From: Streptomyces sp. NBC_01142
Lineage (GTDB): Bacteria; Actinomycetota; Actinomycetes; Streptomycetales; Streptomycetaceae
Reading direction: 5' to 3'
NCBI RefSeq assembly: GCF_026341125.1
Contig: NZ_JAPEOR010000001.1
Coordinates: 1,240,001 to 1,304,000 of the forward strand
Length of the DNA: 64,000 nucleotides
Part shown: in pieces, positions 1 through 64,000 of the stretch
How the letters are laid out: each line of letters starts with the position of its first letter
How positions within the stretch are numbered: position 1 is the first letter of the stretch
Notes under the pieces: model-generated
Database searches by the model: none
What the model saw: the letters and a program-made list of their open reading frames with translations, nothing else
What the model was told of the DNA's origin: nothing
Position numbers and translations under genes: made by a program

Positions 1-378
1 CTGCGCGGTATCGAGGACGGCTGGTTCACCGGCGAGATCGCCGAGTCGGCGTTCCAGTACCAGCAGTCCCTGGAGAAGGGCGACAAGCGGGTCGTGGGCG
101 TCAATGTCCACCACGGCTCGGTCACCGGTGACCTGGAGATCCTGCGGGTCAGCCACGAGGTCGAGCGTGAGCAGGTCCGGGTTCTCGCCGGCCGCAGGAC
201 GGGACGCGACGACGCGCGCGTACGGTCCTCGATCGAGGCGATGCTGACCGCCGCGCGGGACGGCTCCAACATGATCGTTCCGATGCTGGACGCGGTCCGC
301 GCGGAGGCCACCCTGGGCGAGATCTGCGACGCGCTCCGGGACGAGTGGGGTACCTACACCGAGCCGCCCGGCTTCTGA
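1..378 (+). CDS. Acyl-CoA mutase large subunit (isobutyryl/methylmalonyl-CoA mutase), 3' fragment
   Basis: This is the C-terminal 125 residues of a B12-dependent acyl-CoA mutase large subunit; the start lies outside the window. The tail from ESAFQYQQSLEKGDK through GVNVH to the closing LGEICDALRDEWG block is typical of the substrate-binding (TIM-barrel) subunit. Such enzymes isomerise isobutyryl-CoA and n-butyryl-CoA (IcmA), or methylmalonyl-CoA and succinyl-CoA. No B12-binding domain is visible before the stop, as expected for IcmA, whose cobalamin domain is a separate small subunit (IcmB). IcmA is favoured by gene order: in S. coelicolor icmA sits in this neighbourhood (from memory). The fragment cannot decide substrate. 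The stop at 376-378 leaves about 42 bp before the next gene. Confidence 0.85.
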   Translation: MRGIEDGWFTGEIAESAFQYQQSLEKGDKRVVGVNVHHGSVTGDLEILRVSHEVEREQVRVLAGRRTGRDDARVRSSIEAMLTAARDGSNMIVPMLDAVRAEATLGEICDALRDEWGTYTEPPGF

Positions 379-420
379 CATCCGGTGGGAAGGCCGGTCG
401 TCGCGCCCTACGGTGGCGGG

Positions 421-864
421 ATGACCGGCCTTCCTTTTCCCGTACGCGAGGTGCGCGTGCGCTACCACCGCATCTCGAGCTGCGGTCCCTTCGCCCACTT
501 CACGGTGGACTTCGAGCCGCCCGCCGAGGACGGAGGCGCGGAGTTCCTGAACACCGTGCCCGAAGAGCTGCTGCCCGCCGAGTGCATCGGGCCGCTGCGC
601 GCAGGCATCGAGGCCGGGCTGGAGGGGGTGGCGGCGGCCGTGCTCCTCACCGAGGGCCGCTTCCACGAGACGGACTCGTCGGAGTACGGATACCGGCTGG
701 CCGGGCGCATGGCCGGGCGGGCCGCACTCATCGGGGCCGGACTGCTGCCCGCCGAGGAGGCGACGCGCCTCCCGCACGTCGACCGGCCGGGGCGGCCCCG
801 GCCCAAGGACCGCGAACGCGCCGGTTCCGGTCGCCACGCTACGGCGACCCGTCCGGGAACGTGA
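421..864 (+). CDS. Stand-alone EF-G domain IV-like protein
   Basis: The protein has 147 residues from ATG 421; an upstream in-frame GTG at 385 would add 12. It resembles domain IV of elongation factor G. A GPFAHFTVDFEP strand is followed by a FLNTVPEELLPAECIGPLRAGIEAGLE helix block broken only by expected substitutions, then LTEGRFHETDSSEYGYRLAGRMAG. In EF-G the equivalent region reads VDGSYHEVDSSE. The GTPase, domain II and domain V are absent, so it cannot be a translocase; an accessory ribosome-binding or tetracycline-protection-like role would be speculation. The C-terminal 45 residues are basic and Pro/Arg-rich. It ends inside the 3' end of the convergent kinase gene (26-bp overlap). The family resemblance is read by eye; function is unknown. 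Confidence 0.6.
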   Translation: MTGLPFPVREVRVRYHRISSCGPFAHFTVDFEPPAEDGGAEFLNTVPEELLPAECIGPLRAGIEAGLEGVAAAVLLTEGRFHETDSSEYGYRLAGRMAGRAALIGAGLLPAEEATRLPHVDRPGRPRPKDRERAGSGRHATATRPGT

Positions 865-2230
865 GCCGGAACAACGCGCCGCCCCCCGGGGCCTGTTCCG
901 CCCTGAGCTCCGCGCCGTGCGCGCGGGCGATCTGGCGGGCCATCGCCAGGCCAAGGCCCGAGCCGGGCAGCGCGCGGGCCGACTCGGCGCGATAGAAGCG
1001 GTCGAAGACGTACGGGAGATCCTCCGCCGCGATACCGGGGCCGTGGTCCCGGACCGTCAGCTCGGTCCGGCCGAGCGCCACTTCCACGTGCGCTCCCGGC
1101 GGGCTGAACTTCGCCGCGTTGTCCAGCAGATTGGTCAGCAGCCGTGACAGCCGGGACGGGACGCCGGGCAGTGTCAGCTCCGTGGCGGCTTCGTCCGTCC
1201 AGAGCGTGAACGGGATCTGCGGCCAGTGGGCGCGCGCCCTCTCCACGCAGTGGGCGACCAGCGGCGCCGGCGCCACCTCCTCGAGGAGCGGATGCGGCTC
1301 CTCGTCCCGCGCCAGCTCGATCAAGTCATTGACCAGGCCCGTCACTTCCCGCAGCTGACGGGCGAGCGCACCCGAGGCACGGTCGCGCTGCGCCTCGGTG
1401 AGACGGTCGGAGCGGGCGAGCAGCTCCGCGTTGGTGCGCAGTGCCGTCAGCGGCGTACGCAGCTCGTGGGAGGCGTCCGCGACCAGCCGGCGCTGTGCCG
1501 TGACCGACTGCTCCAGCTCACCGAGCATCGTATTGAAGGTGGTGGCCAGCCGGGTGACCTCGTCCTGGCGGGACGACGGGCCCGGCGGGAGTTCGATGCG
1601 GTGGCGCGGATCGCGGGTCGCGGCGATGCGTTCCGCGGTGGCGGTGAGCCGGGCCAGCGGAGCCAGGCCCGTACGGGACACCCAGTACCCCAGCGCGCCC
1701 GCGAGCAGCACGCCCGCGCCGCCCGCCGCCGCGAGCAGCCAGGCCGCCCGGCGTACGCCCTTCTCCACCGTGTCCGCGCGCAGCGCGACCTGGAGCGCTT
1801 CCCCCTTGCCGAAGTGTGTCGTCAGCATCCGCGACGGATGGCCGAAGAGCGTGACATTGGTGAAGTACGGAGCCCGTTCACCGGCCGCGACCTCCCGGAC
1901 GGGCGCGCCGACCGGCAGGAGATAGGGCTGTTCAGGGTCCTTCCCGGCGGCCGCGGGCACGATCTGCGCACACGCCGGAGCGGACAGGAAGCGGCACTCG
2001 CCCGCCACCGTCCCCGGGCCCTCGTCCCGGTTCTGCTGGGTCACCAGGGTCGCCGACTGCGTCAGATTCAGATCGAGCTGGTGGTACAGCTCGTAGCGGA
2101 TCAGGAAGAACGCGGCCGTGCAGAAGGCCACCGCGACCAGAGCCACCGCCGCCGAGGCCGCCAGCGCAAGACGTGTACGCAGCGGGCGGTGGCGGCGCCA
2201 GGGAGCGCCCAGCCTGCGCCGGGCGCTCAT
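839..2230 (-). CDS. Two-component sensor histidine kinase (OmpR-partner type, MprB-like)
   Basis: This 463-aa membrane sensor kinase has TM1 at about 21-45, an extracytoplasmic sensor of about 115 residues and TM2 at about 162-184. A HAMP segment follows, then a HisKA domain with phospho-acceptor His255 in ASHELRTP. The C-terminal HATPase shows the N-box NLLDNAAKF, the G1 box DHGPGIA, the F box FDRFYR and the G2 box GSGLGLA. ATG 2230 is chosen because it overlaps the stop of the response-regulator gene by 4 nt (ATGA), giving translational coupling. An upstream extension is possible in frame but runs into the regulator gene. The architecture matches the MprB/CseC class that often senses envelope stress. 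The signal is not evident, although a MurG paralogue lies just beyond the regulator. Confidence 0.9.
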
Positions 2231-2910
2231 GCCACGTCCAGCCGGTAGCCGACGCCGTGCACGGTGTGGACCAGGCGGGGCTCGCCGCCCGCCTCCAGCT
2301 TGCGGCGCAGATAACCGACGTACACAGCAAGGGAGTTGGAGTCGGGGCCGAAGTCCCGGCCCCACACCAGCTCCAGGATCAGCTCCCGGGGCAGTACCTG
2401 GCGGGGATGGCGCAGCAGCAGCTCCAGCAGGGCGAACTCGGTACGGCTGAACTCCAGGGACCGGCCGCCCCGCTGTCCGGTGCGCGTCTGCGGATCCACC
2501 GTCAGATCGGCGAAGGACAGCCCGGACTCCTCCGGTGCGGGAGCGGCCCGCCGTAGCAACGCCCGGACCCGTGCGGTCAGTTCGTCCAGCGCGAACGGCT
2601 TCACCAGATAGTCGTCCGCCCCGGCGTCCAGGCCGTCGACGCGCTCGCTCACGGTGTCCAGCGCGGTCAGTACGAGCACGGGCGTACGGTCCTCCATCGC
2701 CCGCAGCCGACGGCAGAAGCCGAGCCCGTCGAGCACCGGCATCATCACATCGAGGACGATCGCGTCCGGCTGCCAGGCCGCCACTTCGGAGAGCGCCGCG
2801 AGCCCGTCACCCGCGCCCCGCACCTCGTACCCCTCCACCGTCAGACCGTCCTCGACCGCCGCCCGTACTTCCGGCTCGTCGTCGACAACCAGGATCCGGA
2901 TCTTCTTCAT
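2227..2910 (-). CDS. OmpR/PhoB-family response regulator
   Basis: The protein has 227 residues. The receiver domain carries the acidic pair VVDDE at 9-12, phospho-acceptor Asp54 in IVLDVMMP, the switch Thr in LVLTA and the conserved Lys of VKPF. It is followed by a winged-helix Trans_reg_C domain ending in [14 protein letters not shown] 2910 is preferred over an in-frame TTG six bases upstream. It is the first gene of a pair with the kinase at 839-2230, whose start overlaps its stop. The divergent MurG-like gene begins about 60 bp away, so the short 2911-2973 gap must hold both promoters, and the regulator may control that envelope gene. This last point is inference from position. Confidence 0.92.
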
Positions 2911-2973
2911 GGGCAAAGACTGCCAAACGACGCTCTTAGAACCCTCTTAAGGCGTTTCGCGAGTGTGGCCGCC

Positions 2974-4134
2974 ATGCGCACACCACTCTCCGTCGTGATC
3001 GGTGCGGGCGGCACCGGCGGCCATATCTATCCCGGGCTCGCGCTCGCCGACGCACTGCGCCGGGCCGTCCCCGGCGCGGTGATCTCGTTCGTCGGTACGA
3101 CACGGGGCCTGGAGACCGAGCTCATCCCGGGCGCCGGCTACCGCCTGCACACCGTCGACATGATCCCCTTCGATCCCGCACTCGGCGCCAAACGCTATCT
3201 GCTCCCCGCCGCACTGCTCAGGTCCGGCGCCCAGTGCCGGGCGATCCTGCGCGAGCAGCGTGCCCAGGTCGCGGTCGGCATGGGCGGTTACCCCAGCGCG
3301 CCCGTCATCGTCGGGGCGCGGATGGCCGGGCTGCCGAGCGTGATCCACGAATCCAACGCCGTACCGGGCCGGGCCAACCAGTTCGCCGCCCGTCTCACCC
3401 CGCACATAGCCGTCGCCTTCGACCGCAGCCGCGCGCACCTCGCGGGCGGCGAGGGCGCGCTCACCACCGGCATGCCGATCGCCGCGCCGATCGCCCGGCT
3501 CGACCGCGCGGCGCTGCGTGCCGAGGCCCGGCGGGCGCTCCGCGTACCGCAAGGCGCCCGGCTGGTCCTCTTCAACGGCGGCAGTCTGGGCGCGGCCCGC
3601 CTCACCGAGGCGGCGATCGGGCTCGCCGAGCGCTGGCACTTCCGCAACGACGTGCATCTGCTGATCAAGACCGGCCCGGCGGCACTCGAGGAGACGCGCC
3701 GGCGGCTCGCGGACTCCCCGGTCGCCCGGGCCGTCCCGTACCTCGACCGGATGGATCTCGCGTACGCCGCCGCCGATCTGGTCGTCTGCCGGGCCGGGTC
3801 CGCGACCGTCGCCGAACTCGCCACGGTCGGTGTGCCCGCCGTCCTCGTCCCGTACCCGCACGCCCCCGGCGACCACCAGACCCACAACGCCCGGGTCCTG
3901 TCCGACGCGGGCGCCGGGCTCCTCCTCCCGGACGCGGAGACCACCGCCGACCGGCTCGCCCCGCTCATCGAACCGCTGCTCGCCGACCCGGCGCGACTCG
4001 CCGCGATGAGCGGCGCCGCCGACCCGGGACCGCACGCCCACGCCGCCGATCTGCTGGCGGCCCGGGTTCTCGAACTCGCCTCGCAGTCCAAGCAGTCCAA
4101 GCAGTCCACGCAGTCCAGGGAGTACGCAGCATGA
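2974..4134 (+). CDS. MurG-like UDP-GlcNAc glycosyltransferase (paralogue)
   Basis: This is a glycosyltransferase of the MurG (GT28) fold, 386 aa from ATG 2974; GTG 2965 is an alternative. The N-terminal lipid-acceptor half starts with the MurG signature GAGGTGGHIYPGLALA and includes GMGGYPSAPVIVGA. The C-terminal donor-binding half shows LFNGGSLGA and a late CRAGSATVAELATVGVPAVLVPYP block with HAPGDHQTHNA, which is where MurG binds UDP-GlcNAc. MurG adds GlcNAc to lipid I. This copy lies outside any dcw (ftsZ) cluster, so it is probably a second MurG-type enzyme with a specialised acceptor. It overlaps the downstream SDR gene by 4 nt. Its C-terminus carries a repeat-encoded S/K/Q tail (4084-4119). 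Confidence 0.85.
   Translation: MRTPLSVVIGAGGTGGHIYPGLALADALRRAVPGAVISFVGTTRGLETELIPGAGYRLHTVDMIPFDPALGAKRYLLPAALLRSGAQCRAILREQRAQVAVGMGGYPSAPVIVGARMAGLPSVIHESNAVPGRANQFAARLTPHIAVAFDRSRAHLAGGEGALTTGMPIAAPIARLDRAALRAEARRALRVPQGARLVLFNGGSLGAARLTEAAIGLAERWHFRNDVHLLIKTGPAALEETRRRLADSPVARAVPYLDRMDLAYAAADLVVCRAGSATVAELATVGVPAVLVPYPHAPGDHQTHNARVLSDAGAGLLLPDAETTADRLAPLIEPLLADPARLAAMSGAADPGPHAHAADLLAARVLELASQSKQSKQSTQSREYAA
4084..4119 (+). repeat. 9-bp tandem repeat in the MurG-like gene 3' end
   Basis: Four head-to-tail copies of CAGTCCAAG (the last two differ at one or two positions) encode a Q-S-K/T/R tail just before the stop codon. MurG proteins do not need such a tail, so this is probably a recent microsatellite-like expansion. 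Confidence 0.85.
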
Positions 4135-5117
4135 ACTGGCACAACCGCACCGTCCTGGTCACCGGCGCCGAAGGCTTCATCGGCTCCACTCTCGTCGACC
4201 TGCTCGTCGAACGGGGCGCGCGCGTCCGCGCCCTGGTCCACTACAAGCCGTATGCCGAGAAGGGGTATCTCGCCCACCATCTGGGCGGCGACGACGTGGA
4301 GATGATGGCGGGCGATGTACGCGACCCGGGCCGCGTCATGGACGCCGTCGCAGGCTGCGACACGGTCTTCCACCTCGCGGCGCTGATCGGCATTCCGTAC
4401 AGCTACGACTCGCCCGGCGCGTACGTCCAGACGAACGTCGTCGGCACCGAGAACATCGCCGAGGCCTGCCGGCGCCATGCCGTACGCCGCCTCGTCCACA
4501 CCTCCACGAGCGAGGTGTACGGAACCGCCCTGACCGCCCCGATCAGCGAGGACCACCCGCTCCAGCCGCAGTCCCCGTACTCCGCCTCGAAGATCGGCGC
4601 GGACATGATGGCGCTCTCGCACTGGCACGCCTTCGAGCTGCCGGTGACGGTCGTACGCCCCTTCAACACCTACGGACCGAGGCAGTCCGCGCGTGCCGTG
4701 ATCCCCACCATCCTGGCCCAGCTCCACGCCGGTGCACGGGAGATCAAGCTCGGCTCGCTCACCCCCACCCGTGACTTCACCTATGTCACGGACACCGCGC
4801 GCGGCTTCCTGGCGATGGCGGAGTGCGACCGCGCGATCGGCGAGGCGGTCAACCTCGGAACGGGCCGCGAGATCGCGATCGGGGAGCTGGCCCAGGCACT
4901 CATTGCGGCATCCGGCCGCAAGGCCGAGGTCGTCGTCGACCCGGCGCGACTGCGGCCTACGGGCAGCGAGGTGGAGCGGCTGCTCTCGGACAACTCCCGG
5001 GCGCGGGAGTGGGCGGGCTGGGAGCCGGAGGTCTCGCTGGAAGAGGGGCTGAAGAACACCTCGGCATGGATCGAGCAGAACCTGCACCTGTTCGCGACGG
5101 ACCGCTACCAGGTCTGA
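4131..5117 (+). CDS. NAD-dependent epimerase/dehydratase (extended SDR, LegB/GDP-mannose 4,6-dehydratase-like)
   Basis: This is a 328-aa extended short-chain dehydrogenase acting on nucleotide sugars. The NAD-binding motif TGAEGFIG sits near residue 10. HLAALIGIPYSY follows, then TSEVYG, and the catalytic pair in SPYSASKIGAD (Tyr-x-x-x-Lys). RPFNTYGPRQ and the GSLTPTRDFTYVTDTARG block are typical of 4,6-dehydratases and 4-epimerases such as LegB. The start ATG 4131 overlaps the MurG-like stop by 4 nt, so the two are translationally coupled. Together they suggest synthesis and transfer of a modified sugar onto a lipid-linked envelope precursor. The exact sugar cannot be read from sequence. The gene is intact and ends just before a tandem-repeat array. 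Confidence 0.85.
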   Translation: MNWHNRTVLVTGAEGFIGSTLVDLLVERGARVRALVHYKPYAEKGYLAHHLGGDDVEMMAGDVRDPGRVMDAVAGCDTVFHLAALIGIPYSYDSPGAYVQTNVVGTENIAEACRRHAVRRLVHTSTSEVYGTALTAPISEDHPLQPQSPYSASKIGADMMALSHWHAFELPVTVVRPFNTYGPRQSARAVIPTILAQLHAGAREIKLGSLTPTRDFTYVTDTARGFLAMAECDRAIGEAVNLGTGREIAIGELAQALIAASGRKAEVVVDPARLRPTGSEVERLLSDNSRAREWAGWEPEVSLEEGLKNTSAWIEQNLHLFATDRYQV

Positions 5118-5129
5118 GGTCCGGCCGCA

Positions 5130-5239
5130 GGCTCAGCATCAGCACTGCGCCGGCTCAGCATCAGCACTGCGCCGGCTCCGCGCCGGCTCAGCATCAGCAC
5201 TGCGCCGGCTCCGCGCCGGCTCCGCATCAGCTCTGCAGG
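5130..5239. repeat. Tandem-repeat array overlapping the tetR 3' end
   Basis: Three perfect copies of a 22-bp unit (starting GGCTCAGCATC, ending CACTGCGCC) at 5130-5151, 5152-5173 and 5185-5206 are interspersed with an 11-bp GGCTCCGCGCC unit. A diverged copy at 5218-5239 contains the stop codon and last codons of the tetR gene. The array therefore looks like duplication of that gene's 3' end into the gap after the SDR gene. Confidence 0.85.
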
Positions 5240-5862
5240 GAAGCGAGTCCCGACACCAGCAGCAGCGTGAACCGGCGCGCCCACTCCTCGTCCACCGGCT
5301 CCGCGCTCACCAGCGCCCGGTGCACCACCGCGCCCGCCACCACATCGAAGATCAGGTCCGTGTTGCGGGCTGCCGCCCCGGGGTCCTCCTCGTACGGCAG
5401 CTCGCCACGGGCCTGAGCGCGTTCCCGGCCCTCGACCACGAGCCGCTTCTGCCGCTCGACGATCGCCGAGCGGATCCGCACGCGCAGCGCGTCGTCCCGC
5501 GTCGACTCCGCGACCACCGCCATCAGCGCGGTCCTGGTCTCCGGCCGGCCGAGCAGCGAGGCGAACTGCAGCACCACGCCCTCCACATCGGCCATCAGGC
5601 TTCCGCGGTCGGGGAGTTCGAGCTCGTCGAAGAGGACCGCGACGGCGTCGACAACCATCTCGTTCTTGTTCGTCCAGCGGCGGTAGAGGGTGGTCTTGGC
5701 CACCCCGGCGCGCGTGGCCACATCGCCCATCGTCAGCTTCGACCAGCCCTGCTCGATGAGCGCGGCGCGGGTCGCCTCGAGGATCGCCGAATCGGCTTCG
5801 ACGCTGCGCGGACGTCCTGTACGACCCGTACGTACGCTTTTGGGAGGGGTGTGGCTCGACAT
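5227..5862 (-). CDS. TetR/AcrR-family transcriptional regulator
   Basis: The protein has 211 residues from ATG 5862. An in-frame ATG at 5874 and a longer start at 5910 are possible. After a short basic leader (RTGRTGRPRS), the helix-turn-helix reads LTMGDVATRAGVAKTTLYRRW, a textbook TetR recognition helix. An all-alpha ligand-binding domain with a TetR_C pattern (LLGRPETRTALMAVVAES) follows. The target and effector are unknown. The gene is divergent from the thioredoxin-TPR gene, and a perfect 7-bp inverted repeat at 5948-5964 in the shared promoter region is a good operator candidate. The 3' end is embedded in a tandem-repeat array. Confidence 0.9.
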   Translation of the reverse strand: MSSHTPPKSVRTGRTGRPRSVEADSAILEATRAALIEQGWSKLTMGDVATRAGVAKTTLYRRWTNKNEMVVDAVAVLFDELELPDRGSLMADVEGVVLQFASLLGRPETRTALMAVVAESTRDDALRVRIRSAIVERQKRLVVEGRERAQARGELPYEEDPGAAARNTDLIFDVVAGAVVHRALVSAEPVDEEWARRFTLLLVSGLASLQS

Positions 5863-5947
5863 GACGGCGACCATACCGGCGGGTAGGCGAGATGTTGTGA
5901 GGCAGTTCACCGGGGGAATCTCACACGCGGCAGGGGGTGTGCAGTTA

Positions 5948-5964
5948 CGCTACGACCCGTAGCG
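5948..5964. promoter_or_regulatory. Candidate TetR operator
   Basis: The perfect inverted repeat CGCTACG-ACC-CGTAGCG lies in the divergent gap between the tetR gene (start 5862) and the thioredoxin-TPR gene (start 6070). Arm length, spacing and position fit a TetR-dimer operator. Which regulator binds is inferred. Confidence 0.45.
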
Positions 5965-6069
5965 AAAGCTTTGACCGGCTCGAGCGACAGCCACTGGCGT
6001 GGGTGGGGACCCATGCCGAACCGCAGGATCACTTTTCACATGCGCGCGCGGAGGGGGGAGGATGTACTC

Positions 6070-7047
6070 ATGCAGCCTAGGAACATGTCCATGAGCGGCG
6101 TCGTCGACCTCGCCGCGGTGAAGGCGGCCGGTGAGGCCAAGGCGAAGGCGGAGCAGGCGCGCGCCGAGGCCGCCCGCCAGGGCGGCGGCGGTGCCGTAGC
6201 CCCTTCCAGTCTTGTGATCGATGTCGATGAGGCAGGCTTCGAGCGCGATGTCCTGCAGCGCTCCACCGAGGTCCCGGTCGTCATCGACTTCTGGGCCGAG
6301 TGGTGCGAGCCGTGCAAGCAGCTCGGCCCCCTGCTGGAGAAGCTGGCCCAGGAGTACAAGGGCCGGTTCCTCCTCGCCAAGATCGACGTCGACGCCAACC
6401 AGATGCTGATGCAGCAGTTCGGGATCCAGGGCATCCCCGCGGTCTTCGCGGTGGTGGCCGGCCAGGCGCTGCCCCTCTTCCAGGGCGCGGCCCCAGAGGC
6501 GCAGATCCGCGAGACGCTGGACCAGCTGATCCAGGTCGCCGAGGAGCGCTTCGGCCTGACCGGTATCGCGGTCGACCCGGACGCGGCCGGCCAGGAGGAC
6601 GCGGCGGCTCCCGCCGCGATCCCCGAGGGTCCGTACGACGCCCTGCTGGAAGCTGCCGTACAGGCGCTGGACGCGGGCGACTTCGGCGGTGCGGTCCAGG
6701 CGTACAAGAACGTCCTGTCCGACGACCCGGGCAACACCGAGGCGAAGCTGGGCCTGGCCCAGGCCGAACTGCTCGCGCGTGTGCAGGGCATGGACCCGCA
6801 GAAGGTGCGCCAGGAGGCGGCCGAGAAGCCGGCCGATGTGACGGCGCAGATCGCCTCTGCCGACCTGGACCTGGTCGGCGGGCATGTGGAGGACGCGTTC
6901 GGCCGGCTCGTGGAGACGGTACGGCGCACGGCGGGCGAGGAGCGCGACAGGGCGCGGGTGCGGCTGCTGGAACTCTTCGAGGTCGTCGGACCGGACGACC
7001 CGCGGGTGACGGCGGCGCGTTCGGCGCTGGCGCGTGTGCTGTTCTGA
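6070..7047 (+). CDS. Thioredoxin-domain/TPR co-chaperone, YbbN (CnoX)-like
   Basis: The protein has 325 residues. An N-terminal Ala/Lys/Glu-rich helix (about 10-45) leads into a thioredoxin fold with FWAEWCEPCKQLGP, so the CxxC pair is C-E-P-C, and the cis-Pro segment GIQGIPAVFAV. The C-terminal half is TPR-like (AAVQALDAGDFGGAVQAYKNVL and later helices), the same order and length as YbbN/CnoX. Those proteins act as redox-linked holdases passing clients to chaperones. ATG 6070 is chosen because a strong GGGGGGAGG lies just upstream and earlier in-frame Mets have none. The gene is followed by a perfect terminator at 7086-7112. Confidence 0.88.
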   Translation: MQPRNMSMSGVVDLAAVKAAGEAKAKAEQARAEAARQGGGGAVAPSSLVIDVDEAGFERDVLQRSTEVPVVIDFWAEWCEPCKQLGPLLEKLAQEYKGRFLLAKIDVDANQMLMQQFGIQGIPAVFAVVAGQALPLFQGAAPEAQIRETLDQLIQVAEERFGLTGIAVDPDAAGQEDAAAPAAIPEGPYDALLEAAVQALDAGDFGGAVQAYKNVLSDDPGNTEAKLGLAQAELLARVQGMDPQKVRQEAAEKPADVTAQIASADLDLVGGHVEDAFGRLVETVRRTAGEERDRARVRLLELFEVVGPDDPRVTAARSALARVLF

Positions 7048-7085
7048 CAGACGCGTCCTGAGCGCGCTGTTCTGAGTGTCCTGAG

Positions 7086-7112
7086 GTGATGGCGCCCGTA
7101 GGGCGCCATCAC
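7086..7112 (+). terminator. Intrinsic terminator after the thioredoxin-TPR gene
   Basis: A perfect 12-bp stem, GTGATGGCGCCC / GGGCGCCATCAC, with a 3-nt GTA loop lies 39 nt after the stop codon. A short T-containing run (CCGTTTTGG) follows. Confidence 0.85.
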
Positions 7113-7137
7113 CGTTTTGGCGACAGAGTGACAAAAT

Positions 7138-7175
7138 GCGGCCGCGCTTTGCCAAAACTTGGCAAACGCGGCCGC
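7138..7175. repeat. Long inverted repeat upstream of the DUF6230 operon
   Basis: Arms GCGGCCGCGCTTTGCCAA (7138-7155) and TTGGCAAACGCGGCCGC (7159-7175) pair over 17 bp with a single bulged C and a 3-nt loop. It lies after the terminator at 7086-7112 and about 500 bp before the next start. It could be a second terminator, or an operator/leader hairpin for the DUF6230 operon. The rest of 7176-7680 holds no recognisable gene and is presumably leader and promoter. Confidence 0.7.
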
Positions 7176-7681
7176 TGTTACTCCCAGTAAATCAACCCGC
7201 TTGTTCTGTCCGTATATTGACGGCAATCTCCCCTTCTGTTGAGCCACCTGGTGACACCCTGTGTGGCTGCCCGACATCACGCCGTCGTGGCGTGGTTATC
7301 AGGCCGTTACTAGCGAGTAACGAACCCCCTTGTGCCCCGGCCGTGAATGGACCACGATCGGCCACGCTCGGTCCAATACCGCACCAGCCCGGCCTCCAGC
7401 CGTGCCGCGGAATCTTGGGTCCCCACCGAGTGGGCCGGCGGCAGTGGCGCCGGTCGCGGACAGGGGGGTTCCTGCTGAATGGCAGGGCCTGTCCGGCAGG
7501 TTGTGCGTGATGCGTCAGGCGCGACCAGTGGTTGTCGCTCGGGGGTGATCGCCGGTGTTTCGGACGCAGCTCGCGCCTGAAAGTACGGGCGCTCTCCTTC
7601 CCGAGGACGTAGCACTTCTCCCATCCCAGGCCGGGCCCGAAGGTCCGGACCGGAGATGTACGTCCGAGAAGGAGGAAAGTC

Positions 7682-8332
7682 ATGGAGTCTGTGGCTCGTG
7701 GCGGAACCAGATGGAAGCGGTTCGCCCTTGTCATGGTGCCGAGTGTGGCCGCAACGGCTGCGATAGGCATCGGAATGGCACAAGGCGCGCTCGCCGCGTC
7801 GTTCAGCATTTCCGGCCAGGAATTCAAGGTCGAGGCACAGAAGCTCGAAGGTACCGGCTTCGTCCAGTACGGCAGCGTTGCCAGCGGCAAGACCCTTGAA
7901 GGCAAGTCCTTCACCGAGCCGGTAGCGGTGTCGGGCTTCAAAGAGGCCTACATCACCAAGATGTGCCAGTCGGTCGTCACCCCGCTGCCGTTCGGCATGG
8001 GCAACGTCAGCCTTGAGTTGACCGCCGGCACGGACGGCGACAAGGACAAGAACAAGCGGGTCTACGCCAAGGACCTGTACCTGGATGTGTCCCAGCTCGA
8101 TGCTGACGCCACGTTCGAGGACATCGACATCGGCGTCGCTGCGGGCTCGCTCAAGAACCCGGGCATCCAGCCCGGCACCCAGGCGAACCCGAACGGCTTC
8201 TCGCAGCGTGCGAGGTCGGCTGAGCTGACCGACGTGAAGCAGAAGGCGTGGGCCACCACGGCCGGCACCTTCAAGCTCCCGGGTCTGAAGCTGCGGCTGC
8301 ACAAGGGCACCAAGGAGTGCTTCGCCGGTTAG
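7682..8332 (+). CDS. DUF6230 family secreted/envelope protein
   Basis: This 216-aa protein is often annotated in Streptomyces as a cholesterol esterase, without good reason. A hydrophobic segment at about 16-38 (FALVMVPSVAATAAIGIGMA...ALAAS) is a signal peptide or anchor. The rest is a predicted beta-rich extracellular domain with two Cys and no visible hydrolase triad. The start ATG 7682 has a strong GGAGGA ribosome site. It is the first gene of a three-gene operon with a DUF6114 membrane protein and an acidic secreted protein, an arrangement that recurs in actinomycetes. The joint function is unknown; an envelope role is inferred from export signals only. The long 5' region with hairpin 7138-7175 suggests dedicated regulation. 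Confidence 0.8.
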   Translation: MESVARGGTRWKRFALVMVPSVAATAAIGIGMAQGALAASFSISGQEFKVEAQKLEGTGFVQYGSVASGKTLEGKSFTEPVAVSGFKEAYITKMCQSVVTPLPFGMGNVSLELTAGTDGDKDKNKRVYAKDLYLDVSQLDADATFEDIDIGVAAGSLKNPGIQPGTQANPNGFSQRARSAELTDVKQKAWATTAGTFKLPGLKLRLHKGTKECFAG

Positions 8333-8432
8333 CACGTCCTGGAGGGGCGGGGATTGTCATTCTGAGGCCCCGCCCACTCCGCCCATCTCACCAATTTCTT
8401 AGAGCAAGACCGCTTACAGGGAGCTGTTTTCC

Positions 8433-8984
8433 ATGAGCGCCGAGTCCACTGGTTCCCGCGGATTCACCTACTGGCGGCGCCGTTTCCGTGCGTGGCGCGG
8501 CAGCCGGCCCTTCTGGGCGGGTCTGTTGACGTTGCTCAGTGGTATACCGATCGCCTACCTTCCGTACGCCGACATCCGGCTGGGCAATCTCACGATCGCC
8601 ATGGCGACCACGGCCGGGGCGGGCGCCCTGATCATCGGCGTGCTCCTGATGACGCTCGGTCTGACGATGTGGTTCCACGCCGTCGTCCGGGTGTTCGCGG
8701 GTGTCGCGGCGATCGTGCTCGCGCTGATCTCCATCCCGATCTCCAACATCGGTGGCTTCCTGGTCGGCTTCCTGCTCGCCCTCCTCGGTGGTGCGCTGTC
8801 GATCTCGTGGGTGCCGGTCAAGCGGAAGGCCGAGCCCGCTGAGCGGGCCGAGCCCGCAGGGGCTCCGGAACCGGACGGCGAGACGGACCCGCTGGTGCCC
8901 GGGTTGCGTACCGATGAGGGACACGACCCGAACGTGACCAAGACGACTGCCCATGCCAACGGCGGGAGGAACAGTGCGGGGTGA
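8433..8984 (+). CDS. DUF6114 family integral membrane protein
   Basis: The protein has 183 residues. Four hydrophobic segments lie at about 28-45, 55-75, 82-102 and 105-125 (ending LLALLGGALSISWVP). They are preceded by an Arg-rich start and followed by a hydrophilic Pro/Glu tail of about 55 residues. The spacing matches DUF6114 proteins. The start ATG 8433 follows GGGAG. It lies 100 bp downstream of the DUF6230 gene, and the third gene starts inside its 3' end (GTG 8974). No catalytic motif is visible. It may anchor or export its two secreted partners, which is inference from the operon. Confidence 0.8.
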   Translation: MSAESTGSRGFTYWRRRFRAWRGSRPFWAGLLTLLSGIPIAYLPYADIRLGNLTIAMATTAGAGALIIGVLLMTLGLTMWFHAVVRVFAGVAAIVLALISIPISNIGGFLVGFLLALLGGALSISWVPVKRKAEPAERAEPAGAPEPDGETDPLVPGLRTDEGHDPNVTKTTAHANGGRNSAG

Positions 8985-10323
8985 CGAAACGCAGCTGAGC
9001 ACGGCTGACGGTGGTGATTCCCGGGTGAGAAGCGGGCCGCGCCACGCGGCCCCGAGGAAATCGCTCCTGACTAAGCTGCAGATACCCGCGAGCAAGGCGA
9101 TAGCACTGGCCGCGATGCCCACCGCCGTCTTTGTGGGCATGGGTCTGACTCCCAAGCTGGCACTCGCCGACGACAAGGACATTCCGTTCGCCCCGGGCCC
9201 GTGCGTGACCCGCTCGGACGAGCCGGCGGAGTCCGAGTCGCCGTCTCCCTCGGACTCGGCGAAGCCTTCCGCGTCGCCGTCGGACGAGCCGTCGGAGAAG
9301 CCCGAGCCGACCCCGAGCGGTTCGGCGGGCAACAGCGACGACCAGGAGCCGAAGCCGGGCACGACCCCCTCCGCCTCGGAGGCGGGCCAGGGTGGCCAGG
9401 CCGCGGATGCCGAGGCGCCCGCGCCGACTGCGACTCCGACGCCGAGCGAGACCAAGAACCCGTTGGACCCGCTGGGTGTGGGTGACGCGCTCAAGGACCT
9501 CTTCGACGGCCCCGACAAGGAGCCGACGGAGAGTGCGACGCCGAGCGCCCCCGCGGAGACCGAGCCTGCCGACAAGCCGTCCGAGGAGCCTTCGGCGGAG
9601 CCGTCCGAGAAGCCGGCGGACACGCCTGCCGACACGGCGGATACGCCTGCCGACACGGTGGACGAGGCGGCCGGCACGGTGGACGAGGCGGCCGACACGG
9701 CGGCGGACAAGACCAAGGACGCCATCAAGGACGCGGCGGACAAGGCCGGCGCCGAGGTGGAGGAGCTGGACGAGGACGCCAAGGGACTCGACCCCAAGAA
9801 GGACGAGGACATCCCGGACGGTGCCAAGCCGCGCTTCCCGTGCCCGACCGCGGACCCGGAAGCCCTGGCCGACGCCCAGCTCGAGCCGGGCCTCCCACTG
9901 CTCCCGGACGATCCGTGGATCCTTGAGAGCTCCAAGCTCACCCTGAGGGGCCTGGACTACCACGGCATCGTCGAGGTGAAGACGTACGGCGGCAAGGTCA
10001 AGAAGGTCCTGAAGTTCACCGCGACGGGAGTGGACATCAAGGACCTCCACCAGCTGGTGGTCTACCCCGAGGGCACCACGGCGCATGTCGAGGACGACAA
10101 TGGCTCCACCCCCTCCACTATCACCAACGGTGAGGTGACCATGTACACGGAGGAGCTGAAGGGCAACCTCTTCGGCCTCATCCCGGTCACCTTCAGTCCT
10201 AAGACCCCGCCGCCGCTGAACGTTCCCTTTGCCGTCTTCACCGATGTGAAGGTGACTCAGGCGGGCCAGTTCGGCGGGACGCTGACTGTTCCGGGCCTGA
10301 ACAACTACATCACCGGCAAGTGA
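8974..10323 (+). CDS. Secreted acidic Pro/Glu/Ser-repeat protein with conserved C-terminal domain
   Basis: The protein has 449 residues from GTG 8974, chosen for the GGGAGGA site four bases upstream; ATG 8953 is an alternative. A basic stretch precedes a signal segment (IALAAMPTAVFVGMGLTPKLALA). From about residue 60 to 260 comes a low-complexity region rich in S, P, E, D and K, with repeats of the types DTPADT and DEAA. It probably forms an extended cell-wall-spanning stalk. The C-terminal 190 residues are compositionally normal (SSKLTLRGLDYHGIVEVKTY, then a beta-rich end GTLTVPGLNNYI). Two Cys residues flank the repeat zone. It is the third gene of the DUF6230/DUF6114 operon and is followed by a perfect 18-bp terminator. 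Function is unknown. Confidence 0.8.
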   Translation: MRGDETQLSTADGGDSRVRSGPRHAAPRKSLLTKLQIPASKAIALAAMPTAVFVGMGLTPKLALADDKDIPFAPGPCVTRSDEPAESESPSPSDSAKPSASPSDEPSEKPEPTPSGSAGNSDDQEPKPGTTPSASEAGQGGQAADAEAPAPTATPTPSETKNPLDPLGVGDALKDLFDGPDKEPTESATPSAPAETEPADKPSEEPSAEPSEKPADTPADTADTPADTVDEAAGTVDEAADTAADKTKDAIKDAADKAGAEVEELDEDAKGLDPKKDEDIPDGAKPRFPCPTADPEALADAQLEPGLPLLPDDPWILESSKLTLRGLDYHGIVEVKTYGGKVKKVLKFTATGVDIKDLHQLVVYPEGTTAHVEDDNGSTPSTITNGEVTMYTEELKGNLFGLIPVTFSPKTPPPLNVPFAVFTDVKVTQAGQFGGTLTVPGLNNYITGK

Positions 10324-10351
10324 GCAACTGACCTTCCGGGAGCCGCAGAAA

Positions 10352-10392
10352 AGCTGTGGGCCGCACCCCTTGCCGGGGTGCGGCCCACAGCT
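10352..10392 (+). terminator. Terminator of the DUF6230 operon; left end of the accessory island
   Basis: A perfect 18-bp stem, AGCTGTGGGCCGCACCCC / GGGGTGCGGCCCACAGCT, with a 5-nt loop starts 29 nt after the stop. Its right arm and flank (10375-10399) are repeated with 2 mismatches in 25 nt at 20643-20667, at the other end of the island. Confidence 0.88.
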
Positions 10393-10489
10393 GTCCCGGC
10401 CGCCCGCAGGCTCTCCCCGACTGCTCTCGCCGCACCAGTGAGTGAACTCCTGGGCGCTCACTCCGTACAGCAGGGCGCCACCAGTCGGG

Positions 10490-10685
10490 GGCGCCCACCA
10501 CGAGGACGGTTTTGTCCGCGGCGGTCGCTCTTGGCTCGCTCGACGGCGTCGGCGACGCCGTCGGTGACGAAGGTAAATGTGGCGCTTTTCTAGGGCAGCA
10601 AAGGGCCGAGGGTCTCGTGGGTGATCACAGAGATCGGTGCCGGGCAGGAGGTGTCCTCTAAGCGAGCAACACCGTCGAGCGACAT
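10490..10685 (-). pseudogene. Decayed dihydrofolate reductase/RibD-like protein remnant
   Basis: Minus-strand pieces of one RibD C-terminal/DHFR-like protein lie in different frames. ATG 10685 begins MSLDGVARLED, like the family start (SLDGYIA). It runs within 31 codons into PISVITHETLG, which in intact proteins lies much further on, and then stops. In the same direction come FTFVTDGVADAVERAK and, after another frame change, ADKTVLVVGAP; family members typically have TFTFVTDGIE...A and KTVLVAGGA. So the gene has lost its middle and carries at least two frame disruptions. No downstream C-terminus is recognisable. The rest of the 10393-10728 gap shows nothing else. Confidence 0.5.
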
Positions 10686-10728
10686 GGAAAAGGTTCAATA
10701 GCACGGTCGGCGTGGAGCGACGACAGGT

Positions 10729-11265
10729 CTAGGAACCCGTCGGGTTGAGCGGCTTGATCATCACGGAGAATTTCGGCGAGTCTGCGAACGGCTGCCGCTC
10801 GCCGACTTTCTGATACCCCCAGCTCTCGTACCGAGCTTGGACTTTGGGATGGGCGGAGTCGACGAGCAGAACCGCAATGTCTTCTTTGACGTCCGCCAAT
10901 AGAGCTTGGTGGAGCCGGTCTGATACCCCTTTCTTGCGCCACTCAGGACGCACCATCAGTTCTGATACGGCGTAGGTACGCGACTTCTCGGGCGCGGGTT
11001 CGAGGTGGTCGCGCCACCACTCCCGTCCGTCGTTGAGCGGAGCTCCGTATGCGAAACCGACTGCCTGGTCCCTGTCGTAGCCGATGACGCAAGTGAAGTC
11101 AGGGTTTTTGCCCCAGTGGTCTACGAACCACGGGAACCGCTGATCGAAGGGATCGTCCGGCGGATACTCCGGGATCAGAGCGTGCACGTCCAGCAGCGTC
11201 TGGCGGATGACCGAAAGGTCTTCGTGACGATAGCGCCGCAGTTCTATCACGGGGTCAGCTCCCAT
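10729..11265 (-). CDS. GNAT-family N-acetyltransferase
   Basis: The protein has 178 residues and shows the GNAT core. An N-terminal ELRRYRHEDL strand-helix is followed by TCVIGYDRDQAVGFAYG. VSELMVRPEWRKKGVSDRLHQALL corresponds to motif A, with the acetyl-CoA loop R-x-x-G-V/x-S. A C-terminal ARYESWGYQKVGE follows (motif B). Substrate is unknown. It starts at ATG 11265, 11 bp inside the 3' end of the XRE-regulator gene, so the two form a minus-strand operon, and the acetyltransferase may be the output of that regulator. It lies at the left side of the accessory island. Confidence 0.82.
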   Translation of the reverse strand: MGADPVIELRRYRHEDLSVIRQTLLDVHALIPEYPPDDPFDQRFPWFVDHWGKNPDFTCVIGYDRDQAVGFAYGAPLNDGREWWRDHLEPAPEKSRTYAVSELMVRPEWRKKGVSDRLHQALLADVKEDIAVLLVDSAHPKVQARYESWGYQKVGERQPFADSPKFSVMIKPLNPTGS

Positions 11266-12493
11266 TCGGACGGAGTCGGTGGATCAAGTCCGCTACATGC
11301 GCAGACTTCGGCGCACAGTCCAGAACGTTGCGCTGGAAGCCGCTGAGCTCGGTTCGAATGCGCCCTGGGATCTCTACGCCTTGCATGATGTCGAAGACGT
11401 CCGTCACCGTCGCACACGCGAGGTCGAGGTCGCCCTGGTGGAGCTGTGCGAGCGCCAGACGGACGGTGGAAAGTGCCCTGTTGCGGCGGAAGCGCTCCGG
11501 AATGATGGCCAGCGCGCGGTGGGAGGACGCTTCCGCTTCCGCCGACATTCCCAGTCGTTCCTGAACGATCGCTGTGATAGCGAACAGCTCTGCAGACCCG
11601 TAGAAGTCGATCCAGCCAGGCCGGGGCGCGGGCGCCGCTTTGGTGAGGGCGTCCTGGGCGTGGCCGAGGCTCCGGAGAGCGGCCTGCTTGTCGTTCCGGT
11701 TGGACTGCCCGATCGCGATCCTCGCGTGCGCCAAGGACGCGAAGAGCGGATCACGTCGGGCAATCCTCAGTCCCTGTGCGGCTTGCCCCGCTGCGACCGC
11801 ATCAGTGTGCCGTCGGTATTGGCGGGCGAGCATGGCGATCTGGTTCCATGCGCTGAACTGCGCGGTGCTGTCCTGCGCCATCCCGGCGTAGATCATGGAG
11901 CGGTCGAGGTAGTGCTGGGCCTGGTCGGGTCGGCGGTCGTCAATGCAGGACCAGGCAGCCCTGGATGTGTAGTCGGCGGCGATGGTGAAGAGCCGCTGCC
12001 GAACGCGCTCGCTGACGCAGTACTGCTGCAGGTCAAGGGCCTGCTGAGCCCCTGCCAGGGCAGCCTTCTCCAACGCCAGGTGCCCGCCACGGTGGTTGTC
12101 GAGAGCGGTCAGGCGGTTGAGGCCAACCTGGAGACGCTCGACGTCCGAGACGCCGACTTGGCGCGACGCGGCAACGAACGGTGCCGCCGTGGTGCCGGTG
12201 GTCGCGGTGATGAAGGTACGTCGGAGCACGGGATCCTCCGGAGGCACTGCGCTACGTGGTGGGCTGAGGCCCAGTTCTTTGACCGGACAGCCAAAGACTC
12301 TCTCCAGTGCAGCACATGTGCGACCGATAGGGCGCAGAGTCTTTCCGCTCAGCAGGTTGCGAACCGTACGGTCGGACACTTCGCCGGGCCTGCCGGTGAT
12401 CTCTTCCAGCGCATCATTCATGCGACGCGCCAACTCATCCTGGGTCAGGCCGCGTTCGATCATTTGCTGCTTGAGCGCGACGTTGACTGTCAT
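11255..12493 (-). CDS. XRE-family regulator with TPR-like C-terminal region
   Basis: The protein has 412 residues. An N-terminal Cro/C1 HTH (KQQMIERGLTQDELARRMND ... VSDRTVRNLLSGKTLRP) occupies about 1-70. A linker containing RRTFITATTG follows, then about 300 residues of helical repeats (ALDNHRGGHLALEKAALAG and onwards) of the type found in Streptomyces TPR regulators. Such proteins usually bind a peptide or small ligand through the repeats. ATG 12493 is the only good start. The gene is divergent from an anti-sigma-like ATPase (GTG 12669), with 175 bp between. The same pairing of XRE-TPR regulator and small ATPase appears again at 58185-60261. Confidence 0.85.
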   Translation of the reverse strand: MTVNVALKQQMIERGLTQDELARRMNDALEEITGRPGEVSDRTVRNLLSGKTLRPIGRTCAALERVFGCPVKELGLSPPRSAVPPEDPVLRRTFITATTGTTAAPFVAASRQVGVSDVERLQVGLNRLTALDNHRGGHLALEKAALAGAQQALDLQQYCVSERVRQRLFTIAADYTSRAAWSCIDDRRPDQAQHYLDRSMIYAGMAQDSTAQFSAWNQIAMLARQYRRHTDAVAAGQAAQGLRIARRDPLFASLAHARIAIGQSNRNDKQAALRSLGHAQDALTKAAPAPRPGWIDFYGSAELFAITAIVQERLGMSAEAEASSHRALAIIPERFRRNRALSTVRLALAQLHQGDLDLACATVTDVFDIMQGVEIPGRIRTELSGFQRNVLDCAPKSAHVADLIHRLRPNGS

Positions 12494-12668
12494 GTGATCG
12501 AAAGTAGCCCTGCGGCCAGTCTCGTGCCACGCGGTGGGTCATAGGGAAGCAAAGTTTTCCGGTTGCTGGCGGTGCAACGCCAACGGCTCTTCCTGTCCTC
12601 TCGCAGTCCCGTGGCCGTTAACTGATTTCAGTCACCGGCTGGATAGCTCTACTGCGAAAGGTGCGCCC

Positions 12669-13118
12669 GTGAAGAGCGAAACGCCCCGAACCGGAACTGA
12701 CTTCGAACTCGCAGCTCCAGTAAGAGAGTTTGTGATGCGATTCACTTCCAGCCCCCGCGGCGCCCGCCTTGCGCGGCGATTGGTTTCTCACCGGCTCAAC
12801 GGTTGGGGCCATCCGTACGCCTCAGAGGCCAACGAGACGGTCAGCCTCATCGCGGCTGAGCTGACGGGCAATGCTGTTCGGCACGGGCATGTCCCCGGGC
12901 GGGACTTCCATGTGCGACTTGCCGTGACGGCAACCCTGATCCGACTGGAGGTCACTGATGCGCGAACCGAGAAGCAGCCGACAGCTGTCTGCGCGGCGGA
13001 CCCCGACGCCGACGGCGGCCGCGGACTCTTCCTCGTTTCCCAGCTGGCCACCCGCTGGGCCGTCGCGTCCCGTCCGTCGGGCCCAGGAAAGACAATCTGG
13101 GCCGAGCTCCATGTGTGA
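12669..13118 (+). CDS. ATP-binding protein, anti-sigma-factor-like (HATPase_c_2, RsbW type)
   Basis: The protein has 149 residues from GTG 12669, which follows AAAGG with 7-nt spacing; open frame further upstream has no site. It is a GHKL ATPase domain on its own: N-box AAELTGNAVRHG, G1-type VTDART and G2-type GGRGLFLVSQLA, ending KTIWAEL. This is the family of RsbW/SpoIIAB-like anti-sigma kinases and of the many small Streptomyces regulators whose partner is not always a sigma factor. It is divergent from an XRE-TPR regulator. A frameshifted relative lies at 58185-58600. From 13119 to 13823 (705 bp) no credible gene, RNA or repeat is seen. Confidence 0.85.
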   Translation: MKSETPRTGTDFELAAPVREFVMRFTSSPRGARLARRLVSHRLNGWGHPYASEANETVSLIAAELTGNAVRHGHVPGRDFHVRLAVTATLIRLEVTDARTEKQPTAVCAADPDADGGRGLFLVSQLATRWAVASRPSGPGKTIWAELHV

Positions 13119-13823
13119 CGACCTGGAGACGCGGGTGAGTTGCGGCGGAGATGAGTGTCCGTCCGCACGTTAGTTCCACGGGCCCCCGCCGGGGACTCTG
13201 CGCTCTAGGGCGATCACGCTGTGGTCGTTCGACCAGGCGTGCGGGCGTCGGGGGCGGCCTTTGTGCGGCGATCCTCAAGTAGGGCTTTGTTCGGTTCTGT
13301 GTGGGATTCTGGAGCTGGTGCGCAGCTACGCCTGCGACCTCAGAGTGCGGCATGCGCCAACGCATCCTCTGTCGAGCAAGGGGTGCTTTATCGGCCAACT
13401 TCCGGCCGAGAGGTATCGCCTCATTCGCTCTTCCTTCACAGCAGCCACACAGGAAATCCATGGTGTGAGCAAGGGGTTTACACATGCTGTGTTGGGAGGG
13501 GCCCTGTGGGTGCTTTCGCGTCATGGAGCTCCGGACGCTGAAGTTGCCTGTTGCTGCCCGGTGTTGGCCTGTGCCTATGGTGATCGCCGTGCGTGTGGTG
13601 GACCTTGACCGCTCCGCCATGACGCGCGCACGTCAGTCGGCGGCCGGGGGAACTGTGCCGTCACGGGGGGATGGACCGTCATGCCGCGAGTCCGGCTCAC
13701 TGCGCACGCTGCCTGCTGTCCCTGTCGCCGCGTCGGGACAGTGGGCTGATCCGCGCGTATCGCCTCCGCCTCGTTGGACGGGTACCTCCGCCTGCCCTCA
13801 CTTCGCTGTGAAGGAATGCTCTC

Positions 13824-16800
13824 TTGCGCCCCAGACCAGGGTTGTTCAAACCCAGATCACGAAGATCCGCAGTTCTCACCCCCGTCATCACGTCCGTCGC
13901 CGCCCTGGCCGTTCTCGGTGGCCTGGCCGTACAGCCTGACGTGCTCAACCGGGACACCGGACAGCGCATCGACCCGGCGGGCAACTCCTACGACTGGTAC
14001 GAGGACACCGCTGCGGAACAGTTGCGGCAGGACCAGTGCCTGATGGACGGTGTGCTGCGCCTGGGCGGGCCGTCCATGGCGACCACCGCGCAGGACGGAC
14101 TCAACCAGCCGCAGGACAAGCTCCATGAACTGGCGAACCAGAAGCACTGGCAGGACACGCCGCTCGCCCAGGCGTACGAGAAGGACAAGGACGAGGGTAG
14201 AAAGGAGGCGGCCGCCCTCCACGTCCTCCACGAGGGTTGGAAGAAGCCCCTCGATGGGCTGGAGATTCCTGCCGGCTTCAGCGGTTCCGACTTTTACTGG
14301 CCGCCCGGTACCCGCGACGGCGAGAACTTCTACTCCCAGACCGGTCTGACCCAATGGATCTCCGACCGGTTCTGGAAGAACGAAAGCGACTTCTACGAAG
14401 ACCCCACCCCCAGGGCCGAGGGGCAGACGGTCAAGGCCGTCAAGGATCTGGGCACTCCGCTGTACGGGAAGGACCCGGACCCGAACCAGGACGACTGGAG
14501 CCGCAACGTCGCCGAGCAGGACGCCTTCGAGCACCTGTCGGACTGGTCTCTGGAGCCCACGGGTGCGGACAACGCCCGCGTCTTCCTCGCGTCCGGCGGC
14601 TTCCCCCGCACCGCCCCGCAGCCGGGCGCGGCAGAGCACCGCATCGCGGTCGAGGATCTCAAGACCCGGTTCGCGTCGTGCGCGTGGCGTGACCCGATGG
14701 ACCCGAACAAGGTGCTGGGTGACATCTCCGCCACCGCCGCTGCGGAGTGGCAGCAGGAGATCGCCTCCCAGCAGGTGCAGCGCAACCAGCTCCTGAATGC
14801 CAGCAAGGATGCCACCAAGGCTCTCGCCGGCGGCGCGAAGGCGTTGGGGGACATGCTGGGGCACTCGTGGGCCGCCGATCGCCTCGCCCGCTGGCAGGAC
14901 TACTGGTCCCCCGGCGGGGTCGGCTGGGTCGGCGACAAGCCGGCGGTCATCGAGGTGCGCGCCGCGAAGGGCAAGTGTCTTGACGTCCAGGGCGGCGGGA
15001 AGGCCAACGGCACCCCGGTCCAGGTGTATACGTGCAACGGCTCGGCGGCGCAGGAGTGGGTGGTCGAAGGCGACGACAGTGGTCTTCACCTGCGGAACGC
15101 CAGCTCCCAGAAGTGTCTGGACGTGTCGGACGGGAAGGCCGACAACGGCACGAAGATCCAGATCTGGACCTGCGTCAGCTCCCCGGCGCAGACGTGGGAG
15201 TACAACCTGCGCGCCACCACGGCCCTGAAGAACGCCGGCTCGGGCAAGTGCCTGGATTTGCACACGTTCGACAACGGAAGCAACTCGTGGCTGTGGACGT
15301 GCAACGGCACCGACCCGCAGAAGTTCACCATCAAGCCGTCGGGCCACAACGGCTCCGTTCCGCCCAAGTCCCAGTTCGACAAGGCGAAGAAGGGCATCGC
15401 GGACGCCCAGGCAGGAGCGAAGAAGCAGCTGGCCGCGCTCAAGGCCCAGCTGGAGAGCGCCAAGAAGTCGGCAGCCGCTTCCGACACCGCCGAGCAGGCG
15501 GCGTACGGGATCGCGGACGCGGCGGGTGCGCCGCGAGGCCGTGGTCTGCTGGTGGGTCAGCAGAAGGCGCAGGTCACCAAGGGGGCGGTCGCCGCGCTGG
15601 AGGCGATGGTGAAGGCCGGCACGACCGCCGAGGCCGCCACCCGGGCTTCCGCGGGCGACAGCGAGACGATCGCGCAGCGCGCTTTGGCTCAGACCGCGCA
15701 GGTCAAGGCGGAGTTCCGCAAGGAAGCCGCGCACACGGCCGAGTTGCAGGCGAAGGCCGCGGCGGATGCGGCGAAGGTGCACCGGGACAACGCGAAGAAG
15801 GACAAGGAAACCGCGGAGGCCAAGCTCGCCGAAACCGTGAAGGCGGAGGCGGATGCCAAGGCGGCCGCTGCCGACGCGCATGCGAAACGGCTCGCCGCCG
15901 AAGCCGAGGAGGCGACGGCGAGGAAGGAGAAGGAGACCGCCGCGGTCAAGCAGGCCGAGGCAGCGCAGCACAAGGAGAACGCCCAGGCCGAGGCGGCGAC
16001 GGCAAAGACCGCCAAGGAAAAGGCGGAGGCCGCAGAGGCGACCGCGGTCGAGAAGAAGAACGCGGCGGTCGGGGCCCGCGACAAGGCCCGCGATCTGCGG
16101 GACGACGCGTGGGACGCCGCGCAGAAAGCCGACGCGGCCCGCGCGAAGGCGGACGCGAAGGAGGCCTTCGCCGAGGCCCACGAGTCCGACAGCAACGCCC
16201 AGGAGTCCAGGGCGGCCGCGAACGCGGCCGACAAGCATGCGGATGACGCCGAAGCAGCCGCCGGCCGGGCCCGCACCGAGGCGGATGCCGCCACGCAGGC
16301 GGCAGCGGAGGCAGACGCCGCGGCCACCCGCGCCGAGGCGGCCGCAAAGCGGGCCCGCTCGAACGCGGACGACGCCCAGGCCGCCAAGCTGAAAGCCGAC
16401 GCCGCCGTCAAGACAGCGACCAGCGCCGCCGCTGATGCCATCGACGCGTCCGAGCATGCCTCCTCGGAGGCCAAGGCGGCCGTCAAGCTGGCGGAGGAGG
16501 CGGAGAAGCTCGCCAAGACCGCCAAGTCCCATGCGGACGAGGCGAACAAGGAGGCCGGCAAGGCTCTCGCGGCATCGGCCAAGGCCGCGGGCTACGCCCA
16601 CGTCACCGCTCAGGCCGCGGTGGATGCCGGGAACGCCGCAGCCCAGGTCGCCAAGCCGGCCAACGACGCCATCCAGCTCGGCTCCCCCTACGTCACCACG
16701 GACTCGGCCGCGAGCCTGGTCGTGCTAACCGGGCAGGCGTCGAAGTCGATCGCCGACCAGCAGAAGGCCGTCGCCGACGCCCACGCCAAGAACGCACAGA

Positions 16801-18734
16801 CGGAAGCAGCCGCGGCCAAGAACCTCGCCGAGCAGGCACAGGGCGACACGAAGATCGCCTACCAGCACGCGGCCAACGCCGCCGGCCACGCGGCGACCGC
16901 CCGTGGGTATTCGAAGGAGGCCCTGGGCTACGCGGCTGACGCCGCCAAGGCCGCCTCGCAGGCAGCGGCGTCCCTGGCCCGCACGATCGAGTACGACCGT
17001 AAGGCCACCGAGGATGCGGCCGCCGCGGACAAGGCGGCCGGGCGCGCCGAAGGCCACGCCAAGCAGGCCCGCGACTCCGCCGACCAGGCCGCCCTCGACG
17101 CCCAGGCCGCACGCGACGCCGCAGCCGCGGCCGAGCAGTCCGCCAAGGACGCACGCGCAGCCGCCACCCGCGCCGACACCGCCGCCACCGAAGCCGAACA
17201 GGCGGCCAAGGACGCGCTGAAGTACGCGCAGGAGGCACAGAAGGCAGCAGAGGAAGCGGCCCGCAACGCCGCGAACAAGCAAGTCTCTACCGGCGCGGGT
17301 ACCGGAGTCGGCGGCACGTGGTACGTCGTCGACGAGGACAGCATCGAGATCACCGACGCCAAGCAGCACAACCCCTGCGTGATCACGATCGGCTTCGAAG
17401 GCTGCACCACCACCTTCACGGTCACCTTCAGCGCGACGGTCGACTTCTTCCTCTGCACCAACCCCGACACAACGGCCAGCGCCGGCGGCTGCCCGCCGGA
17501 GGACACGCTGCTCATCGAGAGCAAGCGCATCCCGGGTCTGAAGAAGGACGTCACCAAGTACTTCTCCAAGTTGCAGCTCATGGAGATGACGCTCACCTAC
17601 AAGCTCATCAAGGCGGTCCTGGTCCAGGACTTCGTCGACTGCTGGCATGGCAGCGCCAGCGGCTGCGCCTGGGCCGCAAGCAACTTCATCCCCGGCAAGG
17701 CGTTCGCGAAGGCCGCCGAGGGGATTCGCGCTCTGGACGCCGCGATGAAGACCGGCGTCGGGGTCCGTGACGCGTTCAAGGCCCTCAAGGCCCTCGACCT
17801 GGACCCCGCGACCCTCGCCATGATCGAGCGGTCGGTGAACGCCTACGAGGACGCGTTCACGGCCTGTGCGCGCAACAGCTTCCCCGGCGCCACCCAGGTG
17901 CTGATGGCGGACGGTTCCCACAGGCCCATCAGCCAGGTGGAGGTCGGCGATCTGGTCAAGGCCACGGATCCGGCTTCCGGCAGGCTGCGGGCCCGGCAGG
18001 TCACCGATACCTACCAGCACGACACCCAGCGGCTGGTCGACCTCACCATCGCCGGTGGCGGCACGCTGGCCAGCACCGCGGGCCACAAGTTCTACGTGGT
18101 GGACCGAGGCTGGACGCTGGTCTCCGACCTGCGCGTCGGCGACCGCCTGCGCACCCCGGACGGCTCCGTCCGCGCGCTGACGGCCCTCCGTGACCGCTCG
18201 GGCCTGGCTCCGCGCACCGTCTACGACCTCACGGTCGACGACCTGCACACGTTCTTTGTGCGTACGTCGGGTGAGCGGCCCCAGGATGTGCTCGTTCACA
18301 ACTGCCTGGACCTCGTGCTGCACGAGAGAGACCGCGGGGGACACACGCTCAGGGATCATGTGAACCCCAGCCCGCAGCAAGCCGTTAACAAGGCCATTGA
18401 CGACATGCGAAGGATCCCCGGCCACCCGGGAGTAACGAGCGTCTGGAAGGACCTCGCAACGGCCCAGGCCTCTGTGGACGCGGCCTTCGCGAAGTGGTAC
18501 GCGACTCATAGGAATGAGCTGAAGACGTGGATGGAGAACACTCCCAAGGACTCGGAGAGTGCGGTGCACCTCAAGGCTTTCAAGGTCCAGCTGGACACCC
18601 CGGGCTCACTCGGGACCATCTACCCTCACACTGGCGTTGCGGACGCTCGTTCGGCCGGGAATTGGGTCTCCATCACCCTGAAGAGGTCCCGGCACAAGCC
18701 CGGGTACATGGTCTACACGTCGCACCCGGAATGA
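13824..18734 (+). CDS. Polymorphic toxin: beta-trefoil lectin, Ala-rich coiled coil, Hint domain, RNase A-like CdiA-CT toxin
   Basis: The protein has 1636 residues from TTG 13824, preceded by AAGGAA at 7-nt spacing. Regions in order are an export signal or anchor (17-37); an N-terminal region of unknown type (40-370); and a ricin-type beta-trefoil lectin with three KCLDV/L repeats (about 373-507). Then comes a huge Ala/Lys/Glu/Asp-rich helical stalk (about 515-1150) and a folded linker with several Cys. A Hint (hedgehog/intein) autoprocessing domain runs from Cys1348 through VLMADGSHRPISQVEVGDLV and AGHKFYV to VHN-C1494. The last 143 residues are the toxin, starting LHERDRGGHTLRDHV and ending YMVYTSHPE. 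This matches the bacterial RNase A-like CdiA-CT family, whose active site uses His, Arg, Thr and Tyr (family knowledge). The Hint domain presumably releases the toxin after export. Delivery route is unknown. Confidence 0.88.
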   Translation: MRPRPGLFKPRSRRSAVLTPVITSVAALAVLGGLAVQPDVLNRDTGQRIDPAGNSYDWYEDTAAEQLRQDQCLMDGVLRLGGPSMATTAQDGLNQPQDKLHELANQKHWQDTPLAQAYEKDKDEGRKEAAALHVLHEGWKKPLDGLEIPAGFSGSDFYWPPGTRDGENFYSQTGLTQWISDRFWKNESDFYEDPTPRAEGQTVKAVKDLGTPLYGKDPDPNQDDWSRNVAEQDAFEHLSDWSLEPTGADNARVFLASGGFPRTAPQPGAAEHRIAVEDLKTRFASCAWRDPMDPNKVLGDISATAAAEWQQEIASQQVQRNQLLNASKDATKALAGGAKALGDMLGHSWAADRLARWQDYWSPGGVGWVGDKPAVIEVRAAKGKCLDVQGGGKANGTPVQVYTCNGSAAQEWVVEGDDSGLHLRNASSQKCLDVSDGKADNGTKIQIWTCVSSPAQTWEYNLRATTALKNAGSGKCLDLHTFDNGSNSWLWTCNGTDPQKFTIKPSGHNGSVPPKSQFDKAKKGIADAQAGAKKQLAALKAQLESAKKSAAASDTAEQAAYGIADAAGAPRGRGLLVGQQKAQVTKGAVAALEAMVKAGTTAEAATRASAGDSETIAQRALAQTAQVKAEFRKEAAHTAELQAKAAADAAKVHRDNAKKDKETAEAKLAETVKAEADAKAAAADAHAKRLAAEAEEATARKEKETAAVKQAEAAQHKENAQAEAATAKTAKEKAEAAEATAVEKKNAAVGARDKARDLRDDAWDAAQKADAARAKADAKEAFAEAHESDSNAQESRAAANAADKHADDAEAAAGRARTEADAATQAAAEADAAATRAEAAAKRARSNADDAQAAKLKADAAVKTATSAAADAIDASEHASSEAKAAVKLAEEAEKLAKTAKSHADEANKEAGKALAASAKAAGYAHVTAQAAVDAGNAAAQVAKPANDAIQLGSPYVTTDSAASLVVLTGQASKSIADQQKAVADAHAKNAQTEAAAAKNLAEQAQGDTKIAYQHAANAAGHAATARGYSKEALGYAADAAKAASQAAASLARTIEYDRKATEDAAAADKAAGRAEGHAKQARDSADQAALDAQAARDAAAAAEQSAKDARAAATRADTAATEAEQAAKDALKYAQEAQKAAEEAARNAANKQVSTGAGTGVGGTWYVVDEDSIEITDAKQHNPCVITIGFEGCTTTFTVTFSATVDFFLCTNPDTTASAGGCPPEDTLLIESKRIPGLKKDVTKYFSKLQLMEMTLTYKLIKAVLVQDFVDCWHGSASGCAWAASNFIPGKAFAKAAEGIRALDAAMKTGVGVRDAFKALKALDLDPATLAMIERSVNAYEDAFTACARNSFPGATQVLMADGSHRPISQVEVGDLVKATDPASGRLRARQVTDTYQHDTQRLVDLTIAGGGTLASTAGHKFYVVDRGWTLVSDLRVGDRLRTPDGSVRALTALRDRSGLAPRTVYDLTVDDLHTFFVRTSGERPQDVLVHNCLDLVLHERDRGGHTLRDHVNPSPQQAVNKAIDDMRRIPGHPGVTSVWKDLATAQASVDAAFAKWYATHRNELKTWMENTPKDSESAVHLKAFKVQLDTPGSLGTIYPHTGVADARSAGNWVSITLKRSRHKPGYMVYTSHPE

Positions 18735-18747
18735 GAGTCACCTAGCA

Positions 18748-19392
18748 ATGGATCGTAAGGACATCTGGATCGACTTCGGTTTCAGCGGCCTCACCAAGTG
18801 GTACGGCAGCCTCTTCGAGTTCACTCCGTTGGAAATCGTCGTGGCTGCCGCGGACTGGGGGGAGGGTGCTTACGTACCCACCCTCCGAGAAGACGCCGTG
18901 AGGCTGTTGGAGTCACCCCTGCCGACCAGGGTGATCGACATTCTGTGGTGTGCGGCCGTGCGCTCTAAGTTCGTCCCGGATGAGCCATGGATGGACGGAC
19001 GCGATTGGCTCCGCCAGATCGTGGACGTTTGCGAGGAACGCATCCGCCGGGACGAACCGCGATTTGATGCCCTCCCTCCTGCGCCCGTCTGCGATCCGGA
19101 ACTGAGGGACGCGGTCCTCGCCGAGGTGCGAACCACCGCAACGGTGCTGGAGCACACCACCGCCGACCACCCCTACTACGGGGTGCCGGAAGTGGTCCCG
19201 TCGCTGGAACGGGTCGTCACCGAGGTCGACCCCGACCTCGGGTTCCGGCTCTTCCTTCGGGTCCTCAAGGCGTACCTGATTCCGATCAGCGAGTCGCAGC
19301 ACCTCCGGTACCTCGAACTGGGCGAGAGATTCGGGTACAACGAGTTCGTTGTCGATGACGGCACTCTCCAGTTCATGCCGCGTGCAGACTGA
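18748..19392 (+). CDS. Candidate immunity protein for the RNase A-like toxin
   Basis: This 214-aa soluble acidic protein starts 13 bp after the toxin stop codon and has no signal peptide. I do not recognise a named domain. It begins MDRKDIWIDFGFSGLTKWYG, is rich in Asp/Glu/Trp, and looks alpha-helical in the second half (VPSLERVVTEVDPDLGFRLF). Cognate immunity genes nearly always follow polymorphic toxin genes directly, and acidic immunity proteins commonly block basic RNase toxins, so immunity is the best reading. The evidence is position and composition, not homology. No clear ribosome site precedes ATG 18748, which suggests coupling to toxin translation. A hairpin at 19410-19448 ends the unit. 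Confidence 0.65.
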   Translation: MDRKDIWIDFGFSGLTKWYGSLFEFTPLEIVVAAADWGEGAYVPTLREDAVRLLESPLPTRVIDILWCAAVRSKFVPDEPWMDGRDWLRQIVDVCEERIRRDEPRFDALPPAPVCDPELRDAVLAEVRTTATVLEHTTADHPYYGVPEVVPSLERVVTEVDPDLGFRLFLRVLKAYLIPISESQHLRYLELGERFGYNEFVVDDGTLQFMPRAD

Positions 19393-19409
19393 CTGCTGAG
19401 CACTACCAC

Positions 19410-19448
19410 CGAGGGCGGTATCCCGGTCTTCCACGGGTACCGCCCTCG
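19410..19448. terminator. Terminator between the immunity gene and the XRE remnant
   Basis: CGAGGGCGGTATCCCG (19410-19425) pairs with CGGGTACCGCCCTCG (19434-19448) apart from one extra T. It serves the immunity gene and possibly the convergent remnant. The arms nearly match the pyk terminator at 20777-20815. Confidence 0.8.
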
Positions 19449-19456
19449 GGTCTTCG

Positions 19457-19735
19457 TCATCCACACCGCTCGAGATCAGGTCGGTCGGGCCTGCCCTGGA
19501 GCAGGCCACGGCCCACCACTCCTACAACGCGCTTGACGGTGTCGTCCCGTTCCGAGAAGTCCCGCGTCGGTACCTTCCTCGCCGTCTCGATCTGGCCGAT
19601 GAGTGACGCCGTGCAGAAGACGCTGACGCCCAGCTCGCCCTGCTTCAGCCCGGCGTCCTCTCTCAGGCGGCGCAGTTCGGAGCCGTAGTAGTCCAGCGGT
19701 GATGCGCTGGGATCGAGATCGCGGATGTTGACCAC
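19457..19735 (-). pseudogene. Truncated XRE/DUF5753-type regulator remnant
   Basis: The reading from GTG 19735 starts VVNIRDLDPSASPLDYYG and continues through ELRRLREDAGLKQGELG to GQIETARKVPTRDFSER. This is the start of the common Streptomyces XRE regulators that have a C-terminal DUF5753 domain. After about 65 residues the sequence becomes unrelated (DDTVKRVVGVVG...) and stops; the whole DUF5753 part is missing. So this is the HTH end of a decayed gene. It could still make a short DNA-binding peptide. It lies inside the accessory island, between the toxin/immunity unit and the TA-like pair. Confidence 0.65.
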
Positions 19736-19990
19736 GCGGCGGTCACCCCCAAGCAAACGCCTCGCGGCATACGTTTCCGATCATAGCCGAGCGTAACCGC
19801 GCCACTCCACCCTGGTGGCATGAATCACGCAACTGACCCGGAGTGCCGAGTCGACGATGGCGATGACTTCCGGGCGCACTGTGCCCGCATGCCTGCCTGG
19901 ACTCGGTGTACTTTGCGGGTAATGAGCGGCTGATTACACCGCGCACGCGCGGGCACCAGCCACCGCCGGTCTGGCATAGGAGGAAGCCGT

Positions 19991-20296
19991 ATGACCACGC
20001 AGCCCATACTGCCTACCACGCCGGTCGAGCCTCCCCCCATGCGGACCCTCGGAGAGGTCCGAGCGGCTCTCGCCGCCGGGCTGGGGTTTCCGGGTGATCT
20101 GGCGCGCATGGAGGCCGAGCTGGCGGCCACCTTGGAGCGTGTGGAGTACACCGATCTGCATGAGGTGTCGGAGATCATCGCCTCCTACCGAGGGCACGTC
20201 CTGACACGCTGCTCCCCGGGATTCGACGAAGCGCTCTCCGAAGGAATTGAGCTCGCGCTCGGTCTCAAGGAGAGCAGGGGACAGGGGGAGCGTTGA
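19991..20296 (+). CDS. DUF6247-like small protein, putative antitoxin
   Basis: The protein has 101 residues. A Pro-rich start (QPILPTTPVEPPP) is followed by a helical domain, RTLGEVRAALAAGLGFPGDL, then ARMEAELAATLERVEYTDLHEVSEIIASYR and a C-terminal helix. This matches the small DUF6247 proteins that usually precede RelE/ParE-like genes in actinomycetes (family assignment from memory). The ribosome site is strong (AGGAGG, 19978-19983). Its stop overlaps the next start by 4 nt (TTGA). Both order and coupling fit a type II antitoxin. No classical DNA-binding motif is obvious. Confidence 0.6.
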   Translation: MTTQPILPTTPVEPPPMRTLGEVRAALAAGLGFPGDLARMEAELAATLERVEYTDLHEVSEIIASYRGHVLTRCSPGFDEALSEGIELALGLKESRGQGER

Positions 20297-20601
20297 CAGG
20301 GGAGGAAGAGCAGCGCGTCATCGCCGAGTTCACCGACACGGCCCGCAAACGCGTCGAGCAGGTGGGTGGGCGTGCCGCCGCCGTGGTCCATGAGCTGCGC
20401 GCGGAGCTGGAAGTGACTCCGCGCCTCGGACGCATGGTCGGCGTCGTAAAAGGCGGCACCGAGATCTGGGTGACGCGGACCGAACCACGTGAATTTCTGC
20501 CCGGCCTGACCGTCACGTACGTATACACGCCCGAACCGCCACCGCCCACCGCTGTGATCGTGTCCGTGGTGCCCGACGACGGGGACGACGCCAGAGCGTG
20601 A
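20293..20601 (+). CDS. RelE/ParE-like small protein, putative toxin
   Basis: The protein has 102 residues from TTG 20293 (GGGGGAG site), overlapping the upstream stop. Helices EEEQRVIAEFTDTARKRVE and AAAVVHELRAELEVTPRLG are followed by strands around GVVKGGTEIWVTRT and PGLTVTYVYTP, then a hydrophobic end strand PTAVIVSVVPDD. This helix-helix-sheet order is that of RelE/ParE-fold proteins. The usual C-terminal catalytic residues are not clearly present, so activity is uncertain. It forms a coupled pair with the DUF6247-like gene, and its own stop overlaps a third tiny frame (GTGA). Confidence 0.5.
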   Translation: MTGEEEQRVIAEFTDTARKRVEQVGGRAAAVVHELRAELEVTPRLGRMVGVVKGGTEIWVTRTEPREFLPGLTVTYVYTPEPPPPTAVIVSVVPDDGDDARA

Positions 20602-20765
20602 GCGGCAGGCCGCCTGAACAGCTGTGGGCCGTAATCCGCCAGGGAGTGCGGCCCACAGCTGTCGCGGACGACGTCGACTACGGGCCCGGCACGGTGACCA
20701 TCTCGGCACGAGGCCGCAGGTTCGCCCGCGCCTGGAATGCTGTGGGCATCGAGGTCACAACCTGA
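20598..20765 (+). CDS. Tiny coupled ORF downstream of the TA-like pair
   Basis: This 55-aa reading frame starts at GTG 20598, which overlaps the previous stop (GTGA). It encodes SGRPPEQLWAVIRQGVRP then TAVADDVDYGPGTVTISARG and ends AWNAVGIEVTT. Third codon positions remain GC-rich and the composition is protein-like. The inverted repeat 20618-20662 lies inside it, so it may instead be a chance frame over a terminator-like hairpin. Function is unknown. Confidence 0.4.
   Translation: MSGRPPEQLWAVIRQGVRPTAVADDVDYGPGTVTISARGRRFARAWNAVGIEVTT
20618..20662. repeat. Inverted repeat matching the terminator at 10352-10392
   Basis: ACAGCTGTGGGCCG (20618-20631) pairs perfectly with CGGCCCACAGCTGT (20649-20662) around a 17-nt loop. 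Both arms share 12 or more bases with the hairpin at 10352-10392. It may act as a terminator for the TA-like unit despite lying within a small frame. Confidence 0.7.
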
Positions 20766-20776
20766 CCCGAACAGGA

Positions 20777-20815
20777 CGAGGGCGGTACCCCGGCCAAACC
20801 GGGGTACCGCCCTCG
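20777..20815 (-). terminator. Terminator of the pyruvate kinase gene
   Basis: A perfect 17-bp stem, CGAGGGCGGTACCCCGG / CCGGGGTACCGCCCTCG, with a 5-nt loop lies 23 nt beyond the pyk stop. It is closely similar to the hairpin at 19410-19448. Confidence 0.88.
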
Positions 20816-20837
20816 CCATCTCTGCAGGCGCAGGGGA

Positions 20838-22268
20838 CTACTTCGCGTCCACCCCGCCCAGGTGGTGCACCCGCACCATGTTCGTCGTGCCGGGGACGCC
20901 GGGAGGCGAGCCCGCCGTGATGATCATGACGTCGCCCTCGTTGTGGCGCTGGAGCTTCAGCAGCTCCGCGTCCACCAGGTCCACCATCGCGTCCGTGTTG
21001 CCCACGTGCGGCACCACGTAGGACTCCACGCCCCAGCTCAGCGCCAGCTGGCTGCGCGTCGACGCGTCCGTCGTGAAGGCCAGGATCGGCTGGGCCGTGC
21101 GGTAGCGGGCCAGGCGGCGGGCCGTGTCGCCCGACTTGGTGAAGGCCACCAGCGCCTTGCCGTCCAGGAAGTCCGCGATCTCGCAGGCCGCACGGGCCAC
21201 CGAGCCGCCCTGGGTGCGGGGCTTCTTGCCGGGGACCAGGGGCTGGAGGCCCTTGGAGAGCAGTTCCTCCTCCGCCGCGACCACGATCTTCGACATCGTC
21301 TTGACCGTCTCGATCGGGTACGCGCCGACGGACGACTCCGCGGAGAGCATGACCGCGTCCGCGCCGTCCAGGATCGCGTTCGCGACATCGGACGCCTCGG
21401 CGCGCGTCGGACGGGAGTTGGTGATCATCGACTCCATCATCTGGGTCGCCACGATCACCGGCTTGGCGTTGCGGCGGCACAGCTCGATGAGGCGCTTCTG
21501 CACCATCGGGACCTGCTCGAGCGGGTACTCCACGGCCAGGTCGCCACGGGCGACCATCACACCGTCGAACGCCATCACGACGTCCTGCATATTGGCGACC
21601 GCCTGCGGCTTCTCCACCTTGGCGATGACCGGGACCCGGCGGCCCTCCTCGTCCATCACCTTGTGGACGTCCTTGACGTCGCTCGCGTCCCGTACGAAGG
21701 AGAGCGCGACCAGGTCGCAGCCCATACGGAGTGCGAAGCGCAGGTCCTCGATGTCCTTCTCGGACAGGGCCGGGACATTGACCGCCGCGCCGGGCAGGTT
21801 GATGCCCTTGTGGTCGGAGATCACACCGCCCTCGACGACGATGGTCTTGACCCGCGGGCCCTCGACCTCGACGACGCGCAGTTCGACGTTGCCGTCGTTG
21901 ATCAGGATCTGGTCGCCCTTGGAGACATCTCCGGGCAGACCCTTGTAGGTGGTGCCGCAGATCGACTTGTCGCCGGCGACGTCTTCGGTGGTGATGGTGA
22001 ACTCGTCGCCGCGGACCAGTTCGACCGGTCCCTCGGCAAAGGTTTCCAGACGGATCTTGGGGCCCTGGAGGTCCGCCAGCACGCCGATGGCGCGGCCGGT
22101 GTCGTCGGACGCCTTGCGCACGCGGTGATACCGCTCCTCGTGCTCAGCGTGGGTCCCATGGCTCATGTTGAAACGGGCTACGTTCATGCCGGCCTCGATG
22201 AGCGCTTTCAGCTGCTCGTAGGAGTCGACGGCGGGGCCCAGTGTGCAGACGATTTTGGAACGGCGCAT
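20838..22268 (-). CDS. pyk: Pyruvate kinase
   Basis: The protein has 476 residues, full length for bacterial type I/II enzymes. It starts MRRSKIVCTLGPAVDS and continues with ARFNMSHG and LADLQGPKIR (active-site Arg/Asn region). The catalytic loop is VIAKVEKPQAV, followed by DGVMVARGDLAVE (metal and PEP site) and ATQMMESMI. The C-terminal domain has AFTKSGDTARRL. It converts PEP and ADP to pyruvate and ATP. It is the last gene on the minus strand in a glycolysis/acetate block with ackA, pta and the divergent pfkA. The 110-bp gap to ackA contains the palindrome CGGAATATTCCG and suggests its own promoter. S. coelicolor has a second pyruvate kinase elsewhere (from memory). Confidence 0.96.
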   Translation of the reverse strand: MRRSKIVCTLGPAVDSYEQLKALIEAGMNVARFNMSHGTHAEHEERYHRVRKASDDTGRAIGVLADLQGPKIRLETFAEGPVELVRGDEFTITTEDVAGDKSICGTTYKGLPGDVSKGDQILINDGNVELRVVEVEGPRVKTIVVEGGVISDHKGINLPGAAVNVPALSEKDIEDLRFALRMGCDLVALSFVRDASDVKDVHKVMDEEGRRVPVIAKVEKPQAVANMQDVVMAFDGVMVARGDLAVEYPLEQVPMVQKRLIELCRRNAKPVIVATQMMESMITNSRPTRAEASDVANAILDGADAVMLSAESSVGAYPIETVKTMSKIVVAAEEELLSKGLQPLVPGKKPRTQGGSVARAACEIADFLDGKALVAFTKSGDTARRLARYRTAQPILAFTTDASTRSQLALSWGVESYVVPHVGNTDAMVDLVDAELLKLQRHNEGDVMIITAGSPPGVPGTTNMVRVHHLGGVDAK

Positions 22269-22297
22269 AAGGCGGATCCTATCGGTTTGTTTCGATG

Positions 22298-22309
22298 CGG
22301 AATATTCCG
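22298..22309. promoter_or_regulatory. 12-bp palindrome in the pyk 5' region
   Basis: CGGAATATTCCG, a perfect palindrome 30 bp upstream of the pyk start codon in an otherwise GC-rich gap, is a candidate operator. The binding factor is unknown. Confidence 0.35.
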
Positions 22310-22379
22310 TCTGGTGGAAAGTACAAATGGGCGGCCTGCCGCTCAGGCGAGACCCTTCGGGTGAGGGCTTTCAGGCGGC

Positions 22380-23648
22380 TCAGGCGGCCGGCGAGGCGGC
22401 CGGTGCGACCAGAGCGAAGGTCTGCTGGGCGATCTCCAATTCCTCGTCCGTCGGGACCACGGCCACCACGACCCGTGCGTACGCCGCCGAGACGATGCGC
22501 GCCTCGTCGGAACGTACGGCATTGAGCTCGGCGTCCAGCGCCAGCCCCAGCTCCTCCAGGCCGGCGACGGCAGCTTCCCGCACCGGCGCCGCGTTCTCAC
22601 CGACCCCGGCAGTGAACGCGACCGCGTCCACCCGGCCGAGCACCGCGTAGTACGCGCCGATGTACTTCTTCAGCCGGTGGATGTAGATGTCGAAGGCGAG
22701 CTGTGCGCGCTCGTCGCCCTCGTCGATCCGGCGGCGGATCTCCCGCATGTCGTTGTCGCCGCACAGGCCCACCAGGCCGCTCTTCTTGTTGAGCAGCTCG
22801 TCGATGTCGTCCGCCGACATTCCGGCGACCCGCTTGAGGTGGAAGGTCACCGCGGGGTCGATGTCACCGGAGCGCGTACCCATCACGAGCCCCTCCAAGG
22901 GGGTCAGCCCCATCGAGGTGTCCACGCACCGGCCGCCCGCGACCGCCGACGCCGAGGCCCCGTTGCCCAGGTGCAGGACGATGACGTTCACCTCGGACGG
23001 ATCCTTGCCCAGCAGAGCCGCCGTCTGGCGGGAGACGTACGCGTGCGAGGTGCCGTGGAAGCCGTACCGGCGGATCCGGTGGGCGTCGGCAGTCTCGATG
23101 TCGATCGCGTACCGCGCCGCGGACTCCGGCATCGTCGTGTGGAAGGCGGTGTCGAAGACCGCGACCTGGGGGAGGTCCGGGCGCAGCTCCTGGGCCGTAC
23201 GGATACCGATGATGTTCGCCGGGTTGTGCAGCGGCGCGACCGGGACCAGGCGCTCGACCTCGGCGAGCACCTCGTCGGTGATCACGGTCGGAGCCGTGAA
23301 CTTCAGACCGCCGTGCACCACCCGGTGACCGATCGCCGCCAGCTCGGGGGAGTCCAGGCCGATCCCGTCGTGCGCCAGCTCCTCCGCGACCGCCTTCAGG
23401 GCCGCGCCGTGGTCGGCGATCCGTCCGGTGCGCTCGCGCTTCTCGCGGCTGCCGCCGGTCAGCGGGGTGTGCACCAGGCGGGACGTCTCCTCGCCGATGC
23501 GCTCGACCAGGCCGACGGCCAGACGCGAGCTGTCACGCATGTCGAGCAGCTGGTACTTCACCGACGAGGAGCCGGAGTTGAGGACGAGGACGCGGGTCGC
23601 GTGGGTCGGACTGGTCACGGTGGGGGCGCCTTCTGTTGCGAGGGTCAT
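22380..23648 (-). CDS. ackA: Acetate kinase
   Basis: The protein has 422 residues from ATG 23648, which overlaps the pta stop by 4 nt. A GTG at 23618 with a GAAGG site ten bases upstream is a reasonable shorter start and fits the usual beginning RVLVLNSGSSSVKYQL better. Acetokinase signatures are present: NSGSSSVKYQLLD, HRVVHGG, the catalytic Asp in VFDTAFHTTMP, YGFHGTSHAYV, VLHLGNGAS and FTAGVGENA. The enzyme makes acetate and ATP from acetyl phosphate and ADP, or activates acetate in reverse. With pta it forms the acetyl-CoA/acetate pathway; translational coupling keeps their amounts matched. Confidence 0.95.
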   Translation of the reverse strand: MTLATEGAPTVTSPTHATRVLVLNSGSSSVKYQLLDMRDSSRLAVGLVERIGEETSRLVHTPLTGGSREKRERTGRIADHGAALKAVAEELAHDGIGLDSPELAAIGHRVVHGGLKFTAPTVITDEVLAEVERLVPVAPLHNPANIIGIRTAQELRPDLPQVAVFDTAFHTTMPESAARYAIDIETADAHRIRRYGFHGTSHAYVSRQTAALLGKDPSEVNVIVLHLGNGASASAVAGGRCVDTSMGLTPLEGLVMGTRSGDIDPAVTFHLKRVAGMSADDIDELLNKKSGLVGLCGDNDMREIRRRIDEGDERAQLAFDIYIHRLKKYIGAYYAVLGRVDAVAFTAGVGENAAPVREAAVAGLEELGLALDAELNAVRSDEARIVSAAYARVVVAVVPTDEELEIAQQTFALVAPAASPAA

Positions 23649-25750
23649 GCGGACTCGGACTCGGACTCGGACTCGGACACGGACTCGGACTGCGACTGGA
23701 TCGCGGTGATCGCGACCGTGTTCACGATGTCGCTCACCAGCGCACCGCGGGACAGGTCGTTGACCGGCTTGCGCAGACCCTGCAGCACCGGCCCGACGGC
23801 CACGGCGCCCGCCGAGCGCTGCACCGCCTTGTAGGTGTTGTTGCCGGTGTTGAGGTCCGGGAAGATCAGCACCGTTGCCCGGCCCGCCACCTCGGAGTCC
23901 GGCAGCTTCGTCGCCGCGACGGACGGCTCGACCGCCGCGTCGTACTGGATCGGGCCCTCGATCCGCAGATCCGGACGGGCGTCGCGGACCAGCTTGGTCG
24001 CCTCGCGCACCTTGTCGACATCCGCGCCGGAGCCCGAGGTGCCGGTGGAGTACGAGAGCATCGCGATCCGCGGCTCCACGCCGAAGCGGGCGGCGGTGGC
24101 CGCCGACTGGACCGCGATGTCCGCGAGCTGCTCGGCGTCGGGGTCCGGGTTGACCGCGCAGTCCCCGTACACCAGCACCCGGTCGGCCAGGCACATGAAG
24201 AAGACAGACGAGACGATCGAGGCCTCCGGCTTGGTCTTGATGATCTCGAAGGCCGGGCGGATGGTCGCGGCCGTGGAGTGCACGGAACCCGACACCATGC
24301 CGTCGGCCAGTCCCGCCTGGACCATCAGCGTGCCGAAGTAGTTCACGTCCGCCACCACGTCGTACGCCAGCTCTACCGTCACGCCCTTGTGGGCGCGCAG
24401 CTCCGCGTACCGCTCGGCGAAGGTCTGGCGCAGTTCGGAGGTCTGCGGGTCGATCAGCTGGGCGGCGGTGAGGTCGATGCCCAGGTCCGCGGCCCTCTTC
24501 CGGATGACCTCGGTGTCGCCGAGGAGCGTCAGGTCGCAGACGTCCCGGCGCAGCAGTACGTCGGCGGCGCGCAGCACCCGGTCCTCGGTGCCCTCGGGCA
24601 GCACGACGCGACGGCGGTGGGCGCGGGCCTGCTCCAGCAGCTCGTGCTCGAACATCATCGGGGTGACCCGGCCGCTGCGGGCCACCGCGAGCCGGGCCAG
24701 CAGGTCGCCGGTGTCGACATGTCGCTCGAAGAGGCCGAGCGCGGTCTCCGCCTTGCGCGGCGTGGCGGCGTTCAACTTCCCTTCCAGCGAGAACAGTTCG
24801 GCCGCGGTGGGGAAGCTGGTGCCGGCCACCAGGACCACCGGGGTGCCGGGTGCGAGGCGCGCGGCCAGGGTGAGGATCTCCTCGCTCGGCCGTTCGTTCA
24901 GCGTCAGGAGTACGCCGGCGATGGGCGGGGTGCCGGCGGAGTGCGCGGCGAGCGCGCCCACGACCAGATCGGCGCGGTCGCCGGGGGTGACCACCATGCA
25001 GCCGGGAGTCAGGGCGTTCAGGAAGTTCGGCAGCATCGCGCCGCCGAAGACGAAGTCCAGGGCGTCACGGGCCAGGCCGGCATCGTCGCCGAGCAGCACT
25101 GTGCCGCCCAGCGCGTGGGTGATCTGGGCGACCGTGGGGGCGGCGAGGGCCGGCTCGTCGGGGAGCGCGTAGCAGGGCACCGGGAGGTGGGCTGCCAGGC
25201 GCTCGGCTATCGCCCCGCGCTCCTCGGGGACGACACGGTTGACGACCAGGGCGAGGACGTTGCAGCCCAGGGCCTCGTACGCGCGGTAGGCGTTACGGGT
25301 CTCGGCCCGCACCGACTCGGCGGTCTGCCCCTTGCCGCCCACCACCGGGATCACCGAGGCGCCGAATTCATTGGCAAGGCGCGCGTTCAGCGCCAGCTCG
25401 TCGGGGAGCTGGGTGTCGAAGAAGTCCGTACCGAGGACGAGCACGACCTCGTACTGCCGTGCCACCTGCAGAAAGCGCTCGACGAGCCGGGAGACCAGCT
25501 CGTCGGTACCCTTCTCGGCCTGCAGCGCGGCGGCCTCGTGGTAGTCCATGCCGTACACCGAGGCGGGATCCTGCGAGAGCCGGTAGCGCACCCGCAGCAG
25601 ATCGAAGAGCCGGTCGGGGCCGTCGTGCACGAGGGGGCGGAAGACACCCACCCGGTCCACCTGGCGGGTCAGGAGCTCCATGACTCCCAGTTCGACGACC
25701 TGGCGGCCGTCCCCGCGATCGATCCCGGTCACGTACACGCTGCGCGTCAC
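23645..25750 (-). CDS. pta: Phosphate acetyltransferase (long, three-domain form)
   Basis: The protein has 701 residues from GTG 25750, preceded by GGGAGAG; ATG 25768 lacks a site. The N-terminal P-loop-like domain is degenerate: GIDRGDGRQ replaces GxxxxGK[S/T], so nucleotide binding is doubtful. A DRTGG domain occupies the middle. The C-terminal PTA_PTB catalytic domain starts around VTPMMFEHELLEQAR and contains LPEGTEDRVLRAA, MVSGSVHSTAAT, VFFMCLAD and FPDLNTGNNTYKA. It interconverts acetyl-CoA and acetyl phosphate. The C-terminus ends in an expanded Ser-Glu dipeptide tail encoded by hexanucleotide repeats. It overlaps ackA by 4 nt. Confidence 0.95.
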   Translation of the reverse strand: MTRSVYVTGIDRGDGRQVVELGVMELLTRQVDRVGVFRPLVHDGPDRLFDLLRVRYRLSQDPASVYGMDYHEAAALQAEKGTDELVSRLVERFLQVARQYEVVLVLGTDFFDTQLPDELALNARLANEFGASVIPVVGGKGQTAESVRAETRNAYRAYEALGCNVLALVVNRVVPEERGAIAERLAAHLPVPCYALPDEPALAAPTVAQITHALGGTVLLGDDAGLARDALDFVFGGAMLPNFLNALTPGCMVVTPGDRADLVVGALAAHSAGTPPIAGVLLTLNERPSEEILTLAARLAPGTPVVLVAGTSFPTAAELFSLEGKLNAATPRKAETALGLFERHVDTGDLLARLAVARSGRVTPMMFEHELLEQARAHRRRVVLPEGTEDRVLRAADVLLRRDVCDLTLLGDTEVIRKRAADLGIDLTAAQLIDPQTSELRQTFAERYAELRAHKGVTVELAYDVVADVNYFGTLMVQAGLADGMVSGSVHSTAATIRPAFEIIKTKPEASIVSSVFFMCLADRVLVYGDCAVNPDPDAEQLADIAVQSAATAARFGVEPRIAMLSYSTGTSGSGADVDKVREATKLVRDARPDLRIEGPIQYDAAVEPSVAATKLPDSEVAGRATVLIFPDLNTGNNTYKAVQRSAGAVAVGPVLQGLRKPVNDLSRGALVSDIVNTVAITAIQSQSESVSESESESESA
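23651..23698. repeat. Hexanucleotide tandem repeat at the 3' end of pta
   Basis: Eight successive GGACTC-type units (GGACTC, GGACAC, GGACTG and CGACTG variants) encode the Ser-Glu tail of Pta on the minus strand, immediately before the ATGA overlap with ackA. The repeat length is a multiple of three, so expansion keeps the frame. Confidence 0.85.
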
Positions 25751-25837
25751 GCGTGCTCTCCCGTCCATGCTGTTGCGTACAAGAAGTACAGAAAAGGTGG
25801 TGTATACAAAAAAACCGCCCGGCGCGGCATTGCCCTC

Positions 25838-25866
25838 TTGACAATACCTCCGTGGGTAGATAGAGC
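25838..25866 (+). promoter_or_regulatory. Possible pfkA promoter
   Basis: TTGACA (25838-25843) is followed after 17 bp by TAGAGC (25861-25866), in an unusually A/T-containing stretch of the pta-pfkA divergent gap. The predicted leader to ATG 26034 would be about 160 nt. The -10 match is weak. Confidence 0.35.
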
Positions 25867-26033
25867 GCCCGCCGGACGAGGGTGGGCCCAAAGGGCCCAC
25901 GAGCAGCTGCCGAGCGCCGTCCGCGCAGTGGTACGAAGGAGCGGCGAGCCGCTGGGAGCGCGGGGTCCCGTAAGCCCGTGGAACAATCGAACTGGGCTCA
26001 CATGTACCACTGACGAGCAGGAGACACAGCACG

Positions 26034-27059
26034 ATGCGCATCGGAGTTCTCACCGCAGGCGGCGACTGTCCCGGCCTGAACGCAGTGATCCGGTCGGTCG
26101 TGCATCGCGCCCTGACCGGGCACGGCGACGAAGTCATCGGTTTCGAGGACGGGTTCAAAGGCCTCCTCGACGGCCACTACCGGCCGCTCGACCTCAACGC
26201 GGTCAGTGGCATCCTCGCGCGCGGCGGCACGATCCTGGGCTCCGCGCGGCTCGAGCGCGGCCGGCTGCGCGAAGCCGCCGAGAGTGCCGCGGAGTTGGCG
26301 AAGCAGTACGGCATCGACGCGCTGATCCCGATCGGCGGCGAGGGCACGCTCACCGCGTCCCGGATGCTGGCGGAGGCCGGGATGCCCGTCGTCGGCGTAC
26401 CGAAGACCATCGACAACGACATCTCCTCCACCGACCGCACCTTCGGCTTCGACACCGCCGTGACGGTCGCCACCGAGGCCATCGACCGGCTCAAGACCAC
26501 CGCCGAGTCGCACCAGCGCGTGATGGTCGTCGAGGTGATGGGACGGCACGCGGGATGGATCGCGCTCGAGTCCGGCATGGCGGGCGGCGCGCACGGCATC
26601 TGCCTGCCCGAGCGGCCCTTCCAGGTCGAGGACCTGGTGAAGATGGTCGAGGAGCGCTTCGCGCGCGGCAAGAAGTTCGCGGTGGTGTGCGTGGCGGAGG
26701 GTGCGCATCCGGCCGAGGGCTCGATGGAGTACCGGAAGGGCGCGATCGACCAGTTCGGTCACGAGCGCTTCCAGGGCATCGGTAACCGGCTGGCCGCGGA
26801 GCTGGAGATGCGGCTCGGCAAGGAGGCCAGGCCGGTCATCCTCGGGCATGTGCAGCGCGGCGGCACGCCCACCGCGTACGACAGGGTGCTGGCGACGCGC
26901 TTCGGCTGGCATGCGGTGGAGGCGGTGCACCGCGGTGAGTTCGGCATGATGACGGCGCTGCGCGGCACGAAGGTCACGATGGTGCCGCTGGCCGAGGCGG
27001 TCACTCGGCTGAAGACCGTGCCCGAGGACCGGGTGTTCGAGGCGGAATCGGTCTTCTGA
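26034..27059 (+). CDS. pfkA: 6-phosphofructokinase, ATP-dependent type
   Basis: The protein has 341 residues and matches the actinobacterial PfkA group. The start is MRIGVLTAGGDCPGLNAVIR. GGEGTL corresponds to the phosphate-donor loop, and PKTIDNDI carries the catalytic Asp in TIDND. MGRHAGWIA and HVQRGGTPTAYDR follow. A Gly after GGE (position 104 in E. coli numbering) is associated with ATP use, while the Lys of PKTIDND is what pyrophosphate enzymes have. This Gly/Lys mix is, from family knowledge, that of ATP-dependent Streptomyces PFKs. The gene is divergent from pta-ackA-pyk and followed by a strong terminator. The ribosome site is AGGAG about 15 nt upstream. Confidence 0.94.
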   Translation: MRIGVLTAGGDCPGLNAVIRSVVHRALTGHGDEVIGFEDGFKGLLDGHYRPLDLNAVSGILARGGTILGSARLERGRLREAAESAAELAKQYGIDALIPIGGEGTLTASRMLAEAGMPVVGVPKTIDNDISSTDRTFGFDTAVTVATEAIDRLKTTAESHQRVMVVEVMGRHAGWIALESGMAGGAHGICLPERPFQVEDLVKMVEERFARGKKFAVVCVAEGAHPAEGSMEYRKGAIDQFGHERFQGIGNRLAAELEMRLGKEARPVILGHVQRGGTPTAYDRVLATRFGWHAVEAVHRGEFGMMTALRGTKVTMVPLAEAVTRLKTVPEDRVFEAESVF

Positions 27060-27134
27060 CTCTTCCCCTTCCCTCCTCCTCTTCCTCCCCTCCCTGCCCG
27101 TCCGGTTCCTGTCCGCCTGGCCGGCTGCGCGTGC

Positions 27135-27178
27135 CGAGTGGCCTTGATTGCCCCCCCGTGGGCGATCAAGGCCACTCG
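27135..27178 (+). terminator. pfkA terminator
   Basis: CGAGTGGCCTTGAT (27135-27148) pairs perfectly with ATCAAGGCCACTCG (27165-27178), and the stem extends inward by TGCCC/GGGCG with one wobble. Confidence 0.85.
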
Positions 27179-27334
27179 CCTTTCCCCCGTCCACCTCCGC
27201 GGTTCCCCGTCCCTTTTCGCCGCGGTTGGCGCAGATCACTCTTGAGTTCGGTGGCCTGAATCGCAAGGCTGTTCTCTGTCCGGGACATGTCCCAACCCTG
27301 TCCCGCCACGGCGTATCGGCAGAGGGGGGAGCGG

Positions 27335-28378
27335 ATGGAACCCGCTGGGCATGGCGCTCCGGATCCGGAACAGGCGTGCAGCTCCGTCGAGTTCATCGCT
27401 CAGCTGCAGGCGCTCAAGGACTGGTCGGGCCTGACCTACCGGGAGTTGACGACCCGGGCGGAGGCGGTCGGCGACGTGCTGCCGCGCTCGACCGTCGCCA
27501 ACATGCTCAACCGCACCACGGTGCCGCGCGAGGAGCTCGTCGCGGCATTCGTACGCGCGTGTGGCTGCGGCCCCGGCGCGACCGACGCCTGGCTGCGGGT
27601 CCGCAAGGAGCTCACCCGGCGCGAGCGGCAGTCCGGCGAGGTCCCGGACTTCGGAGCCGTTGAGGGGGCCCAGGAAGCAGCCGGTTCCGGCGATGTGGAG
27701 CCGGGTCCCGGCACGGAGGAGCCGGCCCCGCCGGAGCCGCCCCGCAGGACCTGGCTCACCCGCGCGGTCCGGCCCGCGGTGGTCGTCCTCGCGCTCGCGG
27801 TGGCCGCGGTGACCGTGACGCTCGCCGTCCGCGACACCGGCCCGGACAAGGGCGAGCAGAGCGACGGGCAGCGGAAGAAGCAGGGGCTCCAGGTTCCGCC
27901 CCGCTCGCCCGAACCCGGTTCCGTACGGATCAGAGCCGTCGACTCCGGTCTCTGTATCGGCGAGCGCGCCGAGGACGGCCCCAGCGGGCAGCTCTACCAG
28001 CTGGCGTGCGTGCCGGACACCATTCCGCGCTTCGCTCTGAGACCCGTCGAACCCGGCTGGCGGATCGTGACGTTCCACCCCGAGTTCGGCGAGGGGTGCA
28101 GCGGCGTGCAGGAGAAGTCGAGGGACATCGGCGCCCCGGTCGTCGACCAGGAGTGCGGCAAGCGCGGCCCGGCCGAGGCGTTCCGGCTGGAGGCGGTCGG
28201 CAAGCCGGTGCGCGGGTACCGGCTGCGGCCGCTGCACAGCGACCTCTGTGCCGGGGTGCGCGGAGCCCCGAAGGAGACCGGGGCTCCGATCGAGCAGCAG
28301 GCCTGCGCCAAGGACGCACAGGGCCAGCTGTTCACCTTCGACCGGGACCCGACGGCAGGCAAGACCAACGTCAGCTAG
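27335..28378 (+). CDS. Membrane protein: XRE-like HTH, TM segment, extracellular beta-trefoil domain
   Basis: The protein has 347 residues from ATG 27335 (GGGGGGAG site). The N-terminal 80 residues are an HTH-like region common in actinobacteria (FIAQLQALKDWSGLTYRELTT...VLPRSTVANMLNR...AFVRACGC). A Pro/Glu linker follows, then one TM helix at about 147-167 (AVVVLALAVAAVTVTLAV). The C-terminal half, from about residue 195, is a three-fold ricin-like beta-trefoil with Cys pairs and repeats such as VDSGLCIGER, GCSGVQEKS and SDLCAGVRG. This places a DNA-binding-like domain inside and a carbohydrate-binding-like domain outside the cell. Ligand and role are unknown. It stands alone between pfkA and a convergent XRE gene. 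Confidence 0.75.
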   Translation: MEPAGHGAPDPEQACSSVEFIAQLQALKDWSGLTYRELTTRAEAVGDVLPRSTVANMLNRTTVPREELVAAFVRACGCGPGATDAWLRVRKELTRRERQSGEVPDFGAVEGAQEAAGSGDVEPGPGTEEPAPPEPPRRTWLTRAVRPAVVVLALAVAAVTVTLAVRDTGPDKGEQSDGQRKKQGLQVPPRSPEPGSVRIRAVDSGLCIGERAEDGPSGQLYQLACVPDTIPRFALRPVEPGWRIVTFHPEFGEGCSGVQEKSRDIGAPVVDQECGKRGPAEAFRLEAVGKPVRGYRLRPLHSDLCAGVRGAPKETGAPIEQQACAKDAQGQLFTFDRDPTAGKTNVS

Positions 28379-28435
28379 GGGGTGTCGTTCGGATCAGGTT
28401 GGATCTTGCCGGGCTCGCCCGGTTCAGGAGTCCGC

Positions 28436-29119
28436 CTAACGGCGCGCCAGTTCCCAGAAGTGGTCCACGATCCGGTCCAGGAAGTCGCGGCCCGCCTCCC
28501 CGGTGTCCGCCGACGTGGAGCCCCAGCTGAGCGTCGCCACCGTCCGGGACTGGTAGTCCGTGTGCAGCTGCGCCAGTACGTCCTCCAGATGGTGCCGCTC
28601 CATCGGCAGCATCTTGGACACCGGACGCACGTACGCCTGCCAGCGCGCAGCCACCGCGTCCCGCAGCAGCCCCGCCAGCTCCTCGTCCCGGCCGGTGGCC
28701 CTCAGCAGTTCGCGGGGCTCGAGGTCCAGCGTCTCGGCGAGCGCGGCGGTCTGCCGCTCATTGCCGCGCCAGCGGCCCGACTCCTCCATCCGCCGGTACG
28801 AGGAGACGTCGAGGCCCACCCGCCGGGCCAGGTCGTCGGGGGCGAGGCCGCGCGCCATCCGGTGCTCGCGCAGGGTGGACGCCGCGGTGAGCAGCTCACT
28901 GGGCGCGCACCACAGGACCCCGGCGAGCGCGGTCAGTTCCTGCTGGCTGGGCGTGGCGAGCCCCCGTTCCCAGGCGACCACCGTGTCCGGCGGTATCAGG
29001 AGCCCGTACTGGGCGCGGAGGCCGTACGTGACGTGGCCGGGTGCCATGCCGAGGGCCTCGCGCAGTCGGCGCGCGGCGGGAGCGTTGAAGGGCGGGGAGG
29101 GGGTGTGGTGCACGGGCAC
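28436..29119 (-). CDS. XRE-family DNA-binding protein with two HTH segments
   Basis: The protein has 227 residues from GTG 29119; a second GTG at 29113 is possible. The first HTH-like part (ARRLREALGMAPGHVTYGL...PPDTVVAWERGLATPSQQEL) resembles the actinobacterial helix-turn-helix with VxxWExGxxxP. The second (REHRMARGLAPDDLARRVGL...SYRRMEESGRWRG) is a classical XRE motif. The C-terminal 90 residues are helical, with a motif SWGSTSADTGEAGRDFLDRI. It lies downstream of, and in the same direction as, the ABC importer, but 170 bp away. It is probably an independent regulator; target unknown. Confidence 0.75.
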   Translation of the reverse strand: MPVHHTPSPPFNAPAARRLREALGMAPGHVTYGLRAQYGLLIPPDTVVAWERGLATPSQQELTALAGVLWCAPSELLTAASTLREHRMARGLAPDDLARRVGLDVSSYRRMEESGRWRGNERQTAALAETLDLEPRELLRATGRDEELAGLLRDAVAARWQAYVRPVSKMLPMERHHLEDVLAQLHTDYQSRTVATLSWGSTSADTGEAGRDFLDRIVDHFWELARR

Positions 29120-29292
29120 ACCGTAGAGGCCGGAGGGGGTCGGCGACTACGGGGCGTTCACCCAACGCCACGTGTCGTAGGAACATCCGAGGTGATCGTA
29201 CCGTTTGGTAACGTTCCGGGGGATCTCGGCGTCCGAGGGGCCCTGCGCGGGGGGTTACCGCAGGGTATACGGTGCGCTACCGCCCCGGCCCG

Positions 29293-30117
29293 TCAGCCCT
29301 TGACCGCGCCGCCCAGCGCGAAGCCGCCGCCCAGCCTGCGCGCGATGAGGATGTACAGCAGCAGTACCGGGACCGAGTAGAGGATCGAGAATGCCGCGAG
29401 CTGGCCGTAGATCACCGAGCCGTAGTTCCCGAAGAAGGTGAAGATCGAGACCGACGCGGGCAGCTGCTCGGGGCTCAGGAGCAGCATGAACGGGACGAAG
29501 AAGTTCCCCCAGAGCTGGATGAAGGTGTAGATCGTCACCACGGTCAGCCCCGGGCCCATCAGCGGCAGTACGACCCGGGTCAGCGTCTGGAGACTCGTCG
29601 CGCCGTCCGTCCAGGCCGCCTCCTCCAGGACCACCGGGACGCCGTCCATGAAGTTCTTCATCAGCCAGATGGCGAACGGCAGCTGGGACGTGGCGAGGAA
29701 GAGCCCGGTGCCGTACGTCGTGTCGATCAGGTTGACCTGCACGAACAGTCCGTAGACCGGGACCATGATCGCGGTGATCGGCAGGCACGTGGTGAACAGG
29801 ATCGTCAGCAGGTACGGACGGCTGAAGCGCGAGCGGTGGCGGGAGAGCGGATAGGCGGCGAACGCCGCGCACACCACCGTCAGCAGCGTCGAGCCGCCGC
29901 ACAGCAGCAGGCTGTTGAGCATCGGAGTGAAGGTGATCTCGTCGGTGAGCACCGCGTCGTAGTTCTCCGCCGTGACGGACGAAGGGACGCGCACCCGCAG
30001 ATCCGCCTCCGCGTTCACCGAGGCAAGCAGCAGCCACACCAGAGGGAGGGCGAAGGCCGCGGCGGTCAGCAGCAGCGCGCCGTTCGCGGTGAGCCGGGCC
30101 CGGGTGGTCCGGCGCAT
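29293..30117 (-). CDS. Carbohydrate ABC transporter permease (MalG-like)
   Basis: The protein has 274 residues and six predicted TM helices. The cytoplasmic EAA loop reads EEAAWTDGATSLQTLTRVVLPLMGPGL, which docks onto the ATPase. It is the second permease of a sugar importer: ATG 30117 shares a base with the stop of the MalF-like gene (TGATG). The C-terminus GGGFALGGAVKG is characteristic of MalG-type permeases. No ATPase gene is present; Streptomyces sugar importers usually share the MsiK ATPase encoded elsewhere (established knowledge). Confidence 0.92.
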   Translation of the reverse strand: MRRTTRARLTANGALLLTAAAFALPLVWLLLASVNAEADLRVRVPSSVTAENYDAVLTDEITFTPMLNSLLLCGGSTLLTVVCAAFAAYPLSRHRSRFSRPYLLTILFTTCLPITAIMVPVYGLFVQVNLIDTTYGTGLFLATSQLPFAIWLMKNFMDGVPVVLEEAAWTDGATSLQTLTRVVLPLMGPGLTVVTIYTFIQLWGNFFVPFMLLLSPEQLPASVSIFTFFGNYGSVIYGQLAAFSILYSVPVLLLYILIARRLGGGFALGGAVKG

Positions 30118-30992
30118 CACACCTCCACCTTCATCAGGCGCAGGTAGACGATCGAGAACAGCGAACCCACCAGCAGGAGCAGCAGCGCCACCGCGGTGCC
30201 GTAGCCGATCAGGCTCTTGAGGAACGCCTGGTCGTACATGAACACCGGCAGCGTCTGGCTGCGGTTGCCCGGGCCACCCCGTGTCATCGCCCAGATCAGG
30301 CCGAAGACCGAGAGCGTGGAGAGAGTGTTGAGCATCAGATTGGTGCCGATGGAACGGCGGATCATCGGCAGAGTGATGTACCAGATCCGCCGCGGCCCGC
30401 TCGCTCCGTCGACCTCGGCCGCCTCCGTGATCTCCCGCGGGATCTCGGAGAGCGCGGCGGAGTAGATCAGCATGGAGAACGCCGTGCCCCGCCAGACATT
30501 GGCGAAGGACACGGCCAGGATCGGCAGCGTGAACAGCCAGTTCTGGGACGGCAGATGCAGCCAGTCCAGGATGGCGTTGAGCGTCCCCTCGCGCCGGAAG
30601 AAGGTGTACAGCAAGAACGCCGCGACGATCTCCGGCAGCACCCAGGCCGTGATCACCAGCGTGCCGGTGAGTGTGCGTACGGGACGGGACGCGGCCCGCA
30701 TCAGTCCCGCCAGCGCCAGCCCCAGCGTGTTCTGGCCGATCACCGCGGAGACAAAGGTGAAGACGAGTGTGAGCCGGACGGCGTTGCGGAAATTGTCGTC
30801 GGCGAACGCCCGGCGGAAGTTGTCCAGGCCGACGAAGTCGGATCCGGACGCGCCCGTCAGCTGGGTGTCGGTGAAGGCGATCCAGACGCAGTAGCCGATG
30901 GGGCCGGCGAGGAAGAGGAGCAGAAGGATGGTGGCGGGGGTGAGCGGTACCCACCGCCACCATCCCGTTCGGGTGGCGCTCACCAGGCCCAC
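30117..30992 (-). CDS. Carbohydrate ABC transporter permease (MalF-like)
   Basis: The protein has 291 residues with six TM helices, from GTG 30992; GTG 30983 is an alternative. The first helix is LTPATILLLLFLAGPIGYCVWIAF, followed by a VGLDNFRRAF segment typical of MalF/UgpA permeases. The EAA loop is ITEAAEVDGASGPRRIWYITLPMI. It lies 32 bp downstream of the solute-binding protein gene and is coupled to the MalG-like gene. Together they form a heterodimeric channel for an oligosaccharide or sugar that sequence alone does not specify. Confidence 0.92.
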   Translation of the reverse strand: MGLVSATRTGWWRWVPLTPATILLLLFLAGPIGYCVWIAFTDTQLTGASGSDFVGLDNFRRAFADDNFRNAVRLTLVFTFVSAVIGQNTLGLALAGLMRAASRPVRTLTGTLVITAWVLPEIVAAFLLYTFFRREGTLNAILDWLHLPSQNWLFTLPILAVSFANVWRGTAFSMLIYSAALSEIPREITEAAEVDGASGPRRIWYITLPMIRRSIGTNLMLNTLSTLSVFGLIWAMTRGGPGNRSQTLPVFMYDQAFLKSLIGYGTAVALLLLLVGSLFSIVYLRLMKVEV

Positions 30993-31024
30993 CTGGACGC
31001 GCTCATGACGGGCTCATGAGGCGC

Positions 31025-32383
31025 TCATGGGGACACGACCGCGCCGTCGACGATGGTCGTGAGCTGGTCGGTGTACGCCGTGGCCGCGTCCGCCGGTGAG
31101 GAGTCCCCCGTGGTCACCTTCTCCATCGCCTCACCGATGGCCGTGGACACCTGCGGATAGACGGGCAGCGCGGGCCGGTAGTGGGTGTACTGCACGAGCC
31201 CGGTGAAGAACTCGATGCCCGGCATGGACCGCAGATACTCCGGGTCGGCGGCCACGTCCTTGCGTACGGCGATCTGCGCGGCCACCACACACCACTGGGT
31301 CGCGTTCTGCCTCGTCTGCAGCGTCTTGACGAACTCCCATGCCAGATCGGGGTTCTTGGCCTTCTGCGGAATCGACCAGGCCCAGCCGCCGGACATGGAC
31401 ACCTTGCCGGGCGCCTGTCCGTTCTGGGTGGGCATCGGGGTCTGGGCCAGCTCCCTGCTCCAGTCCGGCCACTCCTTGGGACCCTTGTTCACCCAGTTCT
31501 GCCCCATCCAGGAGCCGTCCAGAGAGATCGCGAGCTTCCCCTCGGGGAACCACTCGGTGGCGACCCGGGTGCCGACATTGGGGTCGAGGGCATCGGAGAC
31601 GTCCGGGCCGAGCTTCTCCGCGTACACCGTCCGTACGAAGTCGAGGGAGTCCCGGAAACCCTTGCCGCCGGCGACCCACTTCTTGGCGGCGGGGTCGTAG
31701 AGCGGGTCTTCGCCGGTGCCGTACAGCAGCATCTCGAAGCCCTGCATCACGGCCGCCTCGCCCGGACCCTTGCCGGTGTACACATTGAGCGGGATGACGC
31801 CGGGGACCTTCCGTTTGACGGTGCGCGCGGCGTCGAGGATCTCGCCCCAGTTCTTCGGCTGCCAGTCGGCGGGCAGACCGGCCTTGGCGAAGATCTCCTT
31901 GTTGAACCACAGGCCACGGGTGTCGGTGCCGTCCGGAATGCCGTACGTCCTGCCGTCCTCCGCCTTCGCCGCCTCCTTCGCCGTGTCGACGAACTGGCCC
32001 CACTGGTCCCACTGGGGGAGATAGTCGTCCAGCGGCTTCAAGTACCCGGCCTTGATGTCGGAGTTGATGCGGAAGGTGTCCTCGTAGACCAGATCGGGAG
32101 CGGTCTTGGGGGAGCGCATCATCTGCTGCGCCTTGGTGGCGTAGTCGTTGTCCGGGGCCTGGATCGGAATCAGCTTGATCTTCTTGCCCGGGTGGTCCTT
32201 CTCGAACTGCTTCTTCGCCGCCTCGAGATGGGCGTCCTTGAAGCGGATCTTGTTGTCGGTGGACCGGTTGTAGGCGACTTTGACGGTGCCGGCGTCGTCG
32301 CCGGAGCCGCCGCAGGCCGTGAGCGTTCCTGCGACAAGCGCGGTGACGGCGGTGATGAGGATCAGTGGGGCGGTGGGGCGCAC
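31025..32383 (-). CDS. Extracellular solute-binding lipoprotein of a sugar ABC importer
   Basis: The protein has 452 residues from GTG 32383, which follows GAGGAGG with 8-nt spacing; GTG 32389 is too close to the site. A lipoprotein signal peptide ends in the lipobox LTAC, so Cys about 25 would be acylated. The mature part is a family 1 (MalE/UgpB) binding protein: TVKVAYNRS, FEKDHPGKKIKLI, TDTRGLWFNKEIF, GKLAISLDGSWMGQNW, SGGWAWSIPQKAKNPDLAWEF. It is the first gene of the importer operon, followed by MalF- and MalG-like permeases. A LacI-operator-like palindrome lies about 105 bp upstream, but no LacI gene is adjacent. Confidence 0.92.
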   Translation of the reverse strand: MRPTAPLILITAVTALVAGTLTACGGSGDDAGTVKVAYNRSTDNKIRFKDAHLEAAKKQFEKDHPGKKIKLIPIQAPDNDYATKAQQMMRSPKTAPDLVYEDTFRINSDIKAGYLKPLDDYLPQWDQWGQFVDTAKEAAKAEDGRTYGIPDGTDTRGLWFNKEIFAKAGLPADWQPKNWGEILDAARTVKRKVPGVIPLNVYTGKGPGEAAVMQGFEMLLYGTGEDPLYDPAAKKWVAGGKGFRDSLDFVRTVYAEKLGPDVSDALDPNVGTRVATEWFPEGKLAISLDGSWMGQNWVNKGPKEWPDWSRELAQTPMPTQNGQAPGKVSMSGGWAWSIPQKAKNPDLAWEFVKTLQTRQNATQWCVVAAQIAVRKDVAADPEYLRSMPGIEFFTGLVQYTHYRPALPVYPQVSTAIGEAMEKVTTGDSSPADAATAYTDQLTTIVDGAVVSP

Positions 32384-32487
32384 GGGCACGACCTCCTCTG
32401 AGCCGCATGGCTCGGAGCCACAAGGGCTGCCCGGTGACCGTAGGACCGGCCTGTCGGCAAGGTCAATCCCCGTGCAGGGTACGGTCG

Positions 32488-32502
32488 TTGAAGCGCTTTC
32501 TC
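32488..32502. promoter_or_regulatory. LacI-type operator-like sequence
   Basis: TTGAAGCGCTTTCTC is centred on the 8-bp palindrome AAGCGCTT with a central CG, as in many LacI/CebR/BxlR-type operators. It lies upstream of the solute-binding protein gene, beyond the convergent-side end of the dct regulator gene. This is weak pattern evidence only. Confidence 0.4.
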
Positions 32503-32511
32503 GGCCGCGGT

Positions 32512-33213
32512 TCAGTGCGCGGCGGGAACCCACCGGTACTGGAGCTCGGGACGTCCGATCTGCCCGTACTGCGGGCTGCGCGCGGCCCGCCCGTCGGTGA
32601 CCAGATGTTCGAGGTAGCGGCGCGCGGTGATCCGCGAGATACCGACGGCGGCGCCCGCCTCGGCGGCGGTGAGCCCGGCCGGAGCCTCGCGCAGCGTACG
32701 GGTGACCGCCTCCAGCGTCGGGCCGCTGAGTCCCTTGGGCAGACCGGCGGGCCGGGGCGCGCGCAGCGCGCCGAGCGCCCGGTCCACCTCGTCCTGGCCG
32801 CTGGCCTCGCCGGCCGCGGCGCGGAACTCGGCGTACCGGGAGAGCCGGTCGCGCAGGGTGGCGAAGGTGAACGGTTTCAGGACGTACTGCACGACCCCGA
32901 GCGAGACGCCTTCGCGGACGATCGCGAGATCACGGGCGGAGGTGACGGCGATGACGTCCGCGTGGTGGCCCGCGGCACGCAGGGACCGGACGAGATGCAG
33001 ACCGTGCCCGTCGGGCAGATACAGGTCGAGCAGCAGCAGATCGACCTGGGTCCGCTCGAGGACGCGGACCGCCTCGGACCGCGAGTGCGCCACGCCGGCC
33101 ACGGCGAACCCGTCGACGCGCCCGACGTAAAGGGCGTGCGCGTCGGCGGCGACGGGGTCGTCCTCGACGACGAGGACTCTGATGGGTTCGGTCATGCGGG
33201 TCATGTGGGTCAT
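32512..33213 (-). CDS. CitB/DcuR-type response regulator
   Basis: The protein has 233 residues from ATG 33213, which has GGAGG seven bases upstream; Mets at 33204 and 33195 are internal. The receiver has VVEDDPVAA, the phospho-acceptor in LLLDLYLPDG, VTSARD and VLKPFTF. The C-terminal HTH (AGLTAAEAGAAVGISRITARRYLEHLV) is the CitB-type domain used by regulators of citrate, malate and dicarboxylate uptake. Its partner is the kinase upstream, and the divergent dctA gene is the obvious target. The 79-bp gap to the kinase contains what looks like an older copy of the kinase's 3' end overlapping this ATG. Confidence 0.9.
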   Translation of the reverse strand: MTHMTRMTEPIRVLVVEDDPVAADAHALYVGRVDGFAVAGVAHSRSEAVRVLERTQVDLLLLDLYLPDGHGLHLVRSLRAAGHHADVIAVTSARDLAIVREGVSLGVVQYVLKPFTFATLRDRLSRYAEFRAAAGEASGQDEVDRALGALRAPRPAGLPKGLSGPTLEAVTRTLREAPAGLTAAEAGAAVGISRITARRYLEHLVTDGRAARSPQYGQIGRPELQYRWVPAAH

Positions 33214-33290
33214 GCGGGCACCTCCGCGGTCTGCAGCGGCAACCGTACGGTGCGGTGACCTGCCCGGGGGCGTGGTTGGGGGGCGGGCGG

Positions 33291-33372
33291 TCTCATGCGT
33301 CCACCTCCGGGGCCCGCACCGTGCCGTTGGGCCCTTCCGCAGCCCCCGGGGGTACGTCCGTCTCATGCGTCC
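33291..33372. repeat. Direct repeat at the 3' end of the dicarboxylate sensor gene
   Basis: TCTCATGCGTCC occurs at 33291-33302 and again at 33361-33372, 70 bp apart. The first copy contains the current stop region of the kinase. Beyond it, 33214-33260 still encodes (minus strand) HRTVRLPLQTAEVPA and a stop overlapping the regulator's ATG, resembling the original kinase C-terminus. Confidence 0.7.
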
Positions 33373-35035
33373 GCCGCCCCACGGACCGCAACGGCAGCCG
33401 CACCGTGAACTCCGCGCCGCCGTCCGGGCCCTGGGCCAGTACCACGGTGCCCCGGCCGCGGTGCACGGCCTGCTGGACCAGCGCCAGCCCGAGCCCGCGG
33501 CCCGCGCCATGGGTGGACCAGCCGCGGCGGAACACCTCCTCCGCGTCGGCCGGGGCGACCCCCGCACCGGTGTCGCCGACGCGCAGCAGCAGCTCGTCCT
33601 GGCCGGCACACGCGGTGACGGTGACCCGGGCGCGGTGCGCCTGGCCCACCCGTCCGGCAGCCGCGCCGCCTTCGAGGGGGCCGCCGCTCCGGCTGTCGCC
33701 GCCCCCGCCCGCCGACGCGTCGGAGGCCGCGTCCACCGCGTTGTCGATCAGATTGCCCAGGATCGTCACCAGGTCGCGCGGCGGGAGCGACGAAGGCAGT
33801 ACGCCGTCGTCGATGCGGCTGTCCTCCGTGAGGACCAGCTCCACGCCGCGTTCGTTCGCCTGCGCCGCCTTGCCCAGCAGCAGCGCGGCCAGGACCGGCT
33901 CCCCGACCGCCGCGACGACCCGGTCGGTCAGTACCTGGGCCAGCTCCAGTTCCGATGTGGCGAAGTCGACCGCCTCGTCCGCGCGACCGAGCTCGATCAG
34001 GGAGACGACCGTGTGCAGCCGGTTGGCGGCCTCGTGCGCCTGGGAGCGCAGGGCCTGGGTGAAGCCCCGCTCCGAGTCCAGTTCGCCGGAGAGCGCCTGG
34101 AGTTCGGTGTGGTCCCGCAGGGTGACCACCGTCCCGCGCTGTTCGCCGCCGACGACCGGCTGGGTGCTCACCACGATGATCCGGTCGGTGGTCAGATGGA
34201 CCTCGTCGACCCGCGGCTCGGACGCCAGCAGCGCGCCCGTGAGCGGGGCAGGCAGCCCGAGTTCGGCCACCGGCCGCCCGACCGCGGTGTCGTCCAGGCC
34301 GAGCAGTTCGCGCGCCCCGTCGTTGAACAGGGCGATCCGCCGCTGCCCGTCGAGCATCAGCAGCCCCTCGCGGACGGCGTGCAGCGCGGCCTGGTGGTAG
34401 TCGTGCATGTTGCTCAGCTCGGCCGCGTTCATACCGTGCGTATGCCGCCGCAGCCGCACGTTGATCACGTAGGTGCCGACACCGCCCAGCGCGAGCGCGG
34501 CACCCGCCACGAGGAGCAGCACGGTGACCTGCTTGCGCACCTGCTCGCTGATCTCCTGGATGGTGATGCCCGCGCTGACGAGCCCGGTGATCTTCCCGCC
34601 GTCGCGCACGGGCACCACCGTCCGCACCGAGGAGCCGAGCGTGCCCACGTACGTCTCGCTGTAGACCTCGCCCCGCAGTGCCGGGCCGATGTGTCCCAGA
34701 TACGTCCTGCCGATCTGGCCCGGCTGGGGGTGTGTCCAGCGTGTCCCGTCCGGGGCCATGATCACCACGAAGTCGACCCCCGCGTCCTTGCGCAGCGCCT
34801 CCGCGTACGGCTGGAGCCGGGGCGACGGGTCGGCGGAACGCGCGGCCTCGACGACCGAGGGGGAGCGGGCGGCGGCCGCCGCGGTGGCGGTGGCCTGCAG
34901 GCGCGCGGACTCCTCGGCCTGCGAACGGTCGGTGAAGTACACGAAGAGCGCACAGCCCGCAACGATCACGGCGACCAGCACGACCTGCATGGCAAAAAGC
35001 TGGGCGGCCAGGCTGCGGGGGCGGGGTAGGCGCAT
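33293..35035 (-). CDS. CitA/DcuS-like sensor histidine kinase
   Basis: The protein has 580 residues. TM1 is at about 14-34. An extracytoplasmic single PAS/Cache sensor follows (VDFVVIMAPDGTRWTHPQPGQIG block, with YVGTLGSSVRTVVPV as in dicarboxylate/citrate sensors). TM2 is near 175-197. A cytoplasmic PAS domain (AVREGLLMLDGQRRIALFND) comes next, then the phosphorylated His in RSQAHEAANRLHTV and a HATPase with NLIDNAVDAA, GDTGAGVAP and GRGLGLALV. A Gly/Ser/Asp-rich insertion lies inside the ATPase lid region. The last 30 residues (RRTHETDVPPG...) differ from family C-termini and seem to result from a duplication (33291-33372). It is divergent from dctA. Confidence 0.9.
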   Translation of the reverse strand: MRLPRPRSLAAQLFAMQVVLVAVIVAGCALFVYFTDRSQAEESARLQATATAAAAARSPSVVEAARSADPSPRLQPYAEALRKDAGVDFVVIMAPDGTRWTHPQPGQIGRTYLGHIGPALRGEVYSETYVGTLGSSVRTVVPVRDGGKITGLVSAGITIQEISEQVRKQVTVLLLVAGAALALGGVGTYVINVRLRRHTHGMNAAELSNMHDYHQAALHAVREGLLMLDGQRRIALFNDGARELLGLDDTAVGRPVAELGLPAPLTGALLASEPRVDEVHLTTDRIIVVSTQPVVGGEQRGTVVTLRDHTELQALSGELDSERGFTQALRSQAHEAANRLHTVVSLIELGRADEAVDFATSELELAQVLTDRVVAAVGEPVLAALLLGKAAQANERGVELVLTEDSRIDDGVLPSSLPPRDLVTILGNLIDNAVDAASDASAGGGGDSRSGGPLEGGAAAGRVGQAHRARVTVTACAGQDELLLRVGDTGAGVAPADAEEVFRRGWSTHGAGRGLGLALVQQAVHRGRGTVVLAQGPDGGAEFTVRLPLRSVGRRTHETDVPPGAAEGPNGTVRAPEVDA

Positions 35036-35083
35036 GAAACAAGTCTGCCTGGCCGATTTTATGTGAACGAAACGCACGCAACG

Positions 35084-35097
35084 GTGACCCCGGTCAC
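35084..35097. promoter_or_regulatory. Candidate operator between the dct sensor and dctA
   Basis: GTGACC-CC-GGTCAC is a perfect 6-bp inverted repeat in the 127-bp divergent gap. It is a plausible binding site for the CitB-type regulator; this is inference. Confidence 0.4.
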
Positions 35098-35162
35098 AGC
35101 CTCGTGAATAGTCACGGGCATTCCATCGGGACATGGACGCGTGATCGAAACAGGAGGACCCC

Positions 35163-36536
35163 GTGGCTACCAAGACGGACAGACGGGACCGGACCCACTA
35201 TCTCTATATCGCCGTGATCATCGCGGTGGTGCTCGGTATTGCCGTGGGCCTGGTCGCCCCCGAGTTCGCCACTGAGCTCAAGCCGCTCGGTACCGGTTTC
35301 GTGAACCTGATCAAGATGATGATCTCGCCGATCATCTTCTGCACGATCGTGCTGGGCATCGGCTCGGTGAGGAAGGCCGCCAAGGTCGGAGTGGTCGGCG
35401 GCATCGCGCTCGGCTACTTCCTGGTGATGTCGATGGCCGCCCTCACCATCGGCCTGGTCGTGGGCAACGTCCTGCAGCCCGGTGAAGGGCTCCGGCTGAC
35501 CGATGCCGTCAAGGAGGCGGGCCAGGGGCAGGTGGCGGCGGAAGCCAAGGACACCGTCGAATTCCTGCTCGGGATCATCCCGACCACGATCGTCTCCGCC
35601 TTCACCGCGGGCGAGGTCCTTCAGACCCTTCTCGTCGCGCTGCTCGCCGGCTTCGCGCTGCAGGCGATGGGCAACGCGGGACAGCCGGTGCTGCGCGGTG
35701 TCGAGCACATCCAGCGGCTTGTCTTCCGCATCCTCGCCATGGTGATGTGGGCCGCGCCGATCGGTGCCTTCGGCGCGATCGCGGCCGTCACCGGCTCGGC
35801 CGGTCTCGACGCCCTCCAGAGTCTCGCCGTGCTGATGCTGGGCTTCTACGTCACCTGCTTCCTCTTCGTCTTCGTCGTGCTCGGGGCGCTGCTGCGCTTC
35901 GTCGCGGGCCTCAACATCTTCACGCTCTTCACGTACCTGAGCCGTGAGTTCCTGCTGATCCTGTCCACGTCCTCCTCCGAGTCCGCCCTGCCGCGGCTCA
36001 TCGCGAAGATGGAGCACCTGGGCGTCAGCAAGCCGGTGGTCGGCATCACCGTCCCGACCGGCTACTCCTTCAACCTCGACGGCACCATGATCTACATGAC
36101 CATGGCCTCGCTCTTCATTGCCGACGCGATGGGCAACCCGATGTCGCTCGGGGAGCAGATCCCGCTCCTTCTCTTCCTCTTCGTCGCCTCGAAGGGCGCG
36201 GCGGGCGTCACCGGGGCCGGGCTGGCCACGCTGGCCGGCGGCCTGCAGTCGCACCGCCCCGAAATGGTCGACGGCGTGGGCCTGATCGTCGGCATCGACC
36301 GCTTCATGAGCGAGGCGCGCGCGCTGACCAACTTCGCGGGCAACGCGGTCGCCACCGTCCTGATCGGCACCTGGACGAAGGAGATCGACAAGGACCGGGT
36401 CGAGCAGGTGCTGGCGGGCCGGATGCCGTTCGACGAGAAGACGCTGCTGGACGACGGTCACGGCACGCCTCAGGAGGACGTGGGCGTCGATGTCCCCGAG
36501 CCCCGCAACGAGGCCGAGGTGCCTGCGAAGGTCTGA
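35163..36536 (+). CDS. dctA: Cation:C4-dicarboxylate symporter (DctA, DAACS family)
   Basis: The protein has 457 residues from GTG 35163 with a strong AGGAGG site. It belongs to the glutamate/aspartate-dicarboxylate symporter fold. FVNLIKMMISPIIFCTIVLGIG lies in TM2-3. The HP1 serine-rich loop is STSSSESALPRLI. GYSFNLDGTMIYMTMASLFIADA carries the NxxGT/NLDGT cation and substrate site, and HP2 has SKGAAGVTGAGLATLAGGL. NFAGNAVATV near the end matches the TM8 carboxylate-binding region. It imports succinate, fumarate and malate with H+ or Na+. Divergent from the CitA/DcuS-like system, which very likely controls it. Confidence 0.93.
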   Translation: MATKTDRRDRTHYLYIAVIIAVVLGIAVGLVAPEFATELKPLGTGFVNLIKMMISPIIFCTIVLGIGSVRKAAKVGVVGGIALGYFLVMSMAALTIGLVVGNVLQPGEGLRLTDAVKEAGQGQVAAEAKDTVEFLLGIIPTTIVSAFTAGEVLQTLLVALLAGFALQAMGNAGQPVLRGVEHIQRLVFRILAMVMWAAPIGAFGAIAAVTGSAGLDALQSLAVLMLGFYVTCFLFVFVVLGALLRFVAGLNIFTLFTYLSREFLLILSTSSSESALPRLIAKMEHLGVSKPVVGITVPTGYSFNLDGTMIYMTMASLFIADAMGNPMSLGEQIPLLLFLFVASKGAAGVTGAGLATLAGGLQSHRPEMVDGVGLIVGIDRFMSEARALTNFAGNAVATVLIGTWTKEIDKDRVEQVLAGRMPFDEKTLLDDGHGTPQEDVGVDVPEPRNEAEVPAKV

Positions 36537-36547
36537 CGCGGAGCCGC

Positions 36548-36607
36548 GTTACCGGCGGAACGCTCAACTTCCGGTGAATGTCCGGTCGTTGGCGTACCGC
36601 CGGTAAC
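36548..36607. repeat. Inverted repeat after dctA
   Basis: GTTACCGGCGG (36548-36558) and CCGCCGGTAAC (36597-36607) are perfect 11-bp arms separated by 38 nt. It could be a large-loop terminator for dctA or an operator for the downstream secreted protein. Confidence 0.5.
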
Positions 36608-36662
36608 AGAGACGTGTCATCGTATGCGCTGCCATGGCATGCGCATGCGAAGGGATGGTTCG

Positions 36663-37871
36663 ATGTCGCGTTTTCCGGTAGTGCTCGCGCTCACCCTCAC
36701 GCTCGCTTTCGGCTCGGTGACCGCCTCGGCGGCTTCCTCCGCCCCCACCGACGGGTCGCGGGACGGTCTGCGTGACGTCGTGATCGTCGGCAACAGCGCC
36801 GGCGGCACGGTGAACTTCATCGATTCACGCACGTACGAGAACCTCGGCTCGCTCGATGTCATCCCCGACCTCGACGCGGTGCTGGCCGGGATGAATCCGC
36901 TCAGGCGGGCCGCGTACGAGGTGGTCAAACAGCAGGCGGGCGGCGACAAGTTCGTCGACGACGCCCATGTCTCGCCCGACGGGCGCACCCTGTACGTGTC
37001 GCGCGGCAACCTGGGTGACGCGGCGGCGTACGACATCGCGAGCGGCCGCCAGTTGTGGCGTACGCACCTCGACGGCGTCAAGGCAGACCACGCGACCCTC
37101 TCGCCGGACGGCAGGACCTTCGTGATCTCGGCCATCACGGCCGCCAAGTCACAGACGCTGGACACCGCGACGGGCAGGATCACCGGAGAGTTCCCGACCG
37201 GCACCTACCCGCACGAGAACATGTACTCGGCGGACGGCAAGCGCATCTACAACATGTCGATCGGCGTGACCTCGCTGCCCAAGGCGCTCAATTTCCTCAA
37301 GGGCACCAAGCAGGTGACGGTTGCGGACGCGCAGACCCTGAAGGTGGTGCGGAAGTACTCCTTCGAGTTCGGTGTCAGGCCGGCCGTGATCACGCCGGAC
37401 GAGCGGACGATGTACGCGCAGCTGTCGTATCTCAACGGCTTCATCGAGTACGACCTGGAGCGCGGCCGTACGGTGCGTACGGTGCAGATGCCGTTCGGGG
37501 CGGGCGGCGGGGCGATGAAGCCCGACGACTACCCGCAGAACTCCGCCCACCACGGCATGGCGATGAACGCGGCGGGCGACAAGCTCTGCATGGCGGGGAC
37601 CATCGACGACTACACGGCCGTCGTCTCCCGGCCGGGCCTGACGACGGACGGATTCGTCCACTACCCGGCGGGCTCACTGCCGTACTGGACCGTGACCGCG
37701 CCCGACGGCAAGCACTGCTTTGTGACTCTGTCGAACCGCGACGAGGTGTCGGTCGTGGACTACACGACGGCCAAGGAGGTCGCCCGGGTGAAGGTCGGTG
37801 ACTTCCCGCAGCGGGAGCGGGCGGGGAAGATCGCGGAGGATGCGCTGGGTGGCCTGACTGCCACGCCGTGA
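36663..37871 (+). CDS. Secreted YncE-like beta-propeller protein
   Basis: The protein has 402 residues from ATG 36663, chosen for GAAGGGA eight bases upstream. A Sec signal peptide (VVLALTLTLAFGSVTASA, cleavage likely after ASA) precedes a 7-bladed-propeller-type repeat protein. Blade motifs such as DDAHVSPDGRTLYVSR, ADHATLSPDGRTFVIS, PAVITPDERTMYAQL and VTAPDGKHCFVTLSN match YVTN/YncE repeats. The last blade is followed by EVSVVDYTTAKEVARVKVGDFPQRE. No catalytic motif is visible; such proteins are usually binding modules. It stands alone with its own terminator. Confidence 0.82.
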   Translation: MSRFPVVLALTLTLAFGSVTASAASSAPTDGSRDGLRDVVIVGNSAGGTVNFIDSRTYENLGSLDVIPDLDAVLAGMNPLRRAAYEVVKQQAGGDKFVDDAHVSPDGRTLYVSRGNLGDAAAYDIASGRQLWRTHLDGVKADHATLSPDGRTFVISAITAAKSQTLDTATGRITGEFPTGTYPHENMYSADGKRIYNMSIGVTSLPKALNFLKGTKQVTVADAQTLKVVRKYSFEFGVRPAVITPDERTMYAQLSYLNGFIEYDLERGRTVRTVQMPFGAGGGAMKPDDYPQNSAHHGMAMNAAGDKLCMAGTIDDYTAVVSRPGLTTDGFVHYPAGSLPYWTVTAPDGKHCFVTLSNRDEVSVVDYTTAKEVARVKVGDFPQRERAGKIAEDALGGLTATP

Positions 37872-37938
37872 CCTCTACGCCCTCTACCCCGTCCGAACAG
37901 GTGTGAGCGCGGGCGGGGGCGTCACCGAAGCTCTCGGA

Positions 37939-37976
37939 CCGGGACGCCCTCACCCGAGGGCTGCTGGGCGTCCCGG
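37939..37976 (+). terminator. Terminator of the beta-propeller gene
   Basis: CCGGGACGCCC (37939-37949) and GGGCGTCCCGG (37966-37976) form a perfect 11-bp stem with a 16-nt loop, 67 nt after the stop. Confidence 0.75.
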
Positions 37977-37991
37977 ACCCCGCCGTCCTCA

Positions 37992-38140
37992 CTGCTGGAT
38001 CGGGTTGCCGTCCGTCCCGCAGACGTACCCCGCGTTGATGCAGTTGCTCACGCGGCGCCTCAGTTCCGCGTCGTCCCACGCGTTGAAGAAGTGACCCGCT
38101 CGGGGGCCACGGGGGCTCCGTTCTGACAGAGAGGGGGCGT
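37992..38140 (-). pseudogene. Remnant of an unknown protein C-terminus
   Basis: On the minus strand a stretch with strongly coding-like codon use encodes HFFNAWDDAELRRRVSNCI then NAGYVCGTDGNPIQQ and a stop. Immediately before it, in another frame, PLCQNGAPVAPERVT also looks coding. Read together across a frame change they resemble the end of one protein, but no start or upstream part exists before the MerR promoter. I do not recognise the family. It is either a decayed gene end or, less likely, a very short cysteine-containing peptide starting at the internal GTG (20 residues). Confidence 0.35.
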
Positions 38141-38233
38141 CACTTCCTGAACACCACCGGGAGTTGTGCCGGATGCCCGTTCCGGAGCGGCTGGTCCCGC
38201 TGCTCGGCCGGACCGGCCGGCGCCGGGCCGTTG

Positions 38234-38260
38234 CCTTGACGCCGACGTCAAGGATTACCG
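38234..38260 (+). promoter_or_regulatory. MerR-type promoter/operator
   Basis: CCTTGACG-CCGA-CGTCAAGG is a perfect 8-bp inverted repeat that begins at the -35-like TTGACG. A -10-like TTACCG lies at 38255-38260. This is the usual layout of MerR-regulated promoters. The predicted transcription start is at or next to ATG 38269, so the message may be leaderless. Confidence 0.55.
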
Positions 38261-38268
38261 TCGAGGAC

Positions 38269-38688
38269 ATGCGCATCGGCGAGCTGGCGGAGCGGGCCGG
38301 GACGACCACCCGCACTCTGCGTTACTACGAGTCCCGCGGGCTTCTGCCTGCCCGGCGCGCGGTGAACGGCTACCGCACCTACGACGAGGACGATCTGCGG
38401 CTGCTCCAGCAGATCCGGACCCTGCAGGACTTCGGGTTCGATCTGGAGGAGACCCGCCCGTTCGTCGACTGCCTGCGGTCCGGTCACCCGGCGGGCGACT
38501 CCTGCCCCGCCTCGCTCGCCGTCTACCGGTCCAAGCTCACTGAGCTGGACACGCTCATCGAGCAGCTCCGGACGGTACGCACCCAGGTCGGCGCGCAGCT
38601 CGCGCGGGCCGAGCTGGAGGCGCAGGCCGATGTTCCGGGCGGCCCGGAGCCGCGCTGTGAATTGACCTACGGAGGGGAAGACGAATGA
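38269..38688 (+). CDS. MerR-family transcriptional regulator
   Basis: The protein has 139 residues. The N-terminal winged HTH reads MRIGELAERAGTTTRTLRYYESRGLL then NGYRTYDEDDLRLLQQI, the MerR signature. A dimerisation helix follows (AVYRSKLTELDTLIEQLRTVRTQVGAQLARAEL). Two Cys (DCLRSGHPAGDSCPAS and PRCEL) could sense metal or redox state. The start ATG 38269 follows directly on a MerR-type promoter palindrome, which suggests autoregulation. Its stop overlaps the thioredoxin start by 4 nt, so regulator and thioredoxin are co-produced and probably respond to thiol or redox stress. Confidence 0.9.
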   Translation: MRIGELAERAGTTTRTLRYYESRGLLPARRAVNGYRTYDEDDLRLLQQIRTLQDFGFDLEETRPFVDCLRSGHPAGDSCPASLAVYRSKLTELDTLIEQLRTVRTQVGAQLARAELEAQADVPGGPEPRCELTYGGEDE

Positions 38689-39029
38689 TCCACGCAGAAG
38701 GTGTCGCCGAAGTGACCGACACGGACTTCGACGACGAGGTGCTCAGGGCCGACCGCCCGGTCCTGGTGGAGTTCACGGCAGACTGGTGCGGCCCGTGCCG
38801 CCAGCTGGCCCCGGTCCTGAGCGCGATAGCAGCCGAGGAGGCCGAGCGGCTCAAGGTCGTACAGCTCGATGTGGACACCAACCCGGAGATCATGGCGCGT
38901 TACGGCGTGCTGTCGATGCCGACGCTGATGGTGTTCCACGGGGGCGAGCCGGTGAAGTCCATGGTCGGCGCCCGCCCCAAGCGCAAGCTGCTCCAGGAGC
39001 TGGAGGGCGTGCTCCAGCCCGCCGTCTGA
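38685..39029 (+). CDS. trxA: Thioredoxin
   Basis: The protein has 114 residues and a single thioredoxin fold. VEFTADWCGPCRQLAPVL carries the classic WCGPC active site, followed by VDTNPEIMARYGVLSMPTLMVF with the cis-Pro. Cytoplasmic, no signal peptide. It reduces protein disulfides with electrons from thioredoxin reductase. ATG 38685 overlaps the MerR stop (ATGA), so expression depends on the MerR-type promoter at 38234-38260. It is one of several thioredoxin paralogues expected in Streptomyces; the paralogue number is not assignable here. From 39030 to 39172 nothing is seen. Confidence 0.93.
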   Translation: MIHAEGVAEVTDTDFDDEVLRADRPVLVEFTADWCGPCRQLAPVLSAIAAEEAERLKVVQLDVDTNPEIMARYGVLSMPTLMVFHGGEPVKSMVGARPKRKLLQELEGVLQPAV

Positions 39030-39172
39030 GGTGCGGCCTCGCCCGGCGCCGAAGTGCTGCCTCGCCCGGGCGGAGCGTGACGCGGGCCCGGCGCCGGACG
39101 ATGTCGATCCCGAGGTCCCGGCGATCCCGGCGATCTTGACGTCGGTTCCGCGGCTCGCGCCCGGCGAGGTGG

Positions 39173-39739
39173 TCAAACCTGCCGCTCCTCGCCCCGCGGC
39201 GCGAGCACATCGCGGGCGTCCGCCCAGGCCGTCGTGGACAGCAGCGACCGCCACCCGGTGAAGAGCCGCATCAGCTCCCCGCCCCACTCCGCCCGGAACG
39301 CCTCGTTCGCCCGGGCCAGATCGAGCTCATTGGCCGCCGTCAGTTCGGCGAAGTCCCGCCGCTGCCCGGCGGTCGGTGTGAAGGTCTCGCCCGTGAACCG
39401 GTCGCGGTATGCCGCGTCGGCCCGGGGCAGCGTCCGATACGACGCGCCGCGGTCGCAGCTCGCGTAGAAGTACACGAGCTCCTCCGCCTCCCGCCCGATC
39501 GCCGCCGTCAGTTCGTCCCGCCGCTCCAGGGGCAGCAGCGAGGTGGCGAAGCCGTCCGTCCCGTAGAACGCATGGCACAGTCCGGCCAGCTGGAGTGCCG
39601 GCCGCGCACCCCAGGCTTCAAGTCGTTCCCGAACGCGTTCCAGATGGGCGAGCAGGGTTCCGCCGGGGTGATCGATGCGGGCCGCGCCGGCCTTGTGCAG
39701 CAGGGCGACGGCCTCTGTTGTGTTCCCCGATGTGCTCAC
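39173..39739 (-). CDS. DUF6817 domain-containing protein
   Basis: The protein has 188 residues from GTG 39739. The core HPGGTLLAHLERVRERLEAWG then ALQLAGLCHAFYGTDGF, YFYASCDR and FTGETFTPTAGQRRDF is typical of the DUF6817 family (assignment from memory). The spaced His residues (HPGG, AHL, CHA) recall an HD-like metal site, but no function is established. It is divergent from helD, with 133 bp between that contain a hairpin and the helD promoter. No operon partner. Confidence 0.75.
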   Translation of the reverse strand: MSTSGNTTEAVALLHKAGAARIDHPGGTLLAHLERVRERLEAWGARPALQLAGLCHAFYGTDGFATSLLPLERRDELTAAIGREAEELVYFYASCDRGASYRTLPRADAAYRDRFTGETFTPTAGQRRDFAELTAANELDLARANEAFRAEWGGELMRLFTGWRSLLSTTAWADARDVLAPRGEERQV

Positions 39740-39747
39740 GGACAGAA

Positions 39748-39783
39748 AAATACCCCGGAACCGAATTGACGGCCGGGGTATTT
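39748..39783. promoter_or_regulatory. Inverted repeat overlapping the helD promoter
   Basis: AAATACCCCGG (39748-39758) and CCGGGGTATTT (39773-39783) are perfect 11-bp arms. The right arm lies inside the spacer of the putative helD promoter, so the repeat could be an operator as well as a hairpin. It begins only 9 bp from the start of the divergent DUF6817 gene. Confidence 0.55.
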
Positions 39784-39796
39784 CACTGCGTATATT
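39766..39796 (+). promoter_or_regulatory. Putative helD promoter
   Basis: TTGACG (39766-39771) and TATATT (39791-39796) are separated by 19 bp, in an A/T-richer patch about 75 bp before the helD start. The long spacer suggests an activated or HrdB-type promoter. Confidence 0.45.
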
Positions 39797-39872
39797 GGAT
39801 ATTTCCGCATGCGTGTACGCTAAAGCATACGGAGAGGTTCATTAGAGGCACTGTATCGCGTCAGGAGCTGAA

Positions 39873-42140
39873 TTGTCAACCGACGAATTGCAGAACGAGC
39901 AGCAATTCATCACTCTGCTCTACGAGCGTCTCGACGCTCTCCGTGAGCAGGCCGAAGCTGCTGTCGGGACGACGATCAGGCAGGTCAGCACCGGTTTGCA
40001 GGCTCGCGTGGAGCGCGATGTGAGCGTCGCGGAACACTCCGACCAGGTGGCCGCGCTGAATGCCGTCGACTCCGGGCTCTGTTTCGGACGCATTGATCTC
40101 AAGGACGGAGCCCGGCATCACATCGGGCGTATCGGAATGCGGCAGGACGATACGGAACGCACTCCGCTGCTCATCGACTGGCGTGCTCCCGTCGCCCGGC
40201 CCTTTTACCTCGCCACCGGCCATGAGCCGATGGGACTGCGCCGACGCCGGCACCTCACCACCAAGGGGCGCGCCGTCACCGCGCTCCATGACGAGATCCT
40301 CGATCTCGCCGACGCCACCCGGACCGGGCACGAGGACCCGGACGCGGACGCCGTACTGCTCGCCGCCCTCGGGTCCGCACGCACCGGGCGGATGAGCGAC
40401 ATCGTGCAGACCATCCAGGCCGAGCAGGACCGCATCATCCGTGCCCCGCAGCGCGGAGTCCTCGTCGTCGAGGGCGGTCCCGGCACCGGGAAGACCGCGG
40501 TCGCGCTGCACCGGGCCGCGTATCTGCTGTACGCGTACCGCGAGCAGCTCGCCCGTCGTGCCGTGCTGATCGTCGGACCGAACCCGGCCTTCCTCGGGTA
40601 CATCGGCGAGGTGCTGCCCTCGCTCGGTGAGACCGGGGTGCTGCTCTCCACGATGTCGGAGCTCTTCCCCGGCGTACACGCCACCGGCACCGACACCCAG
40701 CAGGCCGCCGCGGTGAAGGGCCGCGCGGGGATGGCCGATGTCCTGGCCCGTGTCGTACGCGACCGGCAGACGCTTCCCGAGACGGTGCGGGACATCGATC
40801 ACGAGGGGAGCGGCACGCTGCCCGAGCCGGTCCTGGAGATCGACCACCAGGACCACGGGACGCTGCTGCTCCATCGCGAGATGGCCCACGAGGCCCGCGA
40901 CCGCGCCCGGGCCACCGGGCTGCCGCACAATCTGGCCCGCCCGCACTTCGCCTTCCGGATCATCGATGCGCTGACCGCGCAGCTCACGGACCGGCTCGGG
41001 GCCGACCCGTACGGCGGGCCGAACCTCCTCGGCCCCGACGACATCGCCCAGCTCGGCAAGGAGATCGCCACCAGCGCCGAGGTCCACGCGGCGATCGAGG
41101 AGCTGTGGCCCGCGCTCACCCCGCAGCAGCTCGTCGCGGACTTCCTCGCCGAGCCGGGCAGCCAACTGTCCGACGCGGACGCGGACGTGATCCGGCGTGC
41201 GGGCGGTCCGTGGACCCCCGCCGATGTGCCGCTGCTGGACGAGGCCGCCGAACTGCTGGGTGCCGACGACAGTGCCGAGCGTGCGGCACAGGAGGCCGAG
41301 CGGCAGGACCGGATCTCCTATGCGCAGGGCGTGCTGGAACTCTCCCAGGGCTCCAAGACCTACGAGTTCGAGGACCAGGAGTCCGAGGTGCTCGCGGCGC
41401 ACGACATCATCGACGCCGAGCGGATGGCCGAGCGGCAGGAGGAGGCCGACCACCGCAGCGCGGCCGCGCGCGCCGCGGCCGACCGGACCTGGGCGTTCGG
41501 GCACATCATCGTCGACGAGGCGCAGGAGCTGTCCGCGATGGCGTGGCGGCTGCTGATGCGCCGCTGCCCCACCCGCTCGATGACCCTGGTCGGCGATCCG
41601 GCCCAGACCGGCGACGCCGCGGGCTGCGGGTCGTGGTGGCAGATCCTCTATCCGTACGTCGGGGACCGCTGGGAGCACACGCGGCTGGGCGTCAACTACC
41701 GCACTCCCGCCGAGATCATGGAGCTCGCGGCGGACGTGCGCAGGAGCGAGGACCCCGCCTTCGAGCCGCCGCGCTCGGTGCGTTCGACGGGCGTACGGCC
41801 CTGGGAGGTGACCGTGTCACCGGACAAGCTGGCCCGCACGGTCGCCGAGCGGGTGGCCGAAGCACCCCACGAGGGGCGCCTCGCGGTGATCGCCCCGGCC
41901 GGGCTCCAGGCCGCCCTCGCGGCCGAGCTGCCCGACGTCCCGTCCGGCGGCGAACCGGACCTCACCCGGCCCGTCGTACTGCTGGACCCCCGCCAGGCCA
42001 AGGGCCTGGAGTTCGACACGGTGATCGTCGTCGAGCCGGAGCTGATCCGCTCCGGCTCGGCGCACGGGACGAATGACCTCTATGTGGCACTCACCCGGCC
42101 CACCCAGCGCCTGGGGGTGGTGCGTACGGACACCGCGTAG
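39873..42140 (+). CDS. helD: HelD-type RNA polymerase-recycling ATPase (UvrD/Rep family)
   Basis: The protein has 755 residues from TTG 39873 (AGGAG site 5 nt upstream). An N-terminal coiled-coil arm (EQQFITLLYERLDALREQAE) is followed by a domain found in actinobacterial HelD (FGRIDLKDG...HIGRIGMRQDD...LLIDWRAPVARPFY). The Walker A GGPGTGKTA holds Lys207. VDEAQELSAM is the Walker B, and VGDPAQTGD and VNYRTPAEIM are further superfamily 1 motifs. Late motifs are QAKGLEFDTVIVVEPE and NDLYVALTRPTQRL. HelD proteins pry RNA polymerase off DNA and recycle it, and some protect against rifampicin (HelR). I see no obvious rifamycin-associated element upstream. Confidence 0.9.
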   Translation: MSTDELQNEQQFITLLYERLDALREQAEAAVGTTIRQVSTGLQARVERDVSVAEHSDQVAALNAVDSGLCFGRIDLKDGARHHIGRIGMRQDDTERTPLLIDWRAPVARPFYLATGHEPMGLRRRRHLTTKGRAVTALHDEILDLADATRTGHEDPDADAVLLAALGSARTGRMSDIVQTIQAEQDRIIRAPQRGVLVVEGGPGTGKTAVALHRAAYLLYAYREQLARRAVLIVGPNPAFLGYIGEVLPSLGETGVLLSTMSELFPGVHATGTDTQQAAAVKGRAGMADVLARVVRDRQTLPETVRDIDHEGSGTLPEPVLEIDHQDHGTLLLHREMAHEARDRARATGLPHNLARPHFAFRIIDALTAQLTDRLGADPYGGPNLLGPDDIAQLGKEIATSAEVHAAIEELWPALTPQQLVADFLAEPGSQLSDADADVIRRAGGPWTPADVPLLDEAAELLGADDSAERAAQEAERQDRISYAQGVLELSQGSKTYEFEDQESEVLAAHDIIDAERMAERQEEADHRSAAARAAADRTWAFGHIIVDEAQELSAMAWRLLMRRCPTRSMTLVGDPAQTGDAAGCGSWWQILYPYVGDRWEHTRLGVNYRTPAEIMELAADVRRSEDPAFEPPRSVRSTGVRPWEVTVSPDKLARTVAERVAEAPHEGRLAVIAPAGLQAALAAELPDVPSGGEPDLTRPVVLLDPRQAKGLEFDTVIVVEPELIRSGSAHGTNDLYVALTRPTQRLGVVRTDTA

Positions 42141-42173
42141 GTGTACTGCGCGCCGGTGCGCGCCCGGTCCCGC

Positions 42174-44540
42174 TCAGGCCTGGCGCAGCCAGAGCGTCGC
42201 CAGCGGGGGCAGCGTCAGCCGGATGCTTGCCGGGCGGCCGTGGGACGGCACCGCCTCCGGCTTCAGCGGGTCCTCGTTCAGTACGTCGCCGCCGCCGTAG
42301 CGTGCCGCGTCCGTGTTGAGGACCTCCGTCCAGACAACGGACGACTCCGGCACCCCGAGCCGGTACTCGTGGCGCACCACCGGCGAGAAGTTGCTGACGG
42401 CGAGCAGCGGGGCGCCCGAGGCGTCGTAGCGCAGGAACGCGAAGACGTTGTCCTCCGACGCGTCGCCGTCCACCCACGCGAAACCCTCGGGGTCCGTGTC
42501 CCGCTGCCAGAGCGCCGGGGTGGCCCCGTACACGGTGTTCAGCTCGCGGACCAGGTCCCGTACGCCGCGGTGGTCGGCCTCCGCGGCGTACGAGGGGTCG
42601 AGCAGCCACCAGTCGGGGCCGTGGCCCTCCGACCACTCCGCGCCCTGGGCGAACTCCTGGCCCATGAACAGCAGTTGCTTGCCGGGGTGGGCCCACATGA
42701 AGCCCAGATACGCACGGTGGTTGGCGCGCTGCTGCCACCAGTCGCCGGGCATCTTGCTCACCAGAGACCGCTTGCCGTGCACGACCTCGTCGTGCGAGAT
42801 GGGCAGGACGTAGTTCTCGCTGTACGCGTACACCATCGAGAACGTCATCTCGTTGTGGTGGAACTTGCGGTGCACCGGCTCGTGCGAGGCGTAGCCCAGC
42901 GAGTCGTGCATCCAGCCCATGTTCCACTTCAGGCCGAAGCCGAGGCCGCCGAAGCCGCCCGGTCCCACATGGTGGGTGGCCCGCGTGACCCCGTCCCAGG
43001 CCGTGGACTCCTCGGCGATCGTGACGACGCCGGGGCAGCGCCGGTAGACGGTGGCGTTCATCTCCTGGAGGAAGGCGACCGCGTCCAGATTCTCCCGGCC
43101 GCCGTGGACGTTCGGGGTCCACTCGCCCTGCTCACGGGAGTAGTCGAGGTAGAGCATCGAGGCGACGGCGTCGACCCGCAGCCCGTCGATGTGGAACTCC
43201 GCGCACCAGTACGTGGCGTTGGCGACCAGGAAGTTGCGTACCTCCTTGCGGCCGTAGTCGAACTCGAGGGTGCCCCAGTCGGGGTGCGCGGCGCGGGCCG
43301 GGTCCTCGTGCTCGTACAGCGGACGGCCGTCGAACTGGGCGAGCGCCCAGTCGTCCTTCGGGAAGTGCGCGGGCACCCAGTCCACGAGCACTCCGATGCC
43401 CGCCCGGTGCAGGGAGTCGACGAGGAAGCGGAAGTCGTCGGGGGTGCCCATCCGGGAGGTGGGGGCGTAGAAGCCGGTGACCTGGTATCCCCAGGAGACG
43501 CCGAAGGGGTGCTCGGCGACCGGCATCAGCTCGACATGGGTGAATCCCAAGTCCTTGACGTACGCCGGAAGCTGGACAGCCAGCTGGCGATAGGTCAGGC
43601 CGGGCCGCCAGGAGCCGAGATGCACTTCGTAGACGGAGAACGGCGCTTCGTGCACGGGCCGGTCGCCGCGCTGTGCCATCCACTCCTCGTCGTGCCACAC
43701 ATGGTGGGACTCCGTCACGATGGAGGCGTTGGCGGGTGGCACCTCGGCGCGCCGCGCCATCGGGTCGGCGCGCAGGGTGTGGCTGCCGTCCGGGCGCATG
43801 ATGTCGAACTTGTAGAGCGAGCCCTCGCCGACACCGGGGACGAACAGCTCCCAGACTCCGGTCGAGCCGAGCGACCGCATCGGAAAGCCGGTGCCGTCCC
43901 AGAAGTTGAAGTCGCCGACGACGCGCACACCGCGGGCGTTGGGCGCCCAGAGGGTGAACCGGGTGCCGGTGACGTTCTGGTGCGTCATGGGCTGCGCGCC
44001 GAGCGCCGTCCACAGCTCCTCGTGGCGGCCCTCGCCGATCAGATGCAGATCGAGCTCGCCGAGGGAGGGCAGGAAGCGGTACGGGTCCTGCACCTCGATC
44101 TCATGGGTGCCTGCGCGCCCCCCTTCTGCGCCCTCGGTGGCCTCGGCGTCCGGGCTGTCGTACGTGACCAGCAAGTGGTACTCCGGGGCGGTACGCATCG
44201 GCAGCAGCCCGGAGAAGAAGCCGTCGCCGTCCTCGTGCAGCTCGGCACGGAGCCCTTTGCCGAGGACGGTCACCGCCCGCGCGTAGGGGCGCAGTACGCG
44301 CAGTTCGACGCCGCTGCGGACCGAGTGGGCGCCGAGCAGCGCGTGCGGGTCGTGGTGGGCGCCGGTGAGCAGACGCTCCCTGTCCCCGTCCGCGAGCGCC
44401 CTCGCCGCGCGTACGCCGTGGCTGCCACCGGCACGGGGCCGCGGCGCCGGCGCTTTCTGCTTGCGGCGGGGCCCGGTCTCGGCCGTCTGCTTCTGTACAT
44501 GGGGGTCGGACGGGTTACGGGACGAGGGTCGGGCGGTCAC
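42174..44540 (-). CDS. glgB: 1,4-alpha-glucan branching enzyme
   Basis: The protein has 788 residues from GTG 44540, which follows GGAGG with 8-nt spacing. A basic Pro/Lys/Arg-rich N-terminus of about 45 residues precedes two CBM48-like N-terminal modules ([13 protein letters not shown]..., [24 protein letters not shown]). The GH13 catalytic barrel follows: [36 protein letters not shown] (nucleophile Asp), TIAEESTAW (acid/base Glu) and [13 protein letters not shown]-terminal beta domain ends it. It makes alpha-1,6 branches on glucans. Last gene of the treS-pep2-glgB direction, 31 bp after pep2. In the GlgE pathway it branches maltosyl-built glucan. Confidence 0.95.
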
Positions 44541-44571
44541 GGGGGCAGCCTCCTTGGGCGCGTGGAAGGGT

Positions 44572-46077
<1,506 letters not shown>

Positions 46078-46185
46078 CGCGTCCTTTCCCCGAGATGCAC
46101 TCCAATGGCGCTGAATGCGCAGAGTGTCCCGGATTACAGCAGTGGCTGTCCGGCGGCGCGCGGGGATGAAGGGGAGAGTGCCCTG

Positions 46186-46211
46186 CGCGGGGCGGTGGAA
46201 ACCGCCCCGCG
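46186..46211 (-). terminator. Intercistronic hairpin between treS and pep2
   Basis: CGCGGGGCGGT and ACCGCCCCGCG form a perfect 11-bp stem; the bases between them, GGAA, read TTCC on the transcribed minus strand. It lies 25 nt after the treS stop and before pep2. It may cause partial termination or mark mRNA processing, lowering pep2-glgB relative to glgE-treS. Confidence 0.55.
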
Positions 46212-46236
46212 GGACGTACCTCTCCCCCTGTGCGAC

Positions 46237-47943
46237 TCAGTTCGGGACCGGCTCCTTCCGCAGTCGGAACCAGTAGAAACCGTGACCCGCGAGAGTCAGC
46301 AGGTAGGGCCACTGCCCGATGGCCGGGAACCGCACCCCGCCGATCAGCTCCACCGGATGCCGTCCGGTGAACGCCCGCAGATCGAGTTCCGTGGGCTGCG
46401 CGAAACGCGAGAAATTGTTCACGCACAGCACGAGGTCGTCCTTGTACTCGCGCAGGAACGCGATCACTGCCGGGTTGGACGACGGCAGTTCCGTGTACGA
46501 GCCGAGCCCGAAGGCGTGGTTCTGCTTACGGATCTCGATCATCCGCCGGGTCCAGTGCAGCAGTGAGGACGGCGAGGACATCGAAGCCTCGACATTGGTG
46601 ACCTGGTAGCCGTAGACCGGATCCATGATCGTGGGCAGATACAGCCGTCCCGGGTCGCTGGAGGAGAAGCCGGCGTTGCGGTCGGGGGTCCACTGCATCG
46701 GGGTGCGTACCGCGTCCCGGTCGCCGAGCCAGATGTTGTCGCCCATCCCGATCTCGTCGCCGTAGTACAGAATCGGCGACCCCGGCAGCGACAGCAGAAG
46801 TGCCGTGAACAGCTCGATCTGGTTGCGGTCGTTGTCCAGGAGCGGGGCGAGCCGGCGGCGGATGCCGATATTGGCGCGCATCCGCGGGTCCTTGGCGTAC
46901 TCCGCGTACATGTAGTCGCGCTCTTCGTCCGTGACCATCTCGAGCGTGAGCTCGTCGTGGTTGCGCAGGAAGATGCCCCACTGGCAGCTTTTCGGGATCG
47001 CCGGGGTCTTGGCCAGGATTTCGGAGACCGGGTAGCGGGACTCGCGCCGCACCGCCATGAAGATCCGTGGCATCACCGGGAAGTGGAACGCCATGTGGCA
47101 CTCGTCGCCGCCGGCCGCGTAGTCGCCGAAGTAGTCGACGACGTCCTCGGGCCACTGGTTGGCCTCGGCGAGGAGCACGGTGTCCGGGTAGTGCGCGTCG
47201 ATCTCCTTGCGTACCCGCTTGAGGAAGGAGTGGGTGGCGGGCAGGTTCTCGCAGTTGGTGCCCTCCTCCTGGTACAGATACGGCACGGCGTCCAGCCGGA
47301 AGCCGTCGATGCCCAGATCGAGCCAGAAGCGCAGTGCCGAGGTGATCTCCTCCTGCACCGCCGGGTTCTCGTAGTTGAGATCGGGCTGGTGGGAGAAGAA
47401 GCGGTGGAAGTAGTACTGCTTGCGCACCGGGTCGAAGGTCCAGTTCGACGTCTCGGTGTCGACAAAGATGATCCGGGCGTCCTGGAACTGTTTGTCGTCG
47501 TCCGCCCAGACGTAGTAGTCGCCGTACGGCCCGTCGGGGTCGCTGCGGGACTCCTGGAACCACGGGTGCTGGTCGCTGGTGTGGTTCATGACAAAGTCGA
47601 TGATGACGCGCATGCCGCGTTGGTGTGCGGCGTCCACGAACTCCACGAAGTCGGCGAGATCGCCGAAGTCGGGGAGGACGGCGGTGTAGTCGGAAACGTC
47701 GTAACCACCGTCCCGCAGAGGGGACTTGAAGAACGGTGGCAGCCAGAGGCAGTCGACCCCCAGCCACTGCAGATAGTCCAGTTTGGCAGTGATGCCCTTG
47801 AGGTCGCCGATGCCGTCGCCGTTGCTGTCCTGGAAGGACCGCACGAGGACCTCGTAGAAGACTGCCCGCTTGAACCAGTCGGGGTCGCGGTCCTTGGCGG
47901 GTGTGTCCTCGAACGTGTCGTGGACGGGCTCATTGACGATCAT
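46237..47943 (-). CDS. treS: Trehalose synthase/isomerase
   Basis: The protein has 568 residues, GH13 family. [64 protein letters not shown] (nucleophile Asp about 218), [16 protein letters not shown] (acid/base Glu) and [12 protein letters not shown] are the usual TreS motifs. It interconverts trehalose and maltose. The length is that of TreS without a fused maltokinase domain, in agreement with the separate pep2 gene downstream. ATG 47943 overlaps the glgE stop by 4 nt. In the pathway it feeds maltose from trehalose to Pep2. Confidence 0.95.
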
Positions 47944-50039
47944 GATGTGGGTGACCCTCCGATCGGCGGGGACGGTCGCAGAACGACGATGTGCGCGGGC
48001 GTGATGCCCGGCTCGAGGCGCACATAGTTGGCCCTGCCCCAGTGATAGGTCTCGCCGGTGAGCTCGTCGCGCACCGGTGCGCTCTCGTGCCAGTCGAGGC
48101 CGAGTAGCGGCATGTCCAACGAGACCGTGGCCTCCTGGGTGTGGTGGGGGTCGAGGTTGGCGACCACGAGCACGGTGTTCGAGCCCGCGTGCTTGGAGTA
48201 CGCGATCACCGCGTCGTTGTCGGTGGAGTGGAAGTGGATGTCACGCAGCTGCTGGAGGGCGGGGTGCCGCCGCCTGAGCCGGTTGAGTGCCGTGATCAGG
48301 GGGGCGATGGTGCGGCCCTCGCGCTCGGCCGACTCCCAGTCACGCGGCCGCAGTTGGTACTTCTCCGAGTGAAGGTACTCCTCGCTGCCGTCCCGCAGGG
48401 GGGTGTTCTCGCACAGCTCGTAGCCGGCGTACACACCCCAGGACGGAGACATGGTCGCGGCGAGCACCGCCCGTACCTCGAAGGCGGGTCTGCCGCCCTG
48501 CTGGAGGTAGGCGTGGAGGATGTCGGGGGTGTTCACGAAGAAGTTGGGGCGCATGGAGGCGGCGGCGTCGCCGGAGAGCTCGGTGAGGTACTCGGTGAGT
48601 TCCTGCTTGGTGTTGCGCCAGGTGAAGTACGTGTACGACTGCTGGAAGCCGACCTCGGCGAGGGTGCGCATCATCGCCGGGCGGGTGAATGCCTCCGCCA
48701 GGAAGATCACATCGGGGTCGGTCCGGCTGATGTCCGCGATCACCTTCTCCCAGAAGATGACCGGCTTGGTGTGCGGATTGTCGACGCGGAAGATCCGTAC
48801 GCCGTGGTCCATCCAGAAGCGCAGCACCCGCACGGTCTCCTGGAGCAGGCCGCGCATGTCCTGGTCGAAGGCGATCGGATAGATGTCCTGGTACTTCTTC
48901 GGCGGGTTCTCGGCGTACGCGATCGAGCCGTCGGCGCGGTGGTGGAACCACTCGGGGTGCTCGCTCACCCAGGGGTGGTCGGGGGAGCACTGGAGGGCGA
49001 AGTCCAGGGCGACCTCCATGCGCAGGGAGCGGGCCGCCGTGACGAAGTGGTCGAAGTCCTCGAATGTGCCGAGGTCGGGGTGGAGCGCGTCGTGGCCGCC
49101 CTCGGCGGAGCCGATGGCCCAGGGCACGCCGACATCGTGGGCGCCGGGGGAGAGGGTGTTGTCGGGGCCCTTGCGGTGGGTGGTGCCGATGGGGTGGACG
49201 GGCGGCAGATAGACGACGTCGAAGCCCATCGCGGCGACGGCGGGCAGCCGCTCGGCGGCGGTGCGCAGCGTGCCGGAGACCGGCGGCTCGCCCTCGGCCA
49301 CGACCGCGCCCTCGGAGCGCGGGAAGAGCTCGTACCAGGAGCCGTACAGGGCACGCCGGCGCTCGACGAGGAGGGGCAACGGGCGGGAGGTGGTGACCAG
49401 TTCGCGCAGCGGGTGGCGGGCGAGCGCCGCTTCGGCGTCGGGGGCGAGGGCGGCGGCGAGCCGGGCGGCGGCGGGGCGCTCCTGGTCGCGCAGCGCGTCG
49501 ACGGCGGCCAGCACGGCTTCGCGCCCCTCGCTCTTGGGCACCTCTGCGGCGGCGCGTTCGTACAGCTCGGCTCCCTCGGCCAGCACCAGGGCGGTGTCGA
49601 TCCCGGCGGGGATCTTGATCTGGGCGTGGTGGCGCCAGGTGGCGACCGGGTCGCTCCAGGCCTCGACGGCGTACGTCCAGCGCCCCTCGGCGCCCGGCGT
49701 GACCTCGGCTCCCCACCGGTCGGTGCCCGGGGTGAGTTCACGCATGGCGGTCCAGGGGCCGGGGCGGCCGCTCGGATCGCGCAGGACGACATTGGCGGCG
49801 ACCGCGTCATGGCCCTCGCGGAAGACGGTGGCGGTGACCTGGAAGGTCTCACCGACCACCGCTTTCGCGGGCCTTCTCCCGCAGTCGACTGCGGGGCGGA
49901 CGTCCAGGACGGGGATGCGACCGATCATGGGATCACCTGAGGGCTGTGCGGGCAGGGCGGATTGAGCTGGTTGTGCCTTTTTACGTGGTTTGCGGGTTCT
50001 TTGTAGCTGCTCAGGCTTCGACTGGCGGGCTGCGGGCAT
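47940..50039 (-). CDS. glgE: Maltose 1-phosphate maltosyltransferase
   Basis: The protein has 699 residues from ATG 50039; ATG 49928 ([10 protein letters not shown]) would match relatives from their conserved start and omit a 37-residue K/Q/P-rich leader. GH13_3 motifs are [57 protein letters not shown] (nucleophile Asp, about 419 from the long start) and [12 protein letters not shown] (acid Glu). [16 protein letters not shown] is diagnostic for GlgE. It extends alpha-1,4-glucan with maltosyl units from maltose 1-phosphate. First gene of the glgE-treS-pep2-glgB operon and divergent from glgP, 930 bp away across a pseudogene-bearing gap. Confidence 0.96.
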
Positions 50040-50291
50040 GGCCGCTCCTGTCCGCGTTCACTCGGGTGGGCGGAAAGAATGTTGAGAGGGCTGCGATCGC
50101 ATGCGTACCGGATGAGCCTTCCCCTGGTGCTCGGGTGGGCAATCCGGCAGCTTGTTAACTACTCGGACGTAACGAATTGCACAAGAACGTGGCGGGGTCC
50201 ATTCGGGTTTCACCGCACATGGAACGCGGCGGGCCCATTCGGGTACCCCTGATCCCCCTGAGACCCCTGATACCCCCGAGACACAGAACAA

Positions 50292-50318
50292 CCGGCCCCG
50301 TCGTGATGACGGGACCGG
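50292..50318. terminator. Hairpin in the glgE-glgP gap
   Basis: CCGGCCCCGTC and GACGGGACCGG pair with one mismatch around a 5-nt loop. It does not follow any intact gene and probably belongs to the degraded region. Confidence 0.4.
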
Positions 50319-50352
50319 TCGCAGTGGGCCGGGCTGCTCGGGGCTGCTCGCG

Positions 50353-50790
50353 ATGCCCGCCGACTCCGTCGACGACGCCTCGCGCGGCGACTGGAACCGG
50401 CCGGTCCCGGTCACCGGATTCCTGCACCACTACGAGGGCCGGGACTTCGACGGCGTCAGCGTCCCCGACGTCTCAGGGCCGCGAGGGGGCCTTCGAGTAC
50501 CCGATGGTGGACCGCGAGCCGCTGGAGCGCCGGCCCTGCGGCCGTACGACACGGATCGGCGACGCCGCCCACGCCATGCACCCGATCGGCTCCACCGGTG
50601 CGAACCGGTCCGCGATGACCGGGCTTCAGCGGGCCAACCGCCTGCGGGGCCCGGAGGCCGTCATCAACCTCGCCCACCAGCGGGCGCCCGGCGGCTTCAC
50701 CGATGTCCACGAGGTGATCCCGGCGGCGGAACTCGCCGAGATCTCGGCCCGTTACGCGGCGGCCGGGGCGTTCGCCCCCCCAGGCCGTCA
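50353..50790 (+). pseudogene. Decayed FAD-dependent monooxygenase remnant
   Basis: Pieces of one PhzS/salicylate-hydroxylase-type flavoprotein occur in two frames. The first frame has FLHHYEGRDFDGVSVPDV, resembling the stretch before the second FAD motif. After a frame change come FEYPMVDREPLERRPCGR, TTRIGDAAHAMHPIGSTGAN (intact proteins: TLLGDAAHPMYPIGSNGAS), GPEAVINLAHQRAPGGF and PAAELAEISARYAAAGAF. The segment between the GDAAH motif and GPEAVI is about 40 residues too short. The N-terminal FAD-binding half is missing. So the gene has lost its 5' half, carries a frameshift and an internal deletion. The rest of 50040-50972 presumably holds glgE and glgP promoters. Confidence 0.7.
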
Positions 50791-50972
50791 GCCCGGGGTC
50801 ACCGTACGACCTGGCGGTGCGTTCGATGCGCCGAATGCTCCGGCGAGCGCCCCGCGGACGGCCGCGCGCCGTGTTGAGCGCGGCGGGGCTGCCACTAACG
50901 TCAGGGTGATGGAGAGACGCACACCGTCGTGCGTCCCCTCGGATGCGTACCTCCCCTGCGAAGGTGGGACCT

Positions 50973-53633
50973 GTGAAGGCCATTCGTCGATTCACCGTCC
51001 GCCCCGTCCTCCCCGAACCGCTCCATCCACTCAGCGATCTCGCGCGCAATCTGCGCTGGTCCTGGCACACCGAGACCCGTGACCTCTTCCAGGCCGTAGA
51101 CCCCGAGGGCTGGCAGGCCACGGGGGGCGATCCCGTGCGGCTCCTCGGGGCCGTGTCCGGCGCCCGGCTGGCCGAGCTCGCCTCGGACCGGCGTTTTCTC
51201 CGCAGACTGACCGCCGCCGCCGACGACCTGGACGACTATCTGCACGGGCGCAGGTGGTACCAGGCACACAGTGGCGGCACCGGGAACTCCGGCTCCGAGG
51301 AGCCGGAATTCCCGGTCGCCGTCGCCTATTTCTCTCCCGAGTTCGGCGTCACCGCCGCACTGCCCCAGTACTCCGGCGGCCTCGGCATCCTCGCCGGGGA
51401 CCATCTCAAGGCCGCCAGCGACCTCGGCGTACCGCTCATCGGCGTCGGGCTGCTCTACCGCCACGGCTACTTCCGCCAGTCCCTGTCCCGCGACGGCTGG
51501 CAGCAGGAGCACTATCCCCTCCTCGACCCGAACGAACTACCCGTCAGCCTGCTGCGCGAGTCCGACGGGACACCGGCCCGGGTGTCCCTCGCGCTGCCCG
51601 GCGGGCGCTCGCTGCACGCGCACATCTGGGTCGCCCGGGTCGGCCGCGTACCGCTGCTGATGCTCGACTCGGACGTCGAGGAGAACGGCCACAGCGAGCG
51701 CGATGTCACCGACCGGCTGTACGGCGGCGGCAGCGAGCACCGGCTGCTGCAGGAGATGCTGCTGGGGATCGGCGGCGTACGGGCCCTGCGGACGTACTGC
51801 CGGCTGACCGGCCACCCCGGGCCCGAGGTGTTCCACACCAACGAGGGGCACGCCGGCTTCCTCGGACTCGAACGCATCCGCGAACTCGGCGACGCCGGTC
51901 TCGAGTTCGACGCCGCGCTCGAGGCGGTGCGGGCCGGGACCGTGTTCACCACGCACACTCCCGTGCCCGCCGGGATCGACCGCTTCGACCGGGAGCTCGT
52001 GGCCCGGCACTTCGGCGACCACGCCGAGCTGGCCGGAGTCCCCGTCGAGAAGGTGCTCCAGCTCGGCATGGAGACCTACCCCGGCGGCGAGGCCAACCTC
52101 TTCAACATGGCCGTGATGGGGCTGCGGCTCGCCCAGCGTGCCAATGGTGTATCCGTCCTGCACGGGGCGGTGAGCCGCGGCATGTTCGCCGGCCTGTGGC
52201 CGGGCTTCGACGTCGAGGAGGTGCCGATCACCTCCGTCACCAACGGGGTGCACGCGCCGACCTGGGTGGCCCCCGAGGTGTTCCGGCTCGGCGCACGCCA
52301 GATCGGCCCGGGCCGTACCGAGGACGCCCTGTCCGTGGGCGGCTCCGAACGCTGGGACTCCGTGAAGGACATTCCGGACTCCGACATCTGGGAGCTGCGC
52401 CGCGGGCTGCGCGAACAGCTGGTCCTGGAGGTGCGGAAGCGGCTGCACGCCTCCTGGCGGCAGCGCGGGGCCGGGGCGGCCGAACTGGGCTGGATCGACG
52501 GGGTGCTCGACCCCGACGTACTCACCATCGGTTTCGCCCGCCGGGTCCCCTCGTACAAACGGCTCACCCTGATGCTGCGTGACCGGGACCGTCTGATGGA
52601 ACTGCTGCTGCATCCGACCAGGCCCATCCAGATCGTCGTCGCGGGCAAGGCGCATCCGGCGGACGACGGCGGCAAACGGCTCGTACGGGAGCTGGTGCGG
52701 TTCGCCGACGACCCGCGCGTGCGCCATCGCATCGTCTTCCTGCCCGACTACGGCATGGGCATGGCGCAGAAGCTCTACCCGGGCTGCGATGTGTGGCTGA
52801 ACAATCCGCTGCGCCCGCTGGAGGCCTGCGGGACCAGCGGAATGAAGGCCGCGCTCAACGGCTGCCTCAATCTGTCGGTGCTGGACGGCTGGTGGGACGA
52901 GTGGTTCGAGCCGGACTTCGGCTGGGCGATCCCCACCGCAGACGGCGCGGCCACCGACGAGGACCGGCGCGACGAGCTGGAGGCGGCCGCGCTGTACGAG
53001 CTGATCGAGGAGCGGGTGGCTCCGCGCTTCTACGACCGCGGAGCGACCGGGCTGCCCGGGCGCTGGATCGAGATGGTCCGCCGGACCCTGACCACGCTCG
53101 GTCCCAAGGTGCTCGCGGGACGCATGGTGCGGGAGTACGTGGAGCGTCTGTACGCTCCCGCGGCCCAGGCGCACCGTTGCCTGGATGCCGGCACCGCACG
53201 GGAGCTGGCGTCCTGGAAGTCCCGGGTGCGGGCGGGCTGGCCCCAGGTGGCCGTCGACCATGTGGAGTCCTTGGAGCATTCGGCGCCGGCGGGCGGTACC
53301 GCCGAGCTGGGCTCGACTCTGGTGATGCGGGTGCGGGCCGCGCTCGGTGAACTCCAGCCGGACGATGTCGAGGTGCAGGCGGTGGCCGGCCGGGTCGATT
53401 CCGACGATGCGATCGGCGAGGCCCAGACCTTCCAGCTGAAGCCGGCGGGCGGTCCCGACCTGGACGGCCGCTGGGTGTTCGAGGGGCCGCTGGCCCTGGA
53501 CCGTACGGGTCCCTTCGGCTACACCGTGCGCATTCTGCCGGCCCACCGGCTGCTCGCGGCCAGCGCCGACCTGGGACTGGTGGCGCTGCCGACGGAGGCG
53601 ACGGGGGAGGGTGCGGGCGTACTGATGCGCTGA
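50973..53633 (+). CDS. glgP: Alpha-glucan (glycogen/maltodextrin) phosphorylase
   Basis: The protein has 886 residues from GTG 50973 (AAGGTGGGA site); ATG 50943 is an alternative. It belongs to the actinobacterial GT35 group with an N-terminal DUF3417 module (LPEPLHPLSDLARNLRWSWH). Further on are AYFSPEFGVTAALPQYSGGLGILAGDHLKAASDLG, split by normal loops, then VFHTNEGHAGF, TTHTPVPAG, SVTNGVHAPTW, FARRVPSYKR, VVAGKAHPAD and GTSGMKAALNG, where Lys625 binds pyridoxal phosphate. It releases glucose 1-phosphate from alpha-glucans. Divergent from the GlgE operon, so synthesis and breakdown genes share the 50040-50972 region. Confidence 0.94.
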   Translation: MKAIRRFTVRPVLPEPLHPLSDLARNLRWSWHTETRDLFQAVDPEGWQATGGDPVRLLGAVSGARLAELASDRRFLRRLTAAADDLDDYLHGRRWYQAHSGGTGNSGSEEPEFPVAVAYFSPEFGVTAALPQYSGGLGILAGDHLKAASDLGVPLIGVGLLYRHGYFRQSLSRDGWQQEHYPLLDPNELPVSLLRESDGTPARVSLALPGGRSLHAHIWVARVGRVPLLMLDSDVEENGHSERDVTDRLYGGGSEHRLLQEMLLGIGGVRALRTYCRLTGHPGPEVFHTNEGHAGFLGLERIRELGDAGLEFDAALEAVRAGTVFTTHTPVPAGIDRFDRELVARHFGDHAELAGVPVEKVLQLGMETYPGGEANLFNMAVMGLRLAQRANGVSVLHGAVSRGMFAGLWPGFDVEEVPITSVTNGVHAPTWVAPEVFRLGARQIGPGRTEDALSVGGSERWDSVKDIPDSDIWELRRGLREQLVLEVRKRLHASWRQRGAGAAELGWIDGVLDPDVLTIGFARRVPSYKRLTLMLRDRDRLMELLLHPTRPIQIVVAGKAHPADDGGKRLVRELVRFADDPRVRHRIVFLPDYGMGMAQKLYPGCDVWLNNPLRPLEACGTSGMKAALNGCLNLSVLDGWWDEWFEPDFGWAIPTADGAATDEDRRDELEAAALYELIEERVAPRFYDRGATGLPGRWIEMVRRTLTTLGPKVLAGRMVREYVERLYAPAAQAHRCLDAGTARELASWKSRVRAGWPQVAVDHVESLEHSAPAGGTAELGSTLVMRVRAALGELQPDDVEVQAVAGRVDSDDAIGEAQTFQLKPAGGPDLDGRWVFEGPLALDRTGPFGYTVRILPAHRLLAASADLGLVALPTEATGEGAGVLMR

Positions 53634-53659
53634 GTGCCGCGCCGGTCTCCGGTGCGGTG

Positions 53660-53687
53660 GGCCCCGGTCGCGCGTGCGGCCGGGGCC
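53660..53687 (+). terminator. glgP terminator
   Basis: GGCCCCGG and CCGGGGCC pair around a 12-nt loop, 26 nt after the stop. Nothing else is seen in 53688-53821. Confidence 0.65.
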
Positions 53688-53821
53688 GCCTCTTGTCCCG
53701 CCGCCCGTCCAGGGCCGGGACCTCTCCCCGGAGGTCGCCGGCCGGCTCCGGCATGCGCTCGGTCCGCACGCCGAGCACCGGCTCGGCCCACGCCGGCAAC
53801 CCCAGCCGGAAAGCACATCGG

Positions 53822-55435
53822 TCAGCGGTTCTCCTCGTTGTCCACGTCGACCACGATCGCCTTGGAGGCCAGCCGGCCGTTTGCGAAGCACAGCCGGTAC
53901 GCGGGTGTCGCGCTGTATGCCTCCAGGCGGTAGTACTCGCACTCGCCCGCCCCGGGCGGCTCGGGATCCACGCCCTGGGGCGCGCCGTCCAGTTCGTAGC
54001 GGGGCAGGCGCGTCTCCACCTCGGCGCGGGTGTCGCCGACGCGGATGCGGTCGTAGCTGACGCGGTCCAGAACCGTGCGGGACCGGCTGTACATCTGGAA
54101 GGCCGCCATCAGCACCCCCAGGACGGCGATCACTGCCAGCGGCACGGTGATCGCCTGCAGCAGACCGCGCCGTACGCGCTTCCTGGCCCGGTCCAGCTCC
54201 CGCGCGGCGGTGGGCGCCTCGGGGCCGGCGGCGGTGCCGGCCGCGGTGCCGGCGGTCAGCGGCAGCCGGGCCGTCACCGCGAAACCGCCGTCCGCCGCCG
54301 GGCCGTGGACCAGGGTGCCGCCCGCGAGCCGTACCCGCTCGTCCAGGCCGACCAGACCCGTCCCGCCGGAGGCGAGCAGCGGCCGCGGGCCCGTGGGGCG
54401 TGCGGTGTTGGTGACGTTGACGGTGACCTTCTCCCCGTCGCGTGCGATCCGGACCAGGACGGCCGCGCCCGGTGCATGTCTGACGGCGTTGGTCAGGGAC
54501 TCCTGGACGACCCGGCGGACCGCGCGGTCGGTCATCTCGGGCAGCGCCCCGGCCGCTCCTTCCTTGCCCGCCGCTCCCTCCTCGCCCGCCGCTCCCTCCT
54601 CGACCTGCGCGGTCTCTTCGGTCAGCTCCACCGCGACACCGGACTCCCGGGCCCGCTCGACCAGGGCCTGCACCGTCTCGTCGGCGGGCGAGGTCGGCGC
54701 GTGCTCGTCGTCCGCCCGCAGCACGCCGACGATGTCCCGCAGCCGGGCCGTGGCGTCCGCGGCCGCCTGCCGCAGCTCCCCGGCCGCGGCCTGCTGCCGC
54801 TCGCCGAGCGTCCGGTCGACCTCCAGGGCCGCCGCCCGTACCGCGATCAGCGACAGATCATGACCGAGAGAATCGTGCATGTCCCCGGCGATACGGGACC
54901 GTTCGCGCAGCCGCTCCCGGTCCGCGGCCGCCTTCTGCTCGCGCTCCATCCGGTCGGTCAACTGCCAGCCCGTGCCGACGAGTTGGGCGTACTGACGGAC
55001 GTACCGCCCGAGCAGCCAGGGCACGACGACGGTGAGGAGCAGCGTGGTCAGCAGGGTGAACCAGGTCCACAGGTCGTCGCCGGTGACGAAGCACAGCAGC
55101 AGCCCCGCCAGGGCAATGCCCACAAAGGTGAACAGCGCGGGCCGGGCATGTGCCGCGCGGCGTCCGGCGAGATACCCGAACACAGCCATCGCCACGGTGT
55201 ACGAAGGCGTGAACAGCTCCCGGTCGACCGACGCGCTGAGTGCCACGGCGACGGCGAGCGAGACCAGCGGCCAGGCACGGCAGAGCAGCACCGCGACCCC
55301 CGAAAGCGTCACGCCGATGCCGACCTGCCACCAGGAGCCGCCGTCGTTCGGGTCCCTCTTCAGCAGCACCAGGCAGCTCAGCGCCGCCCAGAGCGCCAGG
55401 TCGACGACCCGCTGCCGGGTTCCTTCTCTCCGCAT
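53822..55435 (-). CDS. NarL-partner sensor histidine kinase with extra C-terminal TM and BamE-like domain
   Basis: The protein has 537 residues. Five or six N-terminal TM helices (about 10-150) lead to a HisKA_3 domain, with phosphorylated His in RSRIAGDMHDSLGHDLSLIA. An insert of EGAAGEEGAAGKEGAAG repeats follows, then a HATPase with VQESLTNAVRHA and GGTGLVGLDERV. Usual kinases of this class stop soon after. Here there is a basic linker, another TM helix (about 425-448, LLQAITVPLAVIAVLGVLMAAF) and a C-terminal domain YDRIRVGDTRAEVETRLPRY...CEYYRL...YRLCFANGRL. This resembles the extracytoplasmic BamE/SmpA fold and has two Cys. It may be a second sensor. The response regulator gene lies upstream. 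Confidence 0.85.
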   Translation of the reverse strand: MRREGTRQRVVDLALWAALSCLVLLKRDPNDGGSWWQVGIGVTLSGVAVLLCRAWPLVSLAVAVALSASVDRELFTPSYTVAMAVFGYLAGRRAAHARPALFTFVGIALAGLLLCFVTGDDLWTWFTLLTTLLLTVVVPWLLGRYVRQYAQLVGTGWQLTDRMEREQKAAADRERLRERSRIAGDMHDSLGHDLSLIAVRAAALEVDRTLGERQQAAAGELRQAAADATARLRDIVGVLRADDEHAPTSPADETVQALVERARESGVAVELTEETAQVEEGAAGEEGAAGKEGAAGALPEMTDRAVRRVVQESLTNAVRHAPGAAVLVRIARDGEKVTVNVTNTARPTGPRPLLASGGTGLVGLDERVRLAGGTLVHGPAADGGFAVTARLPLTAGTAAGTAAGPEAPTAARELDRARKRVRRGLLQAITVPLAVIAVLGVLMAAFQMYSRSRTVLDRVSYDRIRVGDTRAEVETRLPRYELDGAPQGVDPEPPGAGECEYYRLEAYSATPAYRLCFANGRLASKAIVVDVDNEENR

Positions 55436-55472
55436 GGCCCCACTGTGCCCGACGTGCCACAGCCGGACCCCC

Positions 55473-55543
55473 GGCGAAAGTAGGGGCTACGGCGAAGGCA
55501 GGGCGGCGAAGGCAGGGGCCACGGCGAAAGCAGGGGCTACGGC
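55473..55543. repeat. 18-bp tandem repeats between the NarL regulator and its kinase
   Basis: Units of the form GGCGAAAGCAGGGGCTAC occur at 55473-55490, 55505-55522 and 55523-55540 with a shortened 14-bp copy at 55491-55504. The last unit includes the stop codon of the response regulator. Like the array at 5130-5239, it looks like tandem duplication starting at a gene 3' end. Confidence 0.85.
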
Positions 55544-56256
55544 TGCCCGTTCGCGCCGTGTCCGCCGTCCGTTCCGTTCACGAGTCCGGCCTCGTACGCC
55601 AGAATCGCCAGCTGTACCCGGTTCTTGAGCCCGAGCCGCCCGAGTACGGCGCTGACGTGTGCCTTGACGGTGCCCTCGACGACGTACAGCTGTGCCGCGA
55701 TCTCGGCGTTCGACAGCCCGGCCCCGACGAGCGCGACCACCTCGCGCTCCCGGCCGGTCAGCGGCTCCAGGGTCCCCTTCGCCTCGGCGGCCCGCGACAG
55801 CCGCCCCGGCCCGAGGTGTGTGATCACGCGGCGCGCCACCTGGGGGGAGAGGAACGCGGCTCCCTCGGCCACCGCCTGCACCCCCGCGATCAGTTCGCGC
55901 GGATTCCCGGACTTGAGCAGAAACCCGCTCACCCCGAAGCCGAGCGCCTTCGCGATGTACTCGTCCTCGGAGAACGTGGTGAGCATGACGAGGGCGGTCC
56001 CGGGCGCGGTACGCCGCAGCTCCTCGGCGGCCCGGAGGCCGTCGAGGAGCGGCATCCGGATGTCGAGCAGCGCCACGTCCGGCCGGTGCCTGAGGGTCAG
56101 TTCGACGGCCTCACGCCCGTCGCCCGCCTCTGCGACGACTTCGATGCCGGGGTCGGTGCCGAGGATTGCCCGTATGCCCGCGCGGATCATGGCTTCATCG
56201 TCGGCGAGGAGGACTCTTATACGTCTTACGGGGCTGGCGTCGGCAGGCTCGGTCAT
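55537..56256 (-). CDS. NarL/LuxR-family response regulator
   Basis: The protein has 239 residues from ATG 56256. Receiver: VLLADDEAMIRAG, phospho-acceptor in VALLDIRMPLLDG, VMLTTFSEDEY and LLKSG. The C-terminal LuxR HTH is PLTGREREVVALVGAGLSNA then EIAAQLYVVEGTVKAHVSAVLGRLG. It precedes its kinase on the same strand with a 101-bp repeat-containing gap, the reverse of the common kinase-first order. Targets are unknown. Confidence 0.93.
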   Translation of the reverse strand: MTEPADASPVRRIRVLLADDEAMIRAGIRAILGTDPGIEVVAEAGDGREAVELTLRHRPDVALLDIRMPLLDGLRAAEELRRTAPGTALVMLTTFSEDEYIAKALGFGVSGFLLKSGNPRELIAGVQAVAEGAAFLSPQVARRVITHLGPGRLSRAAEAKGTLEPLTGREREVVALVGAGLSNAEIAAQLYVVEGTVKAHVSAVLGRLGLKNRVQLAILAYEAGLVNGTDGGHGANGQP

Positions 56257-56429
56257 ACAGCCAGAGTAGGCATCGGAGCACAGCGAAGCCCCGCCCGCCG
56301 GCCCGGTGGAGGCGGCGAACGGGGCTCACGGGGACTCAGGCAGGGTTCCTGCCCCGCCCGCTTCCCTCATCTCCTCGGCCGGACCCTTTGGCCAGACTGA
56401 GGAGGGGCTTCGGGCACTACGCTCTTGCC

Positions 56430-56834
56430 ATGGCTGAGGCTTTCGTCAGTGGCGACGTCCACCACCTTGCTTGCGGAATCTGTCCATCACGCCGCTTCCC
56501 TGTTGGTGAGTTCGACGTGTTCGAGCGCCCGTCTCGGGAATGCCCCTTCGACGCTGCTGACGGCCATCGCTATACCGCTGATGGCGTGCCTGTTTGCGTG
56601 CACCCGGACAAGGTCGGGTTGCCTGTCGGCCGGTACAAGAGCGACAACGCACCGGTGACGGCCGACCTGGTGTTGCCGGCTGACGAAGCTGATTTGGTTC
56701 CGTACCTTCGGGGGGTGCTGTACGGCGCAGCGCCGGTCTTGCTGGATGGACTCATTGAGCGCGCCACTGCCGAGATTCCTCGTGCCTTCCCCGGCGTGGA
56801 CGTGCTTGCGACGCTGCGCCGCGCGCTCAGCTAG
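56430..56834 (+). CDS. Hypothetical protein with Cys/His-rich N-terminus
   Basis: This 134-aa protein is not recognised. The N-terminal 60 residues contain several Cys and His (VHHLACGICPSRRFPVGEF, RECPFDAADGHRY, VPVCVHPD), suggesting a small metal-binding or redox domain. The second half is helical and hydrophobic (ADLVPYLRGVLYGAAPVLLDGLIERATAEIP). No clear ribosome site precedes ATG 56430. Its stop lies 3 bp from the stop of the convergent hypothetical gene. It is the first gene of the accessory patch 56430-60633, where codon use becomes less GC-biased. Confidence 0.6.
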   Translation: MAEAFVSGDVHHLACGICPSRRFPVGEFDVFERPSRECPFDAADGHRYTADGVPVCVHPDKVGLPVGRYKSDNAPVTADLVLPADEADLVPYLRGVLYGAAPVLLDGLIERATAEIPRAFPGVDVLATLRRALS

Positions 56835-56837
56835 CCG

Positions 56838-57419
56838 TTACGCGGCAGCGAAGTCGAACGTGTGCGCCTTGCCCGACCGCAGGAACCCCGCCGCTTCGTA
56901 CTTGCGGTCAAGGATCTCCAACCGCCGGTTGGCTTCGGAGTGGTCCAGCCAGTAGCGCACGGCCGGCTCGCCCCACGCCAGCGTGTACGCCGTGTGCGTG
57001 TAGTCGCCGCTGGCATAGTCGTGGTGCTCCTTGTCCGTCTGGTGGATGACGGAGATTCCGACCCGGTCAGCGATGCGCGCCAGCAACTGAGGTTGAGCAA
57101 TCATGGCGTGCATCATCTCGTCCACGGGGACGGCGACCGGGATTTCGGTCATGTCCTCGTCCTGGCCGCCCAGCTCGAAGACGGCCGCCTTGAGGGACAG
57201 GGCGCGGAGTCCTTCCGTGAGGAGCGGGCGCTTGTCGGTGTCCAAGTCCCAGTTGCTGATCACAGGGAAGCCGGTGAAGCAGGTCCAGGCTTCGTCGTAC
57301 TTGAGCGCGGCGGCCGTGAAGGCGCCGAACTCCGGGTCGGCCTCAATGGCCGACATGATTTCTTGGGCCCGTCGTGCCACCTGTTCGGGGGCTGGCAGGG
57401 CCTGAGCCGTGTTGGTCAC
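56838..57419 (-). CDS. Hypothetical protein
   Basis: The protein has 193 residues from GTG 57419, which has AAGGAGAG seven bases upstream; ATG 57449 is a weaker choice. It is not recognised. It begins with a helical stretch (PEQVARRAQEIMSAIEADPEFGAFTAAALKYDEAW). Further on it has TEIPVAVPVDEMMHAMIAQPQ and GISVIHQTDKEHHDYASGDY then THTAYTLAWGEPAVRYW. The sequence is acidic with no membrane segment or signal. It probably belongs to the same decayed integrated element as its neighbours. Confidence 0.65.
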   Translation of the reverse strand: MTNTAQALPAPEQVARRAQEIMSAIEADPEFGAFTAAALKYDEAWTCFTGFPVISNWDLDTDKRPLLTEGLRALSLKAAVFELGGQDEDMTEIPVAVPVDEMMHAMIAQPQLLARIADRVGISVIHQTDKEHHDYASGDYTHTAYTLAWGEPAVRYWLDHSEANRRLEILDRKYEAAGFLRSGKAHTFDFAAA

Positions 57420-57532
57420 TGTTGCACTCTCCTTTTGGGTTACGTGCATTCCTGAGGGCCCCGGACGCGTGTCGGCTAGTGCTCGGCTGCAACGCCCAAG
57501 GCTACCCATCCCGTGAGAAATGGGGGTTTGCC

Positions 57533-57549
57533 CGCCCCTGCCAGGGGCG
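57533..57549. terminator. Short hairpin between two hypothetical genes
   Basis: CGCCCCT-GCC-AGGGGCG forms a perfect 7-bp stem downstream of the minus-strand gene ending at 57603. A longer CGCCCAAG/CTTGGGC pairing surrounds it. Confidence 0.5.
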
Positions 57550-57602
57550 TTCTCTTGGGCCGTGTCTGGCGGCAAGATAGTGCATCCTGGCAAGGGCGGA
57601 AT

Positions 57603-57983
57603 CTAGGGAGATTTCCTGGGGCGCCTCTTATGGAAGAAGGTGAGCACCGTCTTCCGTTCCCAGTCTTTGCCCCACTTGAGGACCAGCCAGCCACCGCCCT
57701 TATCCTTCGGGATAGAGCGAAGCATCATGTCGTGGCGCTGATCTCGATTGTGTGGGGGTAGCTCACACACGACTATGCGCGGAATCCGGACCGTGTAGCG
57801 GTTGTTCTCAGGGTGGCAGCGCCGCGCCTTTTTGATGTGCTGCACCCTGAGCCACGCCTTAGAACCACATACGCGCCTCTCCGCGCTCACCAGTTCATCA
57901 CCAGCGATGTGCCGAGAAAGAGGCCACAAGAGCCGCTGATCATCGCGATCATGAGCGTACCGCGTAGTGCGCGACCCGGTCAT
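57603..57983 (-). CDS. Hypothetical basic protein
   Basis: The protein has 126 residues from ATG 57983, overlapping the previous gene by 35 bp; the true start may be further in. It is very basic (KKARRCHPENNRY, HKRRPRKSP) with hydrophobic strands RIPRIVVCELPP and GGWLVLKWGKDW, which could be a small nucleic-acid-binding beta domain. It is not recognised. It is the last gene of the minus-strand run 58767-57603 of the accessory patch. Confidence 0.5.
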   Translation of the reverse strand: MTGSRTTRYAHDRDDQRLLWPLSRHIAGDELVSAERRVCGSKAWLRVQHIKKARRCHPENNRYTVRIPRIVVCELPPHNRDQRHDMMLRSIPKDKGGGWLVLKWGKDWERKTVLTFFHKRRPRKSP

Positions 57984-58200
57984 GCGATCGCCGTATGGCG
58001 CTCTCCGCTGTGCTCCCCTTGAGTTCTGCAATTCCTTCGACAGCGTGCCGTACGAGAGCTGAGACAGCGGCCCCTATGGCTGCATGCCATTCCTGGACTT
58101 CCTTCTCTTCAAGAATCCGAGCCAATCCCGCGTCCAAGACGGCGCGTTGTTCGGTTCCCCGTGTCGGGACCGCTGTCCCTGTGCTCACATCGGCGCCCAT
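57949..58200 (-). CDS. Small helical hypothetical protein
   Basis: The protein has 83 residues from ATG 58200, which lies 16 bp inside the end of the frameshifted ATPase gene. It is mostly helical (AVLDAGLARILEEKEVQEWHAAIGAAVSALVRHAVEGIAELK). No known domain is recognised. Overlaps on both sides make it part of a tight minus-strand operon. It could be an accessory subunit of the anti-sigma-like ATPase, but this is only inference from position. Confidence 0.55.
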   Translation of the reverse strand: MGADVSTGTAVPTRGTEQRAVLDAGLARILEEKEVQEWHAAIGAAVSALVRHAVEGIAELKGSTAESAIRRSHDRVAHYAVRS

Positions 58201-58600
58201 GCTGTCAGCTCAGCCCATACGGTTTTGCCGGTCGGCCGATCTTCGACCCCCCATTTGGCGGCCAGCGCCTCAATGAGCCTCAGCCCATTCCCGCCTTCGC
58301 CGTCAGTGGACCGCCGCACATGGGGCCGGCTCTCTCCGCGTGCGTCGGCCACGGCTACGCGAAGGGTGCCGTCCGTCAGTTCAAGCCGGAGCTCGAAGTC
58401 ACGCCCGGGATGCGCCCGTGAGTCACCGCGTTGGCGGCAAGCTCCGCGATCACCAGCGCCGCCGTCTGAGATCGTTCGCTGTCCAGCGGGGCACCCCAGT
58501 CGTGCAACTGGATGAGCGCCAGGTGCCGCGCCAGTCTGGCGCCACGCCGGGTGCTGCTGAACCTCTGCCGCCATACGGTCGGAGTCACCGTGACGTTCAT
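58185..58600 (-). pseudogene. Frameshifted ATP-binding anti-sigma-like protein (HATPase_c_2)
   Basis: From ATG 58600 the reading MNVTVTPTVWRQRFSSTRRG continues to the N-box VIAELAANAVTHGRIPG, then runs into VTSSSGLN and a stop. In the next frame the rest of the domain continues intact: GRDFELRLELTDGTLRVAVADARG, then GGNGLRLIEALAAKWGV and KTVWAELTAWAPM. Relatives, including the intact gene at 12669-13118, read HG-V-PGRDFHVRL here. One base is missing near 58400-58405 (CCGGGCGTGAC where CCGGGCCGTGAC would restore the frame). This is either a real single-base deletion or a sequencing error in a G/C run. The start overlaps the stop of the small upstream gene by 4 nt. Confidence 0.8.
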
Positions 58601-58767
58601 GCGATCACGCACCCAACAGAGTCGGTTGGTTCGTCGGATGCTTCGGCGGGCATCGTGCCGTCGTGGTGGCCCGGCGTCAGCCGGATGAAGACCCGCGCCT
58701 CTATCGCGCCGGCCAGCTCCGCCGCCACGTCTTCCGCCGGTCTGGTCATGGTGGTGATGCTGGTCAT
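58597..58767 (-). CDS. Small protein coupled to the ATPase gene
   Basis: The protein has 56 residues from ATG 58767 and starts MTSITTMTRPAEDVAAELAG; an internal ATG at 58749 is possible. It is not recognised. Its stop codon overlaps the ATPase start (ATGA), so it is the first gene of the minus-strand operon, divergent from the XRE-TPR regulator at 58915. It ends EPTDSVGCVIA, with a single Cys. The role is unknown. Confidence 0.5.
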   Translation of the reverse strand: MTSITTMTRPAEDVAAELAGAIEARVFIRLTPGHHDGTMPAEASDEPTDSVGCVIA

Positions 58768-58914
58768 GGTCGGCTGTCGTCGCCTTTCGCATCGCCTTGT
58801 GGGTTGAGCCCTGCTCGCTCTAGGTAACTGCTTGGCCACGCACGGCGGTACCGTTGCAGCAGCAGGAGGACTTAAGAGCTTTAAGTGCGCCAGCAACAGG
58901 AGGAGTTGAGCCCG

Positions 58915-60261
58915 GTGCCGACACCTGAGCCGAACGCCGGCCTTGAGCGGCTGTACCGCGAAACCGGCTGGACGCTGCGCCAGTTCGCGCAGGAGGTCAA
59001 CCGGATCGGCACCGAAAGGGGGACGCCCCTCAGGTACCGGGAACCCTCGGTTCACCAGTGGTTGAAGGGGCACGTCCCGAAGGAGGAAGTGCGACCGCTG
59101 ATCTTGGAAGTTCTCGCCCGGAAGCTGCACCGGCCAGTCACCCGTGGTGAGGCGGGATTTCCGTCAGTGCCTCCGGGGGAGTCGAACGCCCTGCCAAGTA
59201 CGGTGGAGGGGCTGATCGACTTGGGGAGGCAAGATATGGACCCGTCCCGCCGCAGCGTCCTGAGCGTGGGGCTGTTCTCCGTCGCCCTCACCATTCCGGA
59301 TTGGTCGGATGTGGTGGGCCGAATTGAATCCGCACAGAAGGGCGAAGTGCGGCGCATAGGAATGTCGGACGTCCAAGCCGTGATTGCCATGACTGAGCGC
59401 ATCTCGGAATTGGACGACCAATTCGGCGGGCGCATCGCCCGCCCCATGGCTGCCGCGTTCTTGGTGAATGCAGTCACCCCCTATCTGCGGGCTGACGCTT
59501 CCGAAGAAATCCGCAAAGCAATGATGGCCGCCACCTCCGACCTTTGCTATCTCGCGGGATATATGGCCGTGGATGAGGGTGTGCACGGCCTTGCTCAGCG
59601 GTATTACCTCAAGGCGTTGGAGCTTGCCGGCGCTTCAGAGGATCATTCTACCTACTGTACGACGCTGCGAGGAATGAGCGTCCAAGCCGTGGATTTGGGC
59701 CACGGTAGTGAAGGCTTGCGCTTGGCCGACGCCGCCTCCGCAGCCTCTCCACAGGCAGGCCCAAGAATGCGAGCTTTCCTAGCCGGGCAGCAGGCGCACG
59801 CGTCTGCTCAGGTTGGACAGCGAAGTAAAGCTCTGATGTATCTCCGTGAAGCCGAGACCGCAATGGAAAAGGCCGAATCCAGATCGAAGACGTTTGGGTC
59901 ATACAATCCTGCGTCGTTGGCCTATCACATTGGCCAGGTCCGCTATGAGTTGGGGGACGTTCGCGGTTCTATTTCCGCGCTGCAAGAATCCGACAGGATG
60001 CGCCATGGTTCGTTCAGGAGAACCCGCATCCGATACCTTTCCATGCTGGCGGAGCGGCAGCTTGAGATTGGGCATCTTGAGGCAGCGTGTGAGACGTGGG
60101 GGGAAGTTGTGGATATCTACCCGCATGTGCAATCAGGACAGTGCGACCGCAGCGTAGCAAGGATGCACAGCCGAATTCGCCCCCACCTCAAGAACCACAA
60201 TGCCCGCAACTTGTACGAGCGGGCTCGGCTCGTTACGCCAACAGCACTCTTGTCCCGCTAA
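58915..60261 (+). CDS. XRE-like regulator with TPR-like C-terminal region
   Basis: The protein has 448 residues from GTG 58915, preceded by AGGAGGAG; GTG 58885 is an alternative. The N-terminal HTH-like part is GLERLYRETGWTLRQFAQEV then YREPSVHQWLKGHVPKEEVR. A twin-Arg-like RRSVLSVGLFSVAL segment marks the linker, as in many Streptomyces regulators of this type. About 300 residues of helical repeats follow (LAQRYYLKALELAGASEDHS and later AYHIGQVRYELGDVRGSISAL). Base composition in the second half is clearly lower in GC than neighbouring core genes, a sign of transfer. It is divergent from the frameshifted ATPase operon. Confidence 0.82.
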   Translation: MPTPEPNAGLERLYRETGWTLRQFAQEVNRIGTERGTPLRYREPSVHQWLKGHVPKEEVRPLILEVLARKLHRPVTRGEAGFPSVPPGESNALPSTVEGLIDLGRQDMDPSRRSVLSVGLFSVALTIPDWSDVVGRIESAQKGEVRRIGMSDVQAVIAMTERISELDDQFGGRIARPMAAAFLVNAVTPYLRADASEEIRKAMMAATSDLCYLAGYMAVDEGVHGLAQRYYLKALELAGASEDHSTYCTTLRGMSVQAVDLGHGSEGLRLADAASAASPQAGPRMRAFLAGQQAHASAQVGQRSKALMYLREAETAMEKAESRSKTFGSYNPASLAYHIGQVRYELGDVRGSISALQESDRMRHGSFRRTRIRYLSMLAERQLEIGHLEAACETWGEVVDIYPHVQSGQCDRSVARMHSRIRPHLKNHNARNLYERARLVTPTALLSR

Positions 60262-60326
60262 CGGACCCAGGAATTCCGCCGACGGAGCAACCGTCGCGTG
60301 GCGATGAAACGCGAAAGACTCCTTCC

Positions 60327-60506
60327 CTACCTTCCGCACGGCGTAGCCGTTGTGGTGCCCCAGCGGTGTCCCTGCTCCTGCTGAGAGCCAGTGCTCTGAT
60401 CGCGGCGGTGGTCGTCGTCCCTCAGACGCTTCGACTTGCGGACGTAGAGGGCCACGGCGTTCGGCTCGGTCTTGCCGCAGATGGTGCGGACGTGTTCAGC
60501 GGACAT
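60327..60506 (-). pseudogene. Serine recombinase (resolvase/integrase) N-terminal remnant
   Basis: A 59-codon frame from ATG 60506 reads SAEHVRTICGKTEPN, then AVALYVRKSKRLRDDDHRRD, then QSTGSQQEQGHRW and stops. The strand VALYVRKS with a catalytic-type Ser, followed after a charged loop by S-x-x-x-Q, is the start of a serine-recombinase catalytic domain of the large integrase type. In another frame the sequence goes on as HHNGYAVRKVGKES, which is what normally follows, and then loses similarity. So this is a frameshifted and 3'-truncated integrase remnant. It supports the view that 56430-60633 derives from an integrated element. Confidence 0.55.
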
Positions 60507-60633
60507 CGGGCGCGCTCCCGGTAGGCGTTACCCCTTCGGAAGCACCTGGAGCGCGACGGTTCTTGCGAAGAGCGCTGGTCAGCTCGAGGTGTCTAAGGGG
60601 TGCCTCCTCCTCAGCCAGCAGCACCCTGATCAC
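60496..60633 (-). CDS. Possible small ORF upstream of the recombinase remnant
   Basis: A 45-codon frame from GTG 60633 reads VIRVLLAEEEAPLRHLELTS then ALRKNRRAPGASEG and ends over the recombinase start (11-bp overlap). The frame stays open with coding-like composition upstream (TYRDRVIR), so it may be the C-terminal end of a longer lost gene. It is not recognised. The rest of 60634-60728 shows nothing. Confidence 0.3.
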   Translation of the reverse strand: MIRVLLAEEEAPLRHLELTSALRKNRRAPGASEGVTPTGSAPDVR

Positions 60634-60728
60634 GCGGTCACGATATGTCGCCCCTGCCCTGCCCGAACCGGCGTTCGCCCTGGACCTGGTGAGATCCTGC
60701 GCGCCCCCCGCCCCCGTGAAATTGGTCA

Positions 60729-60769
60729 GGGCGCTGCCCGGGAGCCTTGAGGCATCCCGGGCAGCGCCC
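60729..60769 (-). terminator. Terminator of the M4 protease gene
   Basis: GGGCGCTGCCCGGGA and TCCCGGGCAGCGCCC form a perfect 15-bp stem. The loop contains a further GCCT/AGGC pairing. It lies about 95 nt beyond the protease stop. Confidence 0.85.
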
Positions 60770-60864
60770 CTGTCAGTGGCGGGTGTTCATCCCCTCCAGC
60801 GGTGTCGGATCGATGGGATCCCGGCGTACGAAGAGATCGCAGCGTTCGGGGCGCTCGCTGTGGC

Positions 60865-62886
60865 TCAGAAGGTGAGCTTGAAGCTGTTGATGTAGCCGAC
60901 GTCCTGCGCCGCCACGTCCTGGACCTTCAGCTTCCAGGTGCCGTTGGCGACCTCGCTGGAGGCGTTGACGGTGTAGGTCGTCTGGACGTTGTCCGCCGAG
61001 TCGCTGCCGCTGGAGTTCTTCAGGCGGTACGCGGTCCCGTCCGGTGCGAGCAGGTCGATGACCAGGTCACCGCGCCAGGTGTGGACGATGTCCACGCCGA
61101 CCTTGAGGGCGGCCGAGGCGTTGCCCGTGCGGCCGGCGACGGTGATCGAGGAGGTGACGGCCGCGCCCCTGTCCGGGATGGCGACGTCCGTCGTGTTCTC
61201 GAAGACACCGCCCGGGTCGGGGTCGCCGCCGCCGGGACGGGCGCCGACGTTGATGCCGGCCCACGCGTCGGTCACGGACTTGACCTCGGCGCTGGTGGCT
61301 CCGTACAGCTCCGTGGCGACCGCGATGGTGCCCGCGCGGGCACCCGCGTAGTCGGTACGGGAGTTGAACTTCGTGGTGAGACCCTTGAACCAGATCAGCG
61401 CGGCCTTCTCCCGGCCGATGCCGGTGACCGGCAGCCCGTCCGAGGTCGCGGAGTCGTAGTTGACGCCGTTGATGGTCTTCGTGCCGCTGCCCTCGGAGAG
61501 CAGGTAGAACCAGTGGTTCGCCGGGCCCGAGGAGTAGTGGACGTCGACGTTGCCGATGCCCGCGTACCAGTAGTCCTTGGACGCGCCGTCCTTGCTCGGC
61601 TTGTCCATGTACCGCAGCGGGGTGCCGTTGCCGCGGATGTCGATCTTCTCGCCGACCAGGTAGTCGCCCAGGTCCTGGGCGTTGTTGGCGTGGAACTCGA
61701 CGGCCGCCGCGAAGATGTCGGACGTCGCCTCGTTGAGGCCGCCGGACTCACCGCTGTAGATCAGGCCCGCGGTGTTGGCGGTGACGCCGTGCGTCATCTC
61801 GTGCGCCGCGACGTCGATCGAGGTGAGCGGCTTGGCGTTGCCCGAACCGTCGCCGTACGTCATGCAGAAGCAGCTGTCCTGCCAGAACGCGTTGACGTAG
61901 TTGTTGCCGTAGTGGACCCGGGAGTACGCGCCGACGCCGTCACCGCGGATGCCGCTGCGGCCGTGCACGTTCTTGTAGTAGTCCCAGGTGAGCGCCGCGC
62001 CGAAGTGCGCGTCCGCGCCGGCCGTCTCGGCGTTCTGCGGAGTGCCGTCGCCCCAGATGTCGTCCGTGCCCGAGAAGAGGGTGCCGGTGCCGGAGCTGCC
62101 GCGGTTCAGGTTGTACGTCTTGTGGTTGCCGCGGCCGGTGTCGGTCAGCGTGTACGAGGGGGCGGTGCCGAGCGTGACCTGCCCGCTGTACTGGGTGTTG
62201 CCGGTGCCGTTGTGGACGGCCTGGCGCTCGAAGAGCTTCTTGCCGGTGGTGGCGTCGGTGATGACATGCAGCTCGTTGGGAGTGCCGTCGTGCTGGAGGC
62301 CGCCCACGACGGTCTCGTACGCCAGAGTCGGCTTGCCCTGCGCCAGCCAGACCACCTTGCGCGGTGCGCGGTCGGCCTTGGTCTTCGTCGAGCCCTCCGC
62401 CTTGGCCGCGCCCAGCGCCTGCTTCTCGGCGGTGGCCGGGGCGACATCGGCGCTGGTGTCCACGTTCTTGAGAGCGGCTGTGGACGCCTTGGTGACCGAC
62501 TGCGTCGCGCCCGCCTTGGTCTCGGCGACCACCAGGTCGCCGCCGAGGACGGGAAGCCCGTCGTAGGTGCGCTCGTAGCGCGTGTGTGTGGTGCCGTCGC
62601 GGTCCTGGGTGACGTCCCGGACGACGAGCTTCTCCTGGGCGGTGAGGCCCAGTTCCTTGGCGGTTGCCGCCGTGGTGGCGCTCGCCTTGCGTATCAGCTC
62701 GGCGCGCTGGGCGGGGCTGAGATTCTTCGGCAGGGCACCGGGGTCGGCGCCCTTCGCCGCGGCCGTCGCGGCGGGTGCCGCCGGCTCGGCCGAGGATGTA
62801 CCGGTCTGGAATCCGACCGCGAGGAGGGCGGCGGTGGCGATAAGAGCTCCGGTCGCGGTGGTGCGCCGGCGAGGCGTGGGTCTCAC
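60865..62886 (-). CDS. Secreted M4-family zinc metalloprotease with C-terminal proprotein-convertase P domain
   Basis: The protein has 673 residues from GTG 62886 (AAGGAG site). A signal peptide with an Arg-rich start (RRRTTATGALIATAALLAVGF) precedes an FTP/PepSY propeptide. The thermolysin-like catalytic domain has the zinc motif HEMTH near residue 360 and the third ligand in GGLNEATSD about 25 residues later. The catalytic His lies in VHYSSGPANHWFYLLS. From about 555 a P/Homo B domain (VFENTTDVAIPDRG, TWRGDLVIDLLAPDGTAYRL, NGTWKLKVQDVA) is attached. Exported proenzyme, self-cleaving, degrading extracellular protein. It stands alone with its own terminator. Confidence 0.93.
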   Translation of the reverse strand: MRPTPRRRTTATGALIATAALLAVGFQTGTSSAEPAAPAATAAAKGADPGALPKNLSPAQRAELIRKASATTAATAKELGLTAQEKLVVRDVTQDRDGTTHTRYERTYDGLPVLGGDLVVAETKAGATQSVTKASTAALKNVDTSADVAPATAEKQALGAAKAEGSTKTKADRAPRKVVWLAQGKPTLAYETVVGGLQHDGTPNELHVITDATTGKKLFERQAVHNGTGNTQYSGQVTLGTAPSYTLTDTGRGNHKTYNLNRGSSGTGTLFSGTDDIWGDGTPQNAETAGADAHFGAALTWDYYKNVHGRSGIRGDGVGAYSRVHYGNNYVNAFWQDSCFCMTYGDGSGNAKPLTSIDVAAHEMTHGVTANTAGLIYSGESGGLNEATSDIFAAAVEFHANNAQDLGDYLVGEKIDIRGNGTPLRYMDKPSKDGASKDYWYAGIGNVDVHYSSGPANHWFYLLSEGSGTKTINGVNYDSATSDGLPVTGIGREKAALIWFKGLTTKFNSRTDYAGARAGTIAVATELYGATSAEVKSVTDAWAGINVGARPGGGDPDPGGVFENTTDVAIPDRGAAVTSSITVAGRTGNASAALKVGVDIVHTWRGDLVIDLLAPDGTAYRLKNSSGSDSADNVQTTYTVNASSEVANGTWKLKVQDVAAQDVGYINSFKLTF

Positions 62887-63158
62887 GCGAACTCCTTCTG
62901 CGAGGGGGGTACCGGTCTGCTGGGTGGGCAGGCCGGGCAGAGCATGCGGAGAGGTGATGCGTGGGTCGGGGGAAGAGTGGCAGCAGCGAACGCTTCCTGT
63001 CAGGAGCGCGTCAACAAAATGGCCGGAATTCGTCCGTTGTCCGAAAGGTCATGTTCGTTGAGCGGACATTTCGCCGGCCATCACCGCGATGCCGTCGAGC
63101 GTTCACCGAAGCCCGCTCTCGAAGAGCGTGTTGAGGTCCGGAACGAACTCGTCCTGTT

Positions 63159-63530
63159 TCAGGGGCTGTTGAGCAAGAGAGGGTTCACGGCTACGGAGAT
63201 CGCCACGTACGGTGTCTCGTTCCGTGCCGCCCACTCGTTGTCCGCGATGCCCGTGTCCTGCTCAGTCCGCGTTTCCCACTCGGAGGCGATGGCCGGTCCT
63301 TGGACGTACGCGAAGAGCGTGAGAAGGGTGTGGAACATCTTCTGAAGGGAGTGGGCCGAGCGCATCCGCAGGGCGCGCAGCACCCGTTCGGCGAGGTTCA
63401 TCGCGCTCGCCGAGGCGGCCGGACGCGTCAACGACGCCGCCGGGTCGGCCGTCCAGGGGTGGCGGGCGTAGACGGCGCCCGGCCACCGCGCCCCGATTTC
63501 GACCCCGGTGCGCCAGTCGGCCGGAACCGG
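63159..63530 (-). pseudogene. TetR-family regulator, C-terminal fragment
   Basis: The frame reads DWRTGVEIGARWPGAVYARHPW, broken here as DWRTGVEIGARW and YARHPWTAD, then ASAMNLAERVLRALR, FHTLLTLFAYVQGPAIASEW and RTEQDTGIADNEWAARNETP before a stop at 63159. This is the ligand-binding (TetR_C) half of an AcrR/TetR regulator. No N-terminal HTH is found upstream before the ABC transporter gene. No good start codon exists either, so it looks like a 5'-deleted gene. The rest of 62887-63158 is the protease promoter region. Confidence 0.6.
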
Positions 63531-63630
63531 CCCCAACGGCTGATCGCGCGCGACGGGCGCGGCAACCTGCCGGAGGGGACCGCACTGAGGGGTCAAACAG
63601 AGGCGCTCGTACGGGCCCGCGTCACGGCCG

Positions 63631-64000
63631 TCACCCCACCACACTGTCGCGCCACGCCCGGTGCAGACCCGCGAAGCGGCCCTCCCCGGCGATCAGCCGC
63701 TCCGGCGGGCCGTCCTCCACGATCCGCCCGTGCTCCATCACCAGCACCCGGTCCGCGATCTCCACCGTCGACAGCCGGTGCGCGATCACGACGGCGGTAC
63801 GCCCGTGCAGCACCGTGTCCATCGCGCGCTGCACCGCCCGCTCGCCGGGGATGTCGAGGGAGCTCGTCGCCTCGTCGAGGATCAGCACCGCCGGGTCGGC
63901 GAGCAGCGCGCGGGCGAAGGCCACCAGCTGCCGCTGCCCGGCGGAGATCCGCCCGCCCCGTTTGCGTACGTCGGTGTCGTAGCCGTCCGGCAGAGTGCTG
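63631..64000 (-). CDS. ABC exporter ATP-binding domain, 3' fragment
   Basis: About 122 C-terminal residues of an ABC transporter nucleotide-binding domain, continuing beyond the right edge of the window. Visible motifs are [14 protein letters not shown], the signature loop [16 protein letters not shown] (a variant of LSGGQ), Walker [14 protein letters not shown], the H-loop [10 protein letters not shown] and the usual tail [18 protein letters not shown]. This C-terminal pattern is that of type I exporters with fused TM domains (MsbA/LmrA-like). The TM part and Walker A are outside the window, so substrate and fusion are not provable here. Confidence 0.9.

Follow-up and report, generated by a model that had tools for sequence, protein, structure and literature searches.

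How might a single, very large streptomycete protein that combines a lectin, a helical stalk and an RNase-like tip be aimed at other cells when no T6SS, T7SS or two-partner secretion gene has been recognised beside it? The open reading frame at 13824-18734 on the forward strand of the window (the whole 64 kb stretch of DNA that was analysed) codes for 1636 residues from a TTG codon. An earlier note on this DNA had described the frame and its domains, and that observation as a whole was confirmed except for the position at which the Hint domain starts. The frame probably encodes a very large, secreted Streptomyces protein in which a lectin and a helical stalk are combined with an RNase-like tip that can be swapped. 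Our main reading, to which we assign a probability of about 0.77, is that of a secreted, one-chain streptomycete polymorphic toxin with a lectin, a stalk, a Hint-released RNase tip, downstream immunity and exchangeable modules, the stem of which is probably distant kin of UmbC. The domain content, the fold of the tip, the immunity linkage, the reshuffling of tips and N-domains and the ALF-like and pre-Hint similarities are all computed results. The features are as follows.

13824..18734, forward strand: toxin gene, 1636 aa, TTG start (ORF translation, Pfam, upstream GAAGGA, third-position GC)
13824..13943, forward strand: predicted export segment, basic and hydrophobic, residues 1-40 (read from the sequence; similar in relatives)
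13977..14939, forward strand: conserved all-helical N-domain, residues 52-372 (alignment of 23 sequences; AlphaFold2 model)
14040..14144, forward strand: ALF-like half repeat, residues 73-107 (hhalign)
14559-14660, forward strand: weaker match to the other ALF half, residues 246-279 (hhalign)
14955..15326, forward strand: ricin-B beta-trefoil lectin, residues 378-501 (Pfam PF00652, E 2.1e-25; PF14200, E 6.2e-31)
15366..17348, forward strand: Ala-rich, presumably helical stalk, residues 515-1175 (composition, proline positions)
17346..17864, forward strand: Cys-containing pre-Hint domain, residues 1175-1347 (alignment; 81 relatives in genome contigs)
17877..18302, forward strand: PT-HINT domain, Ser1352 to His1492-Asn1493 (Pfam, E 2e-19 and E 4.9e-21)
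18303..18731, forward strand: RNase A-fold toxin tip, residues 1494-1636 (PF18431, fold)
18748..19392, forward strand: likely immunity gene, 214 aa, distantly CdiI_2-related (family linkage to RNase A-like tips)

In the toxin frame third-position GC reaches 0.89, compared with 0.69 for the largest ORF that overlaps it in antisense. The sequence GAAGGA about 8 bases 5' of the TTG codon supports this start, as does the relative P0008, which starts at the same place and begins MRFRPGLFN where the window toxin has (M)RPRPGLFK. Pfam scans of the flanking ORFs identified an ATPase-type regulator and a GNAT enzyme around the locus, helix-turn-helix matches on both sides (weak upstream, clear downstream), and then pyruvate kinase and acetate kinase. 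The absence of an adjacent T6SS, T7SS or two-partner secretion gene, as remarked previously, agrees with what Pfam gave for 10 flanking ORFs and for the ORF just upstream of the toxin.

A scan of genome contigs returned 81 relatives of the pre-Hint domain, 80 of which were kept (78 from Streptomyces, one from Kitasatospora and one from Kutzneria). Open frames of about 2450-2600 residues with a pre-Hint domain (G015, G068, G082, G140, G143 and G172) represent a further, longer architecture.

At the N-terminus of the toxin, residues 1-40, basic and hydrophobic, read as the putative export segment that had been pointed out before, and relatives carry a similar stretch. The three KCLDV-type trefoil repeats were recovered as KCLD at residues 384, 430 and 475 within a Ricin_B_lectin match. 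What had been described as about 640 residues of Ala-rich helix corresponds to residues 515-1175, a stretch of 661 residues with 238 Ala (36%) that is presumed from its composition to be helical; prolines occur only at 570, 945 and 955, and hinge segments fall around 570 and 945-955. Among the 80 related loci the first stalk segment was found in 55 and the hinge segment in 65. A ricin segment is present in 48 of the 59 loci with an N-domain. It is replaced by a laminin-G/concanavalin-type domain, placed N-terminal of the N-domain, in L083, L084 and L121 and, as judged by eye, in L085; no binding module was recognised in any of L090, L091, L093, L094, L096 and L126. The binding module is exchangeable, in that the ricin lectin can give way to a laminin-G-type domain. 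L125 encodes a 3028-residue frame with an unrelated tip and a long repeat region ahead of the N-domain, which looks beta-propeller-like by eye and gave a sub-threshold Pfam match (E 0.009).

The PT-HINT match, at residues 1361-1493 in the full protein (E 2e-19), precedes the variable tip. Hint had been proposed to run from Cys1348 to an HN-Cys1494 junction, and the exit junction stands: His1492-Asn1493-Cys1494 provides the residues of an autoprocessing junction, and Asn-Cys is found in 69/80 loci. Cys1348, which lies four residues upstream of Hint position 1, was rejected as the nucleophile. The toxin SFPGATQVLMADG aligns with CFLAGTAVLMADG at the start of Hint in a UmbC-type ORF, so that within C-A-R-N-S-F-P-G-A-T the segment S-F-P-G-A-T corresponds to C-F-L-A-G-T of the UmbC-type Hint and Ser1352 falls at the nucleophile position. 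Of the 78 loci readable by pattern, 77 begin the Hint with SF (2/80 were unreadable). Cys1348 itself is invariant among 10 aligned pre-Hint domains. The earlier interpretation is upheld in part: computation supports a Gram-positive polymorphic toxin architecture of lectin, helical stalk, Hint and RNase A-fold tip, and Cys1348 as Hint nucleophile is one point that had to be corrected.

The stem of the toxin resembles that of the umbrella toxins. UmbC starts with a TAT signal and has eight ALF repeats together with two coiled coils and C-terminal domains that vary, and the HINT and toxin domains of UmbC1 were modelled at the tip of the stalk; UmbA carries the lectin, and UmbB within ten genes serves as the criterion for an umbrella toxin (PMC11062931). 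The ALF repeats of Pfam (PF03752, of which UmbC has two sets of four) gave no match in the toxin or in its genome, and were matched in 24/40 other Streptomyces genomes. The N-domain, modelled with AlphaFold2 as nearly all helix (pLDDT 83.9), gave hhalign values of 79% and 88% in two comparisons with ALF regions. Against a single-repeat profile the first ALF half was found at residues 73-107 (91%) and the second at residues 246-279 with only 10.5% (P 0.003), a pattern that a single repeat broken in two would leave. Among the 80 loci, L124 and L127 encode UmbC proteins, with ALF repeats recognised by eye and UmbA- and UmbB-like genes adjoining, and the pre-Hint domain is common to these (31% and 25% identity) and the toxin family. 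Taken together, the ALF-like repeat and the common pre-Hint domain suggest a one-chain umbrella relative with a built-in lectin, and common ancestry of part of the toxin stem with UmbC is likely from these comparisons. The toxin is not an umbrella toxin as that group is defined, by Pfam ALF repeats and UmbB within ten genes. UmbA- or UmbB-like stretches were found neither within the 64 kb window nor in the locus DNA of 78/80 related loci, and a UmbB query, run without a positive control, had no match in the window genome.

An alternative is that this is an ordinary polymorphic toxin, and that a long Ala-rich secreted protein with Hint and a swappable tip has come to look like UmbC by convergence, the two stems having separate origins. 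When low-complexity filtering was applied, BLAST showed Hint alone to be common to the toxin and UmbC-type ORFs (in 4/6 loci and 2/12 short pieces), and structure searches with the N-domain model in Foldseek or VIA-align listed no umbrella entry, both of which fit convergence. The structure searches nevertheless leave room for a ring fold of the ALF region. However, the hhalign scores of the ALF-like matches, 42.6 and 47.3, exceed all controls: 100 column shuffles per comparison reached at most 19.1 and 17.7 (0/100 as good in each), the reversed alignment gave 16.1 and 14.6, and three unrelated alignments gave 10-14. The pre-Hint domain that the toxin shares with the two UmbC proteins with UmbA- and UmbB-like neighbours also speaks against it, and we consider convergence rather unlikely. 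A further proposal, offered tentatively at somewhat under even odds, is that the family amounts to an umbrella toxin made self-contained in one chain. It would be a UmbC relative that keeps the stalk, the pre-Hint domain and the exchangeable tip and has one split ALF repeat in place of the ring of eight; its own exchangeable ricin-B or laminin-G/concanavalin modules would do the job of UmbA, and in the window member the RNase tip would perhaps use vertebrate-like catalysis.

The RNase A-like end of 143 residues proposed earlier was borne out, since PF18431 RNAse_A_bac is found in the last 144 residues with E 2.4e-11 and 44.9 bits, the cut-off being 27. This match appears when these residues are scanned alone; scanning the whole protein with E values up to 1 allowed did not bring it up. 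The tip has the RNase A-like fold of CdiA-CT Ykris. The idea that this tip family is special to Gram-negatives did not hold, as 14/150 sampled Streptomyces genomes, that of the window included, match the tip and PMC9086364 had already named Gram-positive members of the bacterial RNase A toxin family. The active-site residues given for these toxins are His175, Arg186, Thr276 and Tyr278 (PMC9086364). When the predicted catalytic cluster was checked, the His and Thr of the Yersinia toxin were found to be kept, with Lys1523 standing for Arg186 and His1634 for Tyr278. Because His1512, Lys1523 and His1634 occupy the sites of the Yersinia His, Arg and Tyr, catalysis may resemble that of the His-Lys-His of vertebrate RNase A.

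The two replaced residues would also fit a protein that serves the producer in its wall or in adhesion, with a lectin and a decayed, non-toxic tip. This we judge improbable: the reading frame is intact, the immunity gene is retained, and the relatives P0002 and P0008, whose tips are 93% and 72% identical, retain the same Lys and His. Moreover, both positions vary across the 49 family tips (Lys 18, Leu 15, Arg 5 and others at the Arg186 equivalent; Tyr 37, Phe 8 and His 4 at the Tyr278 equivalent).

The gene at 18748-19392 starts 13 bp past the toxin stop. An ORF of its family, as identified with a family profile, lies directly downstream in 59/59 loci with RNase A-like tips, where the frames start between 299 bp before and 195 bp after the toxin stop; among loci with other tips, 0/21 have such an ORF directly behind and 2/21 have one at 732 and 1628 bp. 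In a second set, which overlaps the first with five contigs apparently common to both, an immunity ORF sits beside the tip in 14/14 tip-found loci of Streptomyces genomes. At an E-value limit of 0.001 the protein database yields 105 relatives, one with a precomputed CdiI_2 assignment, and 11/18 tip-bearing database proteins apparently share a genome with an immunity relative, which is a weaker sign of linkage. CdiI_2 (PF18593) is matched by 5/28 members of the family, and a Pfam scan gave no match to it in the window protein itself. We conclude that 18748-19392 is likely to be the immunity gene of the tip. At L056, L058, L078, L095, L112 and others, the downstream immunity frames are about 430-475 residues long, twice the usual size, and may protect against two tip variants.

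Ricin-B lectins are also found in toxins that act on eukaryotes. An anti-eukaryote toxin, in which a ricin-type lectin and an RNase A-fold enzyme were turned on amoebae, fungi or insects and not on bacteria, would have a precedent in a reported streptomycete exotoxin against insects (PMC13171429) but is very improbable, since the strict linkage of an immunity-like gene (59/59) and the CdiI_2 matches within that family imply a tip that is harmful to bacteria, if only to the producer itself.

Tips could be read automatically at 77 loci, 56 of them in one RNase A-like group to which three more were added by eye; 21 tips belong to other groups. Pfam scans of 66 tips returned 49 RNAse_A_bac, two Ntox27 and one DddA-like. 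The second-largest tip group comprises 13 tips of about 134-144 residues (L049, L050, L051, L053, L054, L055, L098, L100, L104, L107, L110, L116 and L118). Within it L104 matches Ntox27 just above the cut-off, and Pfam assigns no family to the tips of L049, L055 and L118; the group is probably divergent Ntox27. A maximum-likelihood tree built from 59 N-domains requires 10 changes of the RNase A label, at least 8 of these changes being forced by well-supported branches; label shuffles gave a mean of 12.6 changes, and 21/500 were as low as 10. The scaffold is polymorphic, its tips being reshuffled against N-domains. Among the rows listed for the pre-Hint tree, the 13 tips of this second group are gathered in few clusters, so that modules may have been exchanged upstream of the pre-Hint domain as well.

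Two further loci of the same genome carry RNase A tips. At L163 5936-7691 (contig C1, about 2.054-2.056 Mb) a stemless tip of about 144 residues directly precedes a 438-residue frame of two fused immunity domains (Pfam CdiI_2, E 8.3e-9), which looks like a spare tip-immunity cassette; a pair of immunity domains was seen only at this locus. L162 6598-9469 (contig C1, about 0.475 Mb) carries a pair of WXG100 ORFs and, behind them, an RNase A toxin of 573 residues and one more RNase A-like fragment. This toxin has a tip of the same family (PF18431, E 1.8e-20) and no lectin or Hint by Pfam, and its position beside two WXG100 ORFs suggests that it probably takes a type VII route. With both loci in one genome, the tip family is used with more than one scaffold. 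The RNase A tips appear as a diversified streptomycete weapon with a strictly linked immunity-like family and one spare cassette in the same genome. The likely immunity gene downstream, the exchange of tips and binding modules, the orphan tip-immunity cassette and the likely umbrella kinship were all absent from the earlier note.

For the secreted polymorphic toxin that we favour, the following sequence of events can be proposed. The N-terminal segment would export the toxin, most likely by a general pathway, and the ricin-B lectin would bind a surface glycan of a rival; contact dependence, like glycan binding, Hint cleavage and RNase activity, is something that we infer. The long helical stalk would position the C-terminal end, Hint (Ser1352 to His1492-Asn1493) would cleave before Cys1494 and free the 143-residue RNase, and the freed tip would enter the target and degrade RNA, the producer being protected by the 214-residue downstream protein. 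On target streptomycetes, umbrella particles are recruited through UmbA lectins to a polymer resembling teichuronic acid (PMC13274773), and a wall glycan is accordingly the leading candidate for what the toxin lectin binds. Umbrella kinship would provide a model for secretion and aiming without a T6SS, a T7SS or two-partner secretion, and the role of the stalk and the entry of toxin into the target are listed as open questions for umbrella toxins themselves (PMC11062931). If the reading is right, so simple a system invites the questions of how a toxin aimed by a lectin gets through the wall of a Gram-positive cell and what glycan is recognised by each lectin.

Three known systems can be set beside this toxin. 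The CdiA-CT of Yersinia kristensenii (PDB 5e3e) belongs to the bacterial RNase A branch, but its CdiA/CdiB scaffold is unrelated to that of the Streptomyces toxin, and the CdiI chain of 5e3e is not found by the Streptomyces immunity family profile. RicinB is already known as an adhesion domain of polymorphic toxins, suggested to enhance contact with the target cell (Zhang et al., 2012; PMC3482391). In the account of RicinB toxins given there, the domain is joined either with RHS repeats or with the toxin module, and neither the stem family nor its ALF-like repeat nor module exchange comes up. The third comparison is with UmbC, which like the toxin has ALF-type repeat material, a long coiled-coil stalk, Hint, a variable tip and, in the toxin probably, a downstream immunity gene; ricin-B and concanavalin-type lectins aim umbrella toxins (PMC11062931) and would aim the toxin family in the same way. 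UmbC has eight ALF repeats, whereas the toxin has one ALF-like repeat that is apparently interrupted; umbrella particles carry the lectin on UmbA via UmbB, whereas here, with umbA and umbB not found near the toxin, the lectin lies within the toxin chain. A one-gene umbrella relative with one immunity gene would, if true, be far simpler than the multi-protein particles.
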